Positions 1-64,000 of a stretch of DNA of 64,000 nucleotides are shown piece by piece. The notes beneath the pieces are model-generated. The model was not told where the DNA came from. It did no database searches and saw only the letters and a program-made list of their open reading frames with translations. Made by a program: the position numbers and the translations under genes. This stretch comes from Parachryseolinea silvisoli (lineage in GTDB: Bacteria; Bacteroidota; Bacteroidia; Cytophagales; Cyclobacteriaceae), in contig NZ_JAIOAO010000002.1 in assembly GCF_021190955.1 (NCBI RefSeq), forward strand, positions 1,116,001 to 1,180,000, in the 5' to 3' direction. Position 1 is the first letter of the stretch; every line of letters starts with the position of its first letter.

Positions 1-428
1 TGCAGGCTGAACGTAAACACGGGGTGGCGATGGCGCAGGGTGCGGGAGGAGATCGGCAGGGTGTCACCACAAATCTTGTGCACCCATGTCAGCGACGAGT
101 CCGAAGCCATGTAAAAGTCGATGTGGTCGAGCGGTGCGTAGTTCACCTCCATCATCCAGTCCTTTTCGTGCGAGTCGTTTGTTACATCAAACCGGAACCA
201 ATGCACCGCCCGGTCGAACCCAAAGTTGGGTGCGTCAGCCGGCGGTAGCGAGTCGAGCTGCATCTCGCGGATACGATCGATGGTCAGCTCGCCGGTGGCG
301 TCGCGCCAATGCATCATGTTTCCTTTTACCACCACCCAGCCGCTGTCAGACAGCCGCAATCCCTGCGGCAGCGCCGTCAGTGACAGGAGGAGAAGAAGCA
401 AAACAAGAAGAGGGGTCTTGCGGCGCAT
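1..428 (-). CDS. 7TMR-DISM sensor protein, N-terminal part (cut by window edge)
   Basis: Partial gene: the reading frame opens with an ATG at 428 and runs off the left edge, giving 142 residues. It begins with a signal peptide (MRRKTP followed by a run of leucines, ending near ALPQG), then a domain with the pattern of the 7TMR-DISM extracellular domain 2: W-x-R-F-D with 'VHWFRFDVTN' around residue 75 and a following beta-rich 'YAPLDHIDFYM' segment. In this family the periplasmic sensor domain is followed by seven transmembrane helices and usually a histidine kinase or guanylate cyclase output domain, which would lie outside the window. It starts 16 bases after the hemB stop on the same strand, so it may be co-transcribed with hemB. 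Family call is fairly firm; the output domain is unknown. Confidence 0.7.
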   Translation of the reverse strand, partial: MRRKTPLLVLLLLLLSLTALPQGLRLSDSGWVVVKGNMMHWRDATGELTIDRIREMQLDSLPPADAPNFGFDRAVHWFRFDVTNDSHEKDWMMEVNYAPLDHIDFYMASDSSLTWVHKICGDTLPISSRTLRHRHPVFTFSL

Positions 429-444
429 AAAAGGGGGATAGGGA

Positions 445-1428
445 CTATTGACGCTTCACGGCCTGCGCAAACTCTTTGGCAAAATAGGTCAGAATAATAT
501 CTGCCCCGGCACGCTTCATGCTCAGCAGCATTTCCTTCGCCACACGCTCGCCGTCGAGCCATCCCTTCTGTGCCGCCGCCTTCACCATCGAATATTCACC
601 GCTGACGTTGTAGGCAGCGATAGGTAAGTCGGAGTTGTCTTTCAATAATTTAATAATGTCCAGGTATGCCAGCGCCGGTTTCACCATCAGGAAGTCGGCT
701 CCCTCTTCGGTGTCCAGCGCGGCCTCGATCATGGCCTCACGGCTATTGGCCGGGTTCATCTGGTAGGTTTTTTTGTCGCCGAACTTTGGTGCCGAATCCA
801 GGGCATCGCGGAACGGATTATAAAAGCCGCTGGCATACTTGGCGGTATAGCTCATGATCGACACGTCGGTAAAACCATTGTTGTCGAGCACTTCGCGCAG
901 GTAGCCTACACGTCCGTCCATCATGTCGGACGGGCCGAGTATATCGATGCCGGTTTCGGCTTGTGCCAGGGCCATCTTGCCTAGGATCTCCAGCGTCTCG
1001 TCGTTCAGGATATTACCGTCCTCTACCAGGCCATCGTGGCCGTCCGAGCTGTAGGGGTCCATGGCCACGTCCGTCATGATACAAGCTTCGGGAAATTGTT
1101 TCTTTACCTCGCGCAATGCCCGCAGGTAAAAGAAGTTTGAATCATAGCTTTTGGTGGCCGTTTTATCTTTCAGCGACTCTTCCACTACCGGGAAGATGTC
1201 GAACGCCCGGATGCCTAAGTTCAGACATTCTTCGACTTCTTTCAATACCAAGTCGGTCGACAGCCGGAAAATGCCGGGCATTGACGCGACTTCCACCTTT
1301 TGGTTCTTACCGTCCAGCAGGAAGATCGGGAAGATCAGGTCGTCGGTTGTTACTTTGGTCTCTTCCACCAGGGCCCGTATAGCTGCACTTTTTCGGTTCC
1401 GTCGGGGTCTGTGTGATAGTTGTATCAT
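445..1428 (-). CDS. hemB: Delta-aminolevulinic acid dehydratase (porphobilinogen synthase)
   Basis: Condenses two 5-aminolevulinate molecules to porphobilinogen in cytoplasmic heme biosynthesis. The 327-residue protein has the usual family length. The two Schiff-base lysines are visible: Lys197 in 'SYTAKYASGFYNPFRDA' and Lys250 in 'MVKPALAYLD'. The metal-site segment at about 120-133 reads DVAMDPYSSDGHDG, which is the aspartate-rich, plant-like form; the three cysteines of the zinc-dependent form are absent, so a magnesium/potassium-type enzyme is inferred. It lies 22 bases downstream of a DUF3667 gene and just upstream of a 7TMR-DISM gene, all on the same strand. Heme supply fits the heme-rich oxidase/hemoglobin operon elsewhere in the window, though no shared control is visible. 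Confidence 0.96.
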   Translation of the reverse strand: MIQLSHRPRRNRKSAAIRALVEETKVTTDDLIFPIFLLDGKNQKVEVASMPGIFRLSTDLVLKEVEECLNLGIRAFDIFPVVEESLKDKTATKSYDSNFFYLRALREVKKQFPEACIMTDVAMDPYSSDGHDGLVEDGNILNDETLEILGKMALAQAETGIDILGPSDMMDGRVGYLREVLDNNGFTDVSIMSYTAKYASGFYNPFRDALDSAPKFGDKKTYQMNPANSREAMIEAALDTEEGADFLMVKPALAYLDIIKLLKDNSDLPIAAYNVSGEYSMVKAAAQKGWLDGERVAKEMLLSMKRAGADIILTYFAKEFAQAVKRQ

Positions 1429-1450
1429 GGTCTGCGAACAATATGTTATG

Positions 1451-2320
1451 CTATAAAATTCCTCGGGTGACGATGTAGCCGGTGAACACTACTGCCGTTA
1501 TAAACAGGCATAGCATCACGGCAAAGATGCCCTTCAGAATACTCTTCCACCAGGACTGTTCATGCACGTGCCGCAGCGATATTGCCACGTATACGCATAC
1601 AACGCCTATGAGCGGCCCGCCAGTATAGCCGCGCCACGCCGGTGTCACCCACAGCAGGAGGGCCAGCAACAGCGAGATCAGAATGTACACAAACGATTGG
1701 AGGTGCATGGTATAAATCAGGTGGTCAACGTAATACGTCTTGCGGCGTATGTAAAAGAGCTTAAAGATCAGGGCATAAACCGGTAGCAGGAAGAACGAAA
1801 TGTACTTGATGTTGTGAAAGAACTCCGCGAGGCCGGCCCGCGCATCCTGCATCATTTGCTCAGGTGTTTTCGCGCCGTCTTTACCATCGTCCCGGGTGGT
1901 GATGCTGACCCCGAACTGTTTTTTCCGGGGTGAAGCTTGGGTCGAGTCGGCAGAGGATACCTTTTCCTGTGTGATGATCTCCTGGCGAATAACCTCTTCG
2001 AACTTGTGATAATAGAGGTTGGAGATCAACACCATGAAGATGGTACAGAAAAAGAACAGGCGCAGGGGGTGTATGTTGCTGACGCGCTTGCCCTCCAGGT
2101 ATTGACGGGTCAGGTAGCCGGGCCGGGTGAACAGCGGCAGCAGCCCTTTAAAGAACTTCGAGTCGTAGTGTAAGTAGTCGGAAATGAAATGGCCCACGAT
2201 ATGCACAAAAGAATCGCGCAGCTCGATATTCTCCTGACCGCATTCGGGGCAGAATTTACGTGTTACTTCGGCACCGCAGTTCAGGCAGTTAGTTTCAACG
2301 CGGTATTTCTTGTGGCTCAT
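1451..2320 (-). CDS. DUF3667 membrane protein with N-terminal zinc ribbon
   Basis: 289 residues. An N-terminal zinc-ribbon-like motif, C-L-N-C-G then F-C-P-E-C-G-Q (residues about 13-30), precedes a conserved 'FKGLLPLFTRPGYLTRQYLEGKR' type region (about 58-80) and then four or so hydrophobic segments (near 90-105, 180-195, 215-230, 265-285). This arrangement is typical of the Bacteroidota family DUF3667, whose function is unknown. A charged, probably periplasmic or cytoplasmic loop (about 112-165) separates the first membrane segment from the rest. It stands first in a likely minus-strand unit with hemB. A weak -7-like box (TACCTTTC) sits just upstream of the start. No function can be assigned. 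Confidence 0.75.
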   Translation of the reverse strand: MSHKKYRVETNCLNCGAEVTRKFCPECGQENIELRDSFVHIVGHFISDYLHYDSKFFKGLLPLFTRPGYLTRQYLEGKRVSNIHPLRLFFFCTIFMVLISNLYYHKFEEVIRQEIITQEKVSSADSTQASPRKKQFGVSITTRDDGKDGAKTPEQMMQDARAGLAEFFHNIKYISFFLLPVYALIFKLFYIRRKTYYVDHLIYTMHLQSFVYILISLLLALLLWVTPAWRGYTGGPLIGVVCVYVAISLRHVHEQSWWKSILKGIFAVMLCLFITAVVFTGYIVTRGIL

Positions 2321-2539
2321 GGGCGGGGTAAGCGAAAGGTAAAGGTAACGGCTTCCGGGAGATCAAAAAACAGCCATCCTGTAAAAATGCACCCCAAAAG
2401 GTTAACACTTGTATATATTTTCGCCAGGTCCGGTGTGATGTTTTTGTTAAGAAGCCAGACGATGGCCGGGGATGGTGGAACCAGGCTCGAAACGATCCGT
2501 GAGGTTGGCACGTTAAAGACCTTTCTGTGAGTGCTTAAA

Positions 2540-3487
2540 ATGAAGAATAGAACAAAGCTCATCCTTATTATTATAGTCGCCTTCGCAGCGATGAATGCAG
2601 TGGCCTTTTTACACGCCTATACGTTCACGCATTTTTCTTCCCCGGATGTCGTTCGCACCAAAGACCCCGAAGAGCTTTCTGTCTTTGCCAAAGCCGGGTT
2701 GCTTTTTACCGGCATCGACAATCCTCGCCCGCAGGCGAAAGAGCAGCCTGCCGATGCTTTTGAAACGGTATATGTACAAAGCTCGGGCAAGTTGCAATGC
2801 TGGCGCATCGCGCAACCCGGCGCCAAGGGTACCGTGATACTGTTTCACGGCTATGCCGGCGAAAAGTCGTCATTGTTAGGTCGTGCCGCGGAATTTCGCA
2901 AGATGGGCTATCACACCCTGCTGGTCGACTTTTACGGTTCGGGTGGTTCGGAGGGTAACAGCACGTCGGTGGGATATACCGAGGCGACGCAGGTAAAGGA
3001 TTGTTTTGATTACCTCGCCGATACGGGGGAACAGAACATTATCCTCTTTGGCACGTCGATGGGTGCCGTGGCTGTACTGAAAGCCATGCGCGACGATGGC
3101 ATCAAACCGACTGCCACGGTGTTGGAGTGCCCTTTCGGGGCATTGTATAATACCGTCTGCGCCCGCTTCAACCTGATGCACGTGCCCAGCTTCCCCATGG
3201 CGGGGCTGCTGACTTTTTGGGGTGGCGTGCAGCACGGTTATTGGGCCTTTGCGCACAACCCCGCCGATTACGCCGAGGAGGCTACCTGCCCGACGTTATT
3301 ACTGTTTGGTGCGCAGGATGAACGGGTGACGGTGGCAGAGACAGAACGCATCTTTGCCAACCTGCCCAAACCCAAAACATTAAAGATATATCGTGAGGCG
3401 GGCCACAATGTTTTTATCCCGGGGAATCAATCCGCCTGGGTACACGACGTGGAGGCTTTTGTGGGCACGCTTACACCTTCCCTTTAG
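2540..3487 (+). CDS. Alpha/beta hydrolase, membrane- or envelope-anchored
   Basis: 315 residues from the ATG at 2540; an in-frame GTG nine bases earlier is less likely. An N-terminal hydrophobic stretch (residues about 7-27) is a signal anchor. The hydrolase fold follows: oxyanion region 'ILFHGYAGEKSS' (about 100-111), nucleophile elbow GTSMG with Ser173, acid Asp260 in 'GAQDERV' and His289 in 'AGHNVF'. All three catalytic residues are therefore present. The family contains esterases, thioesterases and peptidase-like enzymes; the substrate cannot be told. Its last 17 bases overlap the end of the convergent mazG gene. It is divergent from the DUF3667 gene. Confidence 0.85.
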   Translation: MKNRTKLILIIIVAFAAMNAVAFLHAYTFTHFSSPDVVRTKDPEELSVFAKAGLLFTGIDNPRPQAKEQPADAFETVYVQSSGKLQCWRIAQPGAKGTVILFHGYAGEKSSLLGRAAEFRKMGYHTLLVDFYGSGGSEGNSTSVGYTEATQVKDCFDYLADTGEQNIILFGTSMGAVAVLKAMRDDGIKPTATVLECPFGALYNTVCARFNLMHVPSFPMAGLLTFWGGVQHGYWAFAHNPADYAEEATCPTLLLFGAQDERVTVAETERIFANLPKPKTLKIYREAGHNVFIPGNQSAWVHDVEAFVGTLTPSL

Positions 3488-4286
3488 CGCGCTCCCAATA
3501 CACGTCCATTTCGGCGAGTGTCATTTCGCCCATCTGCTTGCCGTCGCGGGCAGATTCGGTTTCGAGGTATTGAAAGCGTTTGATAAATTTTTTGTTGGTG
3601 CGTTCGAGGGCTTCTTCCGGGTCGATGCCGACAAAACGGGCATAGTTGACCAGGGAGAATAGCAGGTCGCCAAACTCGGCGGTAGCTTTTTCTTTGTCGA
3701 TAGCCTTATTGGACTCCGTATTAAACTCGGTCTTAAACTCCTGCATTTCTTCTTCGACCTTTTCCCACACCTGCTCTTTGCGCTCCCAGTCAAAGCCTAC
3801 ACCGCGTGCCTTGTCCTGGATACGCATGGCTTTTACCAGGGCCGGCAACGAAGTGGGTACACCTTCCAGTACCGATTTATTACCGGTCTTGAGCTTGATC
3901 TTTTCCCAATTGGCTTTGACGGCTTCTTCATCGTCCGCTACGGTGTCGCCGTAGATGTGCGGGTGGCGTTCGATAAGCTTTTCGCAGATGGCGTTGAGTA
4001 CGTCGGCTACATCAAAGGCTTTTTGCTCGGAGGCAATGCGTGCATAGAATACGTTGTGCAGCATGAGGTCGCCCAGCTCTTTCTTGACTTCCGTCAGGTC
4101 TCCCTCGAGAATGGCGTCGGAAAGTTCGTAGGTCTCTTCGATGGTGAGGTGGCGCAGGCTTTCGAGTGTCTGCTTTTTATCCCACGGGCAGTTCTCGCGG
4201 AGCTCATCCATGATGGTAAGCAGACGGTCAAAAGCTTTTACCTTGTCGGCACGACGCAGGTCGGGTTGTGATACGTTTTTTTTCAT
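3471..4286 (-). CDS. mazG: Nucleoside triphosphate pyrophosphohydrolase MazG
   Basis: Hydrolyses NTPs and dNTPs to monophosphates and pyrophosphate; a cytoplasmic house-cleaning enzyme. The 271-residue length matches the two-domain MazG form. The first domain has the characteristic 'ENCPWDKKQT' (about 31-40), 'LTIEETYEL' (47-55) and 'ELGDLMLH' (70-77) motifs, giving the E-E-x-x-E and E-x-x-D metal ligands. A second, related repeat is seen near 195-235 ('AEFGDLLFSLVNYAR'). The gene converges on the hydrolase gene with a 17-base overlap and is divergent from glmM. Confidence 0.95.
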   Translation of the reverse strand: MKKNVSQPDLRRADKVKAFDRLLTIMDELRENCPWDKKQTLESLRHLTIEETYELSDAILEGDLTEVKKELGDLMLHNVFYARIASEQKAFDVADVLNAICEKLIERHPHIYGDTVADDEEAVKANWEKIKLKTGNKSVLEGVPTSLPALVKAMRIQDKARGVGFDWERKEQVWEKVEEEMQEFKTEFNTESNKAIDKEKATAEFGDLLFSLVNYARFVGIDPEEALERTNKKFIKRFQYLETESARDGKQMGEMTLAEMDVYWERAKGKV

Positions 4287-4403
4287 AGAGTGTATTCAGG
4301 CCATATACCCTCAAATTTTACGGCGTGTCCCCCAACAGGCACAGAAGATCATACGGCTGGCAGCGAAGGTACCACGCGGGGGTGGGTTGACGAAATTTTC
4401 TAC

Positions 4404-4411
4404 TATTTTTG
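4404..4411 (+). promoter_or_regulatory. -7 box of glmM promoter
   Basis: TATTTTTG matches the Bacteroidota -7 consensus TAnnTTTG. A TTG lies at 4387-4389 but only 14 bases upstream, shorter than the usual 19. Predicted transcription start is near 4417, giving a leader of about 20 bases before the GTG at 4437. This placement is one reason for rejecting the upstream ATG at 4290. Confidence 0.55.
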
Positions 4412-4436
4412 CCGTCCGCTTAAAACCATCCAACAC

Positions 4437-5816
4437 GTGACGCTCATAAAATCAATTTCAGGTATCCGGGGTACCATCGGTGGCAAAACCGGTGATAACC
4501 TCACACCGGTAGATGTTGTAAAGTTCGCGGCTGCCTATGGCACCGTATTGAAGAAAAAAACAGCCACCCCCAAGGTCGTGATCGGCCGCGACGCGCGCCC
4601 CTCGGGCGAAATGGTAAGCGCGCTGGTAACGGCCACTTTGCAGGGCCTGGGTATAGACGTGGTAGACCTGGGACTGTCTACTACCCCTACCGTCGAGATG
4701 GCGGTGCCGTGGGAGAACGCTGCCGGGGGTATAATCCTTACCGCCAGCCACAACCCGGTACAGTGGAATGCCCTGAAGCTGCTGAATGAAAAAGGCGAAT
4801 TTATCTCGGCCCAGGACGGCGAGGAGCTGCTGAAGATCGCCGAAGCCGAAGGCTTTGACTTTGCCGCCGTGACCAAGCTCGGCAGCTACGTGAAGAAAGA
4901 CGAATATTTGAAAAAACATATCGACGCCATCCTGGCCCTGCCGTTGGTAGATGTCGACGCCGTTGCGGGCAAAGGGTATCGCGTGGTCGTCGACGCGGTG
5001 TGCTCCACGGGCGGTACGGCGGTGCCGATGCTGCTTAAGGCCATGGGCGTAGAAGTAAAAGAACTGCACTGCGAGCCGACGGGACATTTTCCGCATAATC
5101 CCGAGCCGCTGCCCGAGCACCTGACGGACATCATCCGGGAGATTAAAAAAGGCAAATACGACCTTGGCATTGTCGTTGATCCGGATGTAGACCGTCTGGC
5201 CCTGGTGGGTGAAGACGGGACGCCGTTTGGCGAGGAGTATACACTGGTGGCTGTGGCCGACTATGTGTTAAGCAAGAAAAAAGGCAACACGGTATCAAAC
5301 CTGTCGTCCACCCGCGCGCTGCGCGATGTGACGGAAAAGGCGGGGGGTCAATATTCCGCTGCCGCGGTTGGCGAAGTGAACGTGGTAACGATGATGAAAG
5401 ACGTTCACGCCGTGATCGGTGGCGAGGGCAATGGCGGGGTGATCTACCCCGACCTGCACTACGGCCGCGACGCGCTGGTGGGCATCGCTCTTTTTCTGAC
5501 GCACCTGGCCAAGTCCGACACGACGGTGTCGCGCCTGCGCGCCAAGTACCCGGCGTACATCATCTCTAAAAATAAAATTGAGCTGACTCCCGGCATTGAC
5601 GTAGATAAGGTGTTGGAAGAAGTACAGAAGAAGTACAAAAATCAGCCGATTAATACGATAGACGGAGTCAAGATTGAATTCGACAAGGAGTGGGTACACC
5701 TACGGAAATCGAATACGGAGCCCATTATTCGCATTTATGCCGAATCTGACCTGGAAGCGAAAGCTGACAATCTGGCGCGTAAGATCATTTCCGATATAAA
5801 GGAGATCATCAGCTAA
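4437..5816 (+). CDS. glmM: Phosphoglucosamine mutase
   Basis: Interconverts glucosamine-6-phosphate and glucosamine-1-phosphate for UDP-GlcNAc, hence peptidoglycan and lipid A. The GTG start at 4437 gives 459 residues beginning (M)TLIKSISGIRG, the usual N-terminus of the Bacteroidota enzymes; the longer frame from 4290 adds 49 residues with no family resemblance and would include the -7 box. Phosphoserine Ser104 lies in 'TASHNPVQW'; the metal-binding loop 'DPDVDR' has Asp248, Asp250 and Asp252; the C-terminal phosphate-binding loop reads 'RKSNTEPIIRIY'. The related phosphomannomutase activity cannot be excluded from sequence alone. Confidence 0.9.
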   Translation: MTLIKSISGIRGTIGGKTGDNLTPVDVVKFAAAYGTVLKKKTATPKVVIGRDARPSGEMVSALVTATLQGLGIDVVDLGLSTTPTVEMAVPWENAAGGIILTASHNPVQWNALKLLNEKGEFISAQDGEELLKIAEAEGFDFAAVTKLGSYVKKDEYLKKHIDAILALPLVDVDAVAGKGYRVVVDAVCSTGGTAVPMLLKAMGVEVKELHCEPTGHFPHNPEPLPEHLTDIIREIKKGKYDLGIVVDPDVDRLALVGEDGTPFGEEYTLVAVADYVLSKKKGNTVSNLSSTRALRDVTEKAGGQYSAAAVGEVNVVTMMKDVHAVIGGEGNGGVIYPDLHYGRDALVGIALFLTHLAKSDTTVSRLRAKYPAYIISKNKIELTPGIDVDKVLEEVQKKYKNQPINTIDGVKIEFDKEWVHLRKSNTEPIIRIYAESDLEAKADNLARKIISDIKEIIS

Positions 5817-5846
5817 AAAATACTACGGCATTTCCCCAATGCACCG

Positions 5847-5854
5847 TACCTTTG
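5847..5854 (+). promoter_or_regulatory. -7 box upstream of cysteine desulfurase
   Basis: TACCTTTG fits TAnnTTTG exactly; the predicted start of transcription near 5860 leaves a leader of about 23 bases before the ATG at 5883. No clear TTG is found at the -33 position. Confidence 0.5.
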
Positions 5855-5882
5855 GGGTCGACTCATTAACATTTAGCTAGCC

Positions 5883-7022
5883 ATGCGCATTTACCTGGAC
5901 AATGCTGCCACCACTCCGCTGGACCCGACGGTTTTCGAGGCCATGAAGCCTTTTATGCTGGAAGATTTCGGAAATCCGTCATCGACCCACGCCCACGGAC
6001 GCAAGGTGCGGGCGGCCATTGAATCCGCCCGTAAAAAAATTGCAGAATTGTTAAACTGTACGCCCGGTGAGATCATCTTTACTTCGGGTGGTACGGAAGC
6101 CGACAATTCCATTCTTGCCAGCGGCCTGCAGACCTACGGTGTGCAGACCCTCATTTCGTCGCCGATCGAGCACCACGCGGTAGAGCACACGCTCCAAATT
6201 CTGGCCGCGCAGCGCAAGATCGCATTACGCATGGTGAACCTGGATGAAAAGGGCCATGTCGACATCGGCCACCTGGAAGTCCTGTTACAGGAAAATCCGC
6301 GGGCGTTGGTGTCGCTCATGCACGCCAACAACGAAGTGGGCAACCTGCTGGATATCGACCGGGTAGGACAGTTGTGCGACCAGTATGGCGCGTACTTCCA
6401 CTCCGACACGGTGCAGACGATGGGCCACTACCGGCACAACCTCGGCGCCCTGAAGGTGCACGGCATCGCGGCGGCGGCGCACAAATTCCACGGTCCCAAA
6501 GGCGTGGGCTTTATGTTCATCCGCAAGGACAAAAAAATCCAGCCGTTCATACACGGTGGTGCCCAGGAGCGCAACATGCGTGGGGGTACCGAGAACGTGT
6601 ATGGCATTGTGGGCCTGGCAAAAGCATTGGAAATCGCTTACCGCGACATGGATGACCATAAAAAACACATCGAGCAACTGAAAGCCAGTATGATCGGCCA
6701 GTTGAAGGAGCAGGTACCCGGCGTGACTTTCCACGGCGACTCCGACAACCTGAACCGCAGCTTGTACACGGTGCTGAACGTCAGCCTGCCCGAGTCGGAA
6801 GAGAATGACATGATGTTGTTCAACCTCGACCTGCAGGGCATTTCCGCTTCCGGCGGCAGCGCCTGCTCGAGCGGGGCGACTACAGGCTCGCATGTTCTCG
6901 GTGCGTTGTATCCCGATTCCAGGCGCGGCGCGATACGTTTTTCCTTCAGCAAATACAACACGCAGGAGGATGTAGACGTTGCCGTTAAGAAGCTGGCCGA
7001 GCTGGTAAAAGTACCGGCATAA
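5883..7022 (+). CDS. Cysteine desulfurase (NifS/IscS-like)
   Basis: PLP enzyme that moves sulfur from cysteine to Fe-S scaffold or tRNA-thiolation partners. The 379-residue protein has 'YLDNAATTPLDP' at the start, 'TSGGTEADN' (67-75), Asp175 in 'SDTVQ', the PLP lysine Lys201 in 'AAAHKFHGPKG' and the catalytic Cys328 in 'SGGSACSSGATTGSHVL'. The long active-site loop with two alanine/serine-rich flanks points to the IscS/NifS group rather than SufS. It stands alone with its own promoter; no iscU or regulator is adjacent, so the precise role (Fe-S or tRNA) is not decided by context. Confidence 0.93.
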   Translation: MRIYLDNAATTPLDPTVFEAMKPFMLEDFGNPSSTHAHGRKVRAAIESARKKIAELLNCTPGEIIFTSGGTEADNSILASGLQTYGVQTLISSPIEHHAVEHTLQILAAQRKIALRMVNLDEKGHVDIGHLEVLLQENPRALVSLMHANNEVGNLLDIDRVGQLCDQYGAYFHSDTVQTMGHYRHNLGALKVHGIAAAAHKFHGPKGVGFMFIRKDKKIQPFIHGGAQERNMRGGTENVYGIVGLAKALEIAYRDMDDHKKHIEQLKASMIGQLKEQVPGVTFHGDSDNLNRSLYTVLNVSLPESEENDMMLFNLDLQGISASGGSACSSGATTGSHVLGALYPDSRRGAIRFSFSKYNTQEDVDVAVKKLAELVKVPA

Positions 7023-7063
7023 GCGCCACACACCCTAACCCGAATATTCCCTTGTCGAACTTC

Positions 7064-8011
7064 ATGAACTTTACACGATCGTTTTCTTCTGCTGTTGTTC
7101 TGCCGCTGCTCGTATTGCTGGCGTCTTGCGCCGATACCAATACAGACCCGACATATCCCAAGGCCACACACCTTTACTTCACCGACTATTCCGGTCGGCA
7201 AGTGGGCGTGGTAGACCTGAACAACATCGGCACGTACACCTCGTTGTTTGATGCCAATGATGGGCTCGACACGCTGGCGGGACTGACGATCGATTTTACC
7301 AACGGTCACCTCTACACGGTGGAAGAGACCAACAACCGCGTGTTGCGCCTGAACCTCGACGGCTCGGATAGCCCCACCGTACTCTACGACGAGGCAGACA
7401 GTGTAAACATGCCGACGGCCATTGCCATCGACGTACAAAACAAACTGCTGTACTGGGCCAACTCGGGCACGGGTCAGTTAAAAAGTGGTCCCCTGGCCGG
7501 TGGCGACGCTTCGGGATCCATGTACAACTACCGCGAGTACATAGACTACTGCTACGGTCTGGTGATCGACAACAAAAACCACTTGTTGTACTTCTCCGAC
7601 CTGGGCGACCAGGCTTCTATCTGGGCCGCCCGTACCGACGGAACCGGTTCCCGCGGTATTCTTTTCGGCAGCAGCATTCTGAGTCTTCAGAATCCGTCGG
7701 CGTTGTATTATGACGAGCCCTCGAGCTCACTGTTCTGGGCGGACGAAGGGTTGCAAAAAATTGTTCAGGGAACGATCAACGGAGGTACGCTCGTACTGTA
7801 CGACCGCGAAGACGGCGTCACCCGCCCCGACGCGATTGCCGTAGACCGTGGAAACAGCATGATTTACTGGTCGGAGACCGCCAGCGATCCTGACACGGGT
7901 GCAAAAACGCATCAGATTAAACGGGCTGCTATGGATGGCACCGGCACACCGGAAGTGGTAGTGGACGGCGTCGAGTCATACGGCATGGTGCTGCGTTTTG
8001 CAAACCAGTAG
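7064..8011 (+). CDS. YWTD beta-propeller lipoprotein
   Basis: 315 residues from the ATG at 7064, preferred to a TTG 12 bases upstream because it gives a clean lipoprotein signal (hydrophobic core ending LLVLLASC, lipid cysteine about residue 24). The rest is built of repeats like those of the LDL-receptor YWTD domain: 'HLYFTDYSGRQVGVVDL', 'LLYWANSGTGQL', 'LLYFSDLGDQASIWAA', 'SLFWADEGLQKIV', 'MIYWSETASD', compatible with a six-bladed propeller. Probably a surface or periplasmic lipoprotein; ligand unknown. It follows the desulfurase by 41 bases and might be read through from it. Confidence 0.75.
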   Translation: MNFTRSFSSAVVLPLLVLLASCADTNTDPTYPKATHLYFTDYSGRQVGVVDLNNIGTYTSLFDANDGLDTLAGLTIDFTNGHLYTVEETNNRVLRLNLDGSDSPTVLYDEADSVNMPTAIAIDVQNKLLYWANSGTGQLKSGPLAGGDASGSMYNYREYIDYCYGLVIDNKNHLLYFSDLGDQASIWAARTDGTGSRGILFGSSILSLQNPSALYYDEPSSSLFWADEGLQKIVQGTINGGTLVLYDREDGVTRPDAIAVDRGNSMIYWSETASDPDTGAKTHQIKRAAMDGTGTPEVVVDGVESYGMVLRFANQ

Positions 8012-8102
8012 TTGCCGGACCGGTTGGCGCTGATCGCAAAGACCGGAAGCACCTGATTTTTACAGTATTTTCAGACGATTGCGAAGGAACGGCTAAAATT
8101 AA

Positions 8103-8123
8103 AATAGTCGTAACATGACTATT
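8103..8123. repeat. Inverted repeat upstream of cold-shock gene (possible operator)
   Basis: AATAGTC at 8103-8109 and GACTATT at 8117-8123 form a perfect 7-base inverted repeat around a 7-base centre. It lies 26-46 bases upstream of a -7-like box (TATCTTTA at 8149-8156), where a regulator could act. It is not GC-rich and has no T-run, so it is not an obvious terminator of the preceding gene. Confidence 0.3.
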
Positions 8124-8148
8124 GCCGTGCAATCCGCTCCAGGAATTG

Positions 8149-8156
8149 TATCTTTA
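8149..8156 (+). promoter_or_regulatory. Possible promoter and long leader of the cold-shock gene
   Basis: TATCTTTA differs from TAnnTTTG in the last base. If used, transcription begins near 8162 and the leader is about 115 bases, unusually long for this window. The leader contains TGCGCT (8189-8194) and AGCGCA (8208-8213), a possible 6-base-pair hairpin. Long structured leaders are a known feature of cold-shock mRNAs in other bacteria; function here is inference. Confidence 0.3.
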
Positions 8157-8276
8157 CAGACGACTTCGTACGCCTAATCCAGCTTCAGTGCGCTTTATCG
8201 GTTTGATAGCGCAACTTTCCCTAGAAAAACGTTGTTGGCGTATTTGAACACTAAATATTAACCCTAATAATAGCCT

Positions 8277-8720
8277 ATGGCAGAAACATTCAGTAAAAGA
8301 GAGAACGAAAAAAAGAAAGACCAAAAGAAAAAGGAAAAGGAACAGCGCAAAGCTGACCGCAAAGCAAACGCCAAATCCGGGGCATCGTTGGATGACATGA
8401 TGGCGTACGTGGATGAAAATGGTAACATCACTACGGTACCGCCCGATCCGACCCGGAAAAAAGCCGTCATTAACGAAAATGATATTGTCATCGGCTCCCG
8501 GAATATCGGTGGTCAGGAGGCAGCTCCACTTCGTAAAGGACGCGTTTCTTATTTCAACACGTCCAAAGGATACGGATTTATTAAAGACCTGATGACCCAG
8601 GAAAGTATTTTCGTACACGCCAATGCGCTAAGCGCGCCGATCAAGGAAGGCGATATGGTGACATTCGAAACCGAGCACAGTGCAAAGGGCCTGAATGCTA
8701 TTCAGGTTAAAAAGAACTAA
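8277..8720 (+). CDS. Cold-shock domain protein with Lys-rich N-terminal extension
   Basis: 147 residues, about twice a typical CspA. Residues 1-35 are almost all charged (runs of K, E, R, Q), probably disordered or coiled and nucleic-acid binding. A middle linker (about 36-78) leads to a cold-shock domain at about 80-147, with RNP1-like 'KGYGFIKDL' and RNP2-like 'SIFVHANAL'. Expected role: single-stranded RNA/DNA binding, RNA chaperone. The extension resembles the short Lys-rich protein at 27446-27544 in composition. It is convergent with the MutS-like gene, four bases apart. Confidence 0.85.
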   Translation: MAETFSKRENEKKKDQKKKEKEQRKADRKANAKSGASLDDMMAYVDENGNITTVPPDPTRKKAVINENDIVIGSRNIGGQEAAPLRKGRVSYFNTSKGYGFIKDLMTQESIFVHANALSAPIKEGDMVTFETEHSAKGLNAIQVKKN

Positions 8721-8724
8721 TCGG

Positions 8725-10512
8725 TCAGACGGGGATTATCCCCATCTTCTTCATTAAGAACGTGGCATTCATTTTCTGCGCGAGTCCCGGCTTTAGTTTG
8801 TAATCAAACGAAAGCTGGTCATTCTCAATTGTGGCCTCAAAGCAATAGCTTTTTACCTGCTCAGGATACTCCTGCTCAAGCTCGCCCAGCGCTAGGTCGT
8901 GTGTAGCGATCAGCGCCAGGCAGGGGTGGGGCAGCAGTTGTTTTACCAGGGCGATCGAGCCCGCTTGTTTGTCGGTCGAGTTTGTCCCTTTTAAAATCTC
9001 ATCCAGCAAAATCAACAACGGTCGGTCCTGACGCAATTCGTCCATGATGGTCTTGAGCCGGTTCAGCTCGGCATAAAAATACGATTGATGATCTTTTAAT
9101 GAGTCGGCTGTACGCATACCCGTGCGCAGGCCGATCACCGGGCAACGAAATTCTTCGGCACACACCGGTGCGCCGTTCAACGCCAGCACCAGGTTGATGC
9201 CGATCGTGCGCAGAAACGTACTTTTTCCCGCCATGTTTGCCCCTGTAATTACCAATACTGATTGTTGCGCACCCACCGACAGGTCGTTGTCGACGCGTTC
9301 GTCGGTACTGATCAACGGATGCCCCAGGGCCTTCACTTCAATGGCGAGCTTCTCCTGGAGGGTGGCGTACCGGAATGCCGGATGATTAAAGGCAAAGGTG
9401 CCGAGGCTGCAGAGCACTTCGGTTTCGCTGATGGCTTCCAACCAGGGAATGAGCTGGTCGGCATGCCGGGCTTTCCATTGCTCCAGTTTGTATACACACC
9501 GCAGGTCGTACAGGAACAAGCTGTTCATCACGAGGGAGGTCATGGCATTAAGCCGGGCGTCGAGTGCGCTGACGCGTGCTGCCAGGGTGCGCACGTGTAC
9601 ATCGGCCTCGTGTGCCTGGTGGGTGAGCTGTTGCAGCAGCGGCGCCTCGAACCGCTCGCGCTGCATCTCGTGTAACAACCGCGCGTATTTACGGAGTATA
9701 TTTTTCTTGCGACTGATATAGTCGTGAAAGGCATTGATCTTTCGGAGGTGAAAACCGAGAAAGGCCCATTGTGACAAGGCAAACAAAATAGCCCACGGCT
9801 TTGCCTGTGCGACAAAGAACGAAGCGATGACCAGCAGCACGGTAACGGCGGGCATGATCATAAGCCCGTAGCGGTAAAACGCTTTGCCATATAAAAACGC
9901 AGGCTGCTTTAGCCAGGTTTCCAGCTGCTCGCGATCGCCGGCTTTTTCGTCGGCACTCATACCGGCCGCCTGGAAGTGCTGGCGGAAATCGGTGGCGCCG
10001 GCCAGCGCCTGCACCGCCTGCTGGTAGGCTACGATATCGGGTGCCGAGGGTAATGGATGCGCCAACCGGTGGGCAAATTTTTTCTTACCGCTCAGCGTGT
10101 TGCAGCGATTGACAGCCTGGAACAACGAGCCTTCGCCAAAGATGTCGAGGTCGTGGGTATAGGGATGATGCGGGTCTGTGAACTCGATGCCCGACGGAAA
10201 CGCATCGTGCTCTCCGGTCAGCGACTTACGTTCACCTTCGTTTAAGCGTACCAGGTTTTCCAGGTGCACGCGCTGGTCGAACAGCTGCGCGTGATATTTC
10301 ACAAGCGCGATGAACGCAGCCAGCAACGCCAACGCACCATAGAGGTATAGGTTGTCTTTTGCCAGGCCAATATACAGCACGATCAGGAACACCACGGCGG
10401 TGGTCAGGCGTATATTCGAAACGTTGTTGATCTTCTTACGAAGGGTCGCCAGCGTCGCCGTAAAGGCGGCGTGTCGTTGGGTATAAAAGGTGTTGAGTTC
10501 AGCAGATGTCAT
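8725..10512 (-). CDS. Membrane-associated MutS-like ATPase
   Basis: 595 residues with a C-terminal MutS ATPase domain: Walker A 'TGANMAGKSTFLRT' (about 421-434), Walker B with 'LILLDEILKGTNS', and a MutS-type 'IATHDLAL' segment. The N-terminal mismatch-binding domain of true MutS is absent, and the nuclease Smr domain of MutS2 is absent too. Instead there are two pairs of predicted membrane helices (about 38-71 and 213-250). Such MutS-related membrane proteins are common in Bacteroidota and their role is not established; mismatch repair is unlikely. It is 11 bases downstream of the free methionine-sulfoxide reductase gene and probably co-transcribed. Confidence 0.85.
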   Translation of the reverse strand: MTSAELNTFYTQRHAAFTATLATLRKKINNVSNIRLTTAVVFLIVLYIGLAKDNLYLYGALALLAAFIALVKYHAQLFDQRVHLENLVRLNEGERKSLTGEHDAFPSGIEFTDPHHPYTHDLDIFGEGSLFQAVNRCNTLSGKKKFAHRLAHPLPSAPDIVAYQQAVQALAGATDFRQHFQAAGMSADEKAGDREQLETWLKQPAFLYGKAFYRYGLMIMPAVTVLLVIASFFVAQAKPWAILFALSQWAFLGFHLRKINAFHDYISRKKNILRKYARLLHEMQRERFEAPLLQQLTHQAHEADVHVRTLAARVSALDARLNAMTSLVMNSLFLYDLRCVYKLEQWKARHADQLIPWLEAISETEVLCSLGTFAFNHPAFRYATLQEKLAIEVKALGHPLISTDERVDNDLSVGAQQSVLVITGANMAGKSTFLRTIGINLVLALNGAPVCAEEFRCPVIGLRTGMRTADSLKDHQSYFYAELNRLKTIMDELRQDRPLLILLDEILKGTNSTDKQAGSIALVKQLLPHPCLALIATHDLALGELEQEYPEQVKSYCFEATIENDQLSFDYKLKPGLAQKMNATFLMKKMGIIPV

Positions 10513-10523
10513 ACAGGCACAGA

Positions 10524-11006
10524 TTACAGAAGACCCTCGATGATACGCATGATCTTTTCCAGGTATTGCTGGTCAACGGCGTCGAAGTCGGCCGGCTTGT
10601 CGCTGTCTACATCCAGCACGAGGGCCACTTCGCTATTCTGAAAGGCAGGTAATACAATCTCCGATCGTGAAGCTGAGCTGCACGCGATGTGCCCCGGGAA
10701 AGCCTCTACGTCGGGTACGAGAATAGTCTTTTGTTCTTTCCAGGAAGTGCCACATACACCCTTGCCAAAGTCGATGCGGGTACAGGCGATCGGACCCTGG
10801 AAAGGGCCGAGCACCAATTGATTTTGTTTGACGAGGTAAAAGCCTACCCAAAAGAACTCCATCGATTGCCGCAGCGCCGCGGCGATGTTGGAAAGATTGG
10901 CGACCAGGTCGGGCTCGCCCGTTACGAGCGCTTCGATTTGGGGAACCAGTGTTTTATACCGTTCTTCTTTGTCGGTAGAGGTGGAAATGATAAGCTCTTC
11001 TGCCAT
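10524..11006 (-). CDS. Free methionine-(R)-sulfoxide reductase (GAF domain)
   Basis: Reduces free Met-R-sulfoxide with thioredoxin as donor. The ATG at 11006 gives 160 residues starting MAEELIIS, the usual length; a longer reading from 11048 overlaps the divergent gene's promoter area. It is a single GAF domain with the family signature 'GPFQGPIACTRIDFGKGVCGTSW' split over residues about 80-103 and 'HIACSSASRSEIVLP' (about 121-135), supplying the three conserved cysteines of the fRMsr family. Upstream on the minus strand a TAACCTTG (about 11048) could act as the -7 box. Likely in an operon with the MutS-like gene. Confidence 0.88.
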   Translation of the reverse strand: MAEELIISTSTDKEERYKTLVPQIEALVTGEPDLVANLSNIAAALRQSMEFFWVGFYLVKQNQLVLGPFQGPIACTRIDFGKGVCGTSWKEQKTILVPDVEAFPGHIACSSASRSEIVLPAFQNSEVALVLDVDSDKPADFDAVDQQYLEKIMRIIEGLL

Positions 11007-11119
11007 GCCTGCTAAACTGTTATTTTGATAGAATGTTCCAGGGTGCAAGGTTAACGTTTTCCGGGCACCCGACGTTTACGCCTATAGCAGGAAATATTAT
11101 TTTTATCCAAAACATCCCC

Positions 11120-11851
11120 ATGAAACCCATCCATATTGCCCTGATCGGTGACTTCAACGAAAAGAAGCACACACACCTGGCGCTAAATACATGTGTCGGG
11201 CATTGCCGTGAAAAATTACAGTTTCCTGTAAAAACTACTTGGATCCCCACAACCGCTATTCCCGATCCAATCGTATTGTCGCGCGACTATGACGGCCTGT
11301 GGATTACGCCCGGCTCACCCTATGCAGACGACGAAGCGGTCTACGAAGTCATTCGCTGGGCACGGGAGCAAAACGTTCCGTTGCTGGGCACCTGCGGTGG
11401 TTTTCAATATATGGTCGTCGAGTATGCGCGAAACGTGCTCGGCATGCCGGACGCAGCGCATGAAGAAAGCGATCCCACCCAGCCGCAGCTTGTTGTTGCT
11501 AAGCTGAGCTGCTCGCTGAAGGGTCAACAAGAGGAGGTTCGGATTACGGACAAACAGTCCTGGTTATACCGCGTATTACAACGCGACGTGATGACAGGCT
11601 TCTTTAACTGCGCGTATGGGGTAAACCCTGCCTATACCGACAGGCTCAATCAATATCCTTTTGTCTTTACAGCGTTTTCTGAAAGCGGTGCCGTGCGCGG
11701 TGTAGAATTAAAAGGCCACCGTTTCTTTGAAGGCACCTTGTTTCAACCTCCGCTGGAGTCTACGCCGGCAGTGCCCAATCCGTTAATCCTGAATTTCTTT
11801 GAGCACTGCGCTACACCGGCAGTGGCCGGAACCGTTGCAACAGATCGGTAG
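11120..11851 (+). CDS. CTP-synthase C-terminal-like class I amidotransferase, probably glutaminase-dead
   Basis: 243 residues from the ATG at 11120 (MKPIHIALIGDFNEK). The fold follows the GATase domain of CTP synthase: 'LWITPGSPYADDEA', nucleophile elbow 'LLGTCGGFQYMVVEY' with its Cys, and a C-terminal 'GHRFFEGTLFQP'. In active enzymes that last motif reads F-H-P-E, providing the catalytic His and Glu; here it is F-Q-P-P, so two of three catalytic residues are missing. There is no synthetase domain. The family corresponds to proteins annotated as CTP synthase C-terminal region-related; function unknown. Its 3' end overlaps the end of ribD by 41 bases. Confidence 0.75.
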   Translation: MKPIHIALIGDFNEKKHTHLALNTCVGHCREKLQFPVKTTWIPTTAIPDPIVLSRDYDGLWITPGSPYADDEAVYEVIRWAREQNVPLLGTCGGFQYMVVEYARNVLGMPDAAHEESDPTQPQLVVAKLSCSLKGQQEEVRITDKQSWLYRVLQRDVMTGFFNCAYGVNPAYTDRLNQYPFVFTAFSESGAVRGVELKGHRFFEGTLFQPPLESTPAVPNPLILNFFEHCATPAVAGTVATDR

Positions 11852-12857
11852 CAACGGGTACCTGTTCCGTTAGCGTACCGTTCAACACGGGCGCGCTAAC
11901 GCCTTTACCAAAACGTTGGGAGGAGGTAAAGACACGGGCCTCGTCCCAGAGTGCACGTTCGATGAATAGTTGAAGAATGGTGGTACCACCTTCTACTACC
12001 ACCGACTGGATCTTTTGCCGGAGCAGGTCGTGCAGCAGGTTTAACAGGAAATCGTTTTCATCCAGACGGACGAACGAGATGTTCGGACGCTCTTCGTGTT
12101 TCAGCACGTTGTAACACAGCGTACGTTGTGCGCCGTCAAACAAGTGCAAGGTGTTGGGTAAGCGCAGATAACGGTCTATGACCACACGCACGGGATTGCG
12201 TCCGGTCCAGTCGCGTACGTTCAGCTGTGGGTTGTCGTGTGCAGCGGTGCGGCCGCCTATCATAAAAGCATCTTCTTCCGTGCGCCAGCGATGTACCATC
12301 TGCCGCGCGTATACATTGCTGATCCACTTGGAGTCGTGGTTCTGCCGGGCAATAAATCCGTCGGCGGTCTGAGCCCACTTGAGTATGATATACGGCCGTC
12401 CCTTTTCCATCGCGGTAAAGAAACGTTGGTTCAGTAGCCGCCCTTCTTTTTCAAGTATACCGGTAATGACTTCAATGCCCGCCGCGCGTAATTTTTTGAT
12501 GCCGTTGCCCGCCACCAGGGGATTCGAGTCGAGGTTGGCCACGACAACTTTGGCCGGGCGATGGGCGACCAGCATGTCGGCACAAGGTGGTGTTTTACCA
12601 ACGTGCGAGCAGGGCTCGAGGTTGACATATACCGTGCTGCCGGCGACCAGGTTTTTGTCCGCCAGGTTTTGTACAGCATCTACTTCGGCGTGAGGGCCGC
12701 CGTATTGATGGTGCCACCCTTCGCTGATGATCTGGCCGTCGCGTACGATCACACACCCTACCAGGGGGTTGGGGCTTACATGACCGCGACCCAATGTGGC
12801 GAGCTCCAGTGCGCGCCGCATAAAAAACTCATCGTGCGAGTGATCGTGCTTTTCCAT
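11811..12857 (-). CDS. ribD: Bifunctional riboflavin biosynthesis protein RibD (deaminase/reductase)
   Basis: Deaminates the pyrimidine intermediate and then reduces its ribose side chain in riboflavin synthesis. 348 residues: N-terminal cytidine-deaminase-like domain with 'GGPHAEVDAV' and the zinc motif 'PCSHVGKTPPCADML' (about 80-94), then a DHFR-like reductase domain from about residue 150 ('RPYIILKWAQTADGFIA', 'RNPVRVVIDRYLRLP', 'VVEGGTTILQLFI'). Length is normal. Convergent with the amidotransferase gene (41-base overlap) and divergent from prmC with only 28 bases between starts, so the two promoters must overlap. Confidence 0.95.
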   Translation of the reverse strand: MEKHDHSHDEFFMRRALELATLGRGHVSPNPLVGCVIVRDGQIISEGWHHQYGGPHAEVDAVQNLADKNLVAGSTVYVNLEPCSHVGKTPPCADMLVAHRPAKVVVANLDSNPLVAGNGIKKLRAAGIEVITGILEKEGRLLNQRFFTAMEKGRPYIILKWAQTADGFIARQNHDSKWISNVYARQMVHRWRTEEDAFMIGGRTAAHDNPQLNVRDWTGRNPVRVVIDRYLRLPNTLHLFDGAQRTLCYNVLKHEERPNISFVRLDENDFLLNLLHDLLRQKIQSVVVEGGTTILQLFIERALWDEARVFTSSQRFGKGVSAPVLNGTLTEQVPVATDLLQRFRPLPV

Positions 12858-12885
12858 TGATTATACTTGCAAAGATTGCCAGCCC

Positions 12886-13743
12886 ATGACGAATTCCAAA
12901 ACAATGCTTCACGATTTCGTACGCCGCATCACCCTGCGCGACGATCCGGACGAGATTCAGGGCATTGCATACCAGGTGTTTGAACACCTGTTCCACCTCT
13001 CGCGCACCGAAATGGTCATGGGTAAAGAAATTACCCCCACGCCGGCGGAAGAGGACCGGCTGGAAGAAATCGCGGCGCGCATCAACCGCCATGAGCCGGT
13101 GCAATATGTGTTGGGAGAAGCCTATTTTTTCGGACGCAAGTTCGCGGTGAGCAACGCGGTGCTGATTCCACGCCCTGAGACCGAAGAGCTGGTACAAGCC
13201 GTAGTGCATCACCCCCTGCCGGGTGAGTCGGACTCTTTATCCATCCTGGACATTGGTACCGGCAGCGGCTGCATCGCCACCACCCTGGCCCTGGAGCTGC
13301 GCCCGGCAAAGGTATATGCTACCGACATAAGCCCGGCAGCGCTTCAGGTTGCCGCACAAAACGCGAATACTCTACGGGCATCTGTATCCTTCCTGCTACA
13401 CGATATTTTAACAGCGCCGCTACCCTTTACAAAACTGAGTGCGGTTGTCAGTAACCCCCCTTATATCACAACGTGTGAGCAGACAGCCATGCACGCCAAT
13501 GTACTGGATTACGAACCCCACCTGGCGTTGTTTGTGCCGGACGACGACCCGCTGTTGTTTTACCGTGCCATTGCCGCCCGCGCGTTCCCGACATTGCTGT
13601 CAAAAGGCCTTCTGGCGGTTGAGATTAACGAGCGCTATGCTGCCGATGTGGAGGATGCCTTCGGCGTAGCCGGGTTTAGCAACATGAAGACAGTACGGGA
13701 TATACCGGGCAAAGACCGGATCGTAATGGCCGTGAAGCCCTGA
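12886..13743 (+). CDS. prmC: Peptide chain release factor N5-glutamine methyltransferase
   Basis: Methylates the Gln of the GGQ motif in release factors RF1/RF2, using SAM. 285 residues; N-terminal helical RF-binding domain, then a Rossmann methyltransferase with 'ILDIGTGSGCIATTLAL' (about 121-137) and the catalytic 'VVSNPPYIT' (about 187-195). The ATG at 12886 is preferred; a second ATG lies six codons on (MLHDF). A TATACTTG box about 18-25 bases upstream of the start is a one-mismatch -7 element. It ends 9 bases from the convergent ferredoxin gene. Confidence 0.94.
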   Translation: MTNSKTMLHDFVRRITLRDDPDEIQGIAYQVFEHLFHLSRTEMVMGKEITPTPAEEDRLEEIAARINRHEPVQYVLGEAYFFGRKFAVSNAVLIPRPETEELVQAVVHHPLPGESDSLSILDIGTGSGCIATTLALELRPAKVYATDISPAALQVAAQNANTLRASVSFLLHDILTAPLPFTKLSAVVSNPPYITTCEQTAMHANVLDYEPHLALFVPDDDPLLFYRAIAARAFPTLLSKGLLAVEINERYAADVEDAFGVAGFSNMKTVRDIPGKDRIVMAVKP

Positions 13744-13752
13744 GCACGAGTA

Positions 13753-14106
13753 TCAATATAGTCCGGGTTCTTCGCCCTGCATAATTTCCACCCGTAATCC
13801 GTGGAGGCGTTCGTCGATCGGTATGTGACATGACAACCGGCTGGTGGGTAATACGCCCGTCATTTTACCCAAGGTGTTGGGCTCATTGCCCGCGCGTACC
13901 AGTAATGTCTCTTCGGCATATTCCGGCAAGCGTACGTGGCAGGTGCCGCAACGGCCAATGCCTTTGCAGTCGCCGAAGTTTACAACGTATAGTTTGTCGT
14001 AGATCAATGCCATCAGGCTGCGGTATTCGTGTGTATAGGTACGAAGAACGTGTTCACGTCCCTCGTACACGATGGTGACGGCGATATCGGCTTGACGCGC
14101 TGGCAT
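13753..14106 (-). CDS. 2Fe-2S ferredoxin (last gene of the Rrf2-led operon)
   Basis: 117 residues with a plant/adrenodoxin-like 2Fe-2S fold. Cluster ligands by spacing are Cys47, Cys53, Cys56 ('GDCKGIGRCGTCHVRL') and Cys93 ('SRLSCHIPI'). Soluble, cytoplasmic electron carrier. It starts 9 bases after the ric C-terminal frame ends, on the same strand, so it closes the operon that begins with the heme-copper oxidase. Plausible roles, by inference, are electron supply to the truncated hemoglobin or to the Ric repair protein; no partner reductase is encoded nearby. Confidence 0.85.
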   Translation of the reverse strand: MPARQADIAVTIVYEGREHVLRTYTHEYRSLMALIYDKLYVVNFGDCKGIGRCGTCHVRLPEYAEETLLVRAGNEPNTLGKMTGVLPTSRLSCHIPIDERLHGLRVEIMQGEEPGLY

Positions 14107-14115
14107 GGTGGTGGA

Positions 14116-14340
14116 TCAGGCTGCGCCCGGCCCGTTCAGGGCAGCTTCAAGTTGAACGGCTTTCGCGAACAGAATGTTGTTTTCCAGGTGAATGTGCAGG
14201 TGCATATCCTTTTCGTAGTCCTTTAGCATTTTGTACGTAACGGTATAGGTAGAGCAGGCATCGGCGGGTGGCGTGTAGTCGTTGCTAAGGGCGGCCATTT
14301 TCTGAAGTTGTTGTCCTTCGTCGAGGTGGTCGTCTTTCAT
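14116..14340 (-). CDS. C-terminal half of Ric/YtfE/ScdA di-iron protein, out of frame with the N-terminal half
   Basis: This frame carries the end of the iron-sulfur repair protein: 'MKDDHLDEGQQL' and 'HLHIHLENNILF', which supply the third His and the last His/Glu ligands of the di-iron site in this family. As a free-standing frame it could start at the ATG at 14340, whose ATG shares an ATGA overlap with the stop of the N-terminal frame (14337-14340), giving 74 residues. Family-like residues (SNPIHAM) extend upstream of that ATG in the same frame, which argues that the two frames were once one gene of 244 codons. A one-base gain in the C5 run (14374-14378) would join them. Real split, frameshift mutation or sequencing error cannot be told apart here. 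Confidence 0.7.
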   Translation of the reverse strand: MKDDHLDEGQQLQKMAALSNDYTPPADACSTYTVTYKMLKDYEKDMHLHIHLENNILFAKAVQLEAALNGPGAA

Positions 14341-14849
14341 AGCATGGATGGGATTGCTGACGCTGCCAAAGATGGGGGAGCTGACAGGTCGTGATTTTCG
14401 CCGGCTTTTGCCAGGCGCTTGATATAGGGGAACAACATCAGCTCCTCTTTTTTCATGTGTACAGCCAGTGTGCCGGATGTTTCCTGAAAGATGCGACGAA
14501 TCTCGTGCAGCTCGGGATGGCGATCGCCGTGTACAGCGCAGATTTTGTCGAGGTAGCCCTGGATGATGGGTGTTTTCTCTTCTACGTAGTGGTGGTGGCG
14601 TTGGTAAATATAGTCGGCGAGCAAGTCGAGGGGCCAGGTGTCGAAGTTTATGCCGTCGCTGCCTTCGGCTTCCAGCGCCTGCAGGGCCGCGGTTACTTCG
14701 GCGGGGTCGCGTTGGCTGGCCTGGCAGGCCTCTGCCAGCGTTTGGCTGCCCATACAACAAAAGTCCAGTCCGAATTTTTCAAATACTTCGGCAGCGCGGA
14801 ATTGTTTTTTGACGATCTCACCCAGGGTGAGGGTTGTTAGAGTTTCCAT
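14337..14849 (-). CDS. ric: N-terminal part of Ric/YtfE/ScdA iron-sulfur cluster repair protein (frameshifted)
   Basis: Repairs Fe-S clusters damaged by NO or oxidants; cytoplasmic di-iron protein. The frame gives 170 residues. The N-terminal ScdA domain has 'FGLDFCCMGSQTLAEAC' with Cys31-Cys32; the hemerythrin-like part has 'YQRHHHYVEEKTP' and 'LAVHMKKEELMLFPYI', i.e. the first His and the His/Glu pair of the di-iron site. It then leaves the family pattern at about residue 157 (SAPPSLAAS...) and stops at 14337, while the family pattern continues in the next frame. Without the second half the metal site is incomplete. The start overlaps the end of the upstream membrane-protein gene by 13 bases. 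Confidence 0.85.
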   Translation of the reverse strand: METLTTLTLGEIVKKQFRAAEVFEKFGLDFCCMGSQTLAEACQASQRDPAEVTAALQALEAEGSDGINFDTWPLDLLADYIYQRHHHYVEEKTPIIQGYLDKICAVHGDRHPELHEIRRIFQETSGTLAVHMKKEELMLFPYIKRLAKAGENHDLSAPPSLAASAIPSML

Positions 14850-15277
14850 GTGGCTAATAATTTAAATCCGTATAATAAAAGTGAAATGAGCTTGACGGCT
14901 TCCAGCACGACAAAGTTGATATGCGCGTTGGAAGGTGGTGGTAGTTTACCGGCAAGGTATATGTCAATGTGCGAGGATAACAAGGGTAGAAGCCAAACGC
15001 TCTGTAATATCAGGATGGCCAGCGCCACGAGGTAAAATACCTCGGTACCCCAATCTATCTTTCTTTTAAAAAGCCAGGGAAGGGCAAGCAGCACGGCGAA
15101 CGTCAATTCTACTTTGTTTAACGCGGCAAATACTACTTTGCCGATGCTGAGTCCGATCGTCAGCGTGACGCCGGGCGCTGTGAATTTAAGCCAGGCTTCC
15201 AGGAAGCTGATGGCGCCGACACAGCCCACCCAGATAAAGGGAATGGCAATCTTACCGTATGCTACTTCTTTTCTCAT
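14837..15277 (-). CDS. Four-helix membrane protein of the NO/oxygen operon, function unknown
   Basis: 146 residues from the ATG at 15277 (MRKEVAYGKIAIPF); the longer frame from 15439 is mostly the overlapping hemoglobin gene in another frame. Predicted membrane segments near 10-28, 45-68, 80-100 and 118-138. Sequence features include 'SFLEAWLKFTAPG' and 'SHIDIYLAGKLPPPSNAH', the latter a likely loop with two histidines. Its start overlaps the hemoglobin stop by 4 bases (15274-15277) and its end overlaps ric, so it is translated with them. Not recognised with confidence; position suggests a role in NO/O2 handling, possibly heme-binding, but this is inference. Confidence 0.7.
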   Translation of the reverse strand: MRKEVAYGKIAIPFIWVGCVGAISFLEAWLKFTAPGVTLTIGLSIGKVVFAALNKVELTFAVLLALPWLFKRKIDWGTEVFYLVALAILILQSVWLLPLLSSHIDIYLAGKLPPPSNAHINFVVLEAVKLISLLLYGFKLLATWKL

Positions 15278-15690
15278 GGTGCTTTGCGGATGGCGGGTAG
15301 GTCGTGCAAGGCCTTCTCTTTGCCGGCATGGATGCGGCCATAGAAGGTATGTGCCATGATCATGGCGCGGCGTTTGGCTTCGTCGGCAATCAGTCCTTCG
15401 AACCGGTCGTCGATGGTAGCGTAGAACAAGTTGATCCATTGTTCAAAGTGCTCGGCCTCTAAAGGAAGTGCCGCGTGCCTGGCAAAAGGATTTCCTACAT
15501 ACCCACGCACGCCAAACAACGCTGCATTCCAAAAGCGGTACATGATCTCGAGGTGTGGTTGCCAGTCGTGTATACGCGCCTGGAAAACCGGCCCCAACAA
15601 TGAGTCAACCCGTATTTTATCATAAAAGGTATCGACGAGATATTTGATGTCGTCGATATTCTCAATGTCTTTCTTTGTGGTGCTTGTCAT
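15274..15690 (-). CDS. Group III truncated hemoglobin
   Basis: Small heme protein that binds O2 and NO. The ATG at 15690 (MTSTTKKDIENIDD) gives 138 residues, typical for the class. The order of motifs fits the group III (Ctb-like) form: 'LVDTFYDKIRVDSLLGPVF' (18-36), 'RFWNAALFG' (52-60), 'GNPFARHAALPLE' with the proximal His72, then 'HFEQWINLF' (81-89) and 'AMIMAHTF' (109-116). The group II glycine motifs are absent. It overlaps both neighbours by four bases (15687-15690 and 15274-15277), an arrangement typical of translational coupling. Role inferred: NO detoxification or O2/NO delivery to the oxidase made from the same operon. Confidence 0.92.
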   Translation of the reverse strand: MTSTTKKDIENIDDIKYLVDTFYDKIRVDSLLGPVFQARIHDWQPHLEIMYRFWNAALFGVRGYVGNPFARHAALPLEAEHFEQWINLFYATIDDRFEGLIADEAKRRAMIMAHTFYGRIHAGKEKALHDLPAIRKAP

Positions 15691-16094
15691 AACGCAACTT
15701 GTAGTGATGTAATAAAATAGTAGGCGGCCCAGCCGGCAAACAGGATCATGGCAGCCCAGATCCACGCCGACGCGCTGCGGGGTGTTTCGCTTCCTTCGAT
15801 AAGGAACTTGTGCTGGTCGCCTTTGCCGTAGGCATTGATCATGAGCGGCAGCACACCGTCTACGACATCATGCGCCTTGAGGCCTTCGATGCTAATGGCG
15901 GGACCGTTGCGAACGGTGAATGGTATGGTACGGAGACCTTCCTTGCCGGAAGGATCCTGCCCTACGATCTTGAGCACGTGTTCGCCGTCTACGAGCCGGC
16001 GCGTGTCGAGCTCAAAATGAATGGGCGTGTAAAAGTCACCCAGCGGAACCGTCTCGTCGTCCAGGAAGAGACGCACTTTGCTTTTTTCGCTCAT
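15687..16094 (-). CDS. Tail-anchored small protein of the oxidase operon
   Basis: 135 residues: a beta-rich soluble part (about 1-105; 'KVRLFLDDETVPLGDFYTP', 'LDGEHVLKIVGQDPSGKEG'-like strands of an Ig-like fold) and one C-terminal membrane helix (about 109-130). No signal peptide and no heme motif are seen. The gene overlaps its neighbours by 4 bases on each side. The soluble domain would be cytoplasmic if tail-anchored, or periplasmic if the helix is inserted the other way. I do not recognise a characterised family; place in the operon suggests an accessory subunit or assembly factor of the oxidase. Confidence 0.7.
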   Translation of the reverse strand: MSEKSKVRLFLDDETVPLGDFYTPIHFELDTRRLVDGEHVLKIVGQDPSGKEGLRTIPFTVRNGPAISIEGLKAHDVVDGVLPLMINAYGKGDQHKFLIEGSETPRSASAWIWAAMILFAGWAAYYFITSLQVAL

Positions 16095-16357
16095 ACAGAT
16101 TCCTGTGTAAAGATGCTATGCTTGATATGGTCTGCCTGTTTCTCGCCGGGTCTGATCAGCCACTTGATGGAGTAAAAAAGTGTAACCAGCACCACGACGG
16201 CGATTGTGATGACAATGACATAGTCCCAGTTGCTTTGCGGACCCGCGCCGTGCGTAATGCCGCGCAGCACTTTGGGTTGTTGTTTCTTACACACATCGCA
16301 GGCGAAGGAGGCACTGTATAGTACTACTGCCAGCAGGGTTATGATGATTCTCTTCAT
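16091..16357 (-). CDS. Small CcoQ-like membrane protein with N-terminal CxxC
   Basis: 88 residues from the ATG at 16357 (MKRIIITLLAVV); the longer frame upstream is the shadow of the cytochrome gene. A signal peptide or first helix ends at 'SFACDVCKKQQPK', putting a Cys-x-x-Cys pair (Cys20, Cys23) at the mature N-terminus; a second helix spans about 46-67; the tail is short and charged. Size, topology and position directly after the CcoO-like gene recall CcoQ, the small cbb3 subunit, but the CxxC is unusual. If Cys20 is a lipidation site it could instead be a small lipoprotein; a copper or heme role is possible. Four bases separate it from the upstream gene. Confidence 0.65.
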   Translation of the reverse strand: MKRIIITLLAVVLYSASFACDVCKKQQPKVLRGITHGAGPQSNWDYVIVITIAVVVLVTLFYSIKWLIRPGEKQADHIKHSIFTQESV

Positions 16358-16361
16358 GTTC

Positions 16362-17390
16362 TTATGGATTATTCTTTTTTGATTCCAGCATCGCGATGAT
16401 GTCTTTGACTTCGGCCACCGACACCTCGCGTGCGCTGTTCCCCCAGCTCGTGCGCTCGTGGTTGATGATGGCCGTGATTTCTTCGGGTTTGAGATGATTG
16501 ATCGTGCCGATGGCCGGCATCTCACCATATTCTTCGCGGGCGTTATACCCCTGCAGGATGATGTCGATCAATACTTCCGGATTGTCGTTTTGGACTATGG
16601 CGCTTCCCTTCAGCGGTGGGAAGGCGCCTTTGAGTCCGGTGCCGGTGGCCTGATGGCAGGCCTGGCAATTCGCGGCATAGATCGCGGCGCCATCTACGAC
16701 GGCTTCGGCGGGTGCTGCGTCGGTGGTAGTGGTTTGCGCCGTGGCGGCAGGTGCTTGTGATTTATACAGGAAGGCAGGTGTAACCGTACCATCGGGCAGC
16801 GGCGCTTGTTGCAGCGACTGCAGGTAGGCAACCAGTTGCAGCGCTTCGCGTGTGGCCACGACAGTGCCCTCCTGGCCGCGCAGAAACTCAGTCGGTACGT
16901 TTACCACTTTGTCGCCTTCTTCTACGTGCGTGGTGACCTTGAACATCCACGGATAGGCGGGCATAATCGATTCTTCTACGACCGCGCGGGGATTGTACAG
17001 GTGCAACAGGTGCCAGTCGACACTGGGCAACCGGGTGCCGATGTTGGTCAGGTCGGGGCCGGTGCGCTCGGTGCCCATGAGGGTGGCCGTGTTCATCCAC
17101 CAATGCATGCGTGTGTTGTGGGCATAGTCGGCGGCGACGTTCGGACGCGGGCCCCAGACGTTGTCCATAGCAACGTTGCGCACTTGTTGGGAGTGGCAGG
17201 CCACGCAGCCATTGGCAATAAAGACATGCTTGCCCGCCAGTGCGTCTTCACGCAAGGGCTCGGTGCCGGGCAGCGGCGCGTTGTTCTTCTGGTTATACAG
17301 CGCCGGAAGTATCACGACGACAAGCGACAAGCCTACAAAGAACAGGAAGGCTGTGGTATATAAGTATGTGTTATTACGAAAGAGATTCAT
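16362..17390 (-). CDS. cbb3-type oxidase subunit II (CcoO-like) fused to a c-type cytochrome domain
   Basis: 342 residues from the ATG at 17390 (MNLFRNNTYLYT). One N-terminal membrane helix (about 11-31) anchors a periplasmic part with two heme c sites: Cys62-Val-Ala-Cys-His66 followed by the CcoO-type 'SQQVRNVAMDNVWGPRP', and Cys242-Gln-Ala-Cys-His246 in a class I cytochrome c domain (about 233-338) with Met291 as a likely axial ligand. A Thr/Ala-rich linker (about 212-230) joins the two. The fusion would do the work of CcoO plus one CcoP heme domain in a single chain, passing electrons to subunit I. It starts 13 bases after the subunit I stop. Confidence 0.9.
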   Translation of the reverse strand: MNLFRNNTYLYTTAFLFFVGLSLVVVILPALYNQKNNAPLPGTEPLREDALAGKHVFIANGCVACHSQQVRNVAMDNVWGPRPNVAADYAHNTRMHWWMNTATLMGTERTGPDLTNIGTRLPSVDWHLLHLYNPRAVVEESIMPAYPWMFKVTTHVEEGDKVVNVPTEFLRGQEGTVVATREALQLVAYLQSLQQAPLPDGTVTPAFLYKSQAPAATAQTTTTDAAPAEAVVDGAAIYAANCQACHQATGTGLKGAFPPLKGSAIVQNDNPEVLIDIILQGYNAREEYGEMPAIGTINHLKPEEITAIINHERTSWGNSAREVSVAEVKDIIAMLESKKNNP

Positions 17391-17403
17391 ATTGGTCAGA
17401 TGA

Positions 17404-19209
17404 TTAAGCCAGCGCTTCGCGTACAGGCGTTGCCGCCGGGTGGGCCGCGCGTACGCCCACCACCATGCGATAAAAATTATAGGCAAAGAGCAAATGCGAC
17501 AGCCACATCAGCGAGCCGCCAATGGCGCGCCACAGCCAGTAAGGGGCCATGAGCACAACACTTTCGATGAAGGGTTTACCTTCCATCCACATCAGGCCGC
17601 GCAGCGTACCGCCGATCATGAGCGGAATAGTATAAAACATCATCCCCAGGAATGCCAGCCAGAAGTGTGCGCCCACCAGCCACTGCGGAGGCTCGTGGCC
17701 GGTGAGGCGTGGCACCAAAGCATAGATGCTGGCCCACAGTAAGAAGGCAATGATGCCATACATCGTCAAGTGTGAGTGGGCCACGGTAAAGTCTGTAAAG
17801 TGCCACAGCAGGTTGGTAAACCGAAAGGCTTCGGCCGTTCCCTGCAAGGAACCGGTAAAGTAGAAGATGATGCCCGTGACATAGAACGGCAGCGTATAGC
17901 TGCTGGCAATCTTGTTCCAGCCACCTTTTAAGGTCATGAAGAAGTTGGTCGTGCCGGCAATGACCGGTATCAACATGCCCATGCTTCCTACAATAGCCAC
18001 CGTTTGCAACCACCAGGGTATGGAGCTGAACACAAAGTGGTGCGTGCCGATAAGCGTATAGAAAAGAATCTGTGCCCAGAAAGCCAGGATGCCGAGACTG
18101 TAGGAGTATATCGGTTTGTTTAGCTGTTGTGGCAGGAAGTAATACACGAGGCCCAGGTTGAAGAGCATGAACCACATGCCTACGCCCTGGTGCATATAAT
18201 ACCCCTGCACGATGGTCTCGCCCAGGCCGTTTTGCCACGTAGGCCAATAGGCAATGACGGTGATTACCAATACAAAGATGATGGCCGAGAGGATGTACCA
18301 GTTCGAGATATATATTTCTGTTGTGGTACGGCGGGCTACCGTGCGAAGAAAGTTGATAAGCGTAATGATCAGTCCCAGGCCAAAGAGCGCCATCACCGGC
18401 CACACGTACTCGCGGTATTCGCCGCCGGCGTTGTTGATGCCATTCATCAGGCAAAGGCTGCCGAGCGCTACCGCGGCATTCACGAGGATGAGTGTTTGCC
18501 AGCCCTGGCGTATACTGGCGATTGCGGTATTACTAACCTTTGGCACAACATAGTATCCCAGGCCGAGCATGGCGAGTGTCGACCAGCCCCAGAACACCGC
18601 GTTGGTGTGTACGGGGCGAAGGCGCCCAAAGCTCAGCCACGGCACAGTGTCGGCATCGGGCGATACGAACTTGATGCCAAGGTACTCGCCCACCGTTGTA
18701 CCAATCACCAGCCAGCACGTGGCGGAGCCCAGGTACCATAGAATGAGGCGTGTGAGCTTCGGGTCGACCGCCGGTCTGGACTGTGCTTTTTTCTTTTCGG
18801 CTACAAACGGTATAACATGTTCGTTGCTGGCCTGTTGAATGATGCCCCGGCTGTCGTCCGGGGTGTTGGCACCCGCCAGTTCGCGGCCGCTAAGTTGATA
18901 TACCAGGGTGGGCTTGCGCTGCAGGCGGGCGGCATTGATGGCCTCTCCCTCCAGGTATTCAAGCTGGTCGGCTTGCGTGGTGGGTTGCTTCTGCCACTGC
19001 AGACGGAGCAACGTTCTGCGTACCTGCCATATCATAAAGATGAATGCGGCCAGCAGCGGGATAAGAATCAGCACCAGTGTAATGAGAATGCCGGGCTGTG
19101 CTAACAAGGGGGCACTTTGTTCTGCCACGGGCTGCGCGTAGCCTGCCAGCGGCAACGCGGGAATCGTGAGCAAGAGAATGTAGGTAAGAAGCGTTCGTGC
19201 AGGTCTCAT
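17404..19209 (-). CDS. Heme-copper oxidase subunit I, cbb3-like (CcoN), with N-terminal extension
   Basis: 601 residues, about 120 longer than a usual CcoN. Residues 1-26 look like a signal peptide, 40-63 is a membrane helix, and about 65-150 is a charged linker; the catalytic core follows. Metal ligands visible: low-spin heme His201 in 'RPVHTNAVFWGW', CuB His340 in 'YYMHQGVGMWF' and His390-His391 in 'GTHHFVF', heme ligands His478 and His480 in 'AHSHLTMYG'. The cbb3 cross-linked Tyr position is kept in 'PIYSYSLGILAFW' (Tyr368/Tyr370), and the NorB glutamates are absent, favouring O2 reduction. The A-H-S-H-x-x-x-Y-G motif however is closer to NO reductases. Operon partners (Ric, hemoglobin) point to NO or low oxygen. 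An Rrf2 operator-like element lies 12-31 bases upstream. Confidence 0.88.
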   Translation of the reverse strand: MRPARTLLTYILLLTIPALPLAGYAQPVAEQSAPLLAQPGILITLVLILIPLLAAFIFMIWQVRRTLLRLQWQKQPTTQADQLEYLEGEAINAARLQRKPTLVYQLSGRELAGANTPDDSRGIIQQASNEHVIPFVAEKKKAQSRPAVDPKLTRLILWYLGSATCWLVIGTTVGEYLGIKFVSPDADTVPWLSFGRLRPVHTNAVFWGWSTLAMLGLGYYVVPKVSNTAIASIRQGWQTLILVNAAVALGSLCLMNGINNAGGEYREYVWPVMALFGLGLIITLINFLRTVARRTTTEIYISNWYILSAIIFVLVITVIAYWPTWQNGLGETIVQGYYMHQGVGMWFMLFNLGLVYYFLPQQLNKPIYSYSLGILAFWAQILFYTLIGTHHFVFSSIPWWLQTVAIVGSMGMLIPVIAGTTNFFMTLKGGWNKIASSYTLPFYVTGIIFYFTGSLQGTAEAFRFTNLLWHFTDFTVAHSHLTMYGIIAFLLWASIYALVPRLTGHEPPQWLVGAHFWLAFLGMMFYTIPLMIGGTLRGLMWMEGKPFIESVVLMAPYWLWRAIGGSLMWLSHLLFAYNFYRMVVGVRAAHPAATPVREALA

Positions 19210-19220
19210 AACCGTATATA

Positions 19221-19240
19221 TTAAGACATTTTTGTCCTTT
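19221..19240 (-). promoter_or_regulatory. Operator-like element upstream of the oxidase operon
   Basis: On the plus strand the 20 bases end in TTTTTGTCCTTT and match 15 of 20 positions of the element upstream of the Rrf2 gene (19749-19768), including a shared TTTTGTCCTTT. GACA and TGTC flank an A/T centre on the minus strand. It lies 12-31 bases before the ATG of subunit I. Proposed binding site of the Rrf2 regulator; binding is inferred. Confidence 0.55.
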
Positions 19241-19256
19241 ATTTGAGTAAATTTTT

Positions 19257-19691
19257 TTAGACGCGCTTCAGGTGGAGAACTCCTTTTTCCAGGAGCTCAT
19301 TGAACTCGCCCACCTGGGTAGTTTCTAAAAGTGATTTGATCTTATTGCGGATGAGCTTAAACTCATCGTGTATAGGGCAGGGTTTTTTCTCGTTACACTC
19401 CGGCAAGCCGAGACCACAACCAGTAAAAAGTTGATCACCGTCGATTGCCAATACCACTTCGGCCAACGTTACTTTCAGGCCCGGGGCGTCCATATAAAAG
19501 CCGCCATTGGGACCTTTGACCGATTGCACCAAACCTTGCCGGCTAAGCGCCTGCAGGATTTTGGCCATAAACGCCTCGGGCGAGTCAATGCCCTGTGCGA
19601 CGTCTTTCAACCCGACACGCTCCCCCTGCCGCGATTGCTGGGCAATGTAGATCATCGCACGTATGCCGTATTCACAAGCCTTTGAGAACAT
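19257..19691 (-). CDS. Rrf2-family Fe-S transcriptional regulator (NsrR/IscR-like)
   Basis: 144 residues from the ATG at 19691 (MFSKACEYGIRAM), the standard N-terminus of the family; a longer reading from 19778 would include the -7 box and operator. Winged helix at about 1-70 with 'DSPEAFMAKILQALSRQGLVQSVKGPNGGF'-type recognition region (36-65). Cluster ligands: Cys92, Cys99, Cys105 and His108, i.e. C-x6-C-x5-C-x2-H, close to IscR spacing. NsrR-type members sense NO directly by cluster nitrosylation. The gene lies 47 bases upstream of the oxidase gene in the same direction and shares an operator-like element with it, so it most likely regulates itself and the operon. NO or oxygen as signal is inferred from the operon content. 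Confidence 0.88.
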   Translation of the reverse strand: MFSKACEYGIRAMIYIAQQSRQGERVGLKDVAQGIDSPEAFMAKILQALSRQGLVQSVKGPNGGFYMDAPGLKVTLAEVVLAIDGDQLFTGCGLGLPECNEKKPCPIHDEFKLIRNKIKSLLETTQVGEFNELLEKGVLHLKRV

Positions 19692-19724
19692 GCCGTTTAG
19701 TGGTTGGTATGACGTTGAACGGGG

Positions 19725-19732
19725 CAAAGATA
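19725..19732 (-). promoter_or_regulatory. -7 box of the Rrf2 regulator gene
   Basis: Reading on the minus strand gives TATCTTTG, a perfect TAnnTTTG. Predicted start of transcription near 19719, leader about 28 bases before the ATG at 19691. The inverted repeat at 19749-19768 covers the -33 region, the expected place for repression. Confidence 0.6.
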
Positions 19733-19748
19733 CAATAGGTTGAGGAAT

Positions 19749-19768
19749 AAAGGATAATTTTGTCCTTT
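19749..19768 (-). promoter_or_regulatory. Operator-like inverted repeat upstream of the Rrf2 gene
   Basis: AAAGGA at 19749-19754 and TCCTTT at 19763-19768 form a perfect 6-base inverted repeat with 8 bases between. It overlaps the -33 region of the regulator's own promoter and is matched at 15 of 20 positions by the element before the oxidase gene. Best read as an autoregulatory Rrf2 site. It could also affect the divergent DUF2520 gene, whose start lies 81 bases away. Confidence 0.6.
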
Positions 19769-19848
19769 TATTGTTCATGGATGGTTCTGCTAACGGAATG
19801 CGGTTTTTCCCGGAAAAAGGGCATTTTTACAATTGAAACGTAACAAGT

Positions 19849-20625
19849 ATGCAGGTATCGATCATCGGTTCGGGCAACCTGGCGTGGCATTTGGCGCCGG
19901 CCCTGGACAACACGGACTTTGCCGTCCGCGAGGTATATAGCCGGAACCCGGTTCACGCCGCCGCCCTGGTGGAAAAACTATACGAGGGCCAGGTGAAGGC
20001 GTCGCTGGATTTTTCCACCAGCACATCGCGCATCTTTATCCTGGCGGTGACCGACGATGTTATAGAAGATATTGTGCAAGAGATCATCCTGCCGGCCGAT
20101 GCGATTCTGGTGCACACATCCGGTAGCAGGCCGCTGAGCGTGTTAGGCTTTGCGGCCACGCCAAACATCGGTGTATTTTATCCCCTGCAGACCTTTTCTA
20201 AATCCAAGAAGGTGGATTTTAAGGACATACCGCTCTTTATAGAAAGCGATAACAAGGAGACCGAAAAGGTACTGCAAAAGATGGCGAAGGCACTGGGCCG
20301 TGATGCTGTGAAGATTACGTCGCACGACCGGAAGGCTTTGCATGTGGCGGCGGTGTTTGCATCGAACTTCACCAACCATATGTTGCTGCTGGCGCAGGAG
20401 GTTATGAAAGATAATAGTCTCAGCTTTGACTGGCTGAAGCCACTCATTGCCGAGACTATTAATAAGAGCTTAAGCATCGGCCCCGAGAATGCGCAGACCG
20501 GACCGGCTAAGCGTGGTGACTTTGAGATCTTAGACAACCATATGATCTTTTTGCAGACCGATCCGTCGTTGGCGGAGGTGTATAAGATCGTGAGTCAGCA
20601 TATCGTTGATCGGTATCACAGTTAG
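19849..20625 (+). CDS. Rossmann-like DUF2520 oxidoreductase
   Basis: 258 residues. N-terminal NAD(P)-binding Rossmann domain with 'SIIGSGNLAWHLAPAL' (4-19) and a ProC-like layout ('LAVTDDVIEDIV' about 65-76, 'LVHTSGSRPL' about 86-95); C-terminal helical DUF2520 domain (about 125-250) with the conserved 'HDRKALHVAAVFASNFTNHM' region. The family resembles pyrroline-5-carboxylate and F420-dependent reductases, but the substrate is not known. The gene is divergent from the Rrf2 regulator and convergent with the M2 peptidase gene (4-base gap). Confidence 0.85.
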   Translation: MQVSIIGSGNLAWHLAPALDNTDFAVREVYSRNPVHAAALVEKLYEGQVKASLDFSTSTSRIFILAVTDDVIEDIVQEIILPADAILVHTSGSRPLSVLGFAATPNIGVFYPLQTFSKSKKVDFKDIPLFIESDNKETEKVLQKMAKALGRDAVKITSHDRKALHVAAVFASNFTNHMLLLAQEVMKDNSLSFDWLKPLIAETINKSLSIGPENAQTGPAKRGDFEILDNHMIFLQTDPSLAEVYKIVSQHIVDRYHS

Positions 20626-20629
20626 CCGG

Positions 20630-22417
20630 CTATAGTTGCTCGGGCAGTGTATACTTCCGACCCTGGTTTTCGGTCTTGAGCCATTGCATGAGCGGCTCGA
20701 AGTAGCGTACCATGGCCGTTGCGTTCATGTCTTCACCGGTAGCTTCTTTCAATACGTCGCGCCAGTTTTTAGAGGCGCCGGACGCCATGATTTTCTTTAG
20801 GAACTCACCGGTCGATTGATTGCCAAAGTAATTGGTGGCGCGGGCATCCTGGTGCAGGATCTTTTCGGCGATGTGCTGGTGCAGCTGGAACAAAATGACA
20901 TACGACAACGCATAGTCATAATACTGTGCGGCATCGTCGTTGATGTGTGTTTTGGTAGCGGCGTCGCAGTAGGTCTCTTCGCGATCGGAGGGTGGCACAA
21001 TGCCTTGATATTGTTTTGTCAGCTCCCACCACTTTTTATTGAACTCGCTTTCGGGCAGGTTATCGGCGTACAATGCCTTTTCAAACTCGCTCATGGTGCC
21101 GGCGGCGAACGGAATGAAGACGGCAAAGTTGAGTGCCTCCTTTAACAGGATCTGAATGGAGTCGGTTTTGGCGCCCGGAGCGATCAATCCGCGGCCGACA
21201 AGGTAAGGCTTCTGCATGGCCGCCATGCCCATCATGCTGCCGATGGCTTCGTGAAACGCGCGGTTGGCACCCTCGCGCAGCAGCGGGGGTATTTCGGGGG
21301 TGGTATAACTTTGATAATAATAAATGTGGCCCAGCTCATGGTTGGATGTTTCAAACCACTCGGCGTTGGTCTCGATGCTCATGAGGCTGCGTAGGTCGTT
21401 GTTCAGATCGACGTGCCAGGCAGAAGCGTGGTTATTTTTCTTGACCACCGAATCGGATGGATAGGGGTATAAGCTGGACTTCTCCCAGAACGACGCCGGT
21501 AGGGCATCGAAGCCCAGGCTTTTATAGAAGGCTTCGCCTTCCTGTACAATCCACTGTGGTGTTTTTGTCGCCAGCACGCTGTCGACGTTCAGCCCTTTAA
21601 CATCCAGCATGGCGCTCCAGTCCTGGCCCCAACGGTTGGGCAGCCAGTGTGCCGGCAGGTAGTCGGGTACTTCTTTGGCGCCGTACTTTTTGGCCAGGGT
21701 ATAGCGGGCGTAGGTGTGCAGTTCGCGGAACAGTGGGCGCAGCTCCTGGTTAAGGCGCTTCATGAGCTCCATCATGTCGGGCGTGGAAAGACCATAGTCC
21801 GATACCTGGTATGAAAAGAAATCGGGATACTTCAGCGCCTGCACGGTTTCGTTGCGCAACCGGCGCAAGTTTACCAGGCCGGGCTTCAGTACTTTGCCCA
21901 CCTCCTTGCTGGCGTTCCAGGCCGCCAGGCGTTTCTGCTCGTCGTTTTCGGTTTTGAGGATGTTGTCGATGTCGTTGGTCGACACGGGTTTACCGTCCAG
22001 GGTATACGCAAACCCAAAGAGCTTTTCGGTTTGGGCTACCGAGGCACGGATCTTTTCCTTCACCACGCCGCTTACGGTTTGCGGGTCGCTGCCGGCTTTA
22101 TACAGTATAATCTCCAGCTGGCGGATTTGCAGGTGTGTGAGCTTGTCCTTCTGCGCCAGGAATTTCTGGGCCTGCCCGATGTTCTCCACACTGCCGGTGA
22201 AAGAGGCGAGGGCTTCATCGGCCACGCGCGAATTATAGGCATTGACCGTATCGCCTTCTTTAATCTCGATGTTGGTTTTCCAGGCTGCCTGGGAGGAGGC
22301 GGTATACCGTTCCACATAGGTTTTGGTATACTGATCGATGAACTTTTGGGCGTCTTGTTGCGGATTGGAACACGCGCCCCATAAAATGATGGCCAATAGA
22401 GGTAAATACCGTCTCAT
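20630..22417 (-). CDS. M2-family (ACE-like) metallopeptidase lipoprotein
   Basis: 595 residues with a short lipoprotein signal ending 'IILWGACSN' (lipid Cys about residue 16). Zinc site HELGH at about 357-361 in 'SNHELGHIYYYQ', followed by the downstream Glu in 'FHEAIGSMMGMAA' (about 390), and a C-terminal 'CDAATKTHINDDAAQYYDYALSYV' area. The overall pattern and length match peptidase family M2, dipeptidyl carboxypeptidases related to angiotensin-converting enzyme. Probable role: envelope or extracellular peptide degradation, anchored by lipid. A 518-base gap separates it from the divergent histidine kinase gene. Confidence 0.88.
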   Translation of the reverse strand: MRRYLPLLAIILWGACSNPQQDAQKFIDQYTKTYVERYTASSQAAWKTNIEIKEGDTVNAYNSRVADEALASFTGSVENIGQAQKFLAQKDKLTHLQIRQLEIILYKAGSDPQTVSGVVKEKIRASVAQTEKLFGFAYTLDGKPVSTNDIDNILKTENDEQKRLAAWNASKEVGKVLKPGLVNLRRLRNETVQALKYPDFFSYQVSDYGLSTPDMMELMKRLNQELRPLFRELHTYARYTLAKKYGAKEVPDYLPAHWLPNRWGQDWSAMLDVKGLNVDSVLATKTPQWIVQEGEAFYKSLGFDALPASFWEKSSLYPYPSDSVVKKNNHASAWHVDLNNDLRSLMSIETNAEWFETSNHELGHIYYYQSYTTPEIPPLLREGANRAFHEAIGSMMGMAAMQKPYLVGRGLIAPGAKTDSIQILLKEALNFAVFIPFAAGTMSEFEKALYADNLPESEFNKKWWELTKQYQGIVPPSDREETYCDAATKTHINDDAAQYYDYALSYVILFQLHQHIAEKILHQDARATNYFGNQSTGEFLKKIMASGASKNWRDVLKEATGEDMNATAMVRYFEPLMQWLKTENQGRKYTLPEQL

Positions 22418-22935
22418 ACACGTAAATAGGTTTGGTAATCAGTGAAGGTATATAAAAAGTAGCAGCTTGAGCAAGCAGGGTGGGGAGTTCAAGCCAGATC
22501 CTAATCGGCATAAGGTCGATATTACCCGGAATTCCAGTGCCCCCGGTTTCGAGATCGAATTGCGCCCTGGCGTTTTTCTAACGACACGGAACAACGCAAT
22601 TTTCGCAACCACCGTATAGGGTTGTGCATTTTTATTGAAATAGTGCTTTTGATACCAGGAAACGAGCTATATGCCGGCAGAAAGTACGGTCGGTGTGCAA
22701 CTCGTGTGTGGTGGGCTGCCACAGGGTAACCTTCCAGTCAACGGGATAAGCGCCCGCATTATCCCTGAATAACTATAGGTTGTCCGTTTTACCTTGATTG
22801 CTTTGTTGAGGTGCAATTTTCCCAAACTGTGAATTTCCACTAAAAAACTTGCATGGCTACCAGCCACCCGAGAAATCTAAAATCTACCCCGTGCCATCCG
22901 CCTACTTTTGCCAGAGGCAAAATATTACTGTGGGT
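22418..22935. other. Long intergenic region between divergent M2 peptidase and histidine kinase genes
   Basis: 518 bases with no convincing protein gene on either strand; short frames here lack a family pattern. It contains the kinase promoter at its right end (TACTTTTG, 22903-22910). A GTTCAAGCC near 22487 resembles a tRNA T-loop, but no cloverleaf can be formed around it. AT- and GC-rich patches alternate; an untested small RNA is possible but nothing in the sequence supports one. Confidence 0.4.
22903..22910 (+). promoter_or_regulatory. -7 box of histidine kinase gene
   Basis: TACTTTTG is a perfect TAnnTTTG. With a transcription start near 22916 the leader to the ATG at 22936 is about 20 bases. 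This makes the longer frame beginning at 22849 unlikely as the real start. Confidence 0.55.
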
Positions 22936-24216
22936 ATGTCGCTGAAGAAGAGAGTACGGAACATCATCATCGGGGAAGATCGATATATTGAGTCGTGGGG
23001 GGAGTACAAGCAGGTCATGCTGTCGGGGCACTTCGCGTTGATCGGTATCTTGTTATGCCTGGTGTATATGCTGTTCGACTTTTCGTCGGGGAACTACGTA
23101 TCGATCCCGGTGTTTGCCACGTCGATATTTTTTCTGGCACTCTCCGTCTTTATACATCGCCAGGGTGACCACGGCCTGGCTAACTACTTCATGCTGCCTA
23201 CCTTAAACATTACGGTATACCTGTTTTCTGCAAGCGAATCGCCCAATACCGGAGCGTTTATGTTTTTTATTGTCGTGGCTGTCGCTGCCTTTGCGGTTTT
23301 TAATTATAAAGAGCGGTTGGTGTCAATCTTGTTTGCGGTGTTCACGTATATACTTTTTGCGCTGGCCTATTTTATTGACTTCAGCATCATGCCGAAGCGC
23401 GCGTACACGGAAGAGATGTTGCTTTTCCATGTCGTGGTGAACTTCACGGTCGCGCTGCCGGCCACGACCATGGGCGTGTACCTGCTCATCAGCCTGAATC
23501 ATTATAACGCCATCCAGCTGGTGCAAAGCAACGAGATGCTCACCAAGACCAACTCCGAGCTGGACCGCTTTGTCTACAGCACCTCCCACGACCTGCGCGC
23601 GCCGCTTAGCTCCGTGCTGGGACTGATTAACATTGCCGACCGCACGGAAAATCCGCAAGACGTTAAACGGTACCTGTCCATGATGAAGGAACGGGTGCAT
23701 TCACTGGATAAATTTATCCGGGATATTACCGATTATTCCCGCAACAACCGGCTGGAGATTGTGCGGGAGAAGGTGAACCTGTCGGAGATGGCCCACGAGA
23801 TCTGGGACAGCCTGAAGTTTGCACCCGAAGCCGAACGCATTAACTTCCAGGTGGAGATACCCCAAGATGCCATCGTGGAGTCGGATAAGAACCGTCTGCG
23901 TGTGATCATGGGCAACCTGATTTCCAATGCCATACGGTACCACGACCTGGCCAAGGCCGAGCGGTTTATCAGGCTGCAGCACCAGATGAACGGCAAGGTG
24001 TTTTACCTGCGGGTGGAAGATAACGGCCAGGGCATTGCACCGGAGTATCACACCCGTATTTACGACATGTTCTATCGTGGTAACGAGCAATCGAAAGGCT
24101 CGGGCCTCGGCTTATATATTGTAAAGGAGGCCCTCGTCAAGCTGTCGGGTTCGATTCATCTGGAATCGGCGCCGGGCAAAGGGTCGATCTTTACCGTAAA
24201 GTTGCCGAAGCGTTAA
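22936..24216 (+). CDS. Membrane sensor histidine kinase
   Basis: 426 residues from the ATG at 22936 (MSLKKRVRN). About six membrane helices between residues 29 and 188 with no large extracytoplasmic domain, then a short coiled region, then HisKA with His218 in 'YSTSHDLRAPLSSVLGL', and the ATPase domain with N-box 'NLISNAIRYHD', G1 'VEDNGQGI', F-box 'MFYRG' and G2 'GSGLGLYIVKEAL'. Cytoplasmic kinase, membrane-embedded sensor. No response regulator is adjacent, so it is an orphan kinase. The signal is unknown; the membrane part could sense lipid or envelope state. Confidence 0.92.
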   Translation: MSLKKRVRNIIIGEDRYIESWGEYKQVMLSGHFALIGILLCLVYMLFDFSSGNYVSIPVFATSIFFLALSVFIHRQGDHGLANYFMLPTLNITVYLFSASESPNTGAFMFFIVVAVAAFAVFNYKERLVSILFAVFTYILFALAYFIDFSIMPKRAYTEEMLLFHVVVNFTVALPATTMGVYLLISLNHYNAIQLVQSNEMLTKTNSELDRFVYSTSHDLRAPLSSVLGLINIADRTENPQDVKRYLSMMKERVHSLDKFIRDITDYSRNNRLEIVREKVNLSEMAHEIWDSLKFAPEAERINFQVEIPQDAIVESDKNRLRVIMGNLISNAIRYHDLAKAERFIRLQHQMNGKVFYLRVEDNGQGIAPEYHTRIYDMFYRGNEQSKGSGLGLYIVKEALVKLSGSIHLESAPGKGSIFTVKLPKR

Positions 24217-24331
24217 CCGCCGCTTACCTTTTTCGGGAAAACCGGCTCCTAACGACCGGAAGGATTCCTTTTTCAGACCGGGCTTTTAACAAATTCCCAC
24301 AGCCTGTACGCCGCAGACTGTGGAGTAATAT

Positions 24332-24339
24332 TATCTTTG
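24332..24339 (+). promoter_or_regulatory. -7 box of glyS, leaving almost no leader
   Basis: TATCTTTG is a perfect TAnnTTTG and ends 6 bases before the ATG at 24346. With the usual spacing the transcript would begin at or within a base or two of the start codon, so a leaderless mRNA is predicted. The alternative TTG start at 24337 lies inside the box and is unlikely. Confidence 0.5.
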
Positions 24340-24345
24340 CCCGCT

Positions 24346-25884
24346 ATGGCGAATGAAGACAACCTTTTCAAGAACGTGATTGCCCATGCCAAGGAGTATG
24401 GGTTTGTATTTCCCTCCAGTGAAATTTATGACGGGCTGAGCGCCGTATACGACTACGGTCAAAACGGCGCCGAGCTGAAAAATAATATCAAGGAATATTG
24501 GTGGAAGTTCATGACGCTGCTGCACGACAACATCGTGGGCATTGACGCCGCCATCTTCATGCATCCCACCACCTGGAAGGCGTCTGGCCACGTCGATGCC
24601 TTTAACGACCCGATGATCGACAACCGCGACTCGAAGAAGCGTTACCGCGCGGACCAGTTGATCGAAGGTGTGATCGAGAAGCTGGAAGAGAAGATTGAGA
24701 AGGAAGTTGAAAAGGCCGCCAAGCGCTTTGAGAATTTTGACCGGGCCATGTTTGTGACCACAAACGCCCGCGTCGTAGAGTATCAAAAGAAGATTGATGA
24801 TATCAACGCCCGGCTGAAAGACGCCATGGGCAATGGCGACATGGCCGCTATGAAGCAGCTGATCGAGGACCTGGAAATTGCCGATCCTATCTCCGGCACA
24901 AAGAACTGGACCGACGTGCGCCAGTTCAACCTGATGTTCTCGACGGAGATCGGATCGCTGGCCGATGATGCCAATAAGATTTACCTGCGTCCCGAAACGG
25001 CCCAGGGTATCTTTGTGAACTTTCTGAACGTGCAGAAGACCGGCCGGATGAAGATACCCTTTGGTATAGCGCAGATCGGTAAGGCCTTCCGTAACGAGAT
25101 CGTTGCCCGCCAGTTCATTTTCCGTATGCGCGAGTTTGAGCAAATGGAGATGCAGTTCTTTGTGAAGCCGGGCGAAGAGATGAAGTGGTACGAGTACTGG
25201 AAAGAAAAGCGGATGAAGTGGCACCAGACCCTCGGTTTGGGCAGCGAGAACTATCGCTACCACGACCACCTCAACCTGGCGCACTATGCGAACGCGGCGT
25301 GCGACATTCAATTCAACTTCCCGATGGGCTTCCGCGAGCTGGAAGGTATACACTCACGTACCGACTTCGACCTGAAAGCACACGAAAAACATTCCGGCAA
25401 AAAGCTGCAGTACTTCGATACCGAAGATAACCAAAACTTTATTCCCTATGTGGTAGAGACGTCGGTGGGTCTTGACCGGATGTTCCTGTCGGTACTCTCC
25501 AAATCGTATGTGGAGGAAAAACTGGAAGACGGCAGCGAGCGTGTGGTGCTGCGTATACCCGCACCGCTGGCCCCGCACAAAGTGGCCATTCTGCCGTTGA
25601 TGAAGAAAGACGGCCTGCCCGAAAAAGCAGGCGCGATCATGAACGACCTGAAGTACGACCTGCGCTGCTTCTACGAAGAAAAAGACGCCATCGGTAAACG
25701 TTACAGAAGACAGGACGCGATCGGTACACCGTATTGTGTTACGGTCGATCACCAAACGTTGGAAGACGATACCGTCACCATTCGCGATCGTGACACCATG
25801 AAACAAGAGCGCGTGAAGATTGCCGAATTGAAGGCCAAGCTGGTTGACGCCTGCTCGATCAACAACCTGCTGCGGAAGATCTAA
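24346..25884 (+). CDS. glyS: Glycyl-tRNA synthetase (single-chain class II type)
   Basis: Charges tRNA-Gly. 512 residues from the ATG at 24346 (MANEDNLFKNV). It is the homodimeric, eukaryote/archaea-like type, not the alpha2-beta2 GlyQS form: 'YDGLSAVYDYGQNGAELKNNIK' early, class II motif 2 'IGKAFRNEIVARQFIFRMREFEQMEMQFF' split around residues 247-275, motif 3 region 'PYVVETSVGLDRMFL' (about 370-384), and a C-terminal anticodon-binding domain (about 410-510). A strong rho-independent terminator follows at 25913. The predicted mRNA has almost no leader. Confidence 0.95.
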   Translation: MANEDNLFKNVIAHAKEYGFVFPSSEIYDGLSAVYDYGQNGAELKNNIKEYWWKFMTLLHDNIVGIDAAIFMHPTTWKASGHVDAFNDPMIDNRDSKKRYRADQLIEGVIEKLEEKIEKEVEKAAKRFENFDRAMFVTTNARVVEYQKKIDDINARLKDAMGNGDMAAMKQLIEDLEIADPISGTKNWTDVRQFNLMFSTEIGSLADDANKIYLRPETAQGIFVNFLNVQKTGRMKIPFGIAQIGKAFRNEIVARQFIFRMREFEQMEMQFFVKPGEEMKWYEYWKEKRMKWHQTLGLGSENYRYHDHLNLAHYANAACDIQFNFPMGFRELEGIHSRTDFDLKAHEKHSGKKLQYFDTEDNQNFIPYVVETSVGLDRMFLSVLSKSYVEEKLEDGSERVVLRIPAPLAPHKVAILPLMKKDGLPEKAGAIMNDLKYDLRCFYEEKDAIGKRYRRQDAIGTPYCVTVDHQTLEDDTVTIRDRDTMKQERVKIAELKAKLVDACSINNLLRKI

Positions 25885-25912
25885 TCACGTTTAACAAGAA
25901 GATAATCAACAG

Positions 25913-25943
25913 GCGCCCGGGCACTCTCCCGGGCGCTTTTTTT
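25913..25943 (+). terminator. Rho-independent terminator of glyS
   Basis: GCGCCCGGG at 25913-25921 pairs perfectly with CCCGGGCGC at 25928-25936 around a 6-base loop and is followed by seven T residues. Clean intrinsic terminator 28 bases after the glyS stop. Confidence 0.9.
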
Positions 25944-26047
25944 GTGCTCCGGGGACTTTTTGCGCCAGCGAGCAGCGCGCAAAGCCACCGGGATTTTGTG
26001 CTGACGGCAGAAAACGATTAATCTTGCAGCAAATTTTACCTGTACCT

Positions 26048-27373
26048 ATGGAGTGGAAGCAGCTTTTTTCGCCGCAACGAGCCGGGCAGACCCGGGTGGT
26101 GGCGTCGGAACAATCGCGCAGCGCCTTTGAACAAGATTACGACCGGATTATTTTCTCGCAACCCTTCCGGCGGCTGCAAGACAAAACCCAGGTGCATCCG
26201 CTGCCTGAGTACGACTTTGTACATACCCGCCTGACGCACTCGCTGGAAGTGTCCAGCGTGGGGCGCTCACTCGGTAAGCGTGTGGGAGAGGAGCTGTTAA
26301 AGCGCCACCCCGAGCTCGCTCCTGAATATTCACTTTTCGATCTTGGCAGCATTGTGGCGGCAGCATCGCTGGCCCACGACCTGGGCAACCCGCCTTTTGG
26401 CCACGCTGGCGAAGATGCCATCTCTGACTTTTTCCTTTGCCACGAACAGGGCCAGCAGTTTAAAGTGCATGTGTCGGAAGCGGAGTGGTGCGACCTCATC
26501 AAGTTCGAAGGCAACGCGCAGGGCTTTCGCATCCTCAATAAAAATCAATACGGGCTGAAGCTGACCTACGCCACGCTGGGCGCCTTCACGAAATACCCTT
26601 GCCCCGCGTTTTTTCCCAACCGCGACAAGAACCAACGCAGCCAGAAGAAATTCGGGTTCTTTCAATCAGAGAAAGACATCTTTACAGACGTAGCCGGACA
26701 GCTGGGACTTGCGACCACGAGCGACATCAGCTGGAACCGCCACCCGCTGGCTTTCCTGGTGGAGGCTGCGGACGATATTTGTTATAGTATAATAGACCTG
26801 GAGGACGGGTGCAGCCTGGGGCTGGTAGGCTACGAAGAAGCACGCCAGCTTTTTGAAAACGTGCTGACAAAGGGTAAAACCAAGATCGGCAAGCTCGGCG
26901 AGATCAATGGCCAACAGGAAAAGATCGGCTATCTGCGCGCCCTGGCGATTGGCGACCTGATGGGCGAATGCGCCACGCTGTTCCTGGATCACGAGCAGGA
27001 AATCCTAAAAGGGACCTTTGACGTGGCCCTGGCCGATAAATGTCCCTCGTGGCAGGCGCTTGAGCAAATAATTAAAGTGTCACAAGAAAAGATCTACCGT
27101 GCGCGCAAGGTGGTGGAGATCGAAGCGGCCGGGCACGAAGTGTTGCCGGGCCTGCTGGAAGAGTTTTCGAAAGCCGGGATGTACCTGATGGAAGGTCGGA
27201 AGTCGCGCAAATATGAGAACCTGCAGAAGCTGTTCCCGGCGGAGATCGAGGCGGCTATACGCACGGAGAAAAATGTGTATAACATGCTCCGCCTGGTGAT
27301 TGACTTTGTGTCGGGATTGACAGATCGGCACGCGTTGTCGCTTTACCGCCGCATCAAGGGCATCTCCTTCTAA
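26048..27373 (+). CDS. dgt: dGTP triphosphohydrolase
   Basis: Hydrolyses dGTP (or other dNTPs) to the nucleoside and tripolyphosphate. 441 residues from the ATG at 26048 (MEWKQLFSPQR); a TTG at 26024 is in frame but overlaps a weak -7 box (TAATCTTG, 26019-26026). HD-domain metal site: 'HTRLTHSLEVSSVGR' (about 67-81) and 'AHDLGNPPFGHAGEDAI' (about 110-126). The 'FEGNAQGFRIL' segment is also typical of the family. Length is that of the short Dgt group. Terminated by a hairpin at 27388-27424. Confidence 0.94.
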   Translation: MEWKQLFSPQRAGQTRVVASEQSRSAFEQDYDRIIFSQPFRRLQDKTQVHPLPEYDFVHTRLTHSLEVSSVGRSLGKRVGEELLKRHPELAPEYSLFDLGSIVAAASLAHDLGNPPFGHAGEDAISDFFLCHEQGQQFKVHVSEAEWCDLIKFEGNAQGFRILNKNQYGLKLTYATLGAFTKYPCPAFFPNRDKNQRSQKKFGFFQSEKDIFTDVAGQLGLATTSDISWNRHPLAFLVEAADDICYSIIDLEDGCSLGLVGYEEARQLFENVLTKGKTKIGKLGEINGQQEKIGYLRALAIGDLMGECATLFLDHEQEILKGTFDVALADKCPSWQALEQIIKVSQEKIYRARKVVEIEAAGHEVLPGLLEEFSKAGMYLMEGRKSRKYENLQKLFPAEIEAAIRTEKNVYNMLRLVIDFVSGLTDRHALSLYRRIKGISF

Positions 27374-27387
27374 CCGGCGCCAGACAA

Positions 27388-27424
27388 AAAAGGCTTCAGC
27401 GTTCCCTGAACGCTGAAGCCTTTT
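27388..27424. terminator. Bidirectional terminator between dgt and the small Lys-rich gene
   Basis: A 16-base perfect stem (27388-27403 with 27409-27424) around the loop CCCTG. On the plus strand four T residues end the right arm; on the minus strand six T residues follow, so the hairpin serves the minus-strand small gene at least as well as dgt. Convergent arrangement of the two genes fits. Confidence 0.88.
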
Positions 27425-27445
27425 GAAGATCGGAAAAGCCGTTTT

Positions 27446-27544
27446 TTACTTTGACTTCTTTTCGCGCTTTTCAGCACGTTTTTCCTTCAGGGTCTTAACC
27501 GGTTTTTTCTTCTCTTCTTTCCGAGCATCTTGTGATTTTGCCAT
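27446..27544 (-). CDS. Very small Lys-rich protein (32 residues)
   Basis: ATG at 27544 to TAA at 27446, reading MAKSQDARKEEKKKP then PVKTLKEKRAEKREKKSK. Half of the residues are Lys or Arg; no membrane segment or cysteine. Support for a real gene: a perfect -7 box (TATTTTTG, 27569-27576 on the minus strand) about 19 bases before the start at a normal leader distance, and a strong terminator directly after it at 27424-27388. Composition is close to the N-terminal extension of the cold-shock protein at 8277. A nucleic-acid or ribosome-binding role is a guess from charge only. Confidence 0.6.
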   Translation of the reverse strand: MAKSQDARKEEKKKPVKTLKEKRAEKREKKSK

Positions 27545-27568
27545 AGCTTGTAAAAGTTATTTGGTCTT

Positions 27569-27576
27569 CAAAAATA
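27569..27576 (-). promoter_or_regulatory. -7 box of the small Lys-rich gene
   Basis: Minus-strand TATTTTTG, a perfect TAnnTTTG; predicted transcription start near 27563, leader about 19 bases to the ATG at 27544. Confidence 0.5.
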
Positions 27577-27681
27577 GTAAAAAAAAATCCACTGTTCTAT
27601 GGCTGGGGGGCTGGTAAATAGCACGTTATGAGCGGCGCGAACGGACGTACGGGGGGTGTGCCGACTTCCGGCCAAAATTCT

Positions 27682-27689
27682 TAGCTTTG
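27682..27689 (+). promoter_or_regulatory. -7 box of MMPL transporter gene
   Basis: TAGCTTTG matches TAnnTTTG; predicted leader of about 22 bases to the ATG at 27718. No TTG at the -33 position. Confidence 0.5.
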
Positions 27690-27717
27690 GCCCCTCGGAT
27701 TACTGATATAAACAGCT

Positions 27718-30180
27718 ATGTGGAATAGGATCGCCCGGTTTATCATTCAATACAGGTTGCCCTTGATTATCGTCATCGGTTTGCTGACGGTGGTCATGGG
27801 GTATTACGCATCACGCGTGGAAATGAGCTACGATTTTGCCCGCACGGTGCCACTGTCGGACCCGGACATGATCTATTTCAACAAATTCAAGGAGCAGTTC
27901 GGTGAGGACGGCAACGTGATTGCCGTAGGTGTAAAAGACAGCAACGTCTACAAGCTGAAAAACTTCGAGGCCTTCCGCACGCTTTCCGCCGACATCAAAA
28001 AGATTGAGGGTGTGAACGAGGTGCTGAGCCTGCCGGTCATGAAAATGATCGTAAAAGATACGGCGGCGCAGCGGTTTACCCTGCTGCCGGTATTTTCCGA
28101 AAAACTTTCCAGTCAGGCCGACCTCGACACTGCCCTGGCGGTAGCCCGCAATCAAAAGGTATACATGGACCGCATTGTCAATACGCGCAATGGTGCCGCG
28201 ATGATGTTGGTGTGGGTACAGAAAGAAGTGATGAACTCTTCCCGGCGCGAGGCCCTGGCACAGTCGCTGCAAGATGCCGGCAAACGCTTTGTCGATAACA
28301 CCGGCATTGAACTGCATTATGCCGGCTTGCCCTTCATCCGCACGCTGGTTGCCAACGAGGTGAAGCGCGAAATGGCGTTCTTTCTCTACGCTTCGGCCAT
28401 TGTCACCGGCCTGATCATGTTCCTGTTCTTCCGTTCGTTCCGCGCCGTGCTCTTCTCGATGATCATCATCGGTATCGTGGTGGTGTGGACACTGGGTACA
28501 CTGTCGTTGTTTGGCTTTAAGATCACGCTGCTGAGTGGTCTTATTCCGCCGGTGATTGTCACGATCGGGATTACCAATGCCATCTATTTATTGAATAAAT
28601 ACCATCTGGAGTTCGTCAAGACCAACAACAAGCTCGAGGCGATTACCACCGTGGTACAGAAGATGGGTCTGGCGACGTTCCTCACCAACCTGACGGTAGC
28701 GATTGGCTTCCTGACGCTCCTGTCGACGGATATCCTTATCCTGCGCGAGTTTGGTATTGTGGCGGGGATCAACATCATGGTATTGTTTCTGGTTAGCCTT
28801 GTGATGATTCCCAGTGTGTTTTCGTGGCTGCCGACGCCGTCAGAGAAACACTTGCGCCACCTCAACTTTCGCATCATGGGCGACTTCCTGAAAGGTATCG
28901 ACGCAGTGGTACATCGTCGTCGTCCGCTGGTTTATATGGTGTCGATGGCGCTGGCGATCTTCTCGGCGTATGGCATGATGCAGCTGCGCTCGGTGTCGTA
29001 CATGGTAGACGACATTCCGGAAGAAAGCCAGATCAAAAAAGATTTGCACTTCTTTGAAGCGAACTTCACCGGCGTCATGCCGCTGGAGATCGTGGTGGAA
29101 TTTAAGACGAAGAAACGCCGCCCGGTACTGGATGTGAAGAACCTGCAGAAGCTGGAGGAGTTTGAAAACTTTCTCGACTCGCTGCCGGAAGTGTCACGGC
29201 CGGTGTCGGTGTTAAGCCTGATCAAAGCATCCAAGCAAGCCTTCTACAACGGCAATCCCGATCGCTACGCGCTGCCGTCGAAGAGCGAGGGCGCATTTAT
29301 TCTGCGCTATATGAAGGGCCAGGTCGACCCGAGTGCGGGTGGACAAGGCAGTGGCGATGGCAAGGGCCTGTTCAAATCTTTCGTAGACTCGACCTTTACC
29401 AAGGTGCGGATGTCGAGCCAGATCGCCGATGTGGGCTCCATCCGCATGGACTCGCTCGTGCACGATGTGATCGAACCGCGCATGCGCGCGATCTTTGTCT
29501 CGACAGAAAAAGACTCGGTGGTCGCGACTGTTACCGGCTCAACCAAGATCTTTATAAAAGGCAACAAATTCCTTGTCGACAACCTGCGCGAGAGCTTGCT
29601 GCTGGCCTTTATTCTCATCACACTGTCGATGGCGATTATGTTTGCCAACGTGCGGATGATTGTGATTTCGCTGGTGCCCAACTTGCTGGCGCTGATGATC
29701 ACGGCGGGGTTGATGGGTTATTTTAATATTCCGCTCAAGGCCAGCACGGCGCTGATCTTCAGCATTACGTTTGGTATCTCGGTCGATAACTCCATTCGTT
29801 TCCTGGCGAAGTACCGGCAGGAGATCCTGGCCAACAACTTCTTTATTCCGGTGGCCGTGACAGATGCTATTCTCGAGACGGGCAAGAGCATCATGTATAC
29901 TTCCATCGTGCTGTTTGCGGGCTTTATCATCTTCACGTTCTCGTCCTTTGGCGGTACGATTGCGCTGGGCTTGCTAACATCGGTGACGCTGATCATTTCG
30001 ATGTTCACGAACCTGATCCTGCTGCCAGCGTTGATTCTCACATTCGACAGACCCAAAAAGAAGAAGGGCGAGCACCTGCCGATCGATGATTTTGATGCAA
30101 GCTTTTATGGCGAGTCGGAGGATGAAGAGATCGACCTGAACAAGATCCAGATTCACAACCGGCACTCGGCGGCCGAGTAA
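27718..30180 (+). CDS. MMPL/RND-family membrane exporter
   Basis: 820 residues in two similar halves, each with one N-terminal helix, a large periplasmic domain and five clustered helices (about 12-30, 215-385; about 410-430, 620-790). Segments such as 'TNAIYLLNKYHLEF' in the first half and 'ITFGISVDNSIRFLAKYRQE' in the second fit the RND/MMPL superfamily; the Asp in the second matches the proton-relay position. The tail (about 795-820) is acidic and cytoplasmic. No membrane-fusion or outer-membrane partner is adjacent, as usual for MMPL proteins that move lipids or hydrophobic compounds. Substrate unknown. Confidence 0.88.
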   Translation: MWNRIARFIIQYRLPLIIVIGLLTVVMGYYASRVEMSYDFARTVPLSDPDMIYFNKFKEQFGEDGNVIAVGVKDSNVYKLKNFEAFRTLSADIKKIEGVNEVLSLPVMKMIVKDTAAQRFTLLPVFSEKLSSQADLDTALAVARNQKVYMDRIVNTRNGAAMMLVWVQKEVMNSSRREALAQSLQDAGKRFVDNTGIELHYAGLPFIRTLVANEVKREMAFFLYASAIVTGLIMFLFFRSFRAVLFSMIIIGIVVVWTLGTLSLFGFKITLLSGLIPPVIVTIGITNAIYLLNKYHLEFVKTNNKLEAITTVVQKMGLATFLTNLTVAIGFLTLLSTDILILREFGIVAGINIMVLFLVSLVMIPSVFSWLPTPSEKHLRHLNFRIMGDFLKGIDAVVHRRRPLVYMVSMALAIFSAYGMMQLRSVSYMVDDIPEESQIKKDLHFFEANFTGVMPLEIVVEFKTKKRRPVLDVKNLQKLEEFENFLDSLPEVSRPVSVLSLIKASKQAFYNGNPDRYALPSKSEGAFILRYMKGQVDPSAGGQGSGDGKGLFKSFVDSTFTKVRMSSQIADVGSIRMDSLVHDVIEPRMRAIFVSTEKDSVVATVTGSTKIFIKGNKFLVDNLRESLLLAFILITLSMAIMFANVRMIVISLVPNLLALMITAGLMGYFNIPLKASTALIFSITFGISVDNSIRFLAKYRQEILANNFFIPVAVTDAILETGKSIMYTSIVLFAGFIIFTFSSFGGTIALGLLTSVTLIISMFTNLILLPALILTFDRPKKKKGEHLPIDDFDASFYGESEDEEIDLNKIQIHNRHSAAE

Positions 30181-30270
30181 GCGGAATAAGATGCTGACGA
30201 CAGCGCACCGAACCCATAGGAAATTTGGTGAGGTGTGCCGTTCCATGTCTCGGAAATCGTAAATAACAAA

Positions 30271-30278
30271 TATCTTTG
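30271..30278 (+). promoter_or_regulatory. -7 box of ileS-lspA
   Basis: TATCTTTG, a perfect TAnnTTTG; predicted leader of about 46 bases to the ileS ATG at 30330. No T-box-like structure was recognised in that short leader. Confidence 0.5.
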
Positions 30279-30329
30279 CGGTCTTAAAATCGAAGTAGTA
30301 CCCATTAACGCGTAAGATCGTACCTCGAA

Positions 30330-33300
30330 ATGGCCGCCAGATATAATGACCTGAAAGAACTGAATTTTGCACAGATAGCTGCTGAAACCCTTGAATTTTG
30401 GAAAAAGGAAGGGATTTTCGAGAAATCTGTGACGAACCGTGAAGGGGCACCGTCGTTTACCTTCTACGAAGGCCCGCCCTCCGCGAACGGCACCCCCGGC
30501 ATTCACCACGTCATGGCCCGCACGGTGAAAGACATCTTCTGCCGTTACAAAACCCTTCAGGGCTTCCAGGTAAAACGCAAAGGCGGCTGGGATACACACG
30601 GCCTCCCGGTAGAGCTGCAGGTGGAGAAGCAGCTGGGCATTACCAAAGACGACATCGGCCGGAAGATCTCGATCGAAGAGTACAACCGCAAGTGCCGCGA
30701 GACGGTCATGATGTACAAAGACCAGTGGGACGATCTGACCCTGAAAATGGGCTACTGGGTCGACCTCAAGAATCCCTACGTCACCTACGAGAAAGAATAC
30801 ATCGAGTCGCTGTGGTGGCTGCTCAAGCAGTTCTACAACAAAAAACTGCTCTACAAGGGCTACACCATTCAGCCTTATTCACCCGCCGCCGGTACCGGCC
30901 TCAGCTCGCATGAGCTGAACCTGCCGGGCTGCTATAAAGATGTGAAAGATACCTCCATCGTGGCGCAGTTCACGGTGAAGCGTGACGCGAAGTCGGCGTT
31001 CCTCTTCCCGGATGCGTTTGGCGACAAAGTATATATCATGGCCTGGACGACCACGCCGTGGACACTGCCTTCCAACACGTCGCTGGTGGTGGGTGAGAAG
31101 ATCCAGTATGTGCAGGTAAACACCTACAACCCCTATACGCACAAACCCGTTAGTGTGGTCGTGGCAAAAGACCTGCTGGGTAAATACTTCTCCGAAAAGA
31201 ATAAGGACCTGGCGTTGGATGCCTACAAGGCAGGCGACAAAGCAATACCCTATCAGGTTGTGCGGGCGTTTACCGGCAAAGATCTCGTGGGCATTGCCTA
31301 TGAGCAATTGCTGCCATACGTACAGCCGCTGTACGATGCTGACAAAGCCTTTAAAGTAATTGCGGGTGACTTTGTGACGACCGAAGACGGTACGGGGGTG
31401 GTACACGCATCGCCGACGTTCGGTGCGGACGACTTCCGGGTATCCAAACAACAAGGTATTCCGCCCATTACAGTAAAAGATGAAGCGGGCAACGAAGTGC
31501 CGACGGTAGATCGCAAGGGTAAGTTTATCGACGCGATCGGTCAGCAGCTGCAGGCCGGTGTGGCGCGCTATAACATCAAGACGCACAAGCCGCTGGGTCC
31601 TGCTGACTTTTACGTTAAGAACTATACCAACGAAGACGAGTCGAACCCGGACTACAAGAATACCGATGTGATCATCTCTATCATTTTGAAGGAAGAGAAC
31701 AAAGCCTTCAAAGTGGAGAAATACGAGCACACCTATCCACATTGCTGGCGCACGGACAAGCCCGTGTTGTATTATCCGCTGGACTCGTGGTTTATCCGCA
31801 CCACGGCCCTGAAAGACAAGATGGTGGCACTGAACAAAACCATCAACTGGAAACCGGAGTCAACGGGTACGGGGCGCTTTGGCAACTGGCTGGAGAACCT
31901 GGTAGACTGGAACCTGTCGCGCTCGCGCTATTGGGGTACGCCGCTGCCGATCTGGCGCAGCAAAGATGGTAAGGAAGAAATTTGCATCGGCTCGCTGGAA
32001 GAGCTGAATAATGAAGTAGCCAAGGCCGTGAAAGCCGGGCATATGGCGGCACCGTTGTCGCCGGACTTCGATCTGCACCGTCCCTATGTAGACGATGTAG
32101 TGCTGGTCAGCGCCAGTGGCCAACCGATGTACCGCGAGCCCGACCTGATCGACGTGTGGTTTGACTCGGGCGCCATGCCGTATGCGCAATGGCATTACCC
32201 TTTCGAGAACAAAGAAATCTTTGAAAAGAACTATCCCGCCGACTTCATTGCCGAAGGCGTGGACCAGACGCGTGGTTGGTTCTTTACGTTGCACGCTATT
32301 GCCGCCATGATCCAGGACAGTAGCCCGGAAGTGCAGGCGGTCAACAAAAAGACCGGTAACGGCGGCGTGGCCTTTAAGAACGTTATCTCCAATGGCCTGG
32401 TGCTCGACAAGAATGGCAACAAAATGTCGAAGAGCAAGGGCAACGTGGTGAACCCGTTTGAGACGTTGAGCAAATACGGCGCCGACATTGTGCGGTGGTA
32501 TATGATCGAGAATGCACCGCCGTGGGACAACCTCAAGTTTGACTTTGAAGGCATTGTAGAAGTACAGCGCCGTTTCTTCGGTACGTTGCAAAACACGTAC
32601 TCGTTCTTTGCTTTGTATGCCAACATCGACGGCTTTGTAAAAGATGAGTCCAATGTAGTGCCGTACGAAAAGCTTACGTCGCTGGACCGTTGGATCATCT
32701 CCAAGCTGCAGTCGCTGATCACCGAAGTGACCAGGGCGTATGAAGAGTACGAGCCGACACGGGCTGCGCGCGCTATTCAGGATTTTGTGAACGATCATCT
32801 TTCTAACTGGTACGTGCGTCTGAACCGCAAGCGTTTCTGGAAAGGCGAGATGAGCGAAGATAAAAAGGCGGCGTATGAAACGCTGTACGAATGCTTGCTG
32901 GTAACAGCACAGCTGATGTCGCCGATTGCGCCGTTCTTTAGCGAATGGTTATACCGCAATCTGACGGACAACATCCGCGAGGTGGCTGTTACCAACGGTA
33001 CACCGCTGCGTCACCCGTCTGTACACCTGACGGACCTGGTACAAGCCGAAGCCAATCGCACCGACGCCGAGCTGGAGAAGTCGATGGCCTATGCGCAGCA
33101 GATCTGCTCGTTGGTGCACTCCATCCGTAAGAACGCACGCATCAAGGTGCGTACGCCACTGCAGCGCATCCTGTTGCCCGTGCTGGATACCGCTTTCGCT
33201 ACACGCATCAAAACCGTGGAGGAGATTATCCTGGCCGAGGTGAACGTGAAGAGCATCGACTACATGGACGATACCTCGGGCGTGTTGGTGAAGAAGGTGA

Positions 33301-33803
33301 AGCCTAATTTGCCCAAGCTGGGTAAACAATATGGACCGAAGATGAAGGAAGTGGCCGCCGTAATCGCTACACTTACCGCGGACGATATTCGTACCCTGGA
33401 GAAGCAAGGTGCGCTGGCGAAAGGTGGATTCGATCTGGCGTTGGATGATGTACTGATCTCATCCGAAGATATACCGGGCTGGTCGGTCGCGACGGAAGGC
33501 GCCGTGACGGTAGCGCTGGATATTACGTTGACTGAGCCACTACGCCGCGAGGGCATTGCCCGCGACTTTGTAAACCGCGTGCAGAACCTGCGCAAAGATA
33601 TGGGCCTGGAAGTGCTCGATAAGATTGCGATTGAAGTCGGCAAGCCCGACGACGCTGTTACGGCGGCGCTGACGGACTTCAAAGAGTATATCAGCACGGA
33701 AACACAGGCCCTTACGTTGGATTTCCGTGAAGCATTGGTGGAAGCCACCGAGGTGGATATGGACGACTTTACTCTTACTGTAAAAATCAGCTTAAAGAAG
33801 TAG
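30330..33803 (+). CDS. ileS: Isoleucyl-tRNA synthetase (type 2-like)
   Basis: Charges tRNA-Ile and edits Val. 1157 residues, longer than the roughly 940 of the E. coli type. Class I signatures: 'YEGPPSANGTPGIHHVMAR' (about 46-64, HIGH equivalent) and 'KMSKSKGNVVNPF' (about 699-711). The CP1 editing domain lies between about 200 and 480 ('WTTTPWTLPSN', 'GDFVTTEDGTGVVHASP'). The C-terminus ends without the zinc-finger cysteines of the type 1 enzymes and has a long helical extension, as in the eukaryote-like type 2. Type 2 enzymes are often naturally less sensitive to mupirocin; that is family knowledge, not shown here. Followed by lspA 21 bases on. Confidence 0.96.
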   Translation: MAARYNDLKELNFAQIAAETLEFWKKEGIFEKSVTNREGAPSFTFYEGPPSANGTPGIHHVMARTVKDIFCRYKTLQGFQVKRKGGWDTHGLPVELQVEKQLGITKDDIGRKISIEEYNRKCRETVMMYKDQWDDLTLKMGYWVDLKNPYVTYEKEYIESLWWLLKQFYNKKLLYKGYTIQPYSPAAGTGLSSHELNLPGCYKDVKDTSIVAQFTVKRDAKSAFLFPDAFGDKVYIMAWTTTPWTLPSNTSLVVGEKIQYVQVNTYNPYTHKPVSVVVAKDLLGKYFSEKNKDLALDAYKAGDKAIPYQVVRAFTGKDLVGIAYEQLLPYVQPLYDADKAFKVIAGDFVTTEDGTGVVHASPTFGADDFRVSKQQGIPPITVKDEAGNEVPTVDRKGKFIDAIGQQLQAGVARYNIKTHKPLGPADFYVKNYTNEDESNPDYKNTDVIISIILKEENKAFKVEKYEHTYPHCWRTDKPVLYYPLDSWFIRTTALKDKMVALNKTINWKPESTGTGRFGNWLENLVDWNLSRSRYWGTPLPIWRSKDGKEEICIGSLEELNNEVAKAVKAGHMAAPLSPDFDLHRPYVDDVVLVSASGQPMYREPDLIDVWFDSGAMPYAQWHYPFENKEIFEKNYPADFIAEGVDQTRGWFFTLHAIAAMIQDSSPEVQAVNKKTGNGGVAFKNVISNGLVLDKNGNKMSKSKGNVVNPFETLSKYGADIVRWYMIENAPPWDNLKFDFEGIVEVQRRFFGTLQNTYSFFALYANIDGFVKDESNVVPYEKLTSLDRWIISKLQSLITEVTRAYEEYEPTRAARAIQDFVNDHLSNWYVRLNRKRFWKGEMSEDKKAAYETLYECLLVTAQLMSPIAPFFSEWLYRNLTDNIREVAVTNGTPLRHPSVHLTDLVQAEANRTDAELEKSMAYAQQICSLVHSIRKNARIKVRTPLQRILLPVLDTAFATRIKTVEEIILAEVNVKSIDYMDDTSGVLVKKVKPNLPKLGKQYGPKMKEVAAVIATLTADDIRTLEKQGALAKGGFDLALDDVLISSEDIPGWSVATEGAVTVALDITLTEPLRREGIARDFVNRVQNLRKDMGLEVLDKIAIEVGKPDDAVTAALTDFKEYISTETQALTLDFREALVEATEVDMDDFTLTVKISLKK

Positions 33804-33824
33804 CCAGGAAATGGCTTGAAGCCC

Positions 33825-34517
33825 ATGAAAATATATAAATACTTTATTCTCGCCCTCGTTGTCATCCTGATCGACCAGGCTTCTAAAGTGCTCGTGCATC
33901 ATCACATGGATTTGCACGAAGAGATCACCATCCTCGGTGGCGAGCGTTTTGGCTTTAAGCTGCATTACTTATTGAACCCGGGTATGGCATTCGGTATACG
34001 CTGGAACAATGAATTCGGCAAGCTGGCGCTGACGGTGTTTCGTATCCTGGCCATGGGGGGCATAGCGTATTATTTGTGGAAGATGGCGCAACGACATGCC
34101 CATACCGGTTTTCTATGGTGTATGGCATTGATCCTGGGCGGGGCCGTAGGCAATGTTATTGACAGCACCTTTTACGGTGTGTGGTTTAATAACCATCCGG
34201 TCGATTCGCCTACACCGTGGTTTCACGGGCAGGTAATCGACATGCTGTTCTTCCCCTTATTTGATTTGACGTGGCCGAAGTGGGTGCCCGTCGTCGGCGG
34301 AGAGTATTTCTTATTCTTTAGTCCGGTATTTAATATCGCCGATTCCTCCATTTTTGTCGGTGTAGTTGTCATCCTGATCTTCCAGCGCCGTTTCTTTGGC
34401 GAGCACATCAGCGACACTGTACCGCCGGAATTGCATACAACACACACCGATACGCAGGAGCCTTCCTCGGGAGAAACGATTGAAAAGCCTGCAGACTCCA
34501 CATCTTCTTCGCGTTAA
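33825..34517 (+). CDS. lspA: Lipoprotein signal peptidase (signal peptidase II)
   Basis: Inner-membrane aspartic protease that cleaves lipoprotein signal peptides. 230 residues from the ATG at 33825 (MKIYKYFILAL); a TTG nine bases upstream is less likely. Catalytic aspartates are in 'GNVIDSTFYG' and 'FNIADSSIFVG'; 'IDQASKVLV' and 'LLNPGMAFGI' are the other conserved segments. Four membrane helices. Longer than the common 165 residues because of an insert between the two catalytic motifs (about 112-160) and a Thr/Ser/Glu-rich tail (about 205-230). The many lipoproteins in the window depend on it. ileS-lspA pairing is also common elsewhere. Confidence 0.95.
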   Translation: MKIYKYFILALVVILIDQASKVLVHHHMDLHEEITILGGERFGFKLHYLLNPGMAFGIRWNNEFGKLALTVFRILAMGGIAYYLWKMAQRHAHTGFLWCMALILGGAVGNVIDSTFYGVWFNNHPVDSPTPWFHGQVIDMLFFPLFDLTWPKWVPVVGGEYFLFFSPVFNIADSSIFVGVVVILIFQRRFFGEHISDTVPPELHTTHTDTQEPSSGETIEKPADSTSSSR

Positions 34518-34541
34518 CAGTAACGCAGACACCTCTACCGA

Positions 34542-34562
34542 GCCTGTAGATTTACTACAGGC
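34542..34562 (+). terminator. Possible weak terminator after lspA
   Basis: GCCTGTAG (34542-34549) pairs with CTACAGGC (34555-34562) around ATTTA. No T-run follows, so termination is doubtful; a smaller hairpin (GCGTTA/TAACGC, 34511-34526) spans the lspA stop. Confidence 0.3.
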
Positions 34563-34708
34563 CCTGCATACCGTCGATCATTAATTTTGTTGATCGATGC
34601 TACTGCTCGTTAGCCAAGTTCATTATTATTATTACTTTTAAGGCTGATAAGTATTTATCGGATAACGTATAGTTAATTATCCCCTAACCTTAAACCTATA
34701 ACACTATA

Positions 34709-36220
34709 ATGAGTTTGTTTATTAAGAAGCCGCTGGAGCAGCTGCTTTCACAGGCCGACGAAGGAGAGAAAGGATTGAAGCGAACGTTGGGCGCTGGAAA
34801 TCTTGTTGCGTTGGGTATTGGCGCCATTATCGGCGCGGGTCTTTTTGTGCGTACAGCGGCAGCTGCCGGCCAGGCGGCTGGTCCGGCCGTTACTCTTTCG
34901 TTTATCGTTGCCGCGGTGGGTTGTGCCTTTGCGGGATTGTGCTACGCCGAGTTTGCCTCGATGATCCCGGTTGCCGGGAGCGCCTATGCCTATAGTTATG
35001 TGACGATGGGCGAGCTTACCGCCTGGATCATTGGATGGGCCCTGATCATGGAATATGCCCTGGGCGCGGCTACTGTTAGTATCGCCTGGAGTGAATATCT
35101 CAATAAACTGTTGGGTGGAGGCATACCGTATGAATGGTGTCACTCGCCTTTTGAAAGTTATACCGACTCGGCCGGAGTGTTACATCAGGGTCTCGTCAAT
35201 TTTCCGGCCCTTATCATTCTGGTGGCGCTGACCATGCTGCTGATCAAAGGCACACAAGAGTCTGCTGTATTCAACGCCATTATTGTATTTGTTAAGGTTG
35301 CGATCGTATTGCTGTTCATCGCTATCGGATGGCAATTCATCAATCCTGCAAACCATACGCCTTACCTGATTCCAGAAGGTACACCCCCCGTGGTGGACCA
35401 GGCTGGTAAAGTTATTGCCGACTACTCCGGTGTATTTAAGCACGGCTGGGGCGGTGTACTGGGCGGTGCTGCCATTGTATTCTTTGCGTTCATTGGTTTT
35501 GATGCGGTGTCTACTGCTGCTCAAGAGGCAAAGAATCCGAAACGCGACATGCCGATCGGTATTCTCGGCTCGCTTCTGGTATGTACGATCCTCTATATAT
35601 TGTTTGGTCACGTATTGACGGGTGTGGCGAACTGGCAGGACTTTGTCGATCCGGAGAAAGGCCGTGAAGCGTCTGTCGCCTATGCCATTAGTACCTATAT
35701 GGCCGGTTATGGCTGGTTGGCTACTGCCGTGACGGTCGCCATCCTGGCGGGTTTCTCGTCGGTTATTCTCGTGATGTTGATGGGTCAGAGCCGGGTATTT
35801 TATACCATGAGCAAAGATGGTCTCATTCCTCCCATCTTCAGCGACCTGCATCCTAAATTCAAAACTCCTTATAAGGCCAACTGGATTCTTTTTGTGTTCG
35901 TTGGTTTGTTTTCAGGGTTTGTCCCTGGGCATGTGGCCGGTGACCTGACCAGCTTCGGTACGTTGTTTGCGTTTGTACTGGTGAGCATTGGCGTATGGAT
36001 TCTGCGGTTTAAATCGCCTAACGCCGAGCGGCCGTTTAGATCGCCGCTGTCAAATCCTTACTTTCCCCTGGTGCCGATCCTGGGCGCACTCATCTGCCTG
36101 GGCATGATCGTGGCGCTGGACCGCCAGACGCTGACCGTAGCGTTTGGGTGGATGATTGTCGGGTTGGTGGTATATTTTGGCTATAGCAAACACCATAGCA
36201 AGCTGCGGCAAAAGAAATAG
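34709..36220 (+). CDS. APC-family amino acid permease
   Basis: 503 residues with twelve or so membrane helices. Near the N-terminus 'LGAGNLVALGIGAIIGAGLFV' carries the family's substrate-binding G-x-G-like helix break; 'FFAFIGFDAVSTAAQEAKNPKRDMP' (about 255-279) is the consensus amphipathic loop of the cationic amino-acid/YfnA-like group. Moves amino acids across the inner membrane, probably with protons. Upstream 34518-34708 is AT-rich with a weak TACTTTTA (34633-34640). Followed by a perfect bidirectional terminator. Confidence 0.9.
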   Translation: MSLFIKKPLEQLLSQADEGEKGLKRTLGAGNLVALGIGAIIGAGLFVRTAAAAGQAAGPAVTLSFIVAAVGCAFAGLCYAEFASMIPVAGSAYAYSYVTMGELTAWIIGWALIMEYALGAATVSIAWSEYLNKLLGGGIPYEWCHSPFESYTDSAGVLHQGLVNFPALIILVALTMLLIKGTQESAVFNAIIVFVKVAIVLLFIAIGWQFINPANHTPYLIPEGTPPVVDQAGKVIADYSGVFKHGWGGVLGGAAIVFFAFIGFDAVSTAAQEAKNPKRDMPIGILGSLLVCTILYILFGHVLTGVANWQDFVDPEKGREASVAYAISTYMAGYGWLATAVTVAILAGFSSVILVMLMGQSRVFYTMSKDGLIPPIFSDLHPKFKTPYKANWILFVFVGLFSGFVPGHVAGDLTSFGTLFAFVLVSIGVWILRFKSPNAERPFRSPLSNPYFPLVPILGALICLGMIVALDRQTLTVAFGWMIVGLVVYFGYSKHHSKLRQKK

Positions 36221-36245
36221 GCTGGTGCGCTGGCACAGCAATAAA

Positions 36246-36286
36246 AGCAATAAAAAAGGCTCCTTGTGGGAGCCTTTTTTATTGCT
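36246..36286. terminator. Bidirectional terminator between permease and ndk
   Basis: A perfect 18-base stem (36246-36263 with 36269-36286) around a 5-base loop; the arms contain AAAAAAGGCTCC and GGAGCCTTTTTT, so each strand ends in a T-run. Serves the convergent permease and ndk genes. Confidence 0.92.
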
Positions 36287-36301
36287 GTGTATTTTCTACG
36301 A

Positions 36302-36721
36302 TTAGAATTGCTCGAATGCCGAGAAGAAAAAGTTTCCTTCGTTGGCTGCATTTTCGTCGCTGTCAGAGCCGTGGATGGCGTTCGCCTCGATAGACTTGGC
36401 AAAGTCGGCACGGATGGTGCCGGGAGCTGCTTTCTTCGGGTCGGTTGCGCCGATCAGTTTGCGGAAATCTTCTACGGCGTTGTCTTTCTCGAGGATCATC
36501 GGCACGATGGTGCCAGAGGACATATACGCGCAAAGCTCGTTGTAGAAAGAGCGTTCTTTGTGGATGGCATAGAACTGGCCAGCCAACGCAGCAGAAAGTT
36601 GAGTTTTCTTCAGTGCGATGATCTTAAAGCCTGCTTCTTCGATCCGTTTAATGATCGCTCCGGTATTGCCCGCACTGACGGCATCGGGCTTCAGCATTGT
36701 GAAAGTTCTGTTTGTAGCCAT
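36302..36721 (-). CDS. ndk: Nucleoside diphosphate kinase
   Basis: Transfers phosphate among NTPs and NDPs. 139 residues, the usual size. N-terminal '[11 protein letters not shown]' (5-15), phosphohistidine in '[14 protein letters not shown]' (His about 117) and '[18 protein letters not shown]'-type segment (about 92-108). Homotetramer or hexamer in the cytoplasm. Has its own promoter (-7 box 36798-36805) and a perfect terminator. Confidence 0.97.
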
Positions 36722-36797
36722 TTTTTGTTATTGTTATTTCGTTTGGTTTATGGATCGCGGCCGGAGAATGTTTTAAACGGCGTCCGGCAAGCGGCGG

Positions 36798-36805
36798 CAA
36801 AAATA
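36798..36805 (-). promoter_or_regulatory. -7 box of ndk
   Basis: Minus-strand TATTTTTG, perfect TAnnTTTG. Predicted leader of about 70 bases to the ATG at 36721. Confidence 0.5.
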
Positions 36806-36872
36806 GAAAAAAAGGTGGTCTGTGCACTGTTAAAAAAAATACTCATTTTTGCGCCTTGCTATAACCCTGACC

Positions 36873-37892
36873 ATGCAAAACATCCAGGCCTTTAAGGATT
36901 ATATGGATCAGCCACGGAAAGTGGTTATTCTCACGCATTTTAAGCCCGATGCCGACGCGCTTGGCTCGTCGTTGGGGTTGGCCGGCTATCTGAAGAAAAA
37001 AGGCCACGCCGTGCAGGTGATCACGCCCAGTGATTATCCCGATTTTATTGCCTGGATGCCGGGAAACAGCGAGGTGCTTGTTTTCCAAAAGGACCGGCCG
37101 CAGAAGGCGCGCCAGGTGGTGGAGGCCGCCGATATTATCTTCTGCCTCGATTTCTCCAGCCTCAACCGCATTCACGACCTGGGCGAAATGGTGAAAATTT
37201 CGACGGCCCGCAAGGTGCTGATCGATCACCACCTCGAGCCCGAAAAGTTTGCCGACTTTGAGCAGTGGGACGAAACCGCGGCATCAACTGCCGAACTGGT
37301 GTATCAGCTGATCGAGCAACTGGGGGACAAATCGCTGATTGATGCCAATATTGCGAGCTGCCTATACGCAGGCATTATGACCGATACCGGGGGATTTCGC
37401 CATCCCAACACCACGCATAAAGTATTTCAGATCGCGGGCGAGCTGGTGGGCCTGGGGGCGGAACCGGCCAAGGTCTCGAAGCAGATTTACGATACCAACT
37501 CGCTGGAGCGCCTCCGGCTGATGGGCTATGTGCTAAGTGAAAAGCTGCAGGTACTGCCCGAATACAGAACGGCCTACATGGCCCTGTCGGCCGAAGACCT
37601 GAAGAAATTCGCTTCGCAGACGGGCGACACGGAGGGACTGGTGAATTATGGCTTGTCGATTAAAGGCGTGCGCCTTTCCGTGATGATCTCGGACCGGCGG
37701 GATAATATTAAACTGTCGTTCCGGTCGCTCGGGAGTTTTTCCGTAAACGACCTGGCGCGTAAACATTTTGAAGGGGGAGGTCACCGCAATGCCGCCGGCG
37801 GCCAGACCAATCTGACACTGGACCAGACGTTGCAGAAATTCCTGGACCTGTTGCCCACCTACAAAGACGAGCTCACGGCCGATGAGCCCTAA
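36873..37892 (+). CDS. nrnA: DHH-family bifunctional oligoribonuclease/PAP phosphatase
   Basis: Degrades short RNA oligomers and hydrolyses 3'-phosphoadenosine 5'-phosphate. 339 residues from the ATG at 36873 (MQNIQAFKDYM). DHH-domain motifs: 'HFKPDADALGSSLGL' (about 27-41), 'CLDFSSLNR', 'DHHLEPEKF' (about 114-122), 'GIMTDTGGFRH'; DHHA1 domain with 'GGGHRNAAGG' (about 299-308). The NrnA assignment rests on layout. A CATTTTTG at 36844-36851 may be its -7 box with one mismatch. Followed by two FKBP lipoprotein genes. Confidence 0.9.
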   Translation: MQNIQAFKDYMDQPRKVVILTHFKPDADALGSSLGLAGYLKKKGHAVQVITPSDYPDFIAWMPGNSEVLVFQKDRPQKARQVVEAADIIFCLDFSSLNRIHDLGEMVKISTARKVLIDHHLEPEKFADFEQWDETAASTAELVYQLIEQLGDKSLIDANIASCLYAGIMTDTGGFRHPNTTHKVFQIAGELVGLGAEPAKVSKQIYDTNSLERLRLMGYVLSEKLQVLPEYRTAYMALSAEDLKKFASQTGDTEGLVNYGLSIKGVRLSVMISDRRDNIKLSFRSLGSFSVNDLARKHFEGGGHRNAAGGQTNLTLDQTLQKFLDLLPTYKDELTADEP

Positions 37893-37940
37893 AAAAGTGT
37901 TACCTAATTCCAACTTTATAATCTAAATACTTGTCTAATC

Positions 37941-38843
37941 ATGAAGATGACCAAACTCGCGAACGTGCTGATGGGATTGCTGTTACTCGGTGTAGCCGCA
38001 TGCAAAAACGCCGAAACAAAAGAAACTCCCAATGGCTTTAAGTACCAGGTAGTAGAAGCTGGTGACGGCATTGTGCCGAAGCAAGACCAGTTGCTGGTAT
38101 TTGAATACATCATGAAAGATTCCAAAGATTCCGTTTGGATCGATACCTATGAAAATGGCTTTCCCGGCGTGATCCGCATTCAGGACACTTCGGCGCTGAA
38201 GACCGAAATCGGCATGATGCAAATGTTCCGCCAGCTGTCGGACAATGACAGTATCACGATCAGCAAGCCTGCCAAAGAATTCTTCAAGGACGTGCTGGGC
38301 CGCCCCCTCACGCCGGAAGTTGACTCGACCGTCACCATTACGTGCAACCTGCGCGTGATTGAAATTCTCGACATGCAGAAGTTCAACGAATTCCAGGCCA
38401 AGTTGTACGAGAAGCGCAAAGGCAAGCAAAAAAGCAAAGACGAAAGCGCGATTGACAAATACATCGCCGAGAAAAAGGTCGCCGATGTGAAGACCGACAC
38501 CAGCGGTATTCGCTACGTAATCCACAACAACGCCGGTGGCAAGAAACCCACCGCCGCTAGCTGCGTGGAAGTGAAATACGAAGGTAAATTCCTGAAAGAC
38601 GAGCGTATTTTCGACAAGAATGAAAAGATCGCCTTCTCCCTGGGCCAGGTTATTCCGGGTTGGAGAATCAGCATTCCGATGCTGGGCATTGGCGATTCGG
38701 CAACATTCTACATCCCCTCTGCGCTTGCCTACGGACCACAAGGCTACCCGGGCGCTATTCCGCCGGACGCCATTTTGATTTTTGACGTGACGCTGCTGGG
38801 TGTAGGCGATACCTACGACCAGGAAGCACACGGCTGTAAGTAG
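37941..38843 (+). CDS. FKBP-type peptidyl-prolyl isomerase lipoprotein (first of two)
   Basis: 300 residues with a lipoprotein signal ending 'LLGVAACKN' (lipid Cys about 21). Two FKBP-like regions: an N-terminal one (about 30-145) with weak matches, and a C-terminal one (about 185-292) with 'SCVEVKYEGKFL', 'FSLGQVIPGWRISIPMLGIGDSATFYIPSALAYG' split across about 234-267 and 'ILIFDVTLLGV'. The C-terminal domain keeps the Tyr/Trp/Tyr substrate pocket pattern. Likely an envelope folding factor. The next gene, 19 bases on, is a second such protein. Confidence 0.88.
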   Translation: MKMTKLANVLMGLLLLGVAACKNAETKETPNGFKYQVVEAGDGIVPKQDQLLVFEYIMKDSKDSVWIDTYENGFPGVIRIQDTSALKTEIGMMQMFRQLSDNDSITISKPAKEFFKDVLGRPLTPEVDSTVTITCNLRVIEILDMQKFNEFQAKLYEKRKGKQKSKDESAIDKYIAEKKVADVKTDTSGIRYVIHNNAGGKKPTAASCVEVKYEGKFLKDERIFDKNEKIAFSLGQVIPGWRISIPMLGIGDSATFYIPSALAYGPQGYPGAIPPDAILIFDVTLLGVGDTYDQEAHGCK

Positions 38844-38862
38844 AAAAACATCCATACCCATC

Positions 38863-39807
38863 ATGAAGAGAAGTGTTCATAGATTTTTCGGAATTGCCCT
38901 GGTAGCCGCGGCGCTGCTTGGCGTGAGTAGCTGCCTGGATTCACCGGACGACATTGTCGACCCGAATATTCAGTTGCAAAAGGATATCGCGACCATCGAC
39001 AATTACATGTTGACAGAAGGTGTATTCGGCTATCGCGAGGACGAGTATACCAAGATCCGTTTCGTTATCAAGAAACTGGGAACCAAGCTGCCGGCACGCA
39101 CTACGGCGACAAAGATTTCGGCTGACTACAAGGTCTTCTCGATTCCTCCGGGAACCACACCGTATGACCAGGGAAACATCACCAGCACGCAGTTGGGTAC
39201 GTTGATCTCGGGTTGGCAAACCATGGCGATGAAACTTCCTGTGGGTACAATCGCGGATCTTTACATTCCTTCTCTATGGGCATATGGCACAGGGGGCAAA
39301 GGCGAGATTCCTGGCAACATGCCGCTGCTGTTCGAAGATTTTGAAATACTCAACGCCGAAATCACCAGCGCAGAGCAAAACCAGTTTAAGTCAGACACCA
39401 CCGCTATTCGCACATACCTGGAAGGGAAAGATTACACGGATGTAGTCTACGACACCACGGGTATTGCGTACCGGGTCACGACGCAAGGCGGCGGTTCCCA
39501 ACCGAGCTGGTTCAGCAAGGTAACGTTCAAGGCGCAGTACAAGCTGCTCACAGACGATACCCGCGCGGTGACCGATGTACTGGAACTGAAGCCGCAGGAA
39601 AACGTAACGGATAGCCGCCCCGTCGATTATATCCAGGGTCTCATGATCGGGTTGCAACAGCTGCGCGAAGGCTCGAAAGCCACGTTCTACATTCCGTCGG
39701 GATTGGGCTTTGGCGTGCAGGGTGCCTCTAACAATGCTGGTACGACCGTCATTCCCGCGAATTCCAACATTATTGTCGACATCGAAGTGATTGCCGTTAG
39801 TCAATGA
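38863..39807 (+). CDS. FKBP-type peptidyl-prolyl isomerase lipoprotein (second of two)
   Basis: 314 residues; signal peptide ends 'LLGVSSCLDS' (lipid Cys about 26). Two FKBP-like regions again: about 60-165 ('LISGWQTMAMKLPVGTIADLYIPSLWAYG' spans the pocket) and about 190-312 ('IQGLMIGLQQLREGSKATFYIPSGLGFG'). Both keep the 'A-x-x-Y-I-P-S' signature. It differs clearly from the upstream protein, so this is not a recent duplication. The stop overlaps the rdgB start by four bases (39804-39807). Periplasmic or outer-membrane protein folding is the expected role. Confidence 0.85.
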   Translation: MKRSVHRFFGIALVAAALLGVSSCLDSPDDIVDPNIQLQKDIATIDNYMLTEGVFGYREDEYTKIRFVIKKLGTKLPARTTATKISADYKVFSIPPGTTPYDQGNITSTQLGTLISGWQTMAMKLPVGTIADLYIPSLWAYGTGGKGEIPGNMPLLFEDFEILNAEITSAEQNQFKSDTTAIRTYLEGKDYTDVVYDTTGIAYRVTTQGGGSQPSWFSKVTFKAQYKLLTDDTRAVTDVLELKPQENVTDSRPVDYIQGLMIGLQQLREGSKATFYIPSGLGFGVQGASNNAGTTVIPANSNIIVDIEVIAVSQ

Positions 39808-40385
39808 TTAAACTTTGTTTTGCCTCCAATAACAAACACAAGCTTGAGGAAATCAGCCAGGTGGTGGGAGGTTACGTTGATCTGTTAAGTCTGAACGATA
39901 TTAAATGCTTTGAAGAGTTGCCCGAAACCCGTGATACGATGGAGGGCAACTCTTTACAAAAAGCAGTCTACGTGCTCGATCATTATCACGTTCCTTGTTT
40001 TGCCGACGATTCGGGCCTGGAGGTGGAAGCCTTAAAAGGCGCCCCCGGCGTATACTCAGCGCGTTATGCGGGCGACCACCGCAGCAACGAGGACAACATC
40101 GACCTGTTACTCAAAAATCTGTACGGTGACACCAACCGGCGGGCGCGCTTCCGCTCCGTCATTACGTTGGTAGGCCTGGAGGAAAAGCCGGTATACTTTG
40201 AAGGCATTATACCGGGCACCATCATTGCCGCGCGGCGCGGTACGGGAGGCTTTGGCTACGACCCGATTTTTGTTCCCGAGGGTCACAATCGTACCTTTGC
40301 AGAAATGAGCCTGGAAGAGAAGAATGCCATGAGCCATCGCGCCATTGCGGTGCGCAAGCTGGCTGACTATCTCAAGGAGAGATAA
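39804..40385 (+). CDS. rdgB: Non-canonical purine NTP pyrophosphatase (RdgB/HAM1)
   Basis: Removes dITP, XTP and similar bases from the nucleotide pool. 193 residues; 'CFASNNKHKLEEI' (4-16), 'ETRDTMEGNSLQKA', 'CFADDSGLEVEAL' (about 66-78), 'GYDPIFVPEGHNRTFAEM' and 'MSHRAIAVRKL' (about 176-186) are all present. ATGA overlap with the FKBP gene suggests coupled translation; udk follows 16 bases after. Confidence 0.95.
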   Translation: MIKLCFASNNKHKLEEISQVVGGYVDLLSLNDIKCFEELPETRDTMEGNSLQKAVYVLDHYHVPCFADDSGLEVEALKGAPGVYSARYAGDHRSNEDNIDLLLKNLYGDTNRRARFRSVITLVGLEEKPVYFEGIIPGTIIAARRGTGGFGYDPIFVPEGHNRTFAEMSLEEKNAMSHRAIAVRKLADYLKER

Positions 40386-40401
40386 CCGCACGGGAGCTAC
40401 C

Positions 40402-41031
40402 ATGAAACCTGTTTACACCATCGGCATTACCGGCGGCAGTGGCTCCGGTAAAACGCACTTCATAAAACAGCTGGCCGGCCGGTTTCAGCCGAACGAGATT
40501 TGCCTCATTTCGCAAGATCATTATTACAAACCCATTCATTTGCAGGTGCGTGACTCCGAAGGCATCGAAAATTTCGACCTGCCGGAGGCCATCGACCGGG
40601 AAGCCTTTCACCAGGACTTGCTGAAGCTTAAGCGCGGCGAGACATTGCTGAAACAGGAATATACGTTTAACAATGTCGATGCAAATCCCGGTATACTGAC
40701 GTTTACTCCGGCGCCCCTCCTGATCATCGAGGGGCTGTTTGTGCAATATTTTCCGGAGATTGAACAAGAGCTCGACCTGAAGCTTTTTATAGAAGCCAAA
40801 GACCACCTGAAGCTCAGCCGCCGCATTCGCCGCGACAGCGAAGAGCGGGGCTATCCGCTGGACGATGTGCTGTATCGCTACCAGCACCACGTCATGCCGA
40901 TTTACGAAGCTTATATCAAGCCGCTGCAGCACAAAGCCGATCTGGTCATTCCCAACAATCACCATTTTGAGCGCGCCCTCGACCTGCTCACGCTGGCGCT
41001 GAAGCACCGCATTTCGCAAATGGAATCGTAG
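40402..41031 (+). CDS. udk: Uridine kinase
   Basis: Phosphorylates uridine and cytidine (pyrimidine salvage). 209 residues from the ATG at 40402 (MKPVYTIGITG). P-loop 'GITGGSGSGKTHF' (about 8-20), 'SQDHYYKPIHLQ' and 'NFDLPEAIDREAFHQDL' match the family; 'RRIRRDSEERGYPLDDVLYRYQHHVMP' spans the lid. Upstream 19 codons of the open frame overlap the rdgB end and are not part of it. Confidence 0.93.
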   Translation: MKPVYTIGITGGSGSGKTHFIKQLAGRFQPNEICLISQDHYYKPIHLQVRDSEGIENFDLPEAIDREAFHQDLLKLKRGETLLKQEYTFNNVDANPGILTFTPAPLLIIEGLFVQYFPEIEQELDLKLFIEAKDHLKLSRRIRRDSEERGYPLDDVLYRYQHHVMPIYEAYIKPLQHKADLVIPNNHHFERALDLLTLALKHRISQMES

Positions 41032-41050
41032 ATCCAGCGATCAAAAATGC

Positions 41051-41085
41051 AGGCCAGGCAGGCCCGCCTACCGGCAGGCAGGCCT
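41051..41085. repeat. GC-rich palindromic intergenic repeat unit
   Basis: The stretch is made of AGGC/GCCT words: AGGCCAGGCAGGCC near the left, GCCTACCGGCAGGC in the centre, GGCAGGCAGGCCT at the right. The centre is nearly palindromic. Similar AGGCAGGC/GCCTGCC elements occur between genes in many Bacteroidota genomes as dispersed REP-like units (from memory, not searched). It sits 20 bases past the udk stop and could fold into a hairpin that ends or protects that mRNA. Confidence 0.5.
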
Positions 41086-41120
41086 AAAAACGCTGTTTTC
41101 AGGCTTCCTCAAACGAAATC

Positions 41121-41150
41121 TTGCACATTGCCGCCAAATGTCTACTTTTG
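41121..41150 (+). promoter_or_regulatory. Full Bacteroidota promoter, TTG-N19-TACTTTTG
   Basis: TTG at 41121-41123, exactly 19 bases, then TACTTTTG at 41143-41150. This is the one place in the window with both the -33 and -7 elements at the textbook spacing. Predicted leader about 10 bases to the ATG at 41167. Confidence 0.75.
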
Positions 41151-41166
41151 TACCCCTTGTATAGAC

Positions 41167-41517
41167 ATGGCAGGAAGAGCTGACATACGATTTGGAACCT
41201 TGGCGGCGGGCGTTTTAACGGCCGTGATCGTCATTGTTTCGCAGCTTTTTTACTTTCAGACGGCTGCCCATCATCCCAAAAAAGAAGTAAAGACCGAGCA
41301 GCAGGATTCGTCTACGCCCGACGGTACTTACATCACGCTGCCGTCGAGTACCTTGCCTTCATCCTCCCACGTCGTTTTTCAGCAACAGGTTTTCTGCCTT
41401 TTCACTGTACTGGTGAAAACGGTAGAGACATCCGCACCTGATCGCAGCGTTTCGCCGACACCCAGCCGGTTTTTTAGAACGCTCTTCAGGACCATCATTT
41501 CTCCGAACGCACCCTAA
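41167..41517 (+). CDS. Small single-pass membrane protein, function unknown
   Basis: 116 residues from the ATG at 41167 (MAGRADIRFGTLAAG); 40 upstream in-frame codons run through the repeat and promoter and are rejected. One membrane helix at about 10-31, a charged Lys/Glu stretch (about 36-46), then a Ser/Thr/Pro-rich part with short hydrophobic segments. One helix near the N-terminus suggests an exported or anchored protein. It has the best promoter in the window and lies 97 bases before secDF. Not recognised; could be a lineage-specific envelope protein. Confidence 0.6.
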   Translation: MAGRADIRFGTLAAGVLTAVIVIVSQLFYFQTAAHHPKKEVKTEQQDSSTPDGTYITLPSSTLPSSSHVVFQQQVFCLFTVLVKTVETSAPDRSVSPTPSRFFRTLFRTIISPNAP

Positions 41518-41614
41518 GGCTTCAGCTTCCTGGTACTTGCCTGAACTGACCGGTTTGAGCCGGCAGAACTTCAGCTATTCTTTTTCTCCTGTATTTTACT
41601 TTTTACCAAACCAT

Positions 41615-44587
41615 ATGCAAAACAAAGGATTAGTAATTTCTCTCGCGGTAGTGATCACACTACTGTGTTTTTACTACCTGTCGTTTACGTTCGTCTCCTA
41701 CAACGTGCAACGCAAGGCAGTAGCCGCCGCCGCCGATGCGAGCGGTAACATCGACATTAACAAAAAGCAGGCTTACCTGGACTCCGTGTGGACTACACCG
41801 GTATACAACTTGCTGGGGGCAGAATTTACCTACAAAGAGGTAAAAGACTCTGAGCTTAGCCTTGGCCTTGACCTGCAAGGCGGTATGCACGTTACCCTGG
41901 AAGTATCGCCTGCCGACATTATCAAAAGCCTGAGCGGCAACAGCCAGGACTCTGCTTTCCTGAGCGCCCTGCGTGTAGCCTCTAAAGAACAAAAGACCAG
42001 CCGCGACAACTACAGCACGCTGTTCTTCCGCGCGTTTCGTAAGGCTAACCCCGACAAGCGCCTGGCTTCTATTTTCGCAAACTCCTCTACGCGCGATAAG
42101 ATCGCTACCAACGACGACGACAAGAAAGTGATTGACGTTGTAGACAGCGAAATTGAAAGCGCCATCGATCGTTCCTTTACGATCCTCAGCAACCGTCTCG
42201 ATCAGTTTGGTACGTCGCAACCTAACATTCAGCGCCTGCCGGGCACCGGCCGTATTCAGGTAGAAATTCCGGGTGCTGACAACCCGGCGCGTGTACGCAA
42301 GCTGTTGCAAGGTGTGGCACGTCTCGAATTCTGGGATGTGATTGAGCCCAACACGCTGAATACGCAATTGCTCGCCATCAACGACGTACTCGTAAAAGAA
42401 CAAAAGGCTGCCGCCAAGCCGGCTGTAGCTACTGGTGCAACGACCAGCACCGATACTACCAATGCTGACGGCGACGATCTTTCTTCCCTGCTCGGCGATA
42501 GCACCAAAACTTCTTCGGCTGATTCTGCTGCTGCCCAAAAAGGTCTGGACTCGCTGCAGAACATGGCGAACGTGTCGGCTCTCTTTTCTCTGAGCAATCC
42601 TCCGAGTGCGTTCCGCTATGCGCTGAAAGACACCGCTAAAATCAACGACATCTTCCGTCGTCACGACATCCGTAACCTGCTGCCCCGCACGGTAGGCGTT
42701 TTCTGGGCGAACAAGCCTGACCAGGTGGGCAACCAGGAGTCACTCGAGCTTTTCTTCCTTGATATCGGCCGCGACGGCAAGTCCCGCCTGACGGGTGAAG
42801 TCATCACCGATGCACACAGCGACCTGGACGAGTATGCCCGCCACGCAGTAAGCATGAAAATGAACGCGAAGGGTACACGCACGTGGGCAAAATGGACGGC
42901 AGAAGCTGCCAGCAAATCACCGAAAGGTAGAATCGCTATCACGCTGGATAACACGGTATACTCAGCTCCTTCAGTAAACGGCGAGATCCCCAACGGTAAC
43001 TCGCAGATCTCCGGTAACTTTACCGACATTGAAGCGAAAGACCTTGCCAACGTGCTGAAGGCTGGTTCGCTGCCGGCACCGACGAAGATCGTAGAAGAAT
43101 CATCGGTTGGACCTACACTGGGTGCTGAGTCAATCCGCAACGGTATCCTGTCGATCATCGTGGGCTTCCTGATCATCATCTTCTTTATGCTGGTGGTTTA
43201 TAATACCTCAGGTTGGGTAGCTGACCTCGCGGTAATCCTCAACTTGATCTTCCTGTTGGGTGTTCTGGCGTCGTTAAACGCAGCGCTCACACTGCCTGGT
43301 ATCGCCGGTATCTTGTTGTCACTGGCCATTGCGGTAGATGCGAACGTACTGATCAACGAACGTGTAAAAGAAGACCTGAATTCTGGTAAGAGCCAGGAAG
43401 CTTCTATTCGTGCGGGGTACAAAGGTGCCTTCTCGGCCATTATCGACTCGAACGTAACGACCTTCATTAAAGGTCTTGTGCTGTTGGCCTTCGGTACTGG
43501 TCTGATCTATGGCTTTGCGCTGAACCTGATCATCGGTATCGTGTGTTCGTTCTTTACATCGGTATTCTTTACCCGTGTTATTTTCGAATACTACACACGT
43601 CGTGGTAAGAAGATCGCCTTCTCACGCAGCTGGTCCAAGACACTGTTCCGCAGCATCAATTTCGACTTTATCGGCAACCGTAAGATTTATTATACCATCT
43701 CGGGGGCCATTGTAGTAGCCGGCATCGCCATGATCGCCTTCAAAGGCTTTAACTACGGTGTGGACTTCAAAGGTGGTCGTACATATATCGTGGGGTTTGA
43801 AAAATCAATCTCGGCTTCTGACGTACGCGGTGCGCTGACCCAATCGTTCGAAGAAACCCCGGAAGTAAAAACCTTTGGCGGCACAACGAAATACAAAATA
43901 ACCACGAGCTACCTGGTGGACGACGATTCTGATGAAGCAACTGTAAAAGCAGAACAGCGGCTCGAAGAAGGTCTGGCGAAGATCGGCGACAATAAGGCTG
44001 AAGTATTGAGCTTCTACAAAGTAGGCCCGACGATTGCAAACGACATCAAGGTGTCGGCTGTATGGTCGCTGCTCATTGCCGTAGTACTGATGTTCCTCTA
44101 TATCCTGATCCGTTTCCGCAAGTGGCAGTTCGCCCTCGGTACAGTAGTGAGCTTGTTCCACACGGTGTTAGTCGTGCTGTCGCTCTTCGTACTGTTGGAG
44201 CCGATCATGCCGTTTACCATGGAAATCGACCAGGCTTTCGTCGCCGCGATCCTGACGGTAATTGGCTACTCCATCAACGACTCCGTGGTGGTGTTTGACC
44301 GCGTGCGCGAGTTCCTGTCGCTGAAGAAAAGCTCTGAAAGCACCTCTTCGGTGGTAAACAATGCCTTGAACGACACGTTGAGCCGTACCCTCATTACCGG
44401 TATGTCGACGCTGTTCGTACTGGTGATCCTCTTCTTCTTTGGAGGCGAAACGATCAAAGGCTTTACGTTTGCCATGTTGATCGGTGTATTGATCGGTACC
44501 TATTCGTCACTCTGTATCGGCACGCCGGTACTGGTTGACTTCTCACCCGAAGAAAAACAAGCCGAGCCGAAGCCCGTTGCGGCGTAA
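41615..44587 (+). CDS. secDF: SecD-SecF fusion, protein translocase subunit
   Basis: Uses the proton gradient to pull exported proteins through SecYEG on the periplasmic side. 990 residues from the ATG at 41615 (MQNKGLVISL). SecD part (about 1-670): first helix 6-26, 'GLDLQGGMHVTLEV' (about 88-101), periplasmic P1 domain with a long Ala/Ser/Thr/Asp-rich insert (about 265-310), then 'GNFTDIEAKDLANVLKAG' and six-helix region with 'VDANVLINERVKEDL'. SecF part (about 670-990): 'GVDFKGGRTYIVGF', 'GYSINDSVVVFDRVREFL'. Codons here are visibly more biased (ggt, cgt, gta) than in neighbours, as in highly expressed genes. Terminator follows. Confidence 0.96.
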   Translation: MQNKGLVISLAVVITLLCFYYLSFTFVSYNVQRKAVAAAADASGNIDINKKQAYLDSVWTTPVYNLLGAEFTYKEVKDSELSLGLDLQGGMHVTLEVSPADIIKSLSGNSQDSAFLSALRVASKEQKTSRDNYSTLFFRAFRKANPDKRLASIFANSSTRDKIATNDDDKKVIDVVDSEIESAIDRSFTILSNRLDQFGTSQPNIQRLPGTGRIQVEIPGADNPARVRKLLQGVARLEFWDVIEPNTLNTQLLAINDVLVKEQKAAAKPAVATGATTSTDTTNADGDDLSSLLGDSTKTSSADSAAAQKGLDSLQNMANVSALFSLSNPPSAFRYALKDTAKINDIFRRHDIRNLLPRTVGVFWANKPDQVGNQESLELFFLDIGRDGKSRLTGEVITDAHSDLDEYARHAVSMKMNAKGTRTWAKWTAEAASKSPKGRIAITLDNTVYSAPSVNGEIPNGNSQISGNFTDIEAKDLANVLKAGSLPAPTKIVEESSVGPTLGAESIRNGILSIIVGFLIIIFFMLVVYNTSGWVADLAVILNLIFLLGVLASLNAALTLPGIAGILLSLAIAVDANVLINERVKEDLNSGKSQEASIRAGYKGAFSAIIDSNVTTFIKGLVLLAFGTGLIYGFALNLIIGIVCSFFTSVFFTRVIFEYYTRRGKKIAFSRSWSKTLFRSINFDFIGNRKIYYTISGAIVVAGIAMIAFKGFNYGVDFKGGRTYIVGFEKSISASDVRGALTQSFEETPEVKTFGGTTKYKITTSYLVDDDSDEATVKAEQRLEEGLAKIGDNKAEVLSFYKVGPTIANDIKVSAVWSLLIAVVLMFLYILIRFRKWQFALGTVVSLFHTVLVVLSLFVLLEPIMPFTMEIDQAFVAAILTVIGYSINDSVVVFDRVREFLSLKKSSESTSSVVNNALNDTLSRTLITGMSTLFVLVILFFFGGETIKGFTFAMLIGVLIGTYSSLCIGTPVLVDFSPEEKQAEPKPVAA

Positions 44588-44607
44588 GCATACGCTTAAT
44601 AATACTG

Positions 44608-44638
44608 AAAGGCCGCCTCGATCGAGGCGGCCTTTTTT
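44608..44638 (+). terminator. Rho-independent terminator of secDF
   Basis: AAAGGCCGCCTCGA followed by its exact complement TCGAGGCGGCCTTT (44608-44635) with a run of T. The stem is a perfect palindrome, so a cruciform is possible. The minus strand side has only three T, so it serves secDF mainly. Confidence 0.9.
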
Positions 44639-44696
44639 GTTTTTAAGGATATGTCAGATTTTGGAACTGTGTATAGATGCCAGCAATATCTTTCTA

Positions 44697-45698
44697 TTAC
44701 CGGAAGCTTTTCCCGAGGTTCTTTTGCTTCAGCTGATCACGAAACTTCCGCGCGTTCCAGAGCGCCTGTTGGCGGATAGCGTGGTGCAGCGTGGCATTTA
44801 CCTCATAGCCGATCAGCAACACGACGGTAACCAATTGTACCCATACCATAATGGCAATCAGCACCCCGATCGAGCCATAGACCTTGTTATAGGTGGCGAA
44901 GTTGGTGATGTAATAGGAAAATCCGTAACAGACTACCAGTGTGAGCAGGGTGGCGATGAACGATCCGATGGAAAAGAAGCGCCAGTTGTAGTGGATCGCC
45001 GGGCCGAAATAATAGAGAGCCGAGATGGCGATAAAGAATACGATGAAGATGACCACGAAGCGTAGGGAAAACAGCAGGAATACGGTAAAGCTGCTGAGGT
45101 GCAGCCAGGAGAATTGCTCGAAGTATTCCAGTACTAACTGACCTACTACCAGCAGGATAATGGCCAGGAACACTACAAAGGCGAGGTTAAAGGTAAGCCC
45201 TGTGGCGATGAGGCGGGTCTTGAGGCCGCTGCGGCGCTCGACTGTGCGGTAGCAGGCGTTGAAGGCGCGGATGAGGGCCATCGTGCCGTTGGTGGAGAGG
45301 TATATCGAAAACACAAAGCCTAACGAGAGGAGGCCGCCGCGCTGGTTGCTGACGATGTCCATGACGGTAGGGGAGATCACATCGTACATACTGGCAGGCA
45401 TCATGTCGCCCAGAAACCCCAGAATGCTTTCGTTGGTGATGTCCGGAAAGAACCGGGTGATGTAGGGGATCAACGTAAAGAGAAAGATAATGGCGGGGAA
45501 AATGGCCAGGATAAAATTATAGGCCACGGCGTTCGACCGGTCCATGATCTCATCTTCTGCCAGGTTGTGAAAGAACAGCTTGATGATCTTATACAACGAA
45601 ACGTTCTCGTATTTCTTTAGCCGTATTTTCCGCAATCGTGTAATGAATCGCCGGCCGGGATTCCATTGGAGGATAATGCGTTTGTGTTTATACTTCAT
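44697..45698 (-). CDS. YihY/BrkB-family membrane protein
   Basis: 333 residues with six membrane helices (about 62-82, 115-130, 150-165, 185-205, 225-245, 255-290). 'DRSNAVAYNFILAIFPAIIFLFTLIPYI' begins the conserved domain (about 55-82), followed by 'STNGTMALIRAFNACY' (about 131-146). The family (formerly ribonuclease BN/BrkB) is of unknown function; a transport or envelope role is considered. Third gene of mltG-ybgC-yihY on the minus strand with a 74-base gap before it. Confidence 0.88.
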   Translation of the reverse strand: MKYKHKRIILQWNPGRRFITRLRKIRLKKYENVSLYKIIKLFFHNLAEDEIMDRSNAVAYNFILAIFPAIIFLFTLIPYITRFFPDITNESILGFLGDMMPASMYDVISPTVMDIVSNQRGGLLSLGFVFSIYLSTNGTMALIRAFNACYRTVERRSGLKTRLIATGLTFNLAFVVFLAIILLVVGQLVLEYFEQFSWLHLSSFTVFLLFSLRFVVIFIVFFIAISALYYFGPAIHYNWRFFSIGSFIATLLTLVVCYGFSYYITNFATYNKVYGSIGVLIAIMVWVQLVTVVLLIGYEVNATLHHAIRQQALWNARKFRDQLKQKNLGKSFR

Positions 45699-45772
45699 CG
45701 TGCGCTGTGCATTTGCCGTAGACGATGTGCTACGGTTGTTAAAGCTAACGACTGGCGGCTAATAACAAAAGC

Positions 45773-46177
45773 CTAAAAGTAGGGTGCGAGCAGATCTTCC
45801 ATGGCCTGCGGCGGGCGGCAAGGCCGGCTGGTCGTTTTGTTGACAAAAACCAGAAGGGTTTCACCCTGGTTGATCAGCTTATTGGCCTCGTTGAAGATCT
45901 CGTATTCAAACTTGATGCGAATGCCGGGCTTCTCGCGAATGGTTGTGACGATGCGCAGCAGCTCGTCGTAACGGCCCGGCGCCAGGTATTTGGCGTGGTT
46001 TTCCAGCACCGGCAGCATCACACCCATGTCTTCCAACGCCTTGTAGCTCATGCCCAACTGGCGCATGGCTTCCACCCGGGCTACTTCGTAGTACATGGCG
46101 TAATAGCCATAATACACATAGCCCATCTGGTCGGTCTCGCCGTAGCGTACCCGCACGGTTGTTTCGGAACGATACAT
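45773..46177 (-). CDS. Acyl-CoA thioesterase, YbgC/4HBT family
   Basis: 134 residues, one hot-dog domain. 'VRYGETDQMGYVYYGYYAMYYEVAR' holds the catalytic Asp (about residue 17) in the same place as in YbgC; 'MPVLENHAKYLAPGRYDELLRIV' follows. Hydrolyses short acyl-CoA or acyl-ACP thioesters in the cytoplasm; in some bacteria YbgC acts near the Tol-Pal envelope system, but no tol genes are visible here. Starts one base after the mltG stop, so co-transcribed. Confidence 0.9.
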   Translation of the reverse strand: MYRSETTVRVRYGETDQMGYVYYGYYAMYYEVARVEAMRQLGMSYKALEDMGVMLPVLENHAKYLAPGRYDELLRIVTTIREKPGIRIKFEYEIFNEANKLINQGETLLVFVNKTTSRPCRPPQAMEDLLAPYF

Positions 46178-46178
46178 G

Positions 46179-47234
46179 CTACTGCTGTTGTCTTCTCAGG
46201 GCTTCGCCCTTTTTCTGTTCGATGGTAAGCGCTTTTTGGTAACGGGCGGCGTTCCGCATGTGCTCCTCGTAGCTGTTGGTAAAATTATGCTCACCCGAAA
46301 AGTCCTCCTTTGCGCACATGTAGTAATAATCGGTAGGTGTATAATTCAACACGGCGTCGAGCGAATGGATCTCCGGCATGTTGATCGGCCCCGGTGGTAG
46401 TCCCGGGTATTTATAGGTATTGTATGGCGAGTCGATTTCTTTGTGACCGTTCAGCACGCGTTTCAGCGAAAAGTCACCGACCGCAAAGACCAGGGTAGGG
46501 TCGGCCTGCAGGGCAATGCCTTTGCGCAGGCGGTTCAGGTATAAGCTGGCAATGACGGGGGCTTCGCTTTTACGAATGGACTCGGCCTGTACGATAGACG
46601 CCAGGATGGAAACCTCCATGGGTGTGAGGCCGGCCTTCTTGGCTTTCTCAACGCGCTCGGGGCTCCAGAAGCGATCGTACTCTTCGTGCATGCGATTGAC
46701 CAGGCCATCGGGTGAAATGTTATAGTACACTTCGTAGGTATTGGGAATGAACATGGCCAGTACGTTGTCTTTCGTAAAGCCATCGTGGTTGTTCATGGTA
46801 AACTTGATCACCGCCGCTTCAAACTCCTCGGGCGTCATGCCCAGGTTGCGGGTGATGCGTTGCGCCAGGTCTTTCACCAGCCGTACGTTGTTAAACGTGA
46901 TCTTCACGGGCTCCTGCTTGCCCGCCCGCAATATGCGCAGGGCCTCCAGATTAGTCATGTTGCTGCGGAGCACGTAGCGACCGGCCTTTATTTGGTTGGC
47001 GTAGCCGGTCAATTTGGCCAGAAAACTGAAGGAAATGAGGTCGTTAACATACCTTCCCTTGTGAAGCTTTGCCTGGAGATCCTTAAAGTTGTCTTTTTCG
47101 TCGACAACGAGGAGCTTGCTATCCATCTGCACCAGGATATTGGGCGTGTACACGATCTGATAGGCGTAATACGCAAACGAAATACCGAGGACGGAAACTA
47201 CCAGAAAAACAACAATACGTTTATTCGCTTTCAT
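46179..47234 (-). CDS. mltG: Endolytic peptidoglycan transglycosylase MltG
   Basis: Cuts nascent glycan strands, ending their growth. 351 residues from the ATG at 47234 (MKANKRIVVFL); a TTG 18 bases upstream lies within the -7 box and is rejected. One N-terminal helix (about 5-24), then a LysM-like subdomain (about 35-110) and the YceG catalytic domain with 'ASIVQAESIRKSEAPVIASLYLNRL' (catalytic Glu in QAES, about residue 211) and 'LQADPTLVFAVG', 'SPYNTYKYPGLPPGPI'. Followed by ybgC and yihY in one unit. Confidence 0.94.
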   Translation of the reverse strand: MKANKRIVVFLVVSVLGISFAYYAYQIVYTPNILVQMDSKLLVVDEKDNFKDLQAKLHKGRYVNDLISFSFLAKLTGYANQIKAGRYVLRSNMTNLEALRILRAGKQEPVKITFNNVRLVKDLAQRITRNLGMTPEEFEAAVIKFTMNNHDGFTKDNVLAMFIPNTYEVYYNISPDGLVNRMHEEYDRFWSPERVEKAKKAGLTPMEVSILASIVQAESIRKSEAPVIASLYLNRLRKGIALQADPTLVFAVGDFSLKRVLNGHKEIDSPYNTYKYPGLPPGPINMPEIHSLDAVLNYTPTDYYYMCAKEDFSGEHNFTNSYEEHMRNAARYQKALTIEQKKGEALRRQQQ

Positions 47235-47249
47235 AACACTCTTGAGCTG

Positions 47250-47257
47250 CAAAAATA
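47250..47257 (-). promoter_or_regulatory. -7 box of the mltG operon
   Basis: Minus-strand TATTTTTG, perfect TAnnTTTG; predicted leader of about 10 bases to the ATG at 47234. Back to back with the promoter of the divergent Sua5-family gene. Confidence 0.55.
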
Positions 47258-47294
47258 CTAAAATGCCCCGGAACCGCGCCCGGGCGGGAATGGT

Positions 47295-47302
47295 TATCTT
47301 TC
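47295..47302 (+). promoter_or_regulatory. Possible -7 box of the Sua5-family gene, near-leaderless
   Basis: TATCTTTC differs from TAnnTTTG in the last base and ends four bases before the ATG at 47307. If used, the mRNA would start at the start codon, as proposed for glyS. Confidence 0.3.
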
Positions 47303-47306
47303 CAGC

Positions 47307-47936
47307 ATGGCAGCCGAATTAATAAGCATACACCCCCGTAACCCCGAACCCCGTAAAATCGAACAGGTGGTAGCGGTATTAAAACGTGGGGGCATCATAA
47401 TCTACCCCACCGACACCATTTACGGCATTGGTTGCGACCTCATGAACCGGAAATCGATCGAACGGCTGTGCCAGATCATGAATATCAAACCGCACAAGCT
47501 CGATCTTTCGTTCATCTGCAACGACCTCAGCCACATTTCCGAATTCGCCAAGCGCATCGACACGCCGGTGTTTAAAATTCTCAAAAAAGCCCTGCCCGGA
47601 CCTTATACGTTTATCCTCGAGTCCAGCAGCCGTGTGCCGAAAATATTGGATGTAAACAAAAAGACCGTCGGCATCCGCATTCCCGATCACCACATTCCGC
47701 GCATGTTGGTAGAAAAACTTCAGAACCCGCTCATCACAACGTCTATCAAAGACGATGATGCGATCAAAGCCTATACCACCGACCCCGAGGAGATATACGA
47801 AGATTTTAAACACCAGGTTGACGTGGTTATAGACGGCGGCATCGGCGGCAACGTACCCTCCACCGTCGTCGACTGTACCACTGACCCGATAACCATCATC
47901 CGCCAGGGGTTGGGTGATATTGAACAGTATTTATGA
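47307..47936 (+). CDS. Sua5/YciO/YrdC-family threonylcarbamoyladenylate synthase
   Basis: Makes threonylcarbamoyl-AMP for the t6A37 modification of tRNA. 209 residues, single YrdC domain: '[22 protein letters not shown]' (about 24-45), '[15 protein letters not shown]' (about 69-83), '[11 protein letters not shown]' and 'TVGIRIPDH' (about 123-131). Within the superfamily it resembles YciO more than Sua5, which has a second domain. YciO-type members have weaker or unclear activity, so the exact role is uncertain. Divergent from mltG. Confidence 0.85.
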
Positions 47937-47996
47937 ACGGTTGGGCAACATTGGCACGTATTGTGTAAAATTGTATAGACTAAAAAACAACCGCCC

Positions 47997-48881
47997 ATGC
48001 GAATAATTCCCACGCTGACACTAACGCTGTGTGCTTTTGGCACATGCTATGCACAGCAATCCACCAACTTGTTTCAAACCCGCGATTTCACCGCCGAAAA
48101 CCTCTTTACCGAAAACATCGAAGGCCCCGCCTTTGACGCCGCCGGTAAACTGTACGTCGTAAACTTTCAGCAAGATGGCACCATCGGTCAGGTTGCGCCC
48201 AACGGTGAGGTATCGCTCTTTGTAAAACTGCCCGACGGTAGCACCGCCAATGCCATTCAGTTTGGCAGTGATGGCACCATGTACCTCGCCGACTTCGCTG
48301 CCCATAACGTGTTACAGATAAACATGAAAACCAAAGCCGTGCGTGTCTATGCACACACCGACGGCTTCAATCAACCCAACGATATTTGTATCAACCGCCG
48401 CGACCAGATCTTCGCTTCTGACCCCAACTGGAAAGAAAGCACCGGCAAGCTCTGGCGTATAGACAAGGGTGGTAAACCCGTGTTGCTCACCGACAAAATG
48501 GGCACTACCAATGGCATCGAGCTGAGCCCCGACGAAAAGACCCTATACGTAAACGAAAGTGTACAAAAGAAGATCTGGGCGTTCGATGTCGATAAGCAAG
48601 GTAACATCTCTAATAAGCGCCTCTTTGCCGAGTTTCCGGACTTTGGGTTTGATGGGATGAAGTGCGATAAGAAAGGCAACCTATATGCCACCCGTTATGG
48701 AAAGGGTGTTGTCGTGGTACTATCCCCGCAAGGGAAGATTATTCGCGAGGTGGTGTTGAAAGGGAAAAAATGCAGCAACCTGGTATTTGGTGGTGCCGGC
48801 GGGAAGCATGTATATGTGACGTTGCAAGACCGGAAGGGGATGGAAACATTTGAGAATGATATAGCCGGCAAGAATTACTAA
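47997..48881 (+). CDS. Exported SMP-30/gluconolactonase-like beta-propeller protein
   Basis: 294 residues with a signal peptide ending near 'CAFGTCYAQQ' (about 20). The rest fits an SMP-30/LRE propeller: 'EGPAFDAAGKLYVVNFQ' (about 41-57), 'QPNDICINRRDQIFASDPNW' (about 126-145), 'TNGIELSPDEKTLYVNES' (about 171-188), 'PDFGFDGMKCDKKGNLYATRYG' (about 217-238). The metal-binding Glu, Asn and Asp of the family are placed in these strands, so a lactonase activity is plausible; substrate unknown. Its end overlaps recO by 4 bases (convergent). Confidence 0.85.
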   Translation: MRIIPTLTLTLCAFGTCYAQQSTNLFQTRDFTAENLFTENIEGPAFDAAGKLYVVNFQQDGTIGQVAPNGEVSLFVKLPDGSTANAIQFGSDGTMYLADFAAHNVLQINMKTKAVRVYAHTDGFNQPNDICINRRDQIFASDPNWKESTGKLWRIDKGGKPVLLTDKMGTTNGIELSPDEKTLYVNESVQKKIWAFDVDKQGNISNKRLFAEFPDFGFDGMKCDKKGNLYATRYGKGVVVVLSPQGKIIREVVLKGKKCSNLVFGGAGGKHVYVTLQDRKGMETFENDIAGKNY

Positions 48882-49546
48882 TTCAATACCTCCCGCAGCA
48901 CGGGAAGTGATTTAACTTCGCCGATCGTCTCGATGTGATCGGTGTAAAATTTTAGAATAAGCTCCAGCAGCTCACGGCGTTGAAGGTTCGTGAGCTGCAG
49001 CGGGGCGTCGTACTCCGTTTTTATCAGCGTTTCCAATAGTCCCTCGGTTTCTTCCGTGGCAAAACGCCCACCCACCACTTCGTTTTTAGTATGTGCGCCA
49101 AAGCCCAGGTGGCGGCTTAGCTTTAAGAGAAAGAGCAGGTGGAAATTCTCGACGCCTTCTGTCTGGCGATCCAATGCCATAAACGAGTGGATCAGAAATT
49201 GACATAGCTCCTGCGCGTGGCTTTCCTCCTTGATGGTCTTGTTGATCATCTCGTTCAGAAACATGGCGATGGTCGACTTGCGCACATCGGTCGGTATAGA
49301 TTGATAGGGGTAGAGACATTTGATCTCCTTGATGCGCATGATGCCGGCGTTCTCTTTATGATAGACCACAAGGTCCAGCAACGTCATGGGTTGGTATAAT
49401 GCAATGCGGCTGCGGGCCGACTTGCTGCGCACGCCGTTGACGATGTAGGCCTGCATGCCAAACAGCTCGGTAAAGATGTTGACAATAATGGAGGTCTCGC
49501 CGTACTTGGTAAACCGGAAAACGATGCCCTGTGTTTTGTGCAGCAT
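48878..49546 (-). CDS. recO: DNA repair protein RecO
   Basis: Recombination mediator that loads RecA with RecR. 222 residues: N-terminal OB fold ('TQGIVFRFTKYGETSIIVNIFTELFG', about 5-30; 'YIVNGVRSKSARSRIALYQPMTLLDLVVY') and helical C-terminal domain. The zinc-finger cysteines found in many RecO proteins are not present, as is usual in Bacteroidota. Starts one base after the porZ stop; tdk-porZ-recO form one unit. Confidence 0.93.
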   Translation of the reverse strand: MLHKTQGIVFRFTKYGETSIIVNIFTELFGMQAYIVNGVRSKSARSRIALYQPMTLLDLVVYHKENAGIMRIKEIKCLYPYQSIPTDVRKSTIAMFLNEMINKTIKEESHAQELCQFLIHSFMALDRQTEGVENFHLLFLLKLSRHLGFGAHTKNEVVGGRFATEETEGLLETLIKTEYDAPLQLTNLQRRELLELILKFYTDHIETIGEVKSLPVLREVLN

Positions 49547-49547
49547 G

Positions 49548-51749
49548 TTAGTCGATCACGGCAATTTTACCCACGGCACTTTCGCTGCCATCGGGTGTAG
49601 ACGCAAAAACAAGGTATATACCGGTAGCGGCGCGTTTGCCGTGATAATCTTGTACATTCCAGGAGGCCGTGCCTCCCTGCGCCTGGGTCTGCCAGATCAT
49701 TTTGCCGCTGATGTCGGTGATCTTGACAATGGCGTCGGTCGTCAAGCCGTTGATCGCCACGGTACCCATAAACGCCGAGGTGACCGGGTTGGGAAATATT
49801 TTGACTTGTTGGAATACTGCCGTGCCTTCGGTGGCATCACCGCGGAACGATACCAGGCCCTTATCGGTGGCGAAAAATACTTCGCCCGTTTGGGCATTGA
49901 TTTCGATGTCCAGGATGTTGTCGGAAAGGAGCGGGCTGTTGGCAGTCGTAAAGTGATGCACGAGGGCTTCGCCCGTGGGATTAAACAACCAGACACCGCG
50001 GCCGGTGCCCATCCACTTGCGATTGCCACCGTCGATGGCAATGCTGGTCACCTGGTCGTCACGCAACAGAAAGCGACTTTCAAAAATAGGTCGCGAGGCG
50101 TCGTTGGTTGGGTCGAAGAAATAGGATACACCCGCCGCCGTTCCGGTCCAGACGAGGCCGTCGCGGTCGGTCACCGCGGTCAGGACACTGCGATTCGGCA
50201 AAGCGCCCGACCCGGCTGTTTCTGTAATGTACTCCGAGCCACCGGTGGCCAGGTCATACACCAAAATACCGCCGTCTACTTCCGGATCCAACACCGCCCA
50301 CACGTAACCGAAGGGGTCAAGGGCGAGGTCGATCGGATAACGCGCTGCCGTAAAGGGTGCCGTCACCGACTCCCACGTGTTGTCGGGCTTGAGTAAATGA
50401 AGGGGTGTGCTGGCGCCGTAGTTTGCTACCCATAGCCCCTCTGTTGCGGGCGCCAGGGCAGTGACCTTCACGGCCGCGCCATCGCTCTTCAGCGGGCTGT
50501 TGCCAGCCGTCAATACCTTAATGTTTTCACCCTGGCGTACTTCCAGGCCACCCTGGAACGACGCCGCGTATACAGTAGCGGTGTGGATGTCCACCGCCAC
50601 ATCGGTAATGTCGGGCAGCGTAGCCGTTGTGGCCGACCAGGTGCCCTGCTCAAATTTGTTGATTATCCCGGCGTGGTTCAGCGGCTGGCGTGAGGCGGAA
50701 TATCCTCCCGACACCGCGTAGATCACGCCGCCCGCATACGTCAGCCGCGATGCCGGCGGTCCTGCAGGGCCATTGGGCAGGTACTGTTGAAACGCCCCTG
50801 TGTCGTCGGAAATTAGGCCGTTAAGCCCGTCACCGATCCAATATTTACCACGGTTTTCTAGTAGGGTTAGAGGCTGCCGAATAAGCGCGTCGGTAATGGG
50901 CGCGGGTTCGCCGGTACCGGTAAAGCGCCAGACTTTTCCACTTTCAATTACGAGCAGCGCCTGACTCGTAGCCGACACGGCCTGAAAAGTGCTGCCTACA
51001 AAAACACTTTCTTTCGCCCAACTGCCGGCGGCAGTATACCGGTAAAGGCCGCGTGTGTCTAGCGCCGCGTATAGCGACCCTTGAAAGATCGCTACCGTCT
51101 TTGCGGCCGCGTTGAGCTCGCCGCTGTCGAAGTGTCGCCAGTTTCTAAAGTCCAGGAGGTTGGTGCTGACACGGCCTGCCAGGACACCTTTTTCAGTCGC
51201 CAGGAAAATGCTGTCTTCGCGCACAGCGGCGGCGTTGATCTTCAAGGTATTGCCGGTGCTGCCCAGGTCGCGCCACGTTTCTTTTACTTCGGCGCGCGGC
51301 AGGTCGAGCACCAGCACACCAAAGTCTGTGGAGAGATAGGCCAGGCTGCCTTGTACTAAAATATGGTTGATGCGTCGCGAGCCGGTAATGGTCGACTGGC
51401 GCAGTGGGTCCAGGGTCTTGAGGGTATTGTTCCAGAGTATATCGATCACGCCGTCGTCGTAGGCGATGAGTAGCTGTTTTGTGGTGGCGTCGGCCTGAAT
51501 GGCGGTGATTGTGCCGCCGTGGAGGCCGTCGAGCTTCGAAATGACCGAAAGACTTTTGTCCTCGCGCGTGAAGATCATGATCGCATTGGCGGAGGCGCCA
51601 TATACGTGCGCGTCGTCGGCCGTGATGGCGGAGATGGCATTAAAGGAGGCGTGCACACGCCAGGTGCCCAGCGGGATGTCTTGTGCCGTGGCCCAGAGGG
51701 TCGGCAGCAAAACAGCGGCCCAGCAAAAGAAGTTACGAAAGTCTTTCAT
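49548..51749 (-). CDS. PorZ-like beta-propeller protein with C-terminal secretion signal
   Basis: 733 residues: signal peptide (1-22, ending 'LWATAQ'), then two seven-bladed propellers made of repeats like 'TADDAHVYGASANAIMIF', 'LKINAAAVREDSIFLATEKGVLAG', 'IDLALDPFGYVWAVLDP', 'DKGLVSF', and at the end an 85-residue Ig-like domain beginning 'IFPNPVTSAF', the usual type A sorting domain layout of the type IX secretion system. PorZ in Porphyromonas works at the cell surface in attaching A-LPS to T9SS cargo. Family match rests on layout and the tdk-porZ-recO neighbourhood. Thirteen bases after tdk. Confidence 0.8.
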   Translation of the reverse strand: MKDFRNFFCWAAVLLPTLWATAQDIPLGTWRVHASFNAISAITADDAHVYGASANAIMIFTREDKSLSVISKLDGLHGGTITAIQADATTKQLLIAYDDGVIDILWNNTLKTLDPLRQSTITGSRRINHILVQGSLAYLSTDFGVLVLDLPRAEVKETWRDLGSTGNTLKINAAAVREDSIFLATEKGVLAGRVSTNLLDFRNWRHFDSGELNAAAKTVAIFQGSLYAALDTRGLYRYTAAGSWAKESVFVGSTFQAVSATSQALLVIESGKVWRFTGTGEPAPITDALIRQPLTLLENRGKYWIGDGLNGLISDDTGAFQQYLPNGPAGPPASRLTYAGGVIYAVSGGYSASRQPLNHAGIINKFEQGTWSATTATLPDITDVAVDIHTATVYAASFQGGLEVRQGENIKVLTAGNSPLKSDGAAVKVTALAPATEGLWVANYGASTPLHLLKPDNTWESVTAPFTAARYPIDLALDPFGYVWAVLDPEVDGGILVYDLATGGSEYITETAGSGALPNRSVLTAVTDRDGLVWTGTAAGVSYFFDPTNDASRPIFESRFLLRDDQVTSIAIDGGNRKWMGTGRGVWLFNPTGEALVHHFTTANSPLLSDNILDIEINAQTGEVFFATDKGLVSFRGDATEGTAVFQQVKIFPNPVTSAFMGTVAINGLTTDAIVKITDISGKMIWQTQAQGGTASWNVQDYHGKRAATGIYLVFASTPDGSESAVGKIAVID

Positions 51750-51762
51750 CCCCAGGAAATTT

Positions 51763-52356
51763 CTATCGGTCCGGATCTTTTTTTCGTTCTTTCAAGCCTT
51801 GCATAAACGCCTGGCGGCTTCGCGCTTCATATTCGGAGCGCTGTCCCAGCATGACTTGTTGCTCGTGTTCGGTGAGCCGAAAGGAGAACGACGCCAGCTC
51901 GCCCGTTTGTGCGCAGATGGCGTGAACTTTTGTGACAAATTCCGCCACAGCCAGCAGGTTTGGCATCGACCCGAATGGCTTGCCTTCAAAATCCATGTCC
52001 AACCCGGCGACAATCACCCGCTTACCGGCATTGGCCAGGGCGTTGCAAACATCGACTATGGCCGGGTCGAAAAATTGTGCTTCGTCAATACCCACCACGT
52101 CGCAGTGCCCTGCCAGCAGTAAAAGGTCACTGGCAAAATCCACCGGCGTCGAGCGGATGGTCCGTTCGTTATGCGACACGATATGCTGATCGTGATACCG
52201 CTTATCGATCACGGGCTTAAAAATCTCTACCTTTTGACGTGCGATAATGGCGCGGTTTAGCCGGCGAATCAGCTCTTCGGTCTTGCCGGAAAACATGCAC
52301 CCGGCAATGACTTCAATCCATCCGCCGCGTCTTCCCAGCTGTGGTTCGATAAACAT
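51763..52356 (-). CDS. tdk: Thymidine kinase
   Basis: Phosphorylates thymidine (salvage). 197 residues, type II: P-loop 'AGCMFSGKTEEL' (about 18-29), 'VVGIDEAQFFDP' (about 86-97), 'GLDMDFEGKPFGSM' (about 117-130) and 'HAICAQTGELASFSFRL' near 150. The structural zinc normally bound by two Cys pairs is probably lost: only one of those Cys is left and the second pair near 'YEARSR' is missing. This occurs in other Bacteroidota (from memory). First gene of tdk-porZ-recO. Confidence 0.93.
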   Translation of the reverse strand: MFIEPQLGRRGGWIEVIAGCMFSGKTEELIRRLNRAIIARQKVEIFKPVIDKRYHDQHIVSHNERTIRSTPVDFASDLLLLAGHCDVVGIDEAQFFDPAIVDVCNALANAGKRVIVAGLDMDFEGKPFGSMPNLLAVAEFVTKVHAICAQTGELASFSFRLTEHEQQVMLGQRSEYEARSRQAFMQGLKERKKDPDR

Positions 52357-52467
52357 GCGCTAAAATTAAGAGACTTTGCACATACGACCTACACCGCGTA
52401 TGGGCGATTCACTGAATATCCATTAACTTTAAGGCCAGAGAAAGCTGTAAAAATCACAAACGAACTC

Positions 52468-53574
52468 ATGGACGAAAAGATCAGTCTGGAAGCGATTGCC
52501 CTCTATGGAGATATGTATGCGGATGCCGTGCTGAAAGGATTCTTCGCGTCCAGGGACAAGATCACCGGACCTGATATCCTGAAGCTGTGCAACGTACACC
52601 AGGTCAACCTGTTTGTGATTCGCGAGCTTTTGCGAAGCTGGAAGGACGAAGCCAGGAAATTGAAGAGCCCCTACTTCGACTACGAGCACCCTGACGTGCG
52701 CGAGGCGCTGGATAATTTTATGGGCACGCTCTCCCAACAGATATCCATTGACCGGCAGCACTTTGCCCCGCTGTTAAAGAAGGCGTCGAGCCAGGCTCTC
52801 ATGGCCATCTTCGACCCCTATGACTTTTACGTCATGATCCTGACCGGTAAAAACAACAAGCTTGAAGTAGCCTCCTTCCGCGACGAGATCAAATACATGA
52901 AGGTCAACAAGGCTCCGCTCGATAGAATGTTGCTGCGCATGGAGCAGCGCAACATGACGGAGCTGGCCGGCAACGAGGCCTTTGCCGTACTCGACGAGAT
53001 TCTCGAAGAGGTGAATTTTACGCCCGAAGACGTAGACGAATATATAGAACAATTTTCGGCGGTCGTGCCACTGGATCCTGCGAGCTTCTATGTGTCGACA
53101 GCCCCCATCGTACCGCCGGTAAGGCAGGCTCCGCCGCCGCCCCCTCCCGTCGAAGTGCGCCGACCGGCGCCACCACCACCACCGGTGTCCACGCCGCCCA
53201 TTTCGACTCCACCTGTTTCGCAGGCGCCGCCACAGCCCAAGCAACACAATACCATGCGTCCACCGGCACCTACCGGCGCGGCTGCATCGCTCAACGAAAA
53301 GCATAGCCGCGAGAGCCGCTCCTCGCTGGGAAATAACCTGCACAAGATCTCACGCATCAAAGACAGCCTGACGATCAACCAGAAGTTTATGTTCACCAAA
53401 GTGCTCTTTCACGGCGACTTCGAACTATTCAGCAAGGCTATTGATCGCCTTGACCAGCTCGACACCATCCAGTCGGCACTGCGCTACATTGAAGAAGAGC
53501 ACGCGTCCACCTGGGATCGCGACAGCGAAGAGTTTCATGAATTCATGGAGCTTGTCGAGAAGCGCTTTATCTAG
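52468..53574 (+). CDS. Conserved protein with proline-rich linker, function unknown
   Basis: 368 residues in three parts: a helical N-terminal domain (about 1-205; starts MDEKISLEAIALYG), a proline-rich, low-complexity linker (about 215-275 with runs of PPPP and PPxP), and a helical C-terminal domain (about 290-368) with 'RIKDSLTINQKFMFTKVLFHGDFELFSKAID' over residues about 298-328 and ending in 'FMELVEKRFI'. No membrane segment or catalytic motif is visible. The C-terminal motif is one I associate with hypothetical proteins of Cytophagales. The linker suggests it tethers two protein-binding domains. Function unknown. Confidence 0.8.
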   Translation: MDEKISLEAIALYGDMYADAVLKGFFASRDKITGPDILKLCNVHQVNLFVIRELLRSWKDEARKLKSPYFDYEHPDVREALDNFMGTLSQQISIDRQHFAPLLKKASSQALMAIFDPYDFYVMILTGKNNKLEVASFRDEIKYMKVNKAPLDRMLLRMEQRNMTELAGNEAFAVLDEILEEVNFTPEDVDEYIEQFSAVVPLDPASFYVSTAPIVPPVRQAPPPPPPVEVRRPAPPPPPVSTPPISTPPVSQAPPQPKQHNTMRPPAPTGAAASLNEKHSRESRSSLGNNLHKISRIKDSLTINQKFMFTKVLFHGDFELFSKAIDRLDQLDTIQSALRYIEEEHASTWDRDSEEFHEFMELVEKRFI

Positions 53575-53577
53575 TGC

Positions 53578-54978
53578 CTACTTCTTTTTAGGCAGGCGGA
53601 ACTTCAGCCGCACTTTTACATTGTCCTTGACCGGTTCGTCCGCACGTTTAGAAGGTTGCCATTTGGGCCCGTTTTTAATGAGGCGGATCACCTCTTCGTC
53701 GCAACCATAGCCGAGACCCTTCAGTACTTTAAAGTCCGTCATCCGGCCGGAGGATTCTACGGTGAACTGGATCGTTACCTTGCCTTCGACCTCGTTGGCG
53801 AGTGCCTGCTCGGGATAGTGCAGGTTGGTCTCCAGGTATTGTTTGTAAGCGCCACGGCCGCCGGCGGGGACTGCCAGCTGGAAGGTGGCGAGGTCTTCTT
53901 TCAACGGACCATTGTCGGTACCAAACCCGGTCACAACAACTTCACTCAATTGCGACACGTCCTGGTCCAACTGTACATCTACATTTTCGGTATCGCCGAG
54001 CGGCACTTCTTTGCTTTGCATGCCGATGAATGAAAAAGCCAGCGCGGTGTTGTTTTCATCTTCCACGCGAATGTGATAGTTGCCATTGATGTCGGTCACG
54101 GTTCCCTGATCGGTACCCACTACCATCACGTTCACGCCGGGGATGCCGGTGCCGTCGTCTGAGAGCGTTACTTTACCATGAACGGTTTTTGTCGGCATCG
54201 TGACATAGTTCAGGGTGTCGGCAGCACGCCTGGTCGATATACCGGCTACACGGCCCGAAAGAGTTGAAGGAGTGTATGCCAGCTCCTTTTTCGTCTCCAT
54301 GTTTTTGTCTGCGTTTTGCATCGCGAGAGACTTGCGCTTGCGTGTGGCATCCTCCCGGTCCTCGGCTGGTTCGGTCCTGAGTTCAGCTTCTGGTGCTGCC
54401 GGTGGAGCCTGCTGGACTTCTGCAACAACAGGTTGTTGTTCTTCAAAATAGTCCGCCGATTCCCCGGCATCTGCTATTGGGCTTGGCGTTGACGTAGGTT
54501 CCGGGGCGCGGTTAAGGTGGAAAGATACAGGTTCATCTGCGGTATGCTCTTCGGGCTTGCTCGCAACAACGCCTGGTTTGGGAGGCGATGTCACGACGGA
54601 GTCAGCGTGTGGCCGGGCAGGAGCGGGGGCTTCTTCCTGGCGAGCCTGGGGTGGTGTTTGCAGGGCCAGCCGTTTGTCCGGGGTCGATACAATGCGCACA
54701 ATGATCGCCGTAGCGACAGCCAGCAACAGCAGCGTGGCGGCAATGCGCAACGCCCAGACGCGTAGCGAGACCCCAGGGTCTTTTTGAGAGGCTTGCCGCA
54801 ACGAAGCCTGCAACTGCTGCAGGTCGGCCGATAGATCCGCCGGGGCAAGCTGCGCCGCACCTTCCAGCGCTTCGGCCAGGAAGGGATCGTACAGCGCCTT
54901 TTTCTCCAGGGCGTGCATTTCCGCCGGCGAAAGCTCGCCGTTCAGGTATTGTTCGATATCGTGATGGTCGTTAGCCAT
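53578..54978 (-). CDS. Anti-sigma-like membrane protein with carboxypeptidase-regulatory and TonB C-terminal domains
   Basis: 466 residues. N-terminal cytoplasmic part 'HDIEQYLNGELSPAEMHALEKKALYDPFLAEALEG' (about 5-39) resembles anti-sigma/sensor N-termini; one membrane helix at about 78-100; a Pro/Ala/Glu-rich periplasmic linker (about 105-235); a CarboxypepD_reg domain (about 258-340, 'GKVTLSDDGTGIPGVNVMV', 'GTVTDINGNYHI'); a short plug-like 'LSEVVVTGFGT' segment; and a TonB C-terminal domain (about 370-460, 'PEQALANEVEGKVTIQFTV', 'VIRLIKNGPKWQP'). It overlaps the ECF sigma gene by 8 bases and is probably its partner. Confidence 0.85.
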   Translation of the reverse strand: MANDHHDIEQYLNGELSPAEMHALEKKALYDPFLAEALEGAAQLAPADLSADLQQLQASLRQASQKDPGVSLRVWALRIAATLLLLAVATAIIVRIVSTPDKRLALQTPPQARQEEAPAPARPHADSVVTSPPKPGVVASKPEEHTADEPVSFHLNRAPEPTSTPSPIADAGESADYFEEQQPVVAEVQQAPPAAPEAELRTEPAEDREDATRKRKSLAMQNADKNMETKKELAYTPSTLSGRVAGISTRRAADTLNYVTMPTKTVHGKVTLSDDGTGIPGVNVMVVGTDQGTVTDINGNYHIRVEDENNTALAFSFIGMQSKEVPLGDTENVDVQLDQDVSQLSEVVVTGFGTDNGPLKEDLATFQLAVPAGGRGAYKQYLETNLHYPEQALANEVEGKVTIQFTVESSGRMTDFKVLKGLGYGCDEEVIRLIKNGPKWQPSKRADEPVKDNVKVRLKFRLPKKK

Positions 54979-55534
54979 GTTGTTCCATACAGATCTTCAG
55001 GTTCCGTTTGCCGTTCTGGATGTAGCTTTTTACGCGATTATCCTCAAAGCCCGTGGCCTGCACAATCTCTTTATAGCACAGTTGCTTTAGGTAAAACAAT
55101 TGTACGCACTGTTTCTGTTCAGGGGCCAGCGTTTCGATGCATTTCTCTAATTTACTGAGATTTGCTTCCGTTTCTGGTGCCTCTTCCGGATGCGTCGCCA
55201 GCGCATTTTCCATAAGAAAACCTGGCATTTCTTTCTGTTGCCGGCTTTTCTGGGCCCGCAGCTGCATCAGGCAATGGTTGCGGGCCGTGACGTACAGCCA
55301 GCTTTTAAAGTTGGCGACCTCGTGCTCGCGCAGCACGGTGACCAGTTTCTCAAACAGCTGCATCACGGCGTCACGGCTTTCCTCCCGGTCCTTCAGGTAC
55401 TTGAGGCAGACGCCATACACCAGCGGCATGTACCGGTTGTAAAGCTCGCCGGCCACGTCCAGACTTCCCTCCTTTCGATACAACGCCACCAGGGTGTCAT
55501 CAGTACTATTTCTATAATGCGTGGCCTCCGGCAT
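54971..55534 (-). CDS. ECF sigma factor paired with the TonB-domain protein
   Basis: 187 residues from the ATG at 55534 (MPEATHYRNSTDDTL). Sigma region 2 is 'LYNRYMPLVYGVCLKYLKDREESRDAVMQLFEKL' (about 31-64), region 4 'LAPEQKQCVQLFYLKQLCYKEIVQATGFEDNRVKSYIQNGKRNL' is split around residues 137-180. Controls an unknown regulon. The next gene, overlapping by 8 bases, encodes an anti-sigma-like TonB-domain protein; the pair looks like a membrane signal unit. Divergent from the second ECF sigma at 55628; a minus-strand TATTTTTC near 55542-55549 could be its -7 box. Confidence 0.9.
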   Translation of the reverse strand: MPEATHYRNSTDDTLVALYRKEGSLDVAGELYNRYMPLVYGVCLKYLKDREESRDAVMQLFEKLVTVLREHEVANFKSWLYVTARNHCLMQLRAQKSRQQKEMPGFLMENALATHPEEAPETEANLSKLEKCIETLAPEQKQCVQLFYLKQLCYKEIVQATGFEDNRVKSYIQNGKRNLKICMEQHG

Positions 55535-55627
55535 GGGGTTGAAAAATAGTGAAAAAAACACGGCGTTTTGAATGTTATCACAAGAAGGTACACACGTTGC
55601 ACTTTTTTGCTATTTTTAAGACCGCAT

Positions 55628-56212
55628 ATGGAAGAACTCCCGAAACAACAATATACAGACGCCGAAAGACAGCACATCTTCAACGACGAGTTTATGCCCC
55701 ACATAAACGCCATGTACAACTTTGCCTATCGCCTTACTTTAGACGGTGACGATGCAAAAGATCTGCTGCAGGACACGTATTTAAAGGCGTATCGATTTTT
55801 AGATTCATTTCAACAAGGAACTAATGCGAAGGCATGGCTGTTTCGGATTTTGAAGAACAGCTTCATCAATGACTACCGGAAGAAGAGTAAAGAACCTTCC
55901 AAGGTGGACTATCAGGAAGTTGAGAGCTATTATAACTCTGAGGAGGTAGATAGGCAAATTACGCCGGATCTGCGTGTGGAGGCGCTGAAAGACATGATCG
56001 GCGATGAGATTTCCAATGCGTTGAATGCTCTTGACGTTGATTTCAGGACGGTCATTATACTATGCGACCTGGAAGGTTTCAAGTACGAGGAAATGGCGAA
56101 GATACTGGATATACCAATCGGAACCGTTCGTAGCAGACTTCACAGAGCCCGTAATCTGCTGAAGGAAAAACTAAGTGAGTACGCGAAAGAAATGGGTTAC
56201 AAAACCGTCTAA
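55628..56212 (+). CDS. ECF sigma factor (SigR/RpoE-like), with zinc anti-sigma
   Basis: 194 residues from the ATG at 55628 (MEELPKQQYTDAERQ). Region 2: 'HINAMYNFAYRLTLDGDDAKDLLQDTYLKAYRFLDSF' with the family DAKDLLQDTY motif (about 40-52); region 4: 'FRTVIILCDLEGFKYEEMAKILDIPIGTVRSRLHRARNLL' (about 140-180). The zinc-type anti-sigma gene starts six bases after it, as in SigR-RsrA type redox systems. A TATTTTTA (55611-55618) precedes the ATG but leaves almost no leader. In Bacteroidota the group sigma-anti-sigma-gmk-nadD seems conserved (from memory). Confidence 0.93.
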   Translation: MEELPKQQYTDAERQHIFNDEFMPHINAMYNFAYRLTLDGDDAKDLLQDTYLKAYRFLDSFQQGTNAKAWLFRILKNSFINDYRKKSKEPSKVDYQEVESYYNSEEVDRQITPDLRVEALKDMIGDEISNALNALDVDFRTVIILCDLEGFKYEEMAKILDIPIGTVRSRLHRARNLLKEKLSEYAKEMGYKTV

Positions 56213-56218
56213 CATCAA

Positions 56219-56488
56219 ATGGATTCAGATAAGAGTTTTATGAAGCAAGACTGTCCTGAAAAGAACGAATGTCTTAAAAAGCTCCAGGCTATTCTGGACG
56301 GCGAAGCGACTCCCGAGCAGCGAACCGATTTTCTGGAACACCACCTGGAAGAATGTTTACCCTGCTATAAAAACTATCACCTCGAAGTGGCTATCCGCCA
56401 GTTGTTAAAAGCAAAATGCTGCCAGGAAGCTCCGCAGGATCTTATTGAAAGCATCAAGAGCAAGTGTACTGAAAAACTGTCCAGCTAA
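56219..56488 (+). CDS. Small zinc-binding anti-sigma factor
   Basis: 89 residues. A zinc-finger anti-sigma (ZAS) layout: His-x3-Cys-x2-Cys is seen in '[10 protein letters not shown]' (about 41-50), with further cysteines at residues 12, 18 ('CPEKNEC') and in 'KAKCCQEA'. No membrane helix, so the factor is soluble; in such proteins oxidation of the cysteines releases the sigma factor. Six bases after the sigma gene. Its stop codon shares one base with the gmk start (TAATG at 56486-56490), showing tight coupling. Confidence 0.85.
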
Positions 56489-57057
56489 TGGCAGGCAAAG
56501 CGTTGATTTTCTGTGCCCCCTCCGGCTCGGGAAAAACCACCATTGTAAGACACCTGCTCGCCAACAATCCATCCCTGGGTTTCTCCATTTCGGCATCCAC
56601 CCGTGATAAACGCGGTCGCACCGAAGCACATGGCCAGGACTACTACTTCCTATCGCCTGACGAGTTCAAAAAGCGCATCGACGCCGACGAGTTTATAGAA
56701 TGGGAAGAAGTATACGAAGGTAATTTTTACGGCACCCTCAAATCAGAGATCGAGCGCATCTGGAAAGAAGGCAAAGACGTCATCTTTGATGTCGATGTAA
56801 AAGGTGGCCTTGCCTTGAAAAAATATTTCGGCGACAAAGCCCTCGCTATTTTTGTAAAAGTCCCCTCCCTGGAAATTCTCAAAACCCGTCTCAACGACCG
56901 CGGTACAGAATCTCCCGAAAGCCTCTCCCGCAGATTGTTCAAAGCGCAGTTCGAAATGTCCTTCCAGGATAAATTCGACCAGGTGCTGGTGAACGAAACC
57001 CTCGACACCTCGCTGCGCGAAGCCCAAAAACTCTACGACGATTTCAAAACCCACTAA
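56488..57057 (+). CDS. gmk: Guanylate kinase
   Basis: Phosphorylates GMP to GDP. 189 residues; P-loop '[17 protein letters not shown]' (about 7-23), '[23 protein letters not shown]' in the GMP-binding region (about 33-55), '[15 protein letters not shown]' (about 67-81) and '[15 protein letters not shown]'. Stop-start overlap by one base with the anti-sigma gene places it in the same transcript. nadD follows 6 bases on. Confidence 0.96.
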
Positions 57058-57063
57058 AAGCCG

Positions 57064-57642
57064 GTGAAAATCGGACTCTTCTTTGGCTCCTTCAATCCCA
57101 TACACATGGGACACCTCATCATTGCCAACCTCATGGTGGGGTCCACGGACCTGAAGAAAGTATGGTTTGTCGTGTCGCCGCAAAACCCGTTCAAGTCAAG
57201 CAAAGGCCTGTTACACGAATTCGACCGGTACGACATGGTGCGGGCCGCGATCCACGACAATTATTCGCTGGAAGTATCCGACGTAGAATTTAACCTTCCC
57301 AAGCCCAGCTATACCATACACACCCTCGTGCACCTGCGCGAGCGGCACCCCGACACCGAGTTCAAAGTGATTATGGGCGAAGACAACCTCGCGTCGTTCA
57401 CCAAGTGGAAGAACCACGAGCGTATCCTGGATGACTACGGTTTATATGTATATCGCCGCCCCCATGTGCAACTTTCGGAGCCGGTTACGCATCCTAACAT
57501 TACCTTTGTGGAAGCCCCGCTGTTGGATATTTCGGCTACTTTTATTCGGAACTGCATCAGAAACAACCAATCTATTCGTTATCTGGTGCCGGATGTGGTG
57601 GCGGAAATAATTCGCGCAAAAGGATTTTACCAGGAGCACTAA
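57064..57642 (+). CDS. nadD: Nicotinate-nucleotide adenylyltransferase
   Basis: Makes deamido-NAD from nicotinate mononucleotide. 192 residues starting with GTG at 57064 (read as MKIGLFFGSFNPIH). Nucleotidyltransferase motif 'GSFNPIHMGHLIIA' (about 8-21), 'WFVVSPQNPFK', 'IMGEDNLASFTKWKN' and the 'ISATFIRNCI' motif (about 157-166) are all in place. Six bases after gmk; last of the sigma-anti-sigma-gmk-nadD group. Confidence 0.94.
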   Translation: MKIGLFFGSFNPIHMGHLIIANLMVGSTDLKKVWFVVSPQNPFKSSKGLLHEFDRYDMVRAAIHDNYSLEVSDVEFNLPKPSYTIHTLVHLRERHPDTEFKVIMGEDNLASFTKWKNHERILDDYGLYVYRRPHVQLSEPVTHPNITFVEAPLLDISATFIRNCIRNNQSIRYLVPDVVAEIIRAKGFYQEH

Positions 57643-57655
57643 TAAACCCAGTTGT

Positions 57656-60334
57656 ATGTCTTTTCTACCCCTGCTGCCCCGTCGTTTTATGGATCAAGGG
57701 CTGGCTTGCTATAAAACCCTTTGCCTCGCGGCGGGCATCGTTATGCTTTCGCTGCACGGCTATGCGCAAGGTATACGCGGTACGTTGCAAGACGAGACTG
57801 GTAAGCCCTTGCCCTATGCTACTATCTTTGTGCGGCAGATCGGTACCGGCACCACCTCCAACGAAAACGGCCTGTACGAAGTGGCGCTCGACTCGGGCCA
57901 CTATGAGATTGTATACCAGTACCTGGGCTACGAAACCGCCGTGCGCATCATCGACGTCGACAAGAGCTTCCGCGAAGTAAACGTTTCTCTCAAGCCCCAG
58001 GCCACCGTCCTGCCCACCGTGGTGGTGCAGGACGGCAAAGAAGACCCCGCCTATACCATTATGCGCAAGGCCATCGCTAAAGCAAAGTACCACACTCAGC
58101 AACTCGATGGTTACTCCGCCCGCGTGTACATAAAAGGTGCCGGCAAACTAAAGGATTATCCCTGGCTGGCCAAGCGTACGCTGCAAAAAGAAGGCATCGA
58201 AAAAGGCCGCGTGTATATTTCGGAGTCCGTCAGCGATGTAAAATACACCCGACCCAAGAAGTTTGAAGAGAAAGTGATTTCCATTCGCAGCGATGGCAAA
58301 GACAACAATACTTCGCCCAACCAATACATCTTCGGCAGCTTCTACGAATCCGAAGTTGCAGAGACCGTCTCCCCTCTTTCGCCCCGCGCATTTTCATACT
58401 ATAAATTTGAATATCTCGGCACCTTCCAGGATCGCGACTATGCCGTAAGCCGTATCAAAGTCATTCCACGCGTCAAAGGTGACAACGTCGTGGACGGCGT
58501 CATCAACATCGTCGAAGACTGGTGGAGCATCCACAGTATGGACATTCATACCACCCGCCTGGGAATAGACATCTATATCAAGGCCGTCTACGCCCCCATT
58601 GAAGACAAAGCCTGGCTGCCGGTGTCGCACCAGTTCCGGATTGATGGAAAGGTCTTTGGCTTTGAGTTTGAATATAAATACCTCGCCACGGTGAGCGACT
58701 ACAAAATCAAGCTCAATCCTGCGCTCTACGTCGAGACGGACAAAATGGAAGTGATCGACGAGAAAATCCAAAAACAGGAAGCACGGCAGGCGAAGACCAC
58801 GGCCCCACGTCGCCAGCCTGACAATGCCAAACAATTGCAAGAACGGCTGCAGTCCGGCAAAGAGATCACCCGCAAGGAACTAAAGACGATCATGAAGGAC
58901 TACGAGAAGCAGGAGCTGCGCCAGCAAAAAGAGCCGGAGGTCCTCTCTGAAACGTTATTCGAAATCGACAGCGGCGCTTTTAAAAAGGACTCAACCTATT
59001 GGGCGTCTATGCGCCCCGTACCCCTGACGCCGGAGGAAGTAAAAGGCTACCAGAAGTCCGACAGCACCGCCGAAATTGAAGCCCGTAAAGACGCCGGTGA
59101 TACCTTGAAGCAATCCAAACACGCCGGGTTCCAGCCGTGGGATCTGTTGATCGGCGACACCTACAAAGTCGCCAAGCACTCCAACATTAAAATACACTTT
59201 CCGATGCCCGGTTTCAACACCGTCGAAGGCTGGAATTTGGTATACAAAGTGTCGTTTGGCACCATCCTGCAAGACACCAACAAGACACGCCTGAGCATCA
59301 CGCCCGCCTTCCGCTACGCCTTCTCCCGCAAGGTGGCATCCGGCAATCTGAAATTTGCATTGCGCAACAAGGTATACCGATTCGAGGTGGAGGGCGGCCG
59401 GTATGTGCGTCAGTACAATGCCGATCAACCGATCCTGCCGATCGTCAATGACTTCATGACCCTGTTATTGGAAGAGAACCTCATGAAGCTCTACGAGCGA
59501 CGCTACGTAGATGTACTATACCGCCGCAACCTGAGTGACTTTGTGTCAGTAGAAGGCACGGCCTCCTGGCAACGCCGCCACATGCTGCAAAACACAACGA
59601 ACTATAAATGGATAGATCGCAAGAGTATCGAAGATTATACTTCCAACATTCCGGTAAACTCCGAGCTGTTGGATACATCCTTTCCAGACCACGAGGCCCT
59701 CACGGCGTCCGTTAGCGTTGTAACACGCCCCTGGCTGAAATATCGCATTCGCAATCGCCAGCGCAACGAAGTGGAAAATTCTTCACCGACGTTGAGCCTT
59801 ACGTATAGAAAAGGGATCTCCGACGTTCTCGGCAGCGACGTTGACTTCGATCAGCTCGAAGTAGGTGCGAAACATCAGATTGCGATCGGTGTGCGTGGTC
59901 GCCTGCATTTCGCTGTGCGTGCCGGCACGTTCCTGAATGACCGCCGCATGTATTTCATGGACTACAAACACTTCCTCGGAAACCGTACGCCTTTCAGCAC
60001 CACCGATCCGGTGGGAAGCTTCCGTTTGCTGGATTATTATACCTATTCTACGCCCGACCGTTATTTGGCGGGTAATGTGTACTATCAATTCCGCCGCTTC
60101 CTTGTTACCAGCTTCCCGTTTGTGCGTATGATGGGGATTCGTGAAAACATCTTTGTAAACTATCTTGCCACGCCGACTTCTAAGAACTATACAGAGGTAG
60201 GATATTCTATTGATGGTATCTTACGCTTCTTCCGTTTGGAAGGTGCAGTGTCATTTCAGGACGGGCAGTATCATGACTATGGCTTTCGCGTAGGGATAGC
60301 TAGTTATTTGACAGTAAACTTCTCGGACAACTAA
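57656..60334 (+). CDS. DUF5686 outer-membrane protein with carboxypeptidase-like domain
   Basis: 892 residues. The signal peptide is preceded by a short charged part, with the cleavage near 'LHGYAQ' (about 38); the ATG at 57667+ (MDQGL, residue 12) is an alternative start. A CarboxypepD_reg domain follows (about 39-120; 'GIRGTLQDETGKPLPYATIFV', 'TSNENGLYEV'), then the DUF5686 region, with a Lys/Gln/Glu-rich coiled stretch (about 365-430) and an aromatic-rich beta-barrel-like C-terminal half (about 500-892). The family is confined to Bacteroidota and its function is unknown; a surface barrel that remodels or transports is a fair guess. 13 bases after nadD. Confidence 0.85.
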   Translation: MSFLPLLPRRFMDQGLACYKTLCLAAGIVMLSLHGYAQGIRGTLQDETGKPLPYATIFVRQIGTGTTSNENGLYEVALDSGHYEIVYQYLGYETAVRIIDVDKSFREVNVSLKPQATVLPTVVVQDGKEDPAYTIMRKAIAKAKYHTQQLDGYSARVYIKGAGKLKDYPWLAKRTLQKEGIEKGRVYISESVSDVKYTRPKKFEEKVISIRSDGKDNNTSPNQYIFGSFYESEVAETVSPLSPRAFSYYKFEYLGTFQDRDYAVSRIKVIPRVKGDNVVDGVINIVEDWWSIHSMDIHTTRLGIDIYIKAVYAPIEDKAWLPVSHQFRIDGKVFGFEFEYKYLATVSDYKIKLNPALYVETDKMEVIDEKIQKQEARQAKTTAPRRQPDNAKQLQERLQSGKEITRKELKTIMKDYEKQELRQQKEPEVLSETLFEIDSGAFKKDSTYWASMRPVPLTPEEVKGYQKSDSTAEIEARKDAGDTLKQSKHAGFQPWDLLIGDTYKVAKHSNIKIHFPMPGFNTVEGWNLVYKVSFGTILQDTNKTRLSITPAFRYAFSRKVASGNLKFALRNKVYRFEVEGGRYVRQYNADQPILPIVNDFMTLLLEENLMKLYERRYVDVLYRRNLSDFVSVEGTASWQRRHMLQNTTNYKWIDRKSIEDYTSNIPVNSELLDTSFPDHEALTASVSVVTRPWLKYRIRNRQRNEVENSSPTLSLTYRKGISDVLGSDVDFDQLEVGAKHQIAIGVRGRLHFAVRAGTFLNDRRMYFMDYKHFLGNRTPFSTTDPVGSFRLLDYYTYSTPDRYLAGNVYYQFRRFLVTSFPFVRMMGIRENIFVNYLATPTSKNYTEVGYSIDGILRFFRLEGAVSFQDGQYHDYGFRVGIASYLTVNFSDN

Positions 60335-60739
60335 TTGAATTGTGTTATAGTACCTGTGCCAGACGTACACTTAATGATCACCTGTTAGTCACCTGTTGGA
60401 TCAGGTTTGACAGGTTGTTTTGAAATAATTTTCGTTGGTTTGAAAAAATGGAATTTGGGGTTCCGCGGAGGAGAGAAGGAGTTGCGGGACGGGTCGGAGC
60501 CAGGACGGAAAAAAGGCATTCTTCGCCGGGGATACTTCGAGTCTGCCACAGGGTTCCTCCATAGATGTTCCACGGATGAACCACGGATGATCTACGCTAT
60601 ATAGGAGTAGGACATGGCTGGGGCAGGCCTAAATCCAGGGAGATAAGAGCGCAGGTTAAATTGGCATCATGAGGCCACCCCGCGGACACCCTATTGTCTG
60701 TTTTCGGGAAGTGACGTAAATATTAGCTGTTTCAGGATG
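60335..60739. other. Intergenic region between convergent DUF5686 and AsmA-like genes
   Basis: 405 bases without a supported gene. Visible structure: TCACCTGTT twice (60378-60386 and 60389-60397), followed by AGGT- and ACAGGTT-type words (to about 60420) and a short T-run, a possible weak terminator; and CCACGGATGA twice in tandem (60570-60579, 60581-60590). Frames of 60-65 codons cross this area but have no family pattern. Confidence 0.4.
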
Positions 60740-63262
60740 TTATTCATCCCACTCAAAATATTCATCCTTTGCCAGTTCGGCTTCTTTCTTCTTCTGCGTG
60801 CCTTTATTCTTAAATGCGTCCTTCAGTTCCTTCACCTCGTTCTTTAGATCCGAAACAATCTTCTTTTTCACTGCATCCGTATCGTACTGCACGCGATAAT
60901 TATCCGCCGTTCCCGTAATCTTCAAGTATAGCTTGCTGCCCGAAGCGTCCTCCTCCACGGCCTGCATTGCCTCCGGATCGCGCTGCCGGGCCAAACGCAG
61001 CGGCGTAATGACCCGGTAGTCAATCTGCTGGTCAAACGTATGCGTACCGCTCACCCGCAGACTGGTGACATTGGTTCGTATTTCCATCTGCGGTATATAG
61101 ATGGTTTTATTTTCAATATGAATATCATTCTTGATATCCGAGAAACGCAGATGGCTTAGCTCCTTATCATTCACATACCGATTCAACTTCTGCATGGGCT
61201 CGAAGTTGTTTAGCTCTCCACCTTTGATGGACACACCGATATCGGCAATCAACGTCTCCGGGAACAATCGCAGGCTCGGCTTTAATGCCATCTCCAGGTT
61301 CACGTCGGCATAGGCGCGGCCGCGCAAGTGTTTGTCTTCGATAAAGCTCTGTTGGAAATTTTCAAAGACATAAAAGGCACTATCGAGGTATACGCCGTTC
61401 ACCTTGCATGTGCTCACGACATCGATCGCCTTTTTGTTCTTGGCGTCGATAATGCCCGAGAGCATCATGTCACCGCCCATGGCATGCAGTGTGATATTCC
61501 GCGATACGGCCATCTCGTTCTTCACGAGTAGGTCGCCGGTCAGGTTGGTGGCGTGAAAACGCTTATATGTCATCGCCTTCACATCGCAATTGAAGTTCAG
61601 ATTGATATTTTTTGAAATGCTGAAGGCATACTCCTGTTCCTGTTTGCCGGTGGTCTGGCCAAAGCCAATCGCGAGCAGTTGGTTCATATCGATATAGTTC
61701 GACTTGAGGTCTGTTTCGATGCCGATGGGTTGGTTCTCAAACAGCAGGAAGGTGATGATATTCTTAAAGAAGCCGTTCAGCAAAAAGTCGCTGTTGCCCA
61801 GCTTGCCCGACACGTTGCTTAATGCCAGGTCGTTGTTGCTAAACTGCAGGTTGCCGCGCATACCTTCCAGGGGAATTTTACCTGCGCCGAATTTTAAACG
61901 AATCTCTTGTAATTCAATCGTCCCTTGTGTCGATACTTTTTGAGCAGTAGCCCGTCGTTTCAGTAGTCCTACCTTGCCCTCAAACGAGACATCGGCAAAA
62001 AGGTAGCCCGACACATCCGAGACGTTTTCCACAGGGTAGAAGTCCAGCAGCGAGCCCGCATCAACACGTCCCTTGAAATGGCAGATGACCTCGGGATCGT
62101 TAAAGTTCTGGAGCACGAAGTCAGCAACAAAAGACTCGTGATTAAGCTTGCCTTGAACGTTCTTCAATATCAGCACGGCCTTCGACAGGTCCGTAATGTC
62201 ACCGCTGGCAAACGAGCCCTCCAGGGTAGCCTCTTCAATGCGTGACTTATACTCCGGGTGATAGATGGTGGCGTTGTCAAATCCGAACTTCACCGAAAAC
62301 GCAGGACTTTTACGACGGCTGATCACGCCCTTTAATGTTGAAGAGAAATATACATCGCCTTTGCTCTGATACTTCTCCAGTCCATGCGTGGCCGACTCGG
62401 GCAACAAGGATACAATAGTTTGAATGTCGGTATCCTGGCCGTCTACCGTCAGGTCTATTATGTTGTCATCCTGCCAGCCGTAGCTGCCGCGAACGGCAAA
62501 GGAGGATTTCTTCAGTTTCAAGGTAGAAGGGTTGATAGTGAGCAGTCGGTTCTGATCGTCGTAGGCCAGGTCACTGTCGATTGTAAAGTTCTTTCCCGCG
62601 AGGTAGGCGGAGCCACCAATGTCGAGTGTTTCCGTGATTAGCTGGCCGTGTGCTTTAATGTGATAGACATTCTGCACGGAATGAATAGACGCATCCAGCG
62701 CATCGCTGGTGAACGTCATGTTCTTGTGGTCGTGCAGATCGACATAGTGAAATCGCGTCTTCTTCAGGGCTACGTGGCTCAGCTCAAAGGTTACTCCGCC
62801 GCCCCCTGTTCCATTGTCGCTTTCGGTGGCTTTAAAAATGGTATAGTTGTTTTGACCCTTGGCGTCTATGCGCAAGTTCGTTTCGCTGTTGTGGATCTGT
62901 ACCCCGCGAATAGTATACTTGCCGCGCCAGAGCTCCAGGGGGTGTAACTGAAATGCAAGGGTGGAGGCTGTTAATAGTGGGTATTGCCCCGGATGGCTAT
63001 CCTCGACATACACATCGCGGAGCACGATCGAGATTTGTGGGAACTTCTCAAACACCGAGACATCCATCTGGCCGATCTTGACCGGCGTCTGCAGGTTCTT
63101 GTTCGCCTCCTCGATGAACTGACGAATGATCTTGTCTTTAAACAGGAACACCGATGCCGTGAGGGAAAGTAAAAGCACGACAAGGGTCAGGACGAGATAA
63201 AAAAATATTTTCCGGACTGTCTTCAAAAGCTTAAAAAATGGTTTGCCAAAAATACAAGGCAA
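60740..63262 (-). CDS. AsmA-family envelope protein
   Basis: 840 residues from an ATG at 63262. One N-terminal helix (about 20-42), 'FIEEANKNLQTPVKIGQMDVSVFEKFPQISIVLRDVYVEDSHPG' over about 49-92 is the AsmA/DUF748-like start; long repeating beta-strand structure follows; the last AsmA-like segment 'FDQQIDYRVITPLRLARQR' (about 745-763) and a Lys/Glu-rich tail end the chain. Family members (AsmA, TamB, YhdP) make bridge-like proteins that carry phospholipid or support outer-membrane assembly. A -7 box inside the first codons (63247-63254) suggests the true start may be nearer a TTG at about 63226; uncertain. Confidence 0.85.
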   Translation of the reverse strand: MPCIFGKPFFKLLKTVRKIFFYLVLTLVVLLLSLTASVFLFKDKIIRQFIEEANKNLQTPVKIGQMDVSVFEKFPQISIVLRDVYVEDSHPGQYPLLTASTLAFQLHPLELWRGKYTIRGVQIHNSETNLRIDAKGQNNYTIFKATESDNGTGGGGVTFELSHVALKKTRFHYVDLHDHKNMTFTSDALDASIHSVQNVYHIKAHGQLITETLDIGGSAYLAGKNFTIDSDLAYDDQNRLLTINPSTLKLKKSSFAVRGSYGWQDDNIIDLTVDGQDTDIQTIVSLLPESATHGLEKYQSKGDVYFSSTLKGVISRRKSPAFSVKFGFDNATIYHPEYKSRIEEATLEGSFASGDITDLSKAVLILKNVQGKLNHESFVADFVLQNFNDPEVICHFKGRVDAGSLLDFYPVENVSDVSGYLFADVSFEGKVGLLKRRATAQKVSTQGTIELQEIRLKFGAGKIPLEGMRGNLQFSNNDLALSNVSGKLGNSDFLLNGFFKNIITFLLFENQPIGIETDLKSNYIDMNQLLAIGFGQTTGKQEQEYAFSISKNINLNFNCDVKAMTYKRFHATNLTGDLLVKNEMAVSRNITLHAMGGDMMLSGIIDAKNKKAIDVVSTCKVNGVYLDSAFYVFENFQQSFIEDKHLRGRAYADVNLEMALKPSLRLFPETLIADIGVSIKGGELNNFEPMQKLNRYVNDKELSHLRFSDIKNDIHIENKTIYIPQMEIRTNVTSLRVSGTHTFDQQIDYRVITPLRLARQRDPEAMQAVEEDASGSKLYLKITGTADNYRVQYDTDAVKKKIVSDLKNEVKELKDAFKNKGTQKKKEAELAKDEYFEWDE
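63247..63254 (-). promoter_or_regulatory. -7 box near the AsmA-like gene start
   Basis: Minus-strand TATTTTTG, perfect TAnnTTTG, but it overlaps codons 4-6 of the longest frame. Transcription from it would begin near 63241, after the ATG at 63262. Either the start codon is further in, or the box is not used. Confidence 0.4.
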
Positions 63263-63333
63263 AATTCAAACCACAGAAAGACAGGCGGATAGAAAGCTGT
63301 AAAGTCAGTCCGGCGGACCCTACAGGGGCATCA

Positions 63334-63873
63334 CTACTCACTCAGGGAAATCTTCTCAGGAATGAGGATAGCAGCCGGGAAATAGCGTTTTACGGCTGTA
63401 TAGTCCTGCTGGGCCTCCATGCGGCTATAATATTTGCCCACCTTCACACGAAAAATGGGTTCGGTGAACTGCACCTCGGATTCCAGTCTGGGGAGGGAAG
63501 TCGTCAATTGTTTTTTTGCGTTCAGCGCCTCTTCCCGACGTCCGGAGTACACTTGAATGGTAAACCCGTCAATGTAGCGACGGTTCAGGTTGGTCCGGTC
63601 GATGCTGTCCAGCACCGTGTCCAGCTGCCTGTTCACGGAAAATCGCGCCTCCGTATAGGGCTGGGTCTTGCGGTCTTCCGGAGCTCCGGTGGTGGGAGGG
63701 GCTGTGGTAATAACGGGGGTGGTAGTAGTCGACTCAACCTTTGGGCGCCATACGGAAAGGTCTTCCGTATACTTGCTCACTTGTGAGGTACTGCTGGTTG
63801 TTTTTTGAGTGGTCTTGCACCCTGCCAGTAGCAGGATGCAAGACGTATAGATCATTCCTTTTGACAGGTGCAT
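63334..63873 (-). CDS. SPOR-domain lipoprotein
   Basis: 179 residues from the ATG at 63873 (MHLSKGMIYTS); an in-frame TTG nine bases upstream would overlap the upstream stop. Lipoprotein signal ends 'ILLLAGCKT' (lipid Cys about 19). A Thr/Pro-rich linker (about 45-70) leads to a C-terminal SPOR domain (about 100-179; 'GFTIQVYSGRREEALNAKKQL', 'FRVKVGKYYSRMEAQQ'), which binds denuded peptidoglycan at division sites. It begins one base after the stop of the upstream gene. Confidence 0.88.
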   Translation of the reverse strand: MHLSKGMIYTSCILLLAGCKTTQKTTSSTSQVSKYTEDLSVWRPKVESTTTTPVITTAPPTTGAPEDRKTQPYTEARFSVNRQLDTVLDSIDRTNLNRRYIDGFTIQVYSGRREEALNAKKQLTTSLPRLESEVQFTEPIFRVKVGKYYSRMEAQQDYTAVKRYFPAAILIPEKISLSE

Positions 63874-63874
63874 G

Positions 63875-64000
63875 CTATTCAATTATGATACAGCGGTTGT
63901 TGGCGATGTCTTCTTCTACTTTCTTATACTTCACGTCGCGCAGTACGCGGCCGTCCGGGTATTGAACGCTCACCTTGTCGTTACGGTTGGCTACCTTGTC
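63875..64000 (-). CDS. Probable preprotein translocase SecA, C-terminal end (cut by window edge)
   Basis: Only the last 41 residues lie in the window, before a TAG at 63875-63877: they begin DKVANRNDKVSVQYPDGRV and end NNRCIIIE. The pattern R-N-D-K-V-x-V-Q-Y-x-D-G followed by D-V-K-Y-K-K-V-E-E-D and a short C-I-I-I-E end resembles, from memory, the C-terminus of SecA in Bacteroidota, which lacks the zinc motif of E. coli SecA. Too short for certainty. Same strand as the SPOR lipoprotein gene, one base apart. Confidence 0.55.
   Translation of the reverse strand, partial: DKVANRNDKVSVQYPDGRVLRDVKYKKVEEDIANNRCIIIE

Follow-up and report, generated by a model that had tools for sequence, protein, structure and literature searches.

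A conserved Bacteroidota operon joining a divergent cbb3-like oxidase to genes of nitrosative-stress repair under a candidate palindromic operator

Introduction

The haem-copper superfamily includes the C-type oxygen reductases (cbb3 oxidases, ccoNOQP) and the NO reductases. According to PMC3084760, C-type enzymes are recognised by a cross-linkable tyrosine in helix VII (Tyr-II) and an alternative K-channel consisting of Tyr-II, a serine and a tyrosine, and NO reductases by the motifs H-X-aromatic-X-E and H-H-X-aromatic-aromatic-X17-E together with the lack of a cross-linked tyrosine. Reduction of NO to N2O by cbb3 oxidases has also been reported (PMC8780969). On the regulatory side, PMC1274295 describes the NsrR regulon of proteobacteria, Bacillus and Streptomyces, with hmp, dnrN/ric, norB and nirK among its targets and gATGyAT-N5-ATrCATc as operator.

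Here we describe an operon from Parachryseolinea silvisoli, analysed within a stretch of 64 kb (the window), which brings elements of these systems together. It has in common with cbb3 oxidases the subunit I fold, the metal ligands, the helix VII tyrosine and a CcoO-like cytochrome, but differs from them by changes at the Ser240, His243 and Glu323 positions, by an N-terminal extension, by forming its own clade, by the fusion of CcoO to a second cytochrome domain and by a small protein, sm2, in the place of CcoP; the sm2 of the window has no haem. The divergent CcoN proteins of proteobacterial plasmids (Paraburkholderia pBN2, S. meliloti pSymA, P. fungorum) likewise have Gln at the Glu323 position, lack His at 243 and keep the tyrosine, but they retain Ser240, have other neighbours and sit on long branches; one of them adjoins a SorA-like protein (560.8 bits, under the cut-off of 600). 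The NO reductases cNOR and qNOR belong to the same superfamily, and in some relatives qNOR follows the same operator, but the operon enzyme falls in a separate clade, without the NOR motif and with the tyrosine. As in the NsrR regulon, an Rrf2-family regulator is associated with hmp, ric, NO reductase and nirK; the operator, however, is AATAAAAGA-N8-TCTTTTATT, an oxidase operon is included and the regulator scores below the NsrR cut-off. In the literature covered, a scope outside which most subscription journals and preprints lie, we recognised no description of this operon or operator.

Results

An operon with a constant oxidase core

ORF analysis of the window gave ten tightly packed minus-strand frames (13753-19691, Table 1), with plus-strand genes on either side (12886-13743 and 19849-20625), and this operon is real. 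The finding agrees with a preliminary description of the locus, which had counted nine or ten packed minus-strand genes and had placed ATGA overlaps exactly, at 16091-16094, 15687-15690 and 15274-15277. The gaps of 4-13 bases it gave are present between ccoN and the cytochrome gene (13), the cytochrome gene and sm1 (4), and ric and the ferredoxin gene (9), but rrf2 and ccoN are separated by 47 bases, which contain a regulatory site, and the sm3/ric joint is neither a gap nor a 4-base overlap, its frames overlapping by 13 bases. For rrf2, 19691 is a more probable start than 19778: an ORF of 142-151 aa begins at the corresponding point in the same-genus relative and in most of the other loci.

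Table 1. Features of the operon (positions within the window)
Feature	Coordinates	Strand	Basis or remark
Operator 1, palindrome before rrf2	19746..19771	none	Best matrix place in 64 kb
rrf2 regulator	19257..19691	-	TIGR00738
Operator 2, between rrf2 and ccoN	19218..19243	none	Second-best matrix place
ccoN-like subunit I, N-terminal extension	17404..19209	-	601 aa; PF00115
CcoO-like cytochrome fused to second cytochrome c domain (two-haem)	16362..17390	-	342 aa; FixO, Cytochrome_CBB3
sm1	16091..16357	-	88 aa; in 87/87 loci having sm2
sm2	15687..16094	-	135 aa; predicted beta-rich domain and C-terminal TM
Truncated globin	15274..15690	-	PF01152
sm3, four-helix membrane protein	14837..15277	-	Structure model; optional, 22/87 loci
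Ric first part (ScdA_N and start of hemerythrin domain)	14337..14849	-	PF04405, TIGR03652
Ric second part, other frame (end of hemerythrin domain)	14116..14340	-	TIGR03652
Ferredoxin-like protein	13753..14106	-	PF00111 below cut-off; Cys pattern by eye

The operon was found again in many Bacteroidota, with Dyadobacter, Chitinophaga and Pedobacter among the carriers. A core of ccoN-like gene, cytochrome c gene, sm1 and sm2 is complete in 87 of 91 loci examined, and in the remaining four the fetched contig stops within it. Rrf2 lies immediately upstream of the core in 65 of the 91, and a globin, Ric or hemerythrin gene follows within 5 kb in 67/87; all three are absent over that distance in 20/87, in some owing to contig ends. 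The order recurs in loci whose CcoN-like protein is only 53-70% identical to that of the window (89% in one same-genus locus) and therefore exceeds chance. The preliminary description had been staked on such conservation, and on this point it stands, while its link to NO gains support; a single complex of all parts is not supported in the form given, since only the four core genes are constant and globin, sm3, Ric and ferredoxin vary.

Rrf2 and a candidate operator shared with NO genes

With 92 bits for TIGR00738 (cut-off 73.3), the regulator belongs to the Rrf2 superfamily. In the window it carries the ligand pattern C-x6-C-x5-C-x2-H; of the 65 rows aligned, 64 retain the Cys3-His set and one has a gap there. 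For the NCBIfam NsrR equivalog it reached 43.6 bits, far under the cut-off of 182.

Scoring the regions upstream of rrf2 for palindromes of any kind gave a weak signal (a median of 8.0 pairs out of 11, with 7.7 for shuffles; p <=0.05 in 20 of 65 loci), and a matrix tested on held-out loci took its place; the first operator pattern tried matched in only three loci. The candidate operator, AATAAAAGA-N8-TCTTTTATT, appears to be new in this analysis. Over the 99th percentile of shuffles were 29 of 32 upstream regions in the held-out test, and no more than 29 of 65 rrf2-ccoN intergenic sites. When the window was left out and the matrix derived from 57 of the 64 other loci, operators 1 and 2 ranked first and second in the 64 kb (24.6 and 14.3 bits, each with 0/1000 shuffles as high), the next place elsewhere scoring 7.9. 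The seed consensus had been read by eye from all loci together, that of the window among them, and these tests are therefore not fully blind, even though the matrices omitted the rows concerned.

A scan of 20 genomes carrying the operon gave 28 places for the operator pattern and 12 for the reversed control; the pattern occurred in 11 of the 20, at the carrier's own operon in only four. At up to 3 mismatches the window's genome showed one place only, the reversed control 2 and 1. Among 19 site loci inspected in carriers were this operon (four), rrf2-ric (three) and ric-like genes (two), and, once each, nirK, hmp facing rrf2, rrf2-qNOR, qNOR behind a small gene and another rrf2. In relatives, then, the operator precedes flavohemoglobin (hmp), quinol NO reductase (qNOR), copper nitrite reductase (nirK) and rrf2-ric, and the assignments of the NO-inducible flavohemoprotein (522.8 bits, cut-off 432) and of nirK (343.8 bits, cut-off 296.3) exceed their thresholds. 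The proposed NO link, which had rested on gene neighbours, is strengthened by this sharing and by an enrichment of carriers for qNOR, NirK and NosZ in co-occurrence counts that ignore kinship.

Rrf2 might instead read iron, Fe-S supply or O2, in which case the unit would be a low-O2 or iron-stress oxidase operon and its NO genes incidental. The best equivalog for Rrf2 is indeed IscR (59.4 bits, under the cut-off of 207.55), its Cys3-His set is IscR-like, and in genome G021 a perfect operator lies ahead of nadA, which encodes an Fe-S enzyme. The occurrence of the operator before NO-inducible flavohemoprotein, nirK and qNOR speaks against this explanation, which we regard as distinctly unlikely.

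A divergent C-type subunit I

The CcoN-like protein matched PF00115 with 278.5 bits, and its residues 163-589 align with solved cbb3 CcoN; for the NCBIfam ccoN equivalog it scored 239.1 bits, under the cut-off of 583. All 91 CcoN-like proteins keep the six His ligands of the haems and CuB as well as the helix VII catalytic tyrosine (Tyr-II). Three positions that are invariant in 29 canonical CcoN (26 from Bacteroidota and three proteobacterial; L031 was dropped as it had no anchor motif) are altered: Gly replaces Ser240 and Gln replaces Glu323 in 91/91, and Ala replaces His243 in 90/91. Ser240 is presumably the serine of the alternative K-channel, which would thus be incomplete, with Gly at the Ser position in 91/91 and the tyrosines kept. 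We class subunit I with the C-type enzymes as a divergent, cbb3-like member; its lost canonical channel residues could point to a non-oxidase function. An ordinary second cbb3 copy, placed among its neighbours by chance, would account for the kinship to CcoN in family models, but is already contradicted by the family-wide residue changes, the separate clade, the conserved order and shared operator, and the failure to find a CcoP-like two-haem subunit among the ten frames; we consider it highly improbable.

A tree of 31 of the 91 family members split these from seven NOR rows with support of 100/100, under a warning of long branches from the tool. Neither NOR motif occurs in the window's protein, which reads H340-Q-G-V-G and H390-H-F-V-F at these places. 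Since the metal ligands and the catalytic tyrosine are kept throughout, it is by residues not a known NO reductase, and it is separate from cNOR/qNOR.

It could still be chiefly an NO reductase, derived from C-type oxidases independently of cNOR and qNOR, with the operon then serving NO removal and repair. The NO regulon and neighbours would suit such a function, as would the family-wide alteration of the canonical proton-channel and Glu positions and the absence of qNOR over the cut-off in 12 of 18 carriers, the window's genome included. Against it stand the lack of H-X-aromatic-X-E and the retention of a tyrosine that NORs do not have. The distribution of denitrification genes also argues the other way: in the same counts qNOR is commoner and not rarer in carriers (6/18 against 15/214), and the three NirK genomes with no qNOR over the cut-off (G308, G427 and G504; qNOR was the NOR type searched for) lack the ccoN-like gene. 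Overall we hold this to be unlikely.

Small subunits and accessory proteins

The cytochrome subunit scored 104.5 bits for FixO (cut-off 29.6) and 55.4 bits for Cytochrome_CBB3 (cut-off 27). In an alignment of 25 rows, sm1 showed a signal-like start, CxxC, one TM and a conserved PGE..HIK tail; the structure model of sm2 (mean pLDDT 69.9) predicts an N-terminal beta-rich domain and a C-terminal TM. Both accompany ccoN and the cytochrome gene in all 87 loci having sm2, and in five distant members sm2 is fused to a one-haem cytochrome c, from which we conclude that the two small proteins probably belong to the oxidase as subunits. Two of the three small membrane proteins first left unassigned thus acquire a probable role; the third, sm3 (four helices, mean pLDDT 92.1), found no match in family-model searches, and Foldseek returned no PDB match for sm2 or sm3 at E up to 0.001. 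Comparisons with CcoP did not support homology for sm1 (hhalign probability 19.4) or for the CcoN extension (28.6). For sm2 the probability was 94.6, but because this leans on the fused cytochromes of the distant members, we do not claim homology of sm2 itself.

The globin, which may be of group III, matched PF01152 with 30 bits (cut-off 21). Ric is broken in the window by an apparent frameshift within the hemerythrin domain (first part PF04405 69.2 bits and TIGR03652 138.6 bits, second part TIGR03652 82.2 bits, TIGR03652 cut-off 204.7); in the same-genus relative L044 a single frame of 244 aa contains both Pfam domains, each scoring above the cut-off. The ferredoxin-like protein reached 15.3 bits for PF00111 (Fer2), below the cut-off of 21, and by eye shows the pattern C-x5-C-x2-C...C.

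Discussion

Because an oxidase is joined to NO and Fe-S genes and shares their operator, the operon looks like a means of respiring under NO attack. From the gene order and its conservation, the operator and its sharing with NO genes in relatives, and the active-site residues, we infer, with somewhat better than even confidence, an alternative terminal oxidase with Fe-S repair that is derepressed by NO. Rrf2 would be a repressor in which three Cys and one His bind an Fe-S cluster; occupying the palindrome ahead of rrf2 and the one ahead of ccoN, it would keep the unit silent until the cluster is damaged by NO and the promoter becomes free. The CcoN-like protein, the two-haem CcoO-like cytochrome, sm1 and sm2 would then assemble into a C-type oxidase that is supplied with electrons by the cytochrome c pool and reduces mainly O2 while NO blocks other oxidases, perhaps with some NO turnover; the globin would bind or oxidise NO, and Ric and the ferredoxin would repair Fe-S clusters. 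Canonical CcoN is present over the cut-off in 17 of 18 carriers, and the alternative oxidase would work beside canonical cbb3, not as its replacement.

More tentatively, the enzyme may represent a separate haem-copper class, akin to canonical cbb3 but lying outside it and lacking its customary proton-channel residues, that was drawn into an NO regulon of Bacteroidota to reduce both O2 and NO, with sm1 (CxxC) and sm2 (predicted beta domain) matching no known oxidase subunit in family searches; we see this as rather doubtful.

On the reading that we favour, respiration and nitrosative-stress repair would be combined in one genetic unit of Bacteroidota, together with a defined operator sequence and a candidate set of co-regulated genes. 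The family also offers a natural C-type set in which the catalytic tyrosine is kept and residues that do not vary among the canonical sequences compared are changed, so that proton route and pumping at the active site become directly testable. Since N2O reductase occurs in nine of the 18 carriers found in the order, the window's genome included, the unit may bear on the NO tolerance of N2O-consuming bacteria.

Operon layout and conservation of gene order

The gene positions given on the minus strand in the preliminary description were borne out: ten reading frames were found there, encoding Rrf2, a CcoN-like protein, a two-haem cytochrome c, the small membrane proteins sm1 and sm2, a globin, a third small membrane protein (sm3), Ric (two frames) and a ferredoxin. 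The 4-base overlaps described earlier are exact. In addition, sm3 shares 13 bases with ric, 47 bases separate rrf2 from ccoN, and plus-strand genes border the operon at both ends. A frameshift inside the hemerythrin domain splits ric into two overlapping frames, while the same-genus relative L044 has one frame of 244 aa and a single-frame Ric occurs anywhere in the fetched stretch at 40/87 loci. As the second part differs from L044 mostly synonymously (22 synonymous and five other codon differences), the break is taken to be recent or an assembly error.

Features, other than single genes of the operon, with their positions
Feature	Position	Scope	Score
Operon, minus strand	13753-19691	window
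Overlap of the two ric frames	14337-14340	window
Operator, best place	19746-19771	window, both strands scanned	24.6 bits, non-window matrix
Operator, second place	19218-19243	window, both strands scanned	14.3 bits, non-window matrix
NosZ match	G000:C9:385602-385814	window's genome
Perfect operator copy (locus L159)	G021:C12:175666-175691	carrier genome
Membrane protein of ~426 aa	L110:15359-16639	one of 11 loci
Tryptophan 2,3-dioxygenase family gene	L090:14851-15759	one of 10 loci
Hexameric tyrosine-coordinated haem protein	L126:3130-3375	one of 6 loci

The same gene order was sought in other Bacteroidota genomes, as the preliminary description had proposed, and the core (CcoN-like protein, cytochrome c, sm1, sm2) recurs. 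A close form of the CcoN-like protein is present in 4/39 relatives and in 18/232 genomes of the order. A search with sm2 in 296 genomes of the phylum gave ten matches; when these loci were opened the core was present at eight, the window's among them, and absent at two (L054, L055). The genome-contig scan yielded at least 424 relatives, of which the best 80 were examined; the window and ten further loci bring the set to 91. Cytochrome and sm1 both occur in all 87 loci of this set having sm2, and the remaining four end within the core. Rrf2 immediately precedes the core at 65/91 loci. Of the 87 loci, 60 have a globin no more than 1.5 kb after sm2, 39 have Ric no more than 4 kb after it and 22 have sm3 within 3 kb. 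Up to 5 kb after sm2, a separate hemerythrin is present at 30 loci, a ferredoxin at 35, and at least one of globin, Ric and hemerythrin at 67. Five distant members (L049-L053) carry sm2 as a fusion with a cytochrome c and have no Rrf2 in front. In L051 and L052 Ric is placed before ccoN and not behind, so that the same partners are rearranged; the L053 locus showed no globin and no Ric.

Genes recurring nearby also encode a DUF2249 protein, an Fe-S assembly protein, a tryptophan dioxygenase (inside the operon at 10 loci) and a hexameric haem protein (inside it at six). A downstream membrane protein of ~426 aa, seen at 11 loci, had no match in Pfam or NCBIfam. A metagenome-assembled genome labelled Verrucomicrobia carries a typical operon with a CcoN 68% identical (L070), and the CcoN-like gene occurs twice in each of three genomes (G368, G444, G499).

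Sequence features of the CcoN-like enzyme

Residues 163-589 of the CcoN-like protein align with the solved cbb3 CcoN; its score on the ccoN model is 239 bits, below the cut-off of 583. Six His ligands and the tyrosine of helix VII are kept throughout the 91 family members. All 91 have Gly at the Ser240 position and Gln at the Glu323 position; at the His243 position 90 have Ala and the remaining one has Gly. Ser, Glu and His stand at these three positions in every one of the 29 canonical sequences used for comparison. The numbering is that of P. stutzeri. Four residues ahead of the tyrosine, Gln (window position 380) is found in 99% of the family, and canonical and divergent rows have Leu there. 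According to PMC3084760, NO reductases are marked by H-X-aromatic-X-E and by absence of the cross-linked tyrosine, and the family shows neither mark; the K-channel serine that the same source gives as typical of C-type enzymes is also missing.

In a 70-sequence tree, flagged by the program for long branches that meet, the family forms one clade (99/99) separate from canonical CcoN (100/100) and NOR (100/100). Divergent proteobacterial plasmid CcoN proteins (L148, L149, L150) likewise have Gln for Glu and no His, but keep Ser, unlike the family. Their genes have no annotated CcoQ or CcoP alongside, and one lies near a SorA-like gene.

Three PF00115 enzymes are encoded in the 7.9-Mb genome (13 contigs) to which the window belongs. 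One is the operon's CcoN-like protein. Another, a canonical fusion of CcoN with CcoO, scores 1293 bits on its own model (cut-off 1080), and its surroundings resemble, by eye, a complete cbb3 cluster; the third is of the COX1 type.

Co-occurrence with denitrification genes

Genomes with the CcoN-like gene (carriers) were compared with the others among 232 genomes of the order; going by genome handles and counts, the draw was the same for each gene. With kinship ignored in the p values, qNOR over cut-off occurs in 6/18 carriers vs 15/214 others (p 0.0024), NirK in 3/18 vs 7/214 (p 0.034) and NosZ in 9/18 vs 42/214 (p 0.006). Canonical CcoN exceeds its cut-off in 17/18 carriers; G499, with its two CcoN-like copies, has none over cut-off. 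The CcoN-like gene is missing from all three genomes that have NirK but no qNOR over cut-off, an observation against this enzyme standing in as NO reductase. In the window's genome there is a match to NosZ, and neither NirK nor qNOR exceeds its cut-off; the organism is possibly an N2O reducer making no NO of its own by NirK/qNOR.

Operator and candidate regulon

A palindrome, AATAAAAGA-N8-TCTTTTATT, lies upstream of rrf2 in many loci. A half-set matrix, built from 28 sites of 33 loci, gave scores exceeding the 99th percentile of shuffles for 29/32 held-out upstream regions and for the rrf2-ccoN gap of 29/65 loci. A second matrix was built on 57 of the 64 loci outside the window; with it, the next-best score in the 64-kb window after the two operator places was 7.9.

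Allowing up to two mismatches, the pattern occurred at 28 places in 11 of 20 carrier genomes (reversed control, 12 places in eight) and recovered the operon itself in only 4/20; in the window's own genome a search with up to three mismatches found a single site, and the control was equally high. Nineteen site loci were opened: four were the CcoN-like operon, three rrf2-ric and two ric-like genes; one each was nirK, hmp facing rrf2, rrf2-qNOR, qNOR behind a small gene, and another rrf2; one lay ahead of nadA, and four had no evident link. Both qNOR were identified via PF22085 matches, since their pieces had no NCBIfam match. L167 has two sites, the first separating rrf2 from qNOR and the other ~500 bases further upstream, an arrangement resembling the window's. 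Rrf2 proteins at the non-oxidase site loci share 46-57% identity with that of the window and have its Cys3-His pattern. A perfect operator copy was seen between nadA and an opposite-strand gene (L159).

The strongest support for placing the operon in an NO regulon comes from relatives, where NO genes share the operator. The combined oxidase and NO-defence unit suggested earlier is upheld in its direction, by the NO and Fe-S repair partners and by the operator before NO genes in relatives. From the locus counts and the five distant members, the constant unit is the oxidase with sm1 and sm2, and the NO and Fe-S repair genes are frequent partners. Judged by sequence, the operon is real and widespread, predicted to be NO-linked, and built around a putative divergent C-type oxidase.
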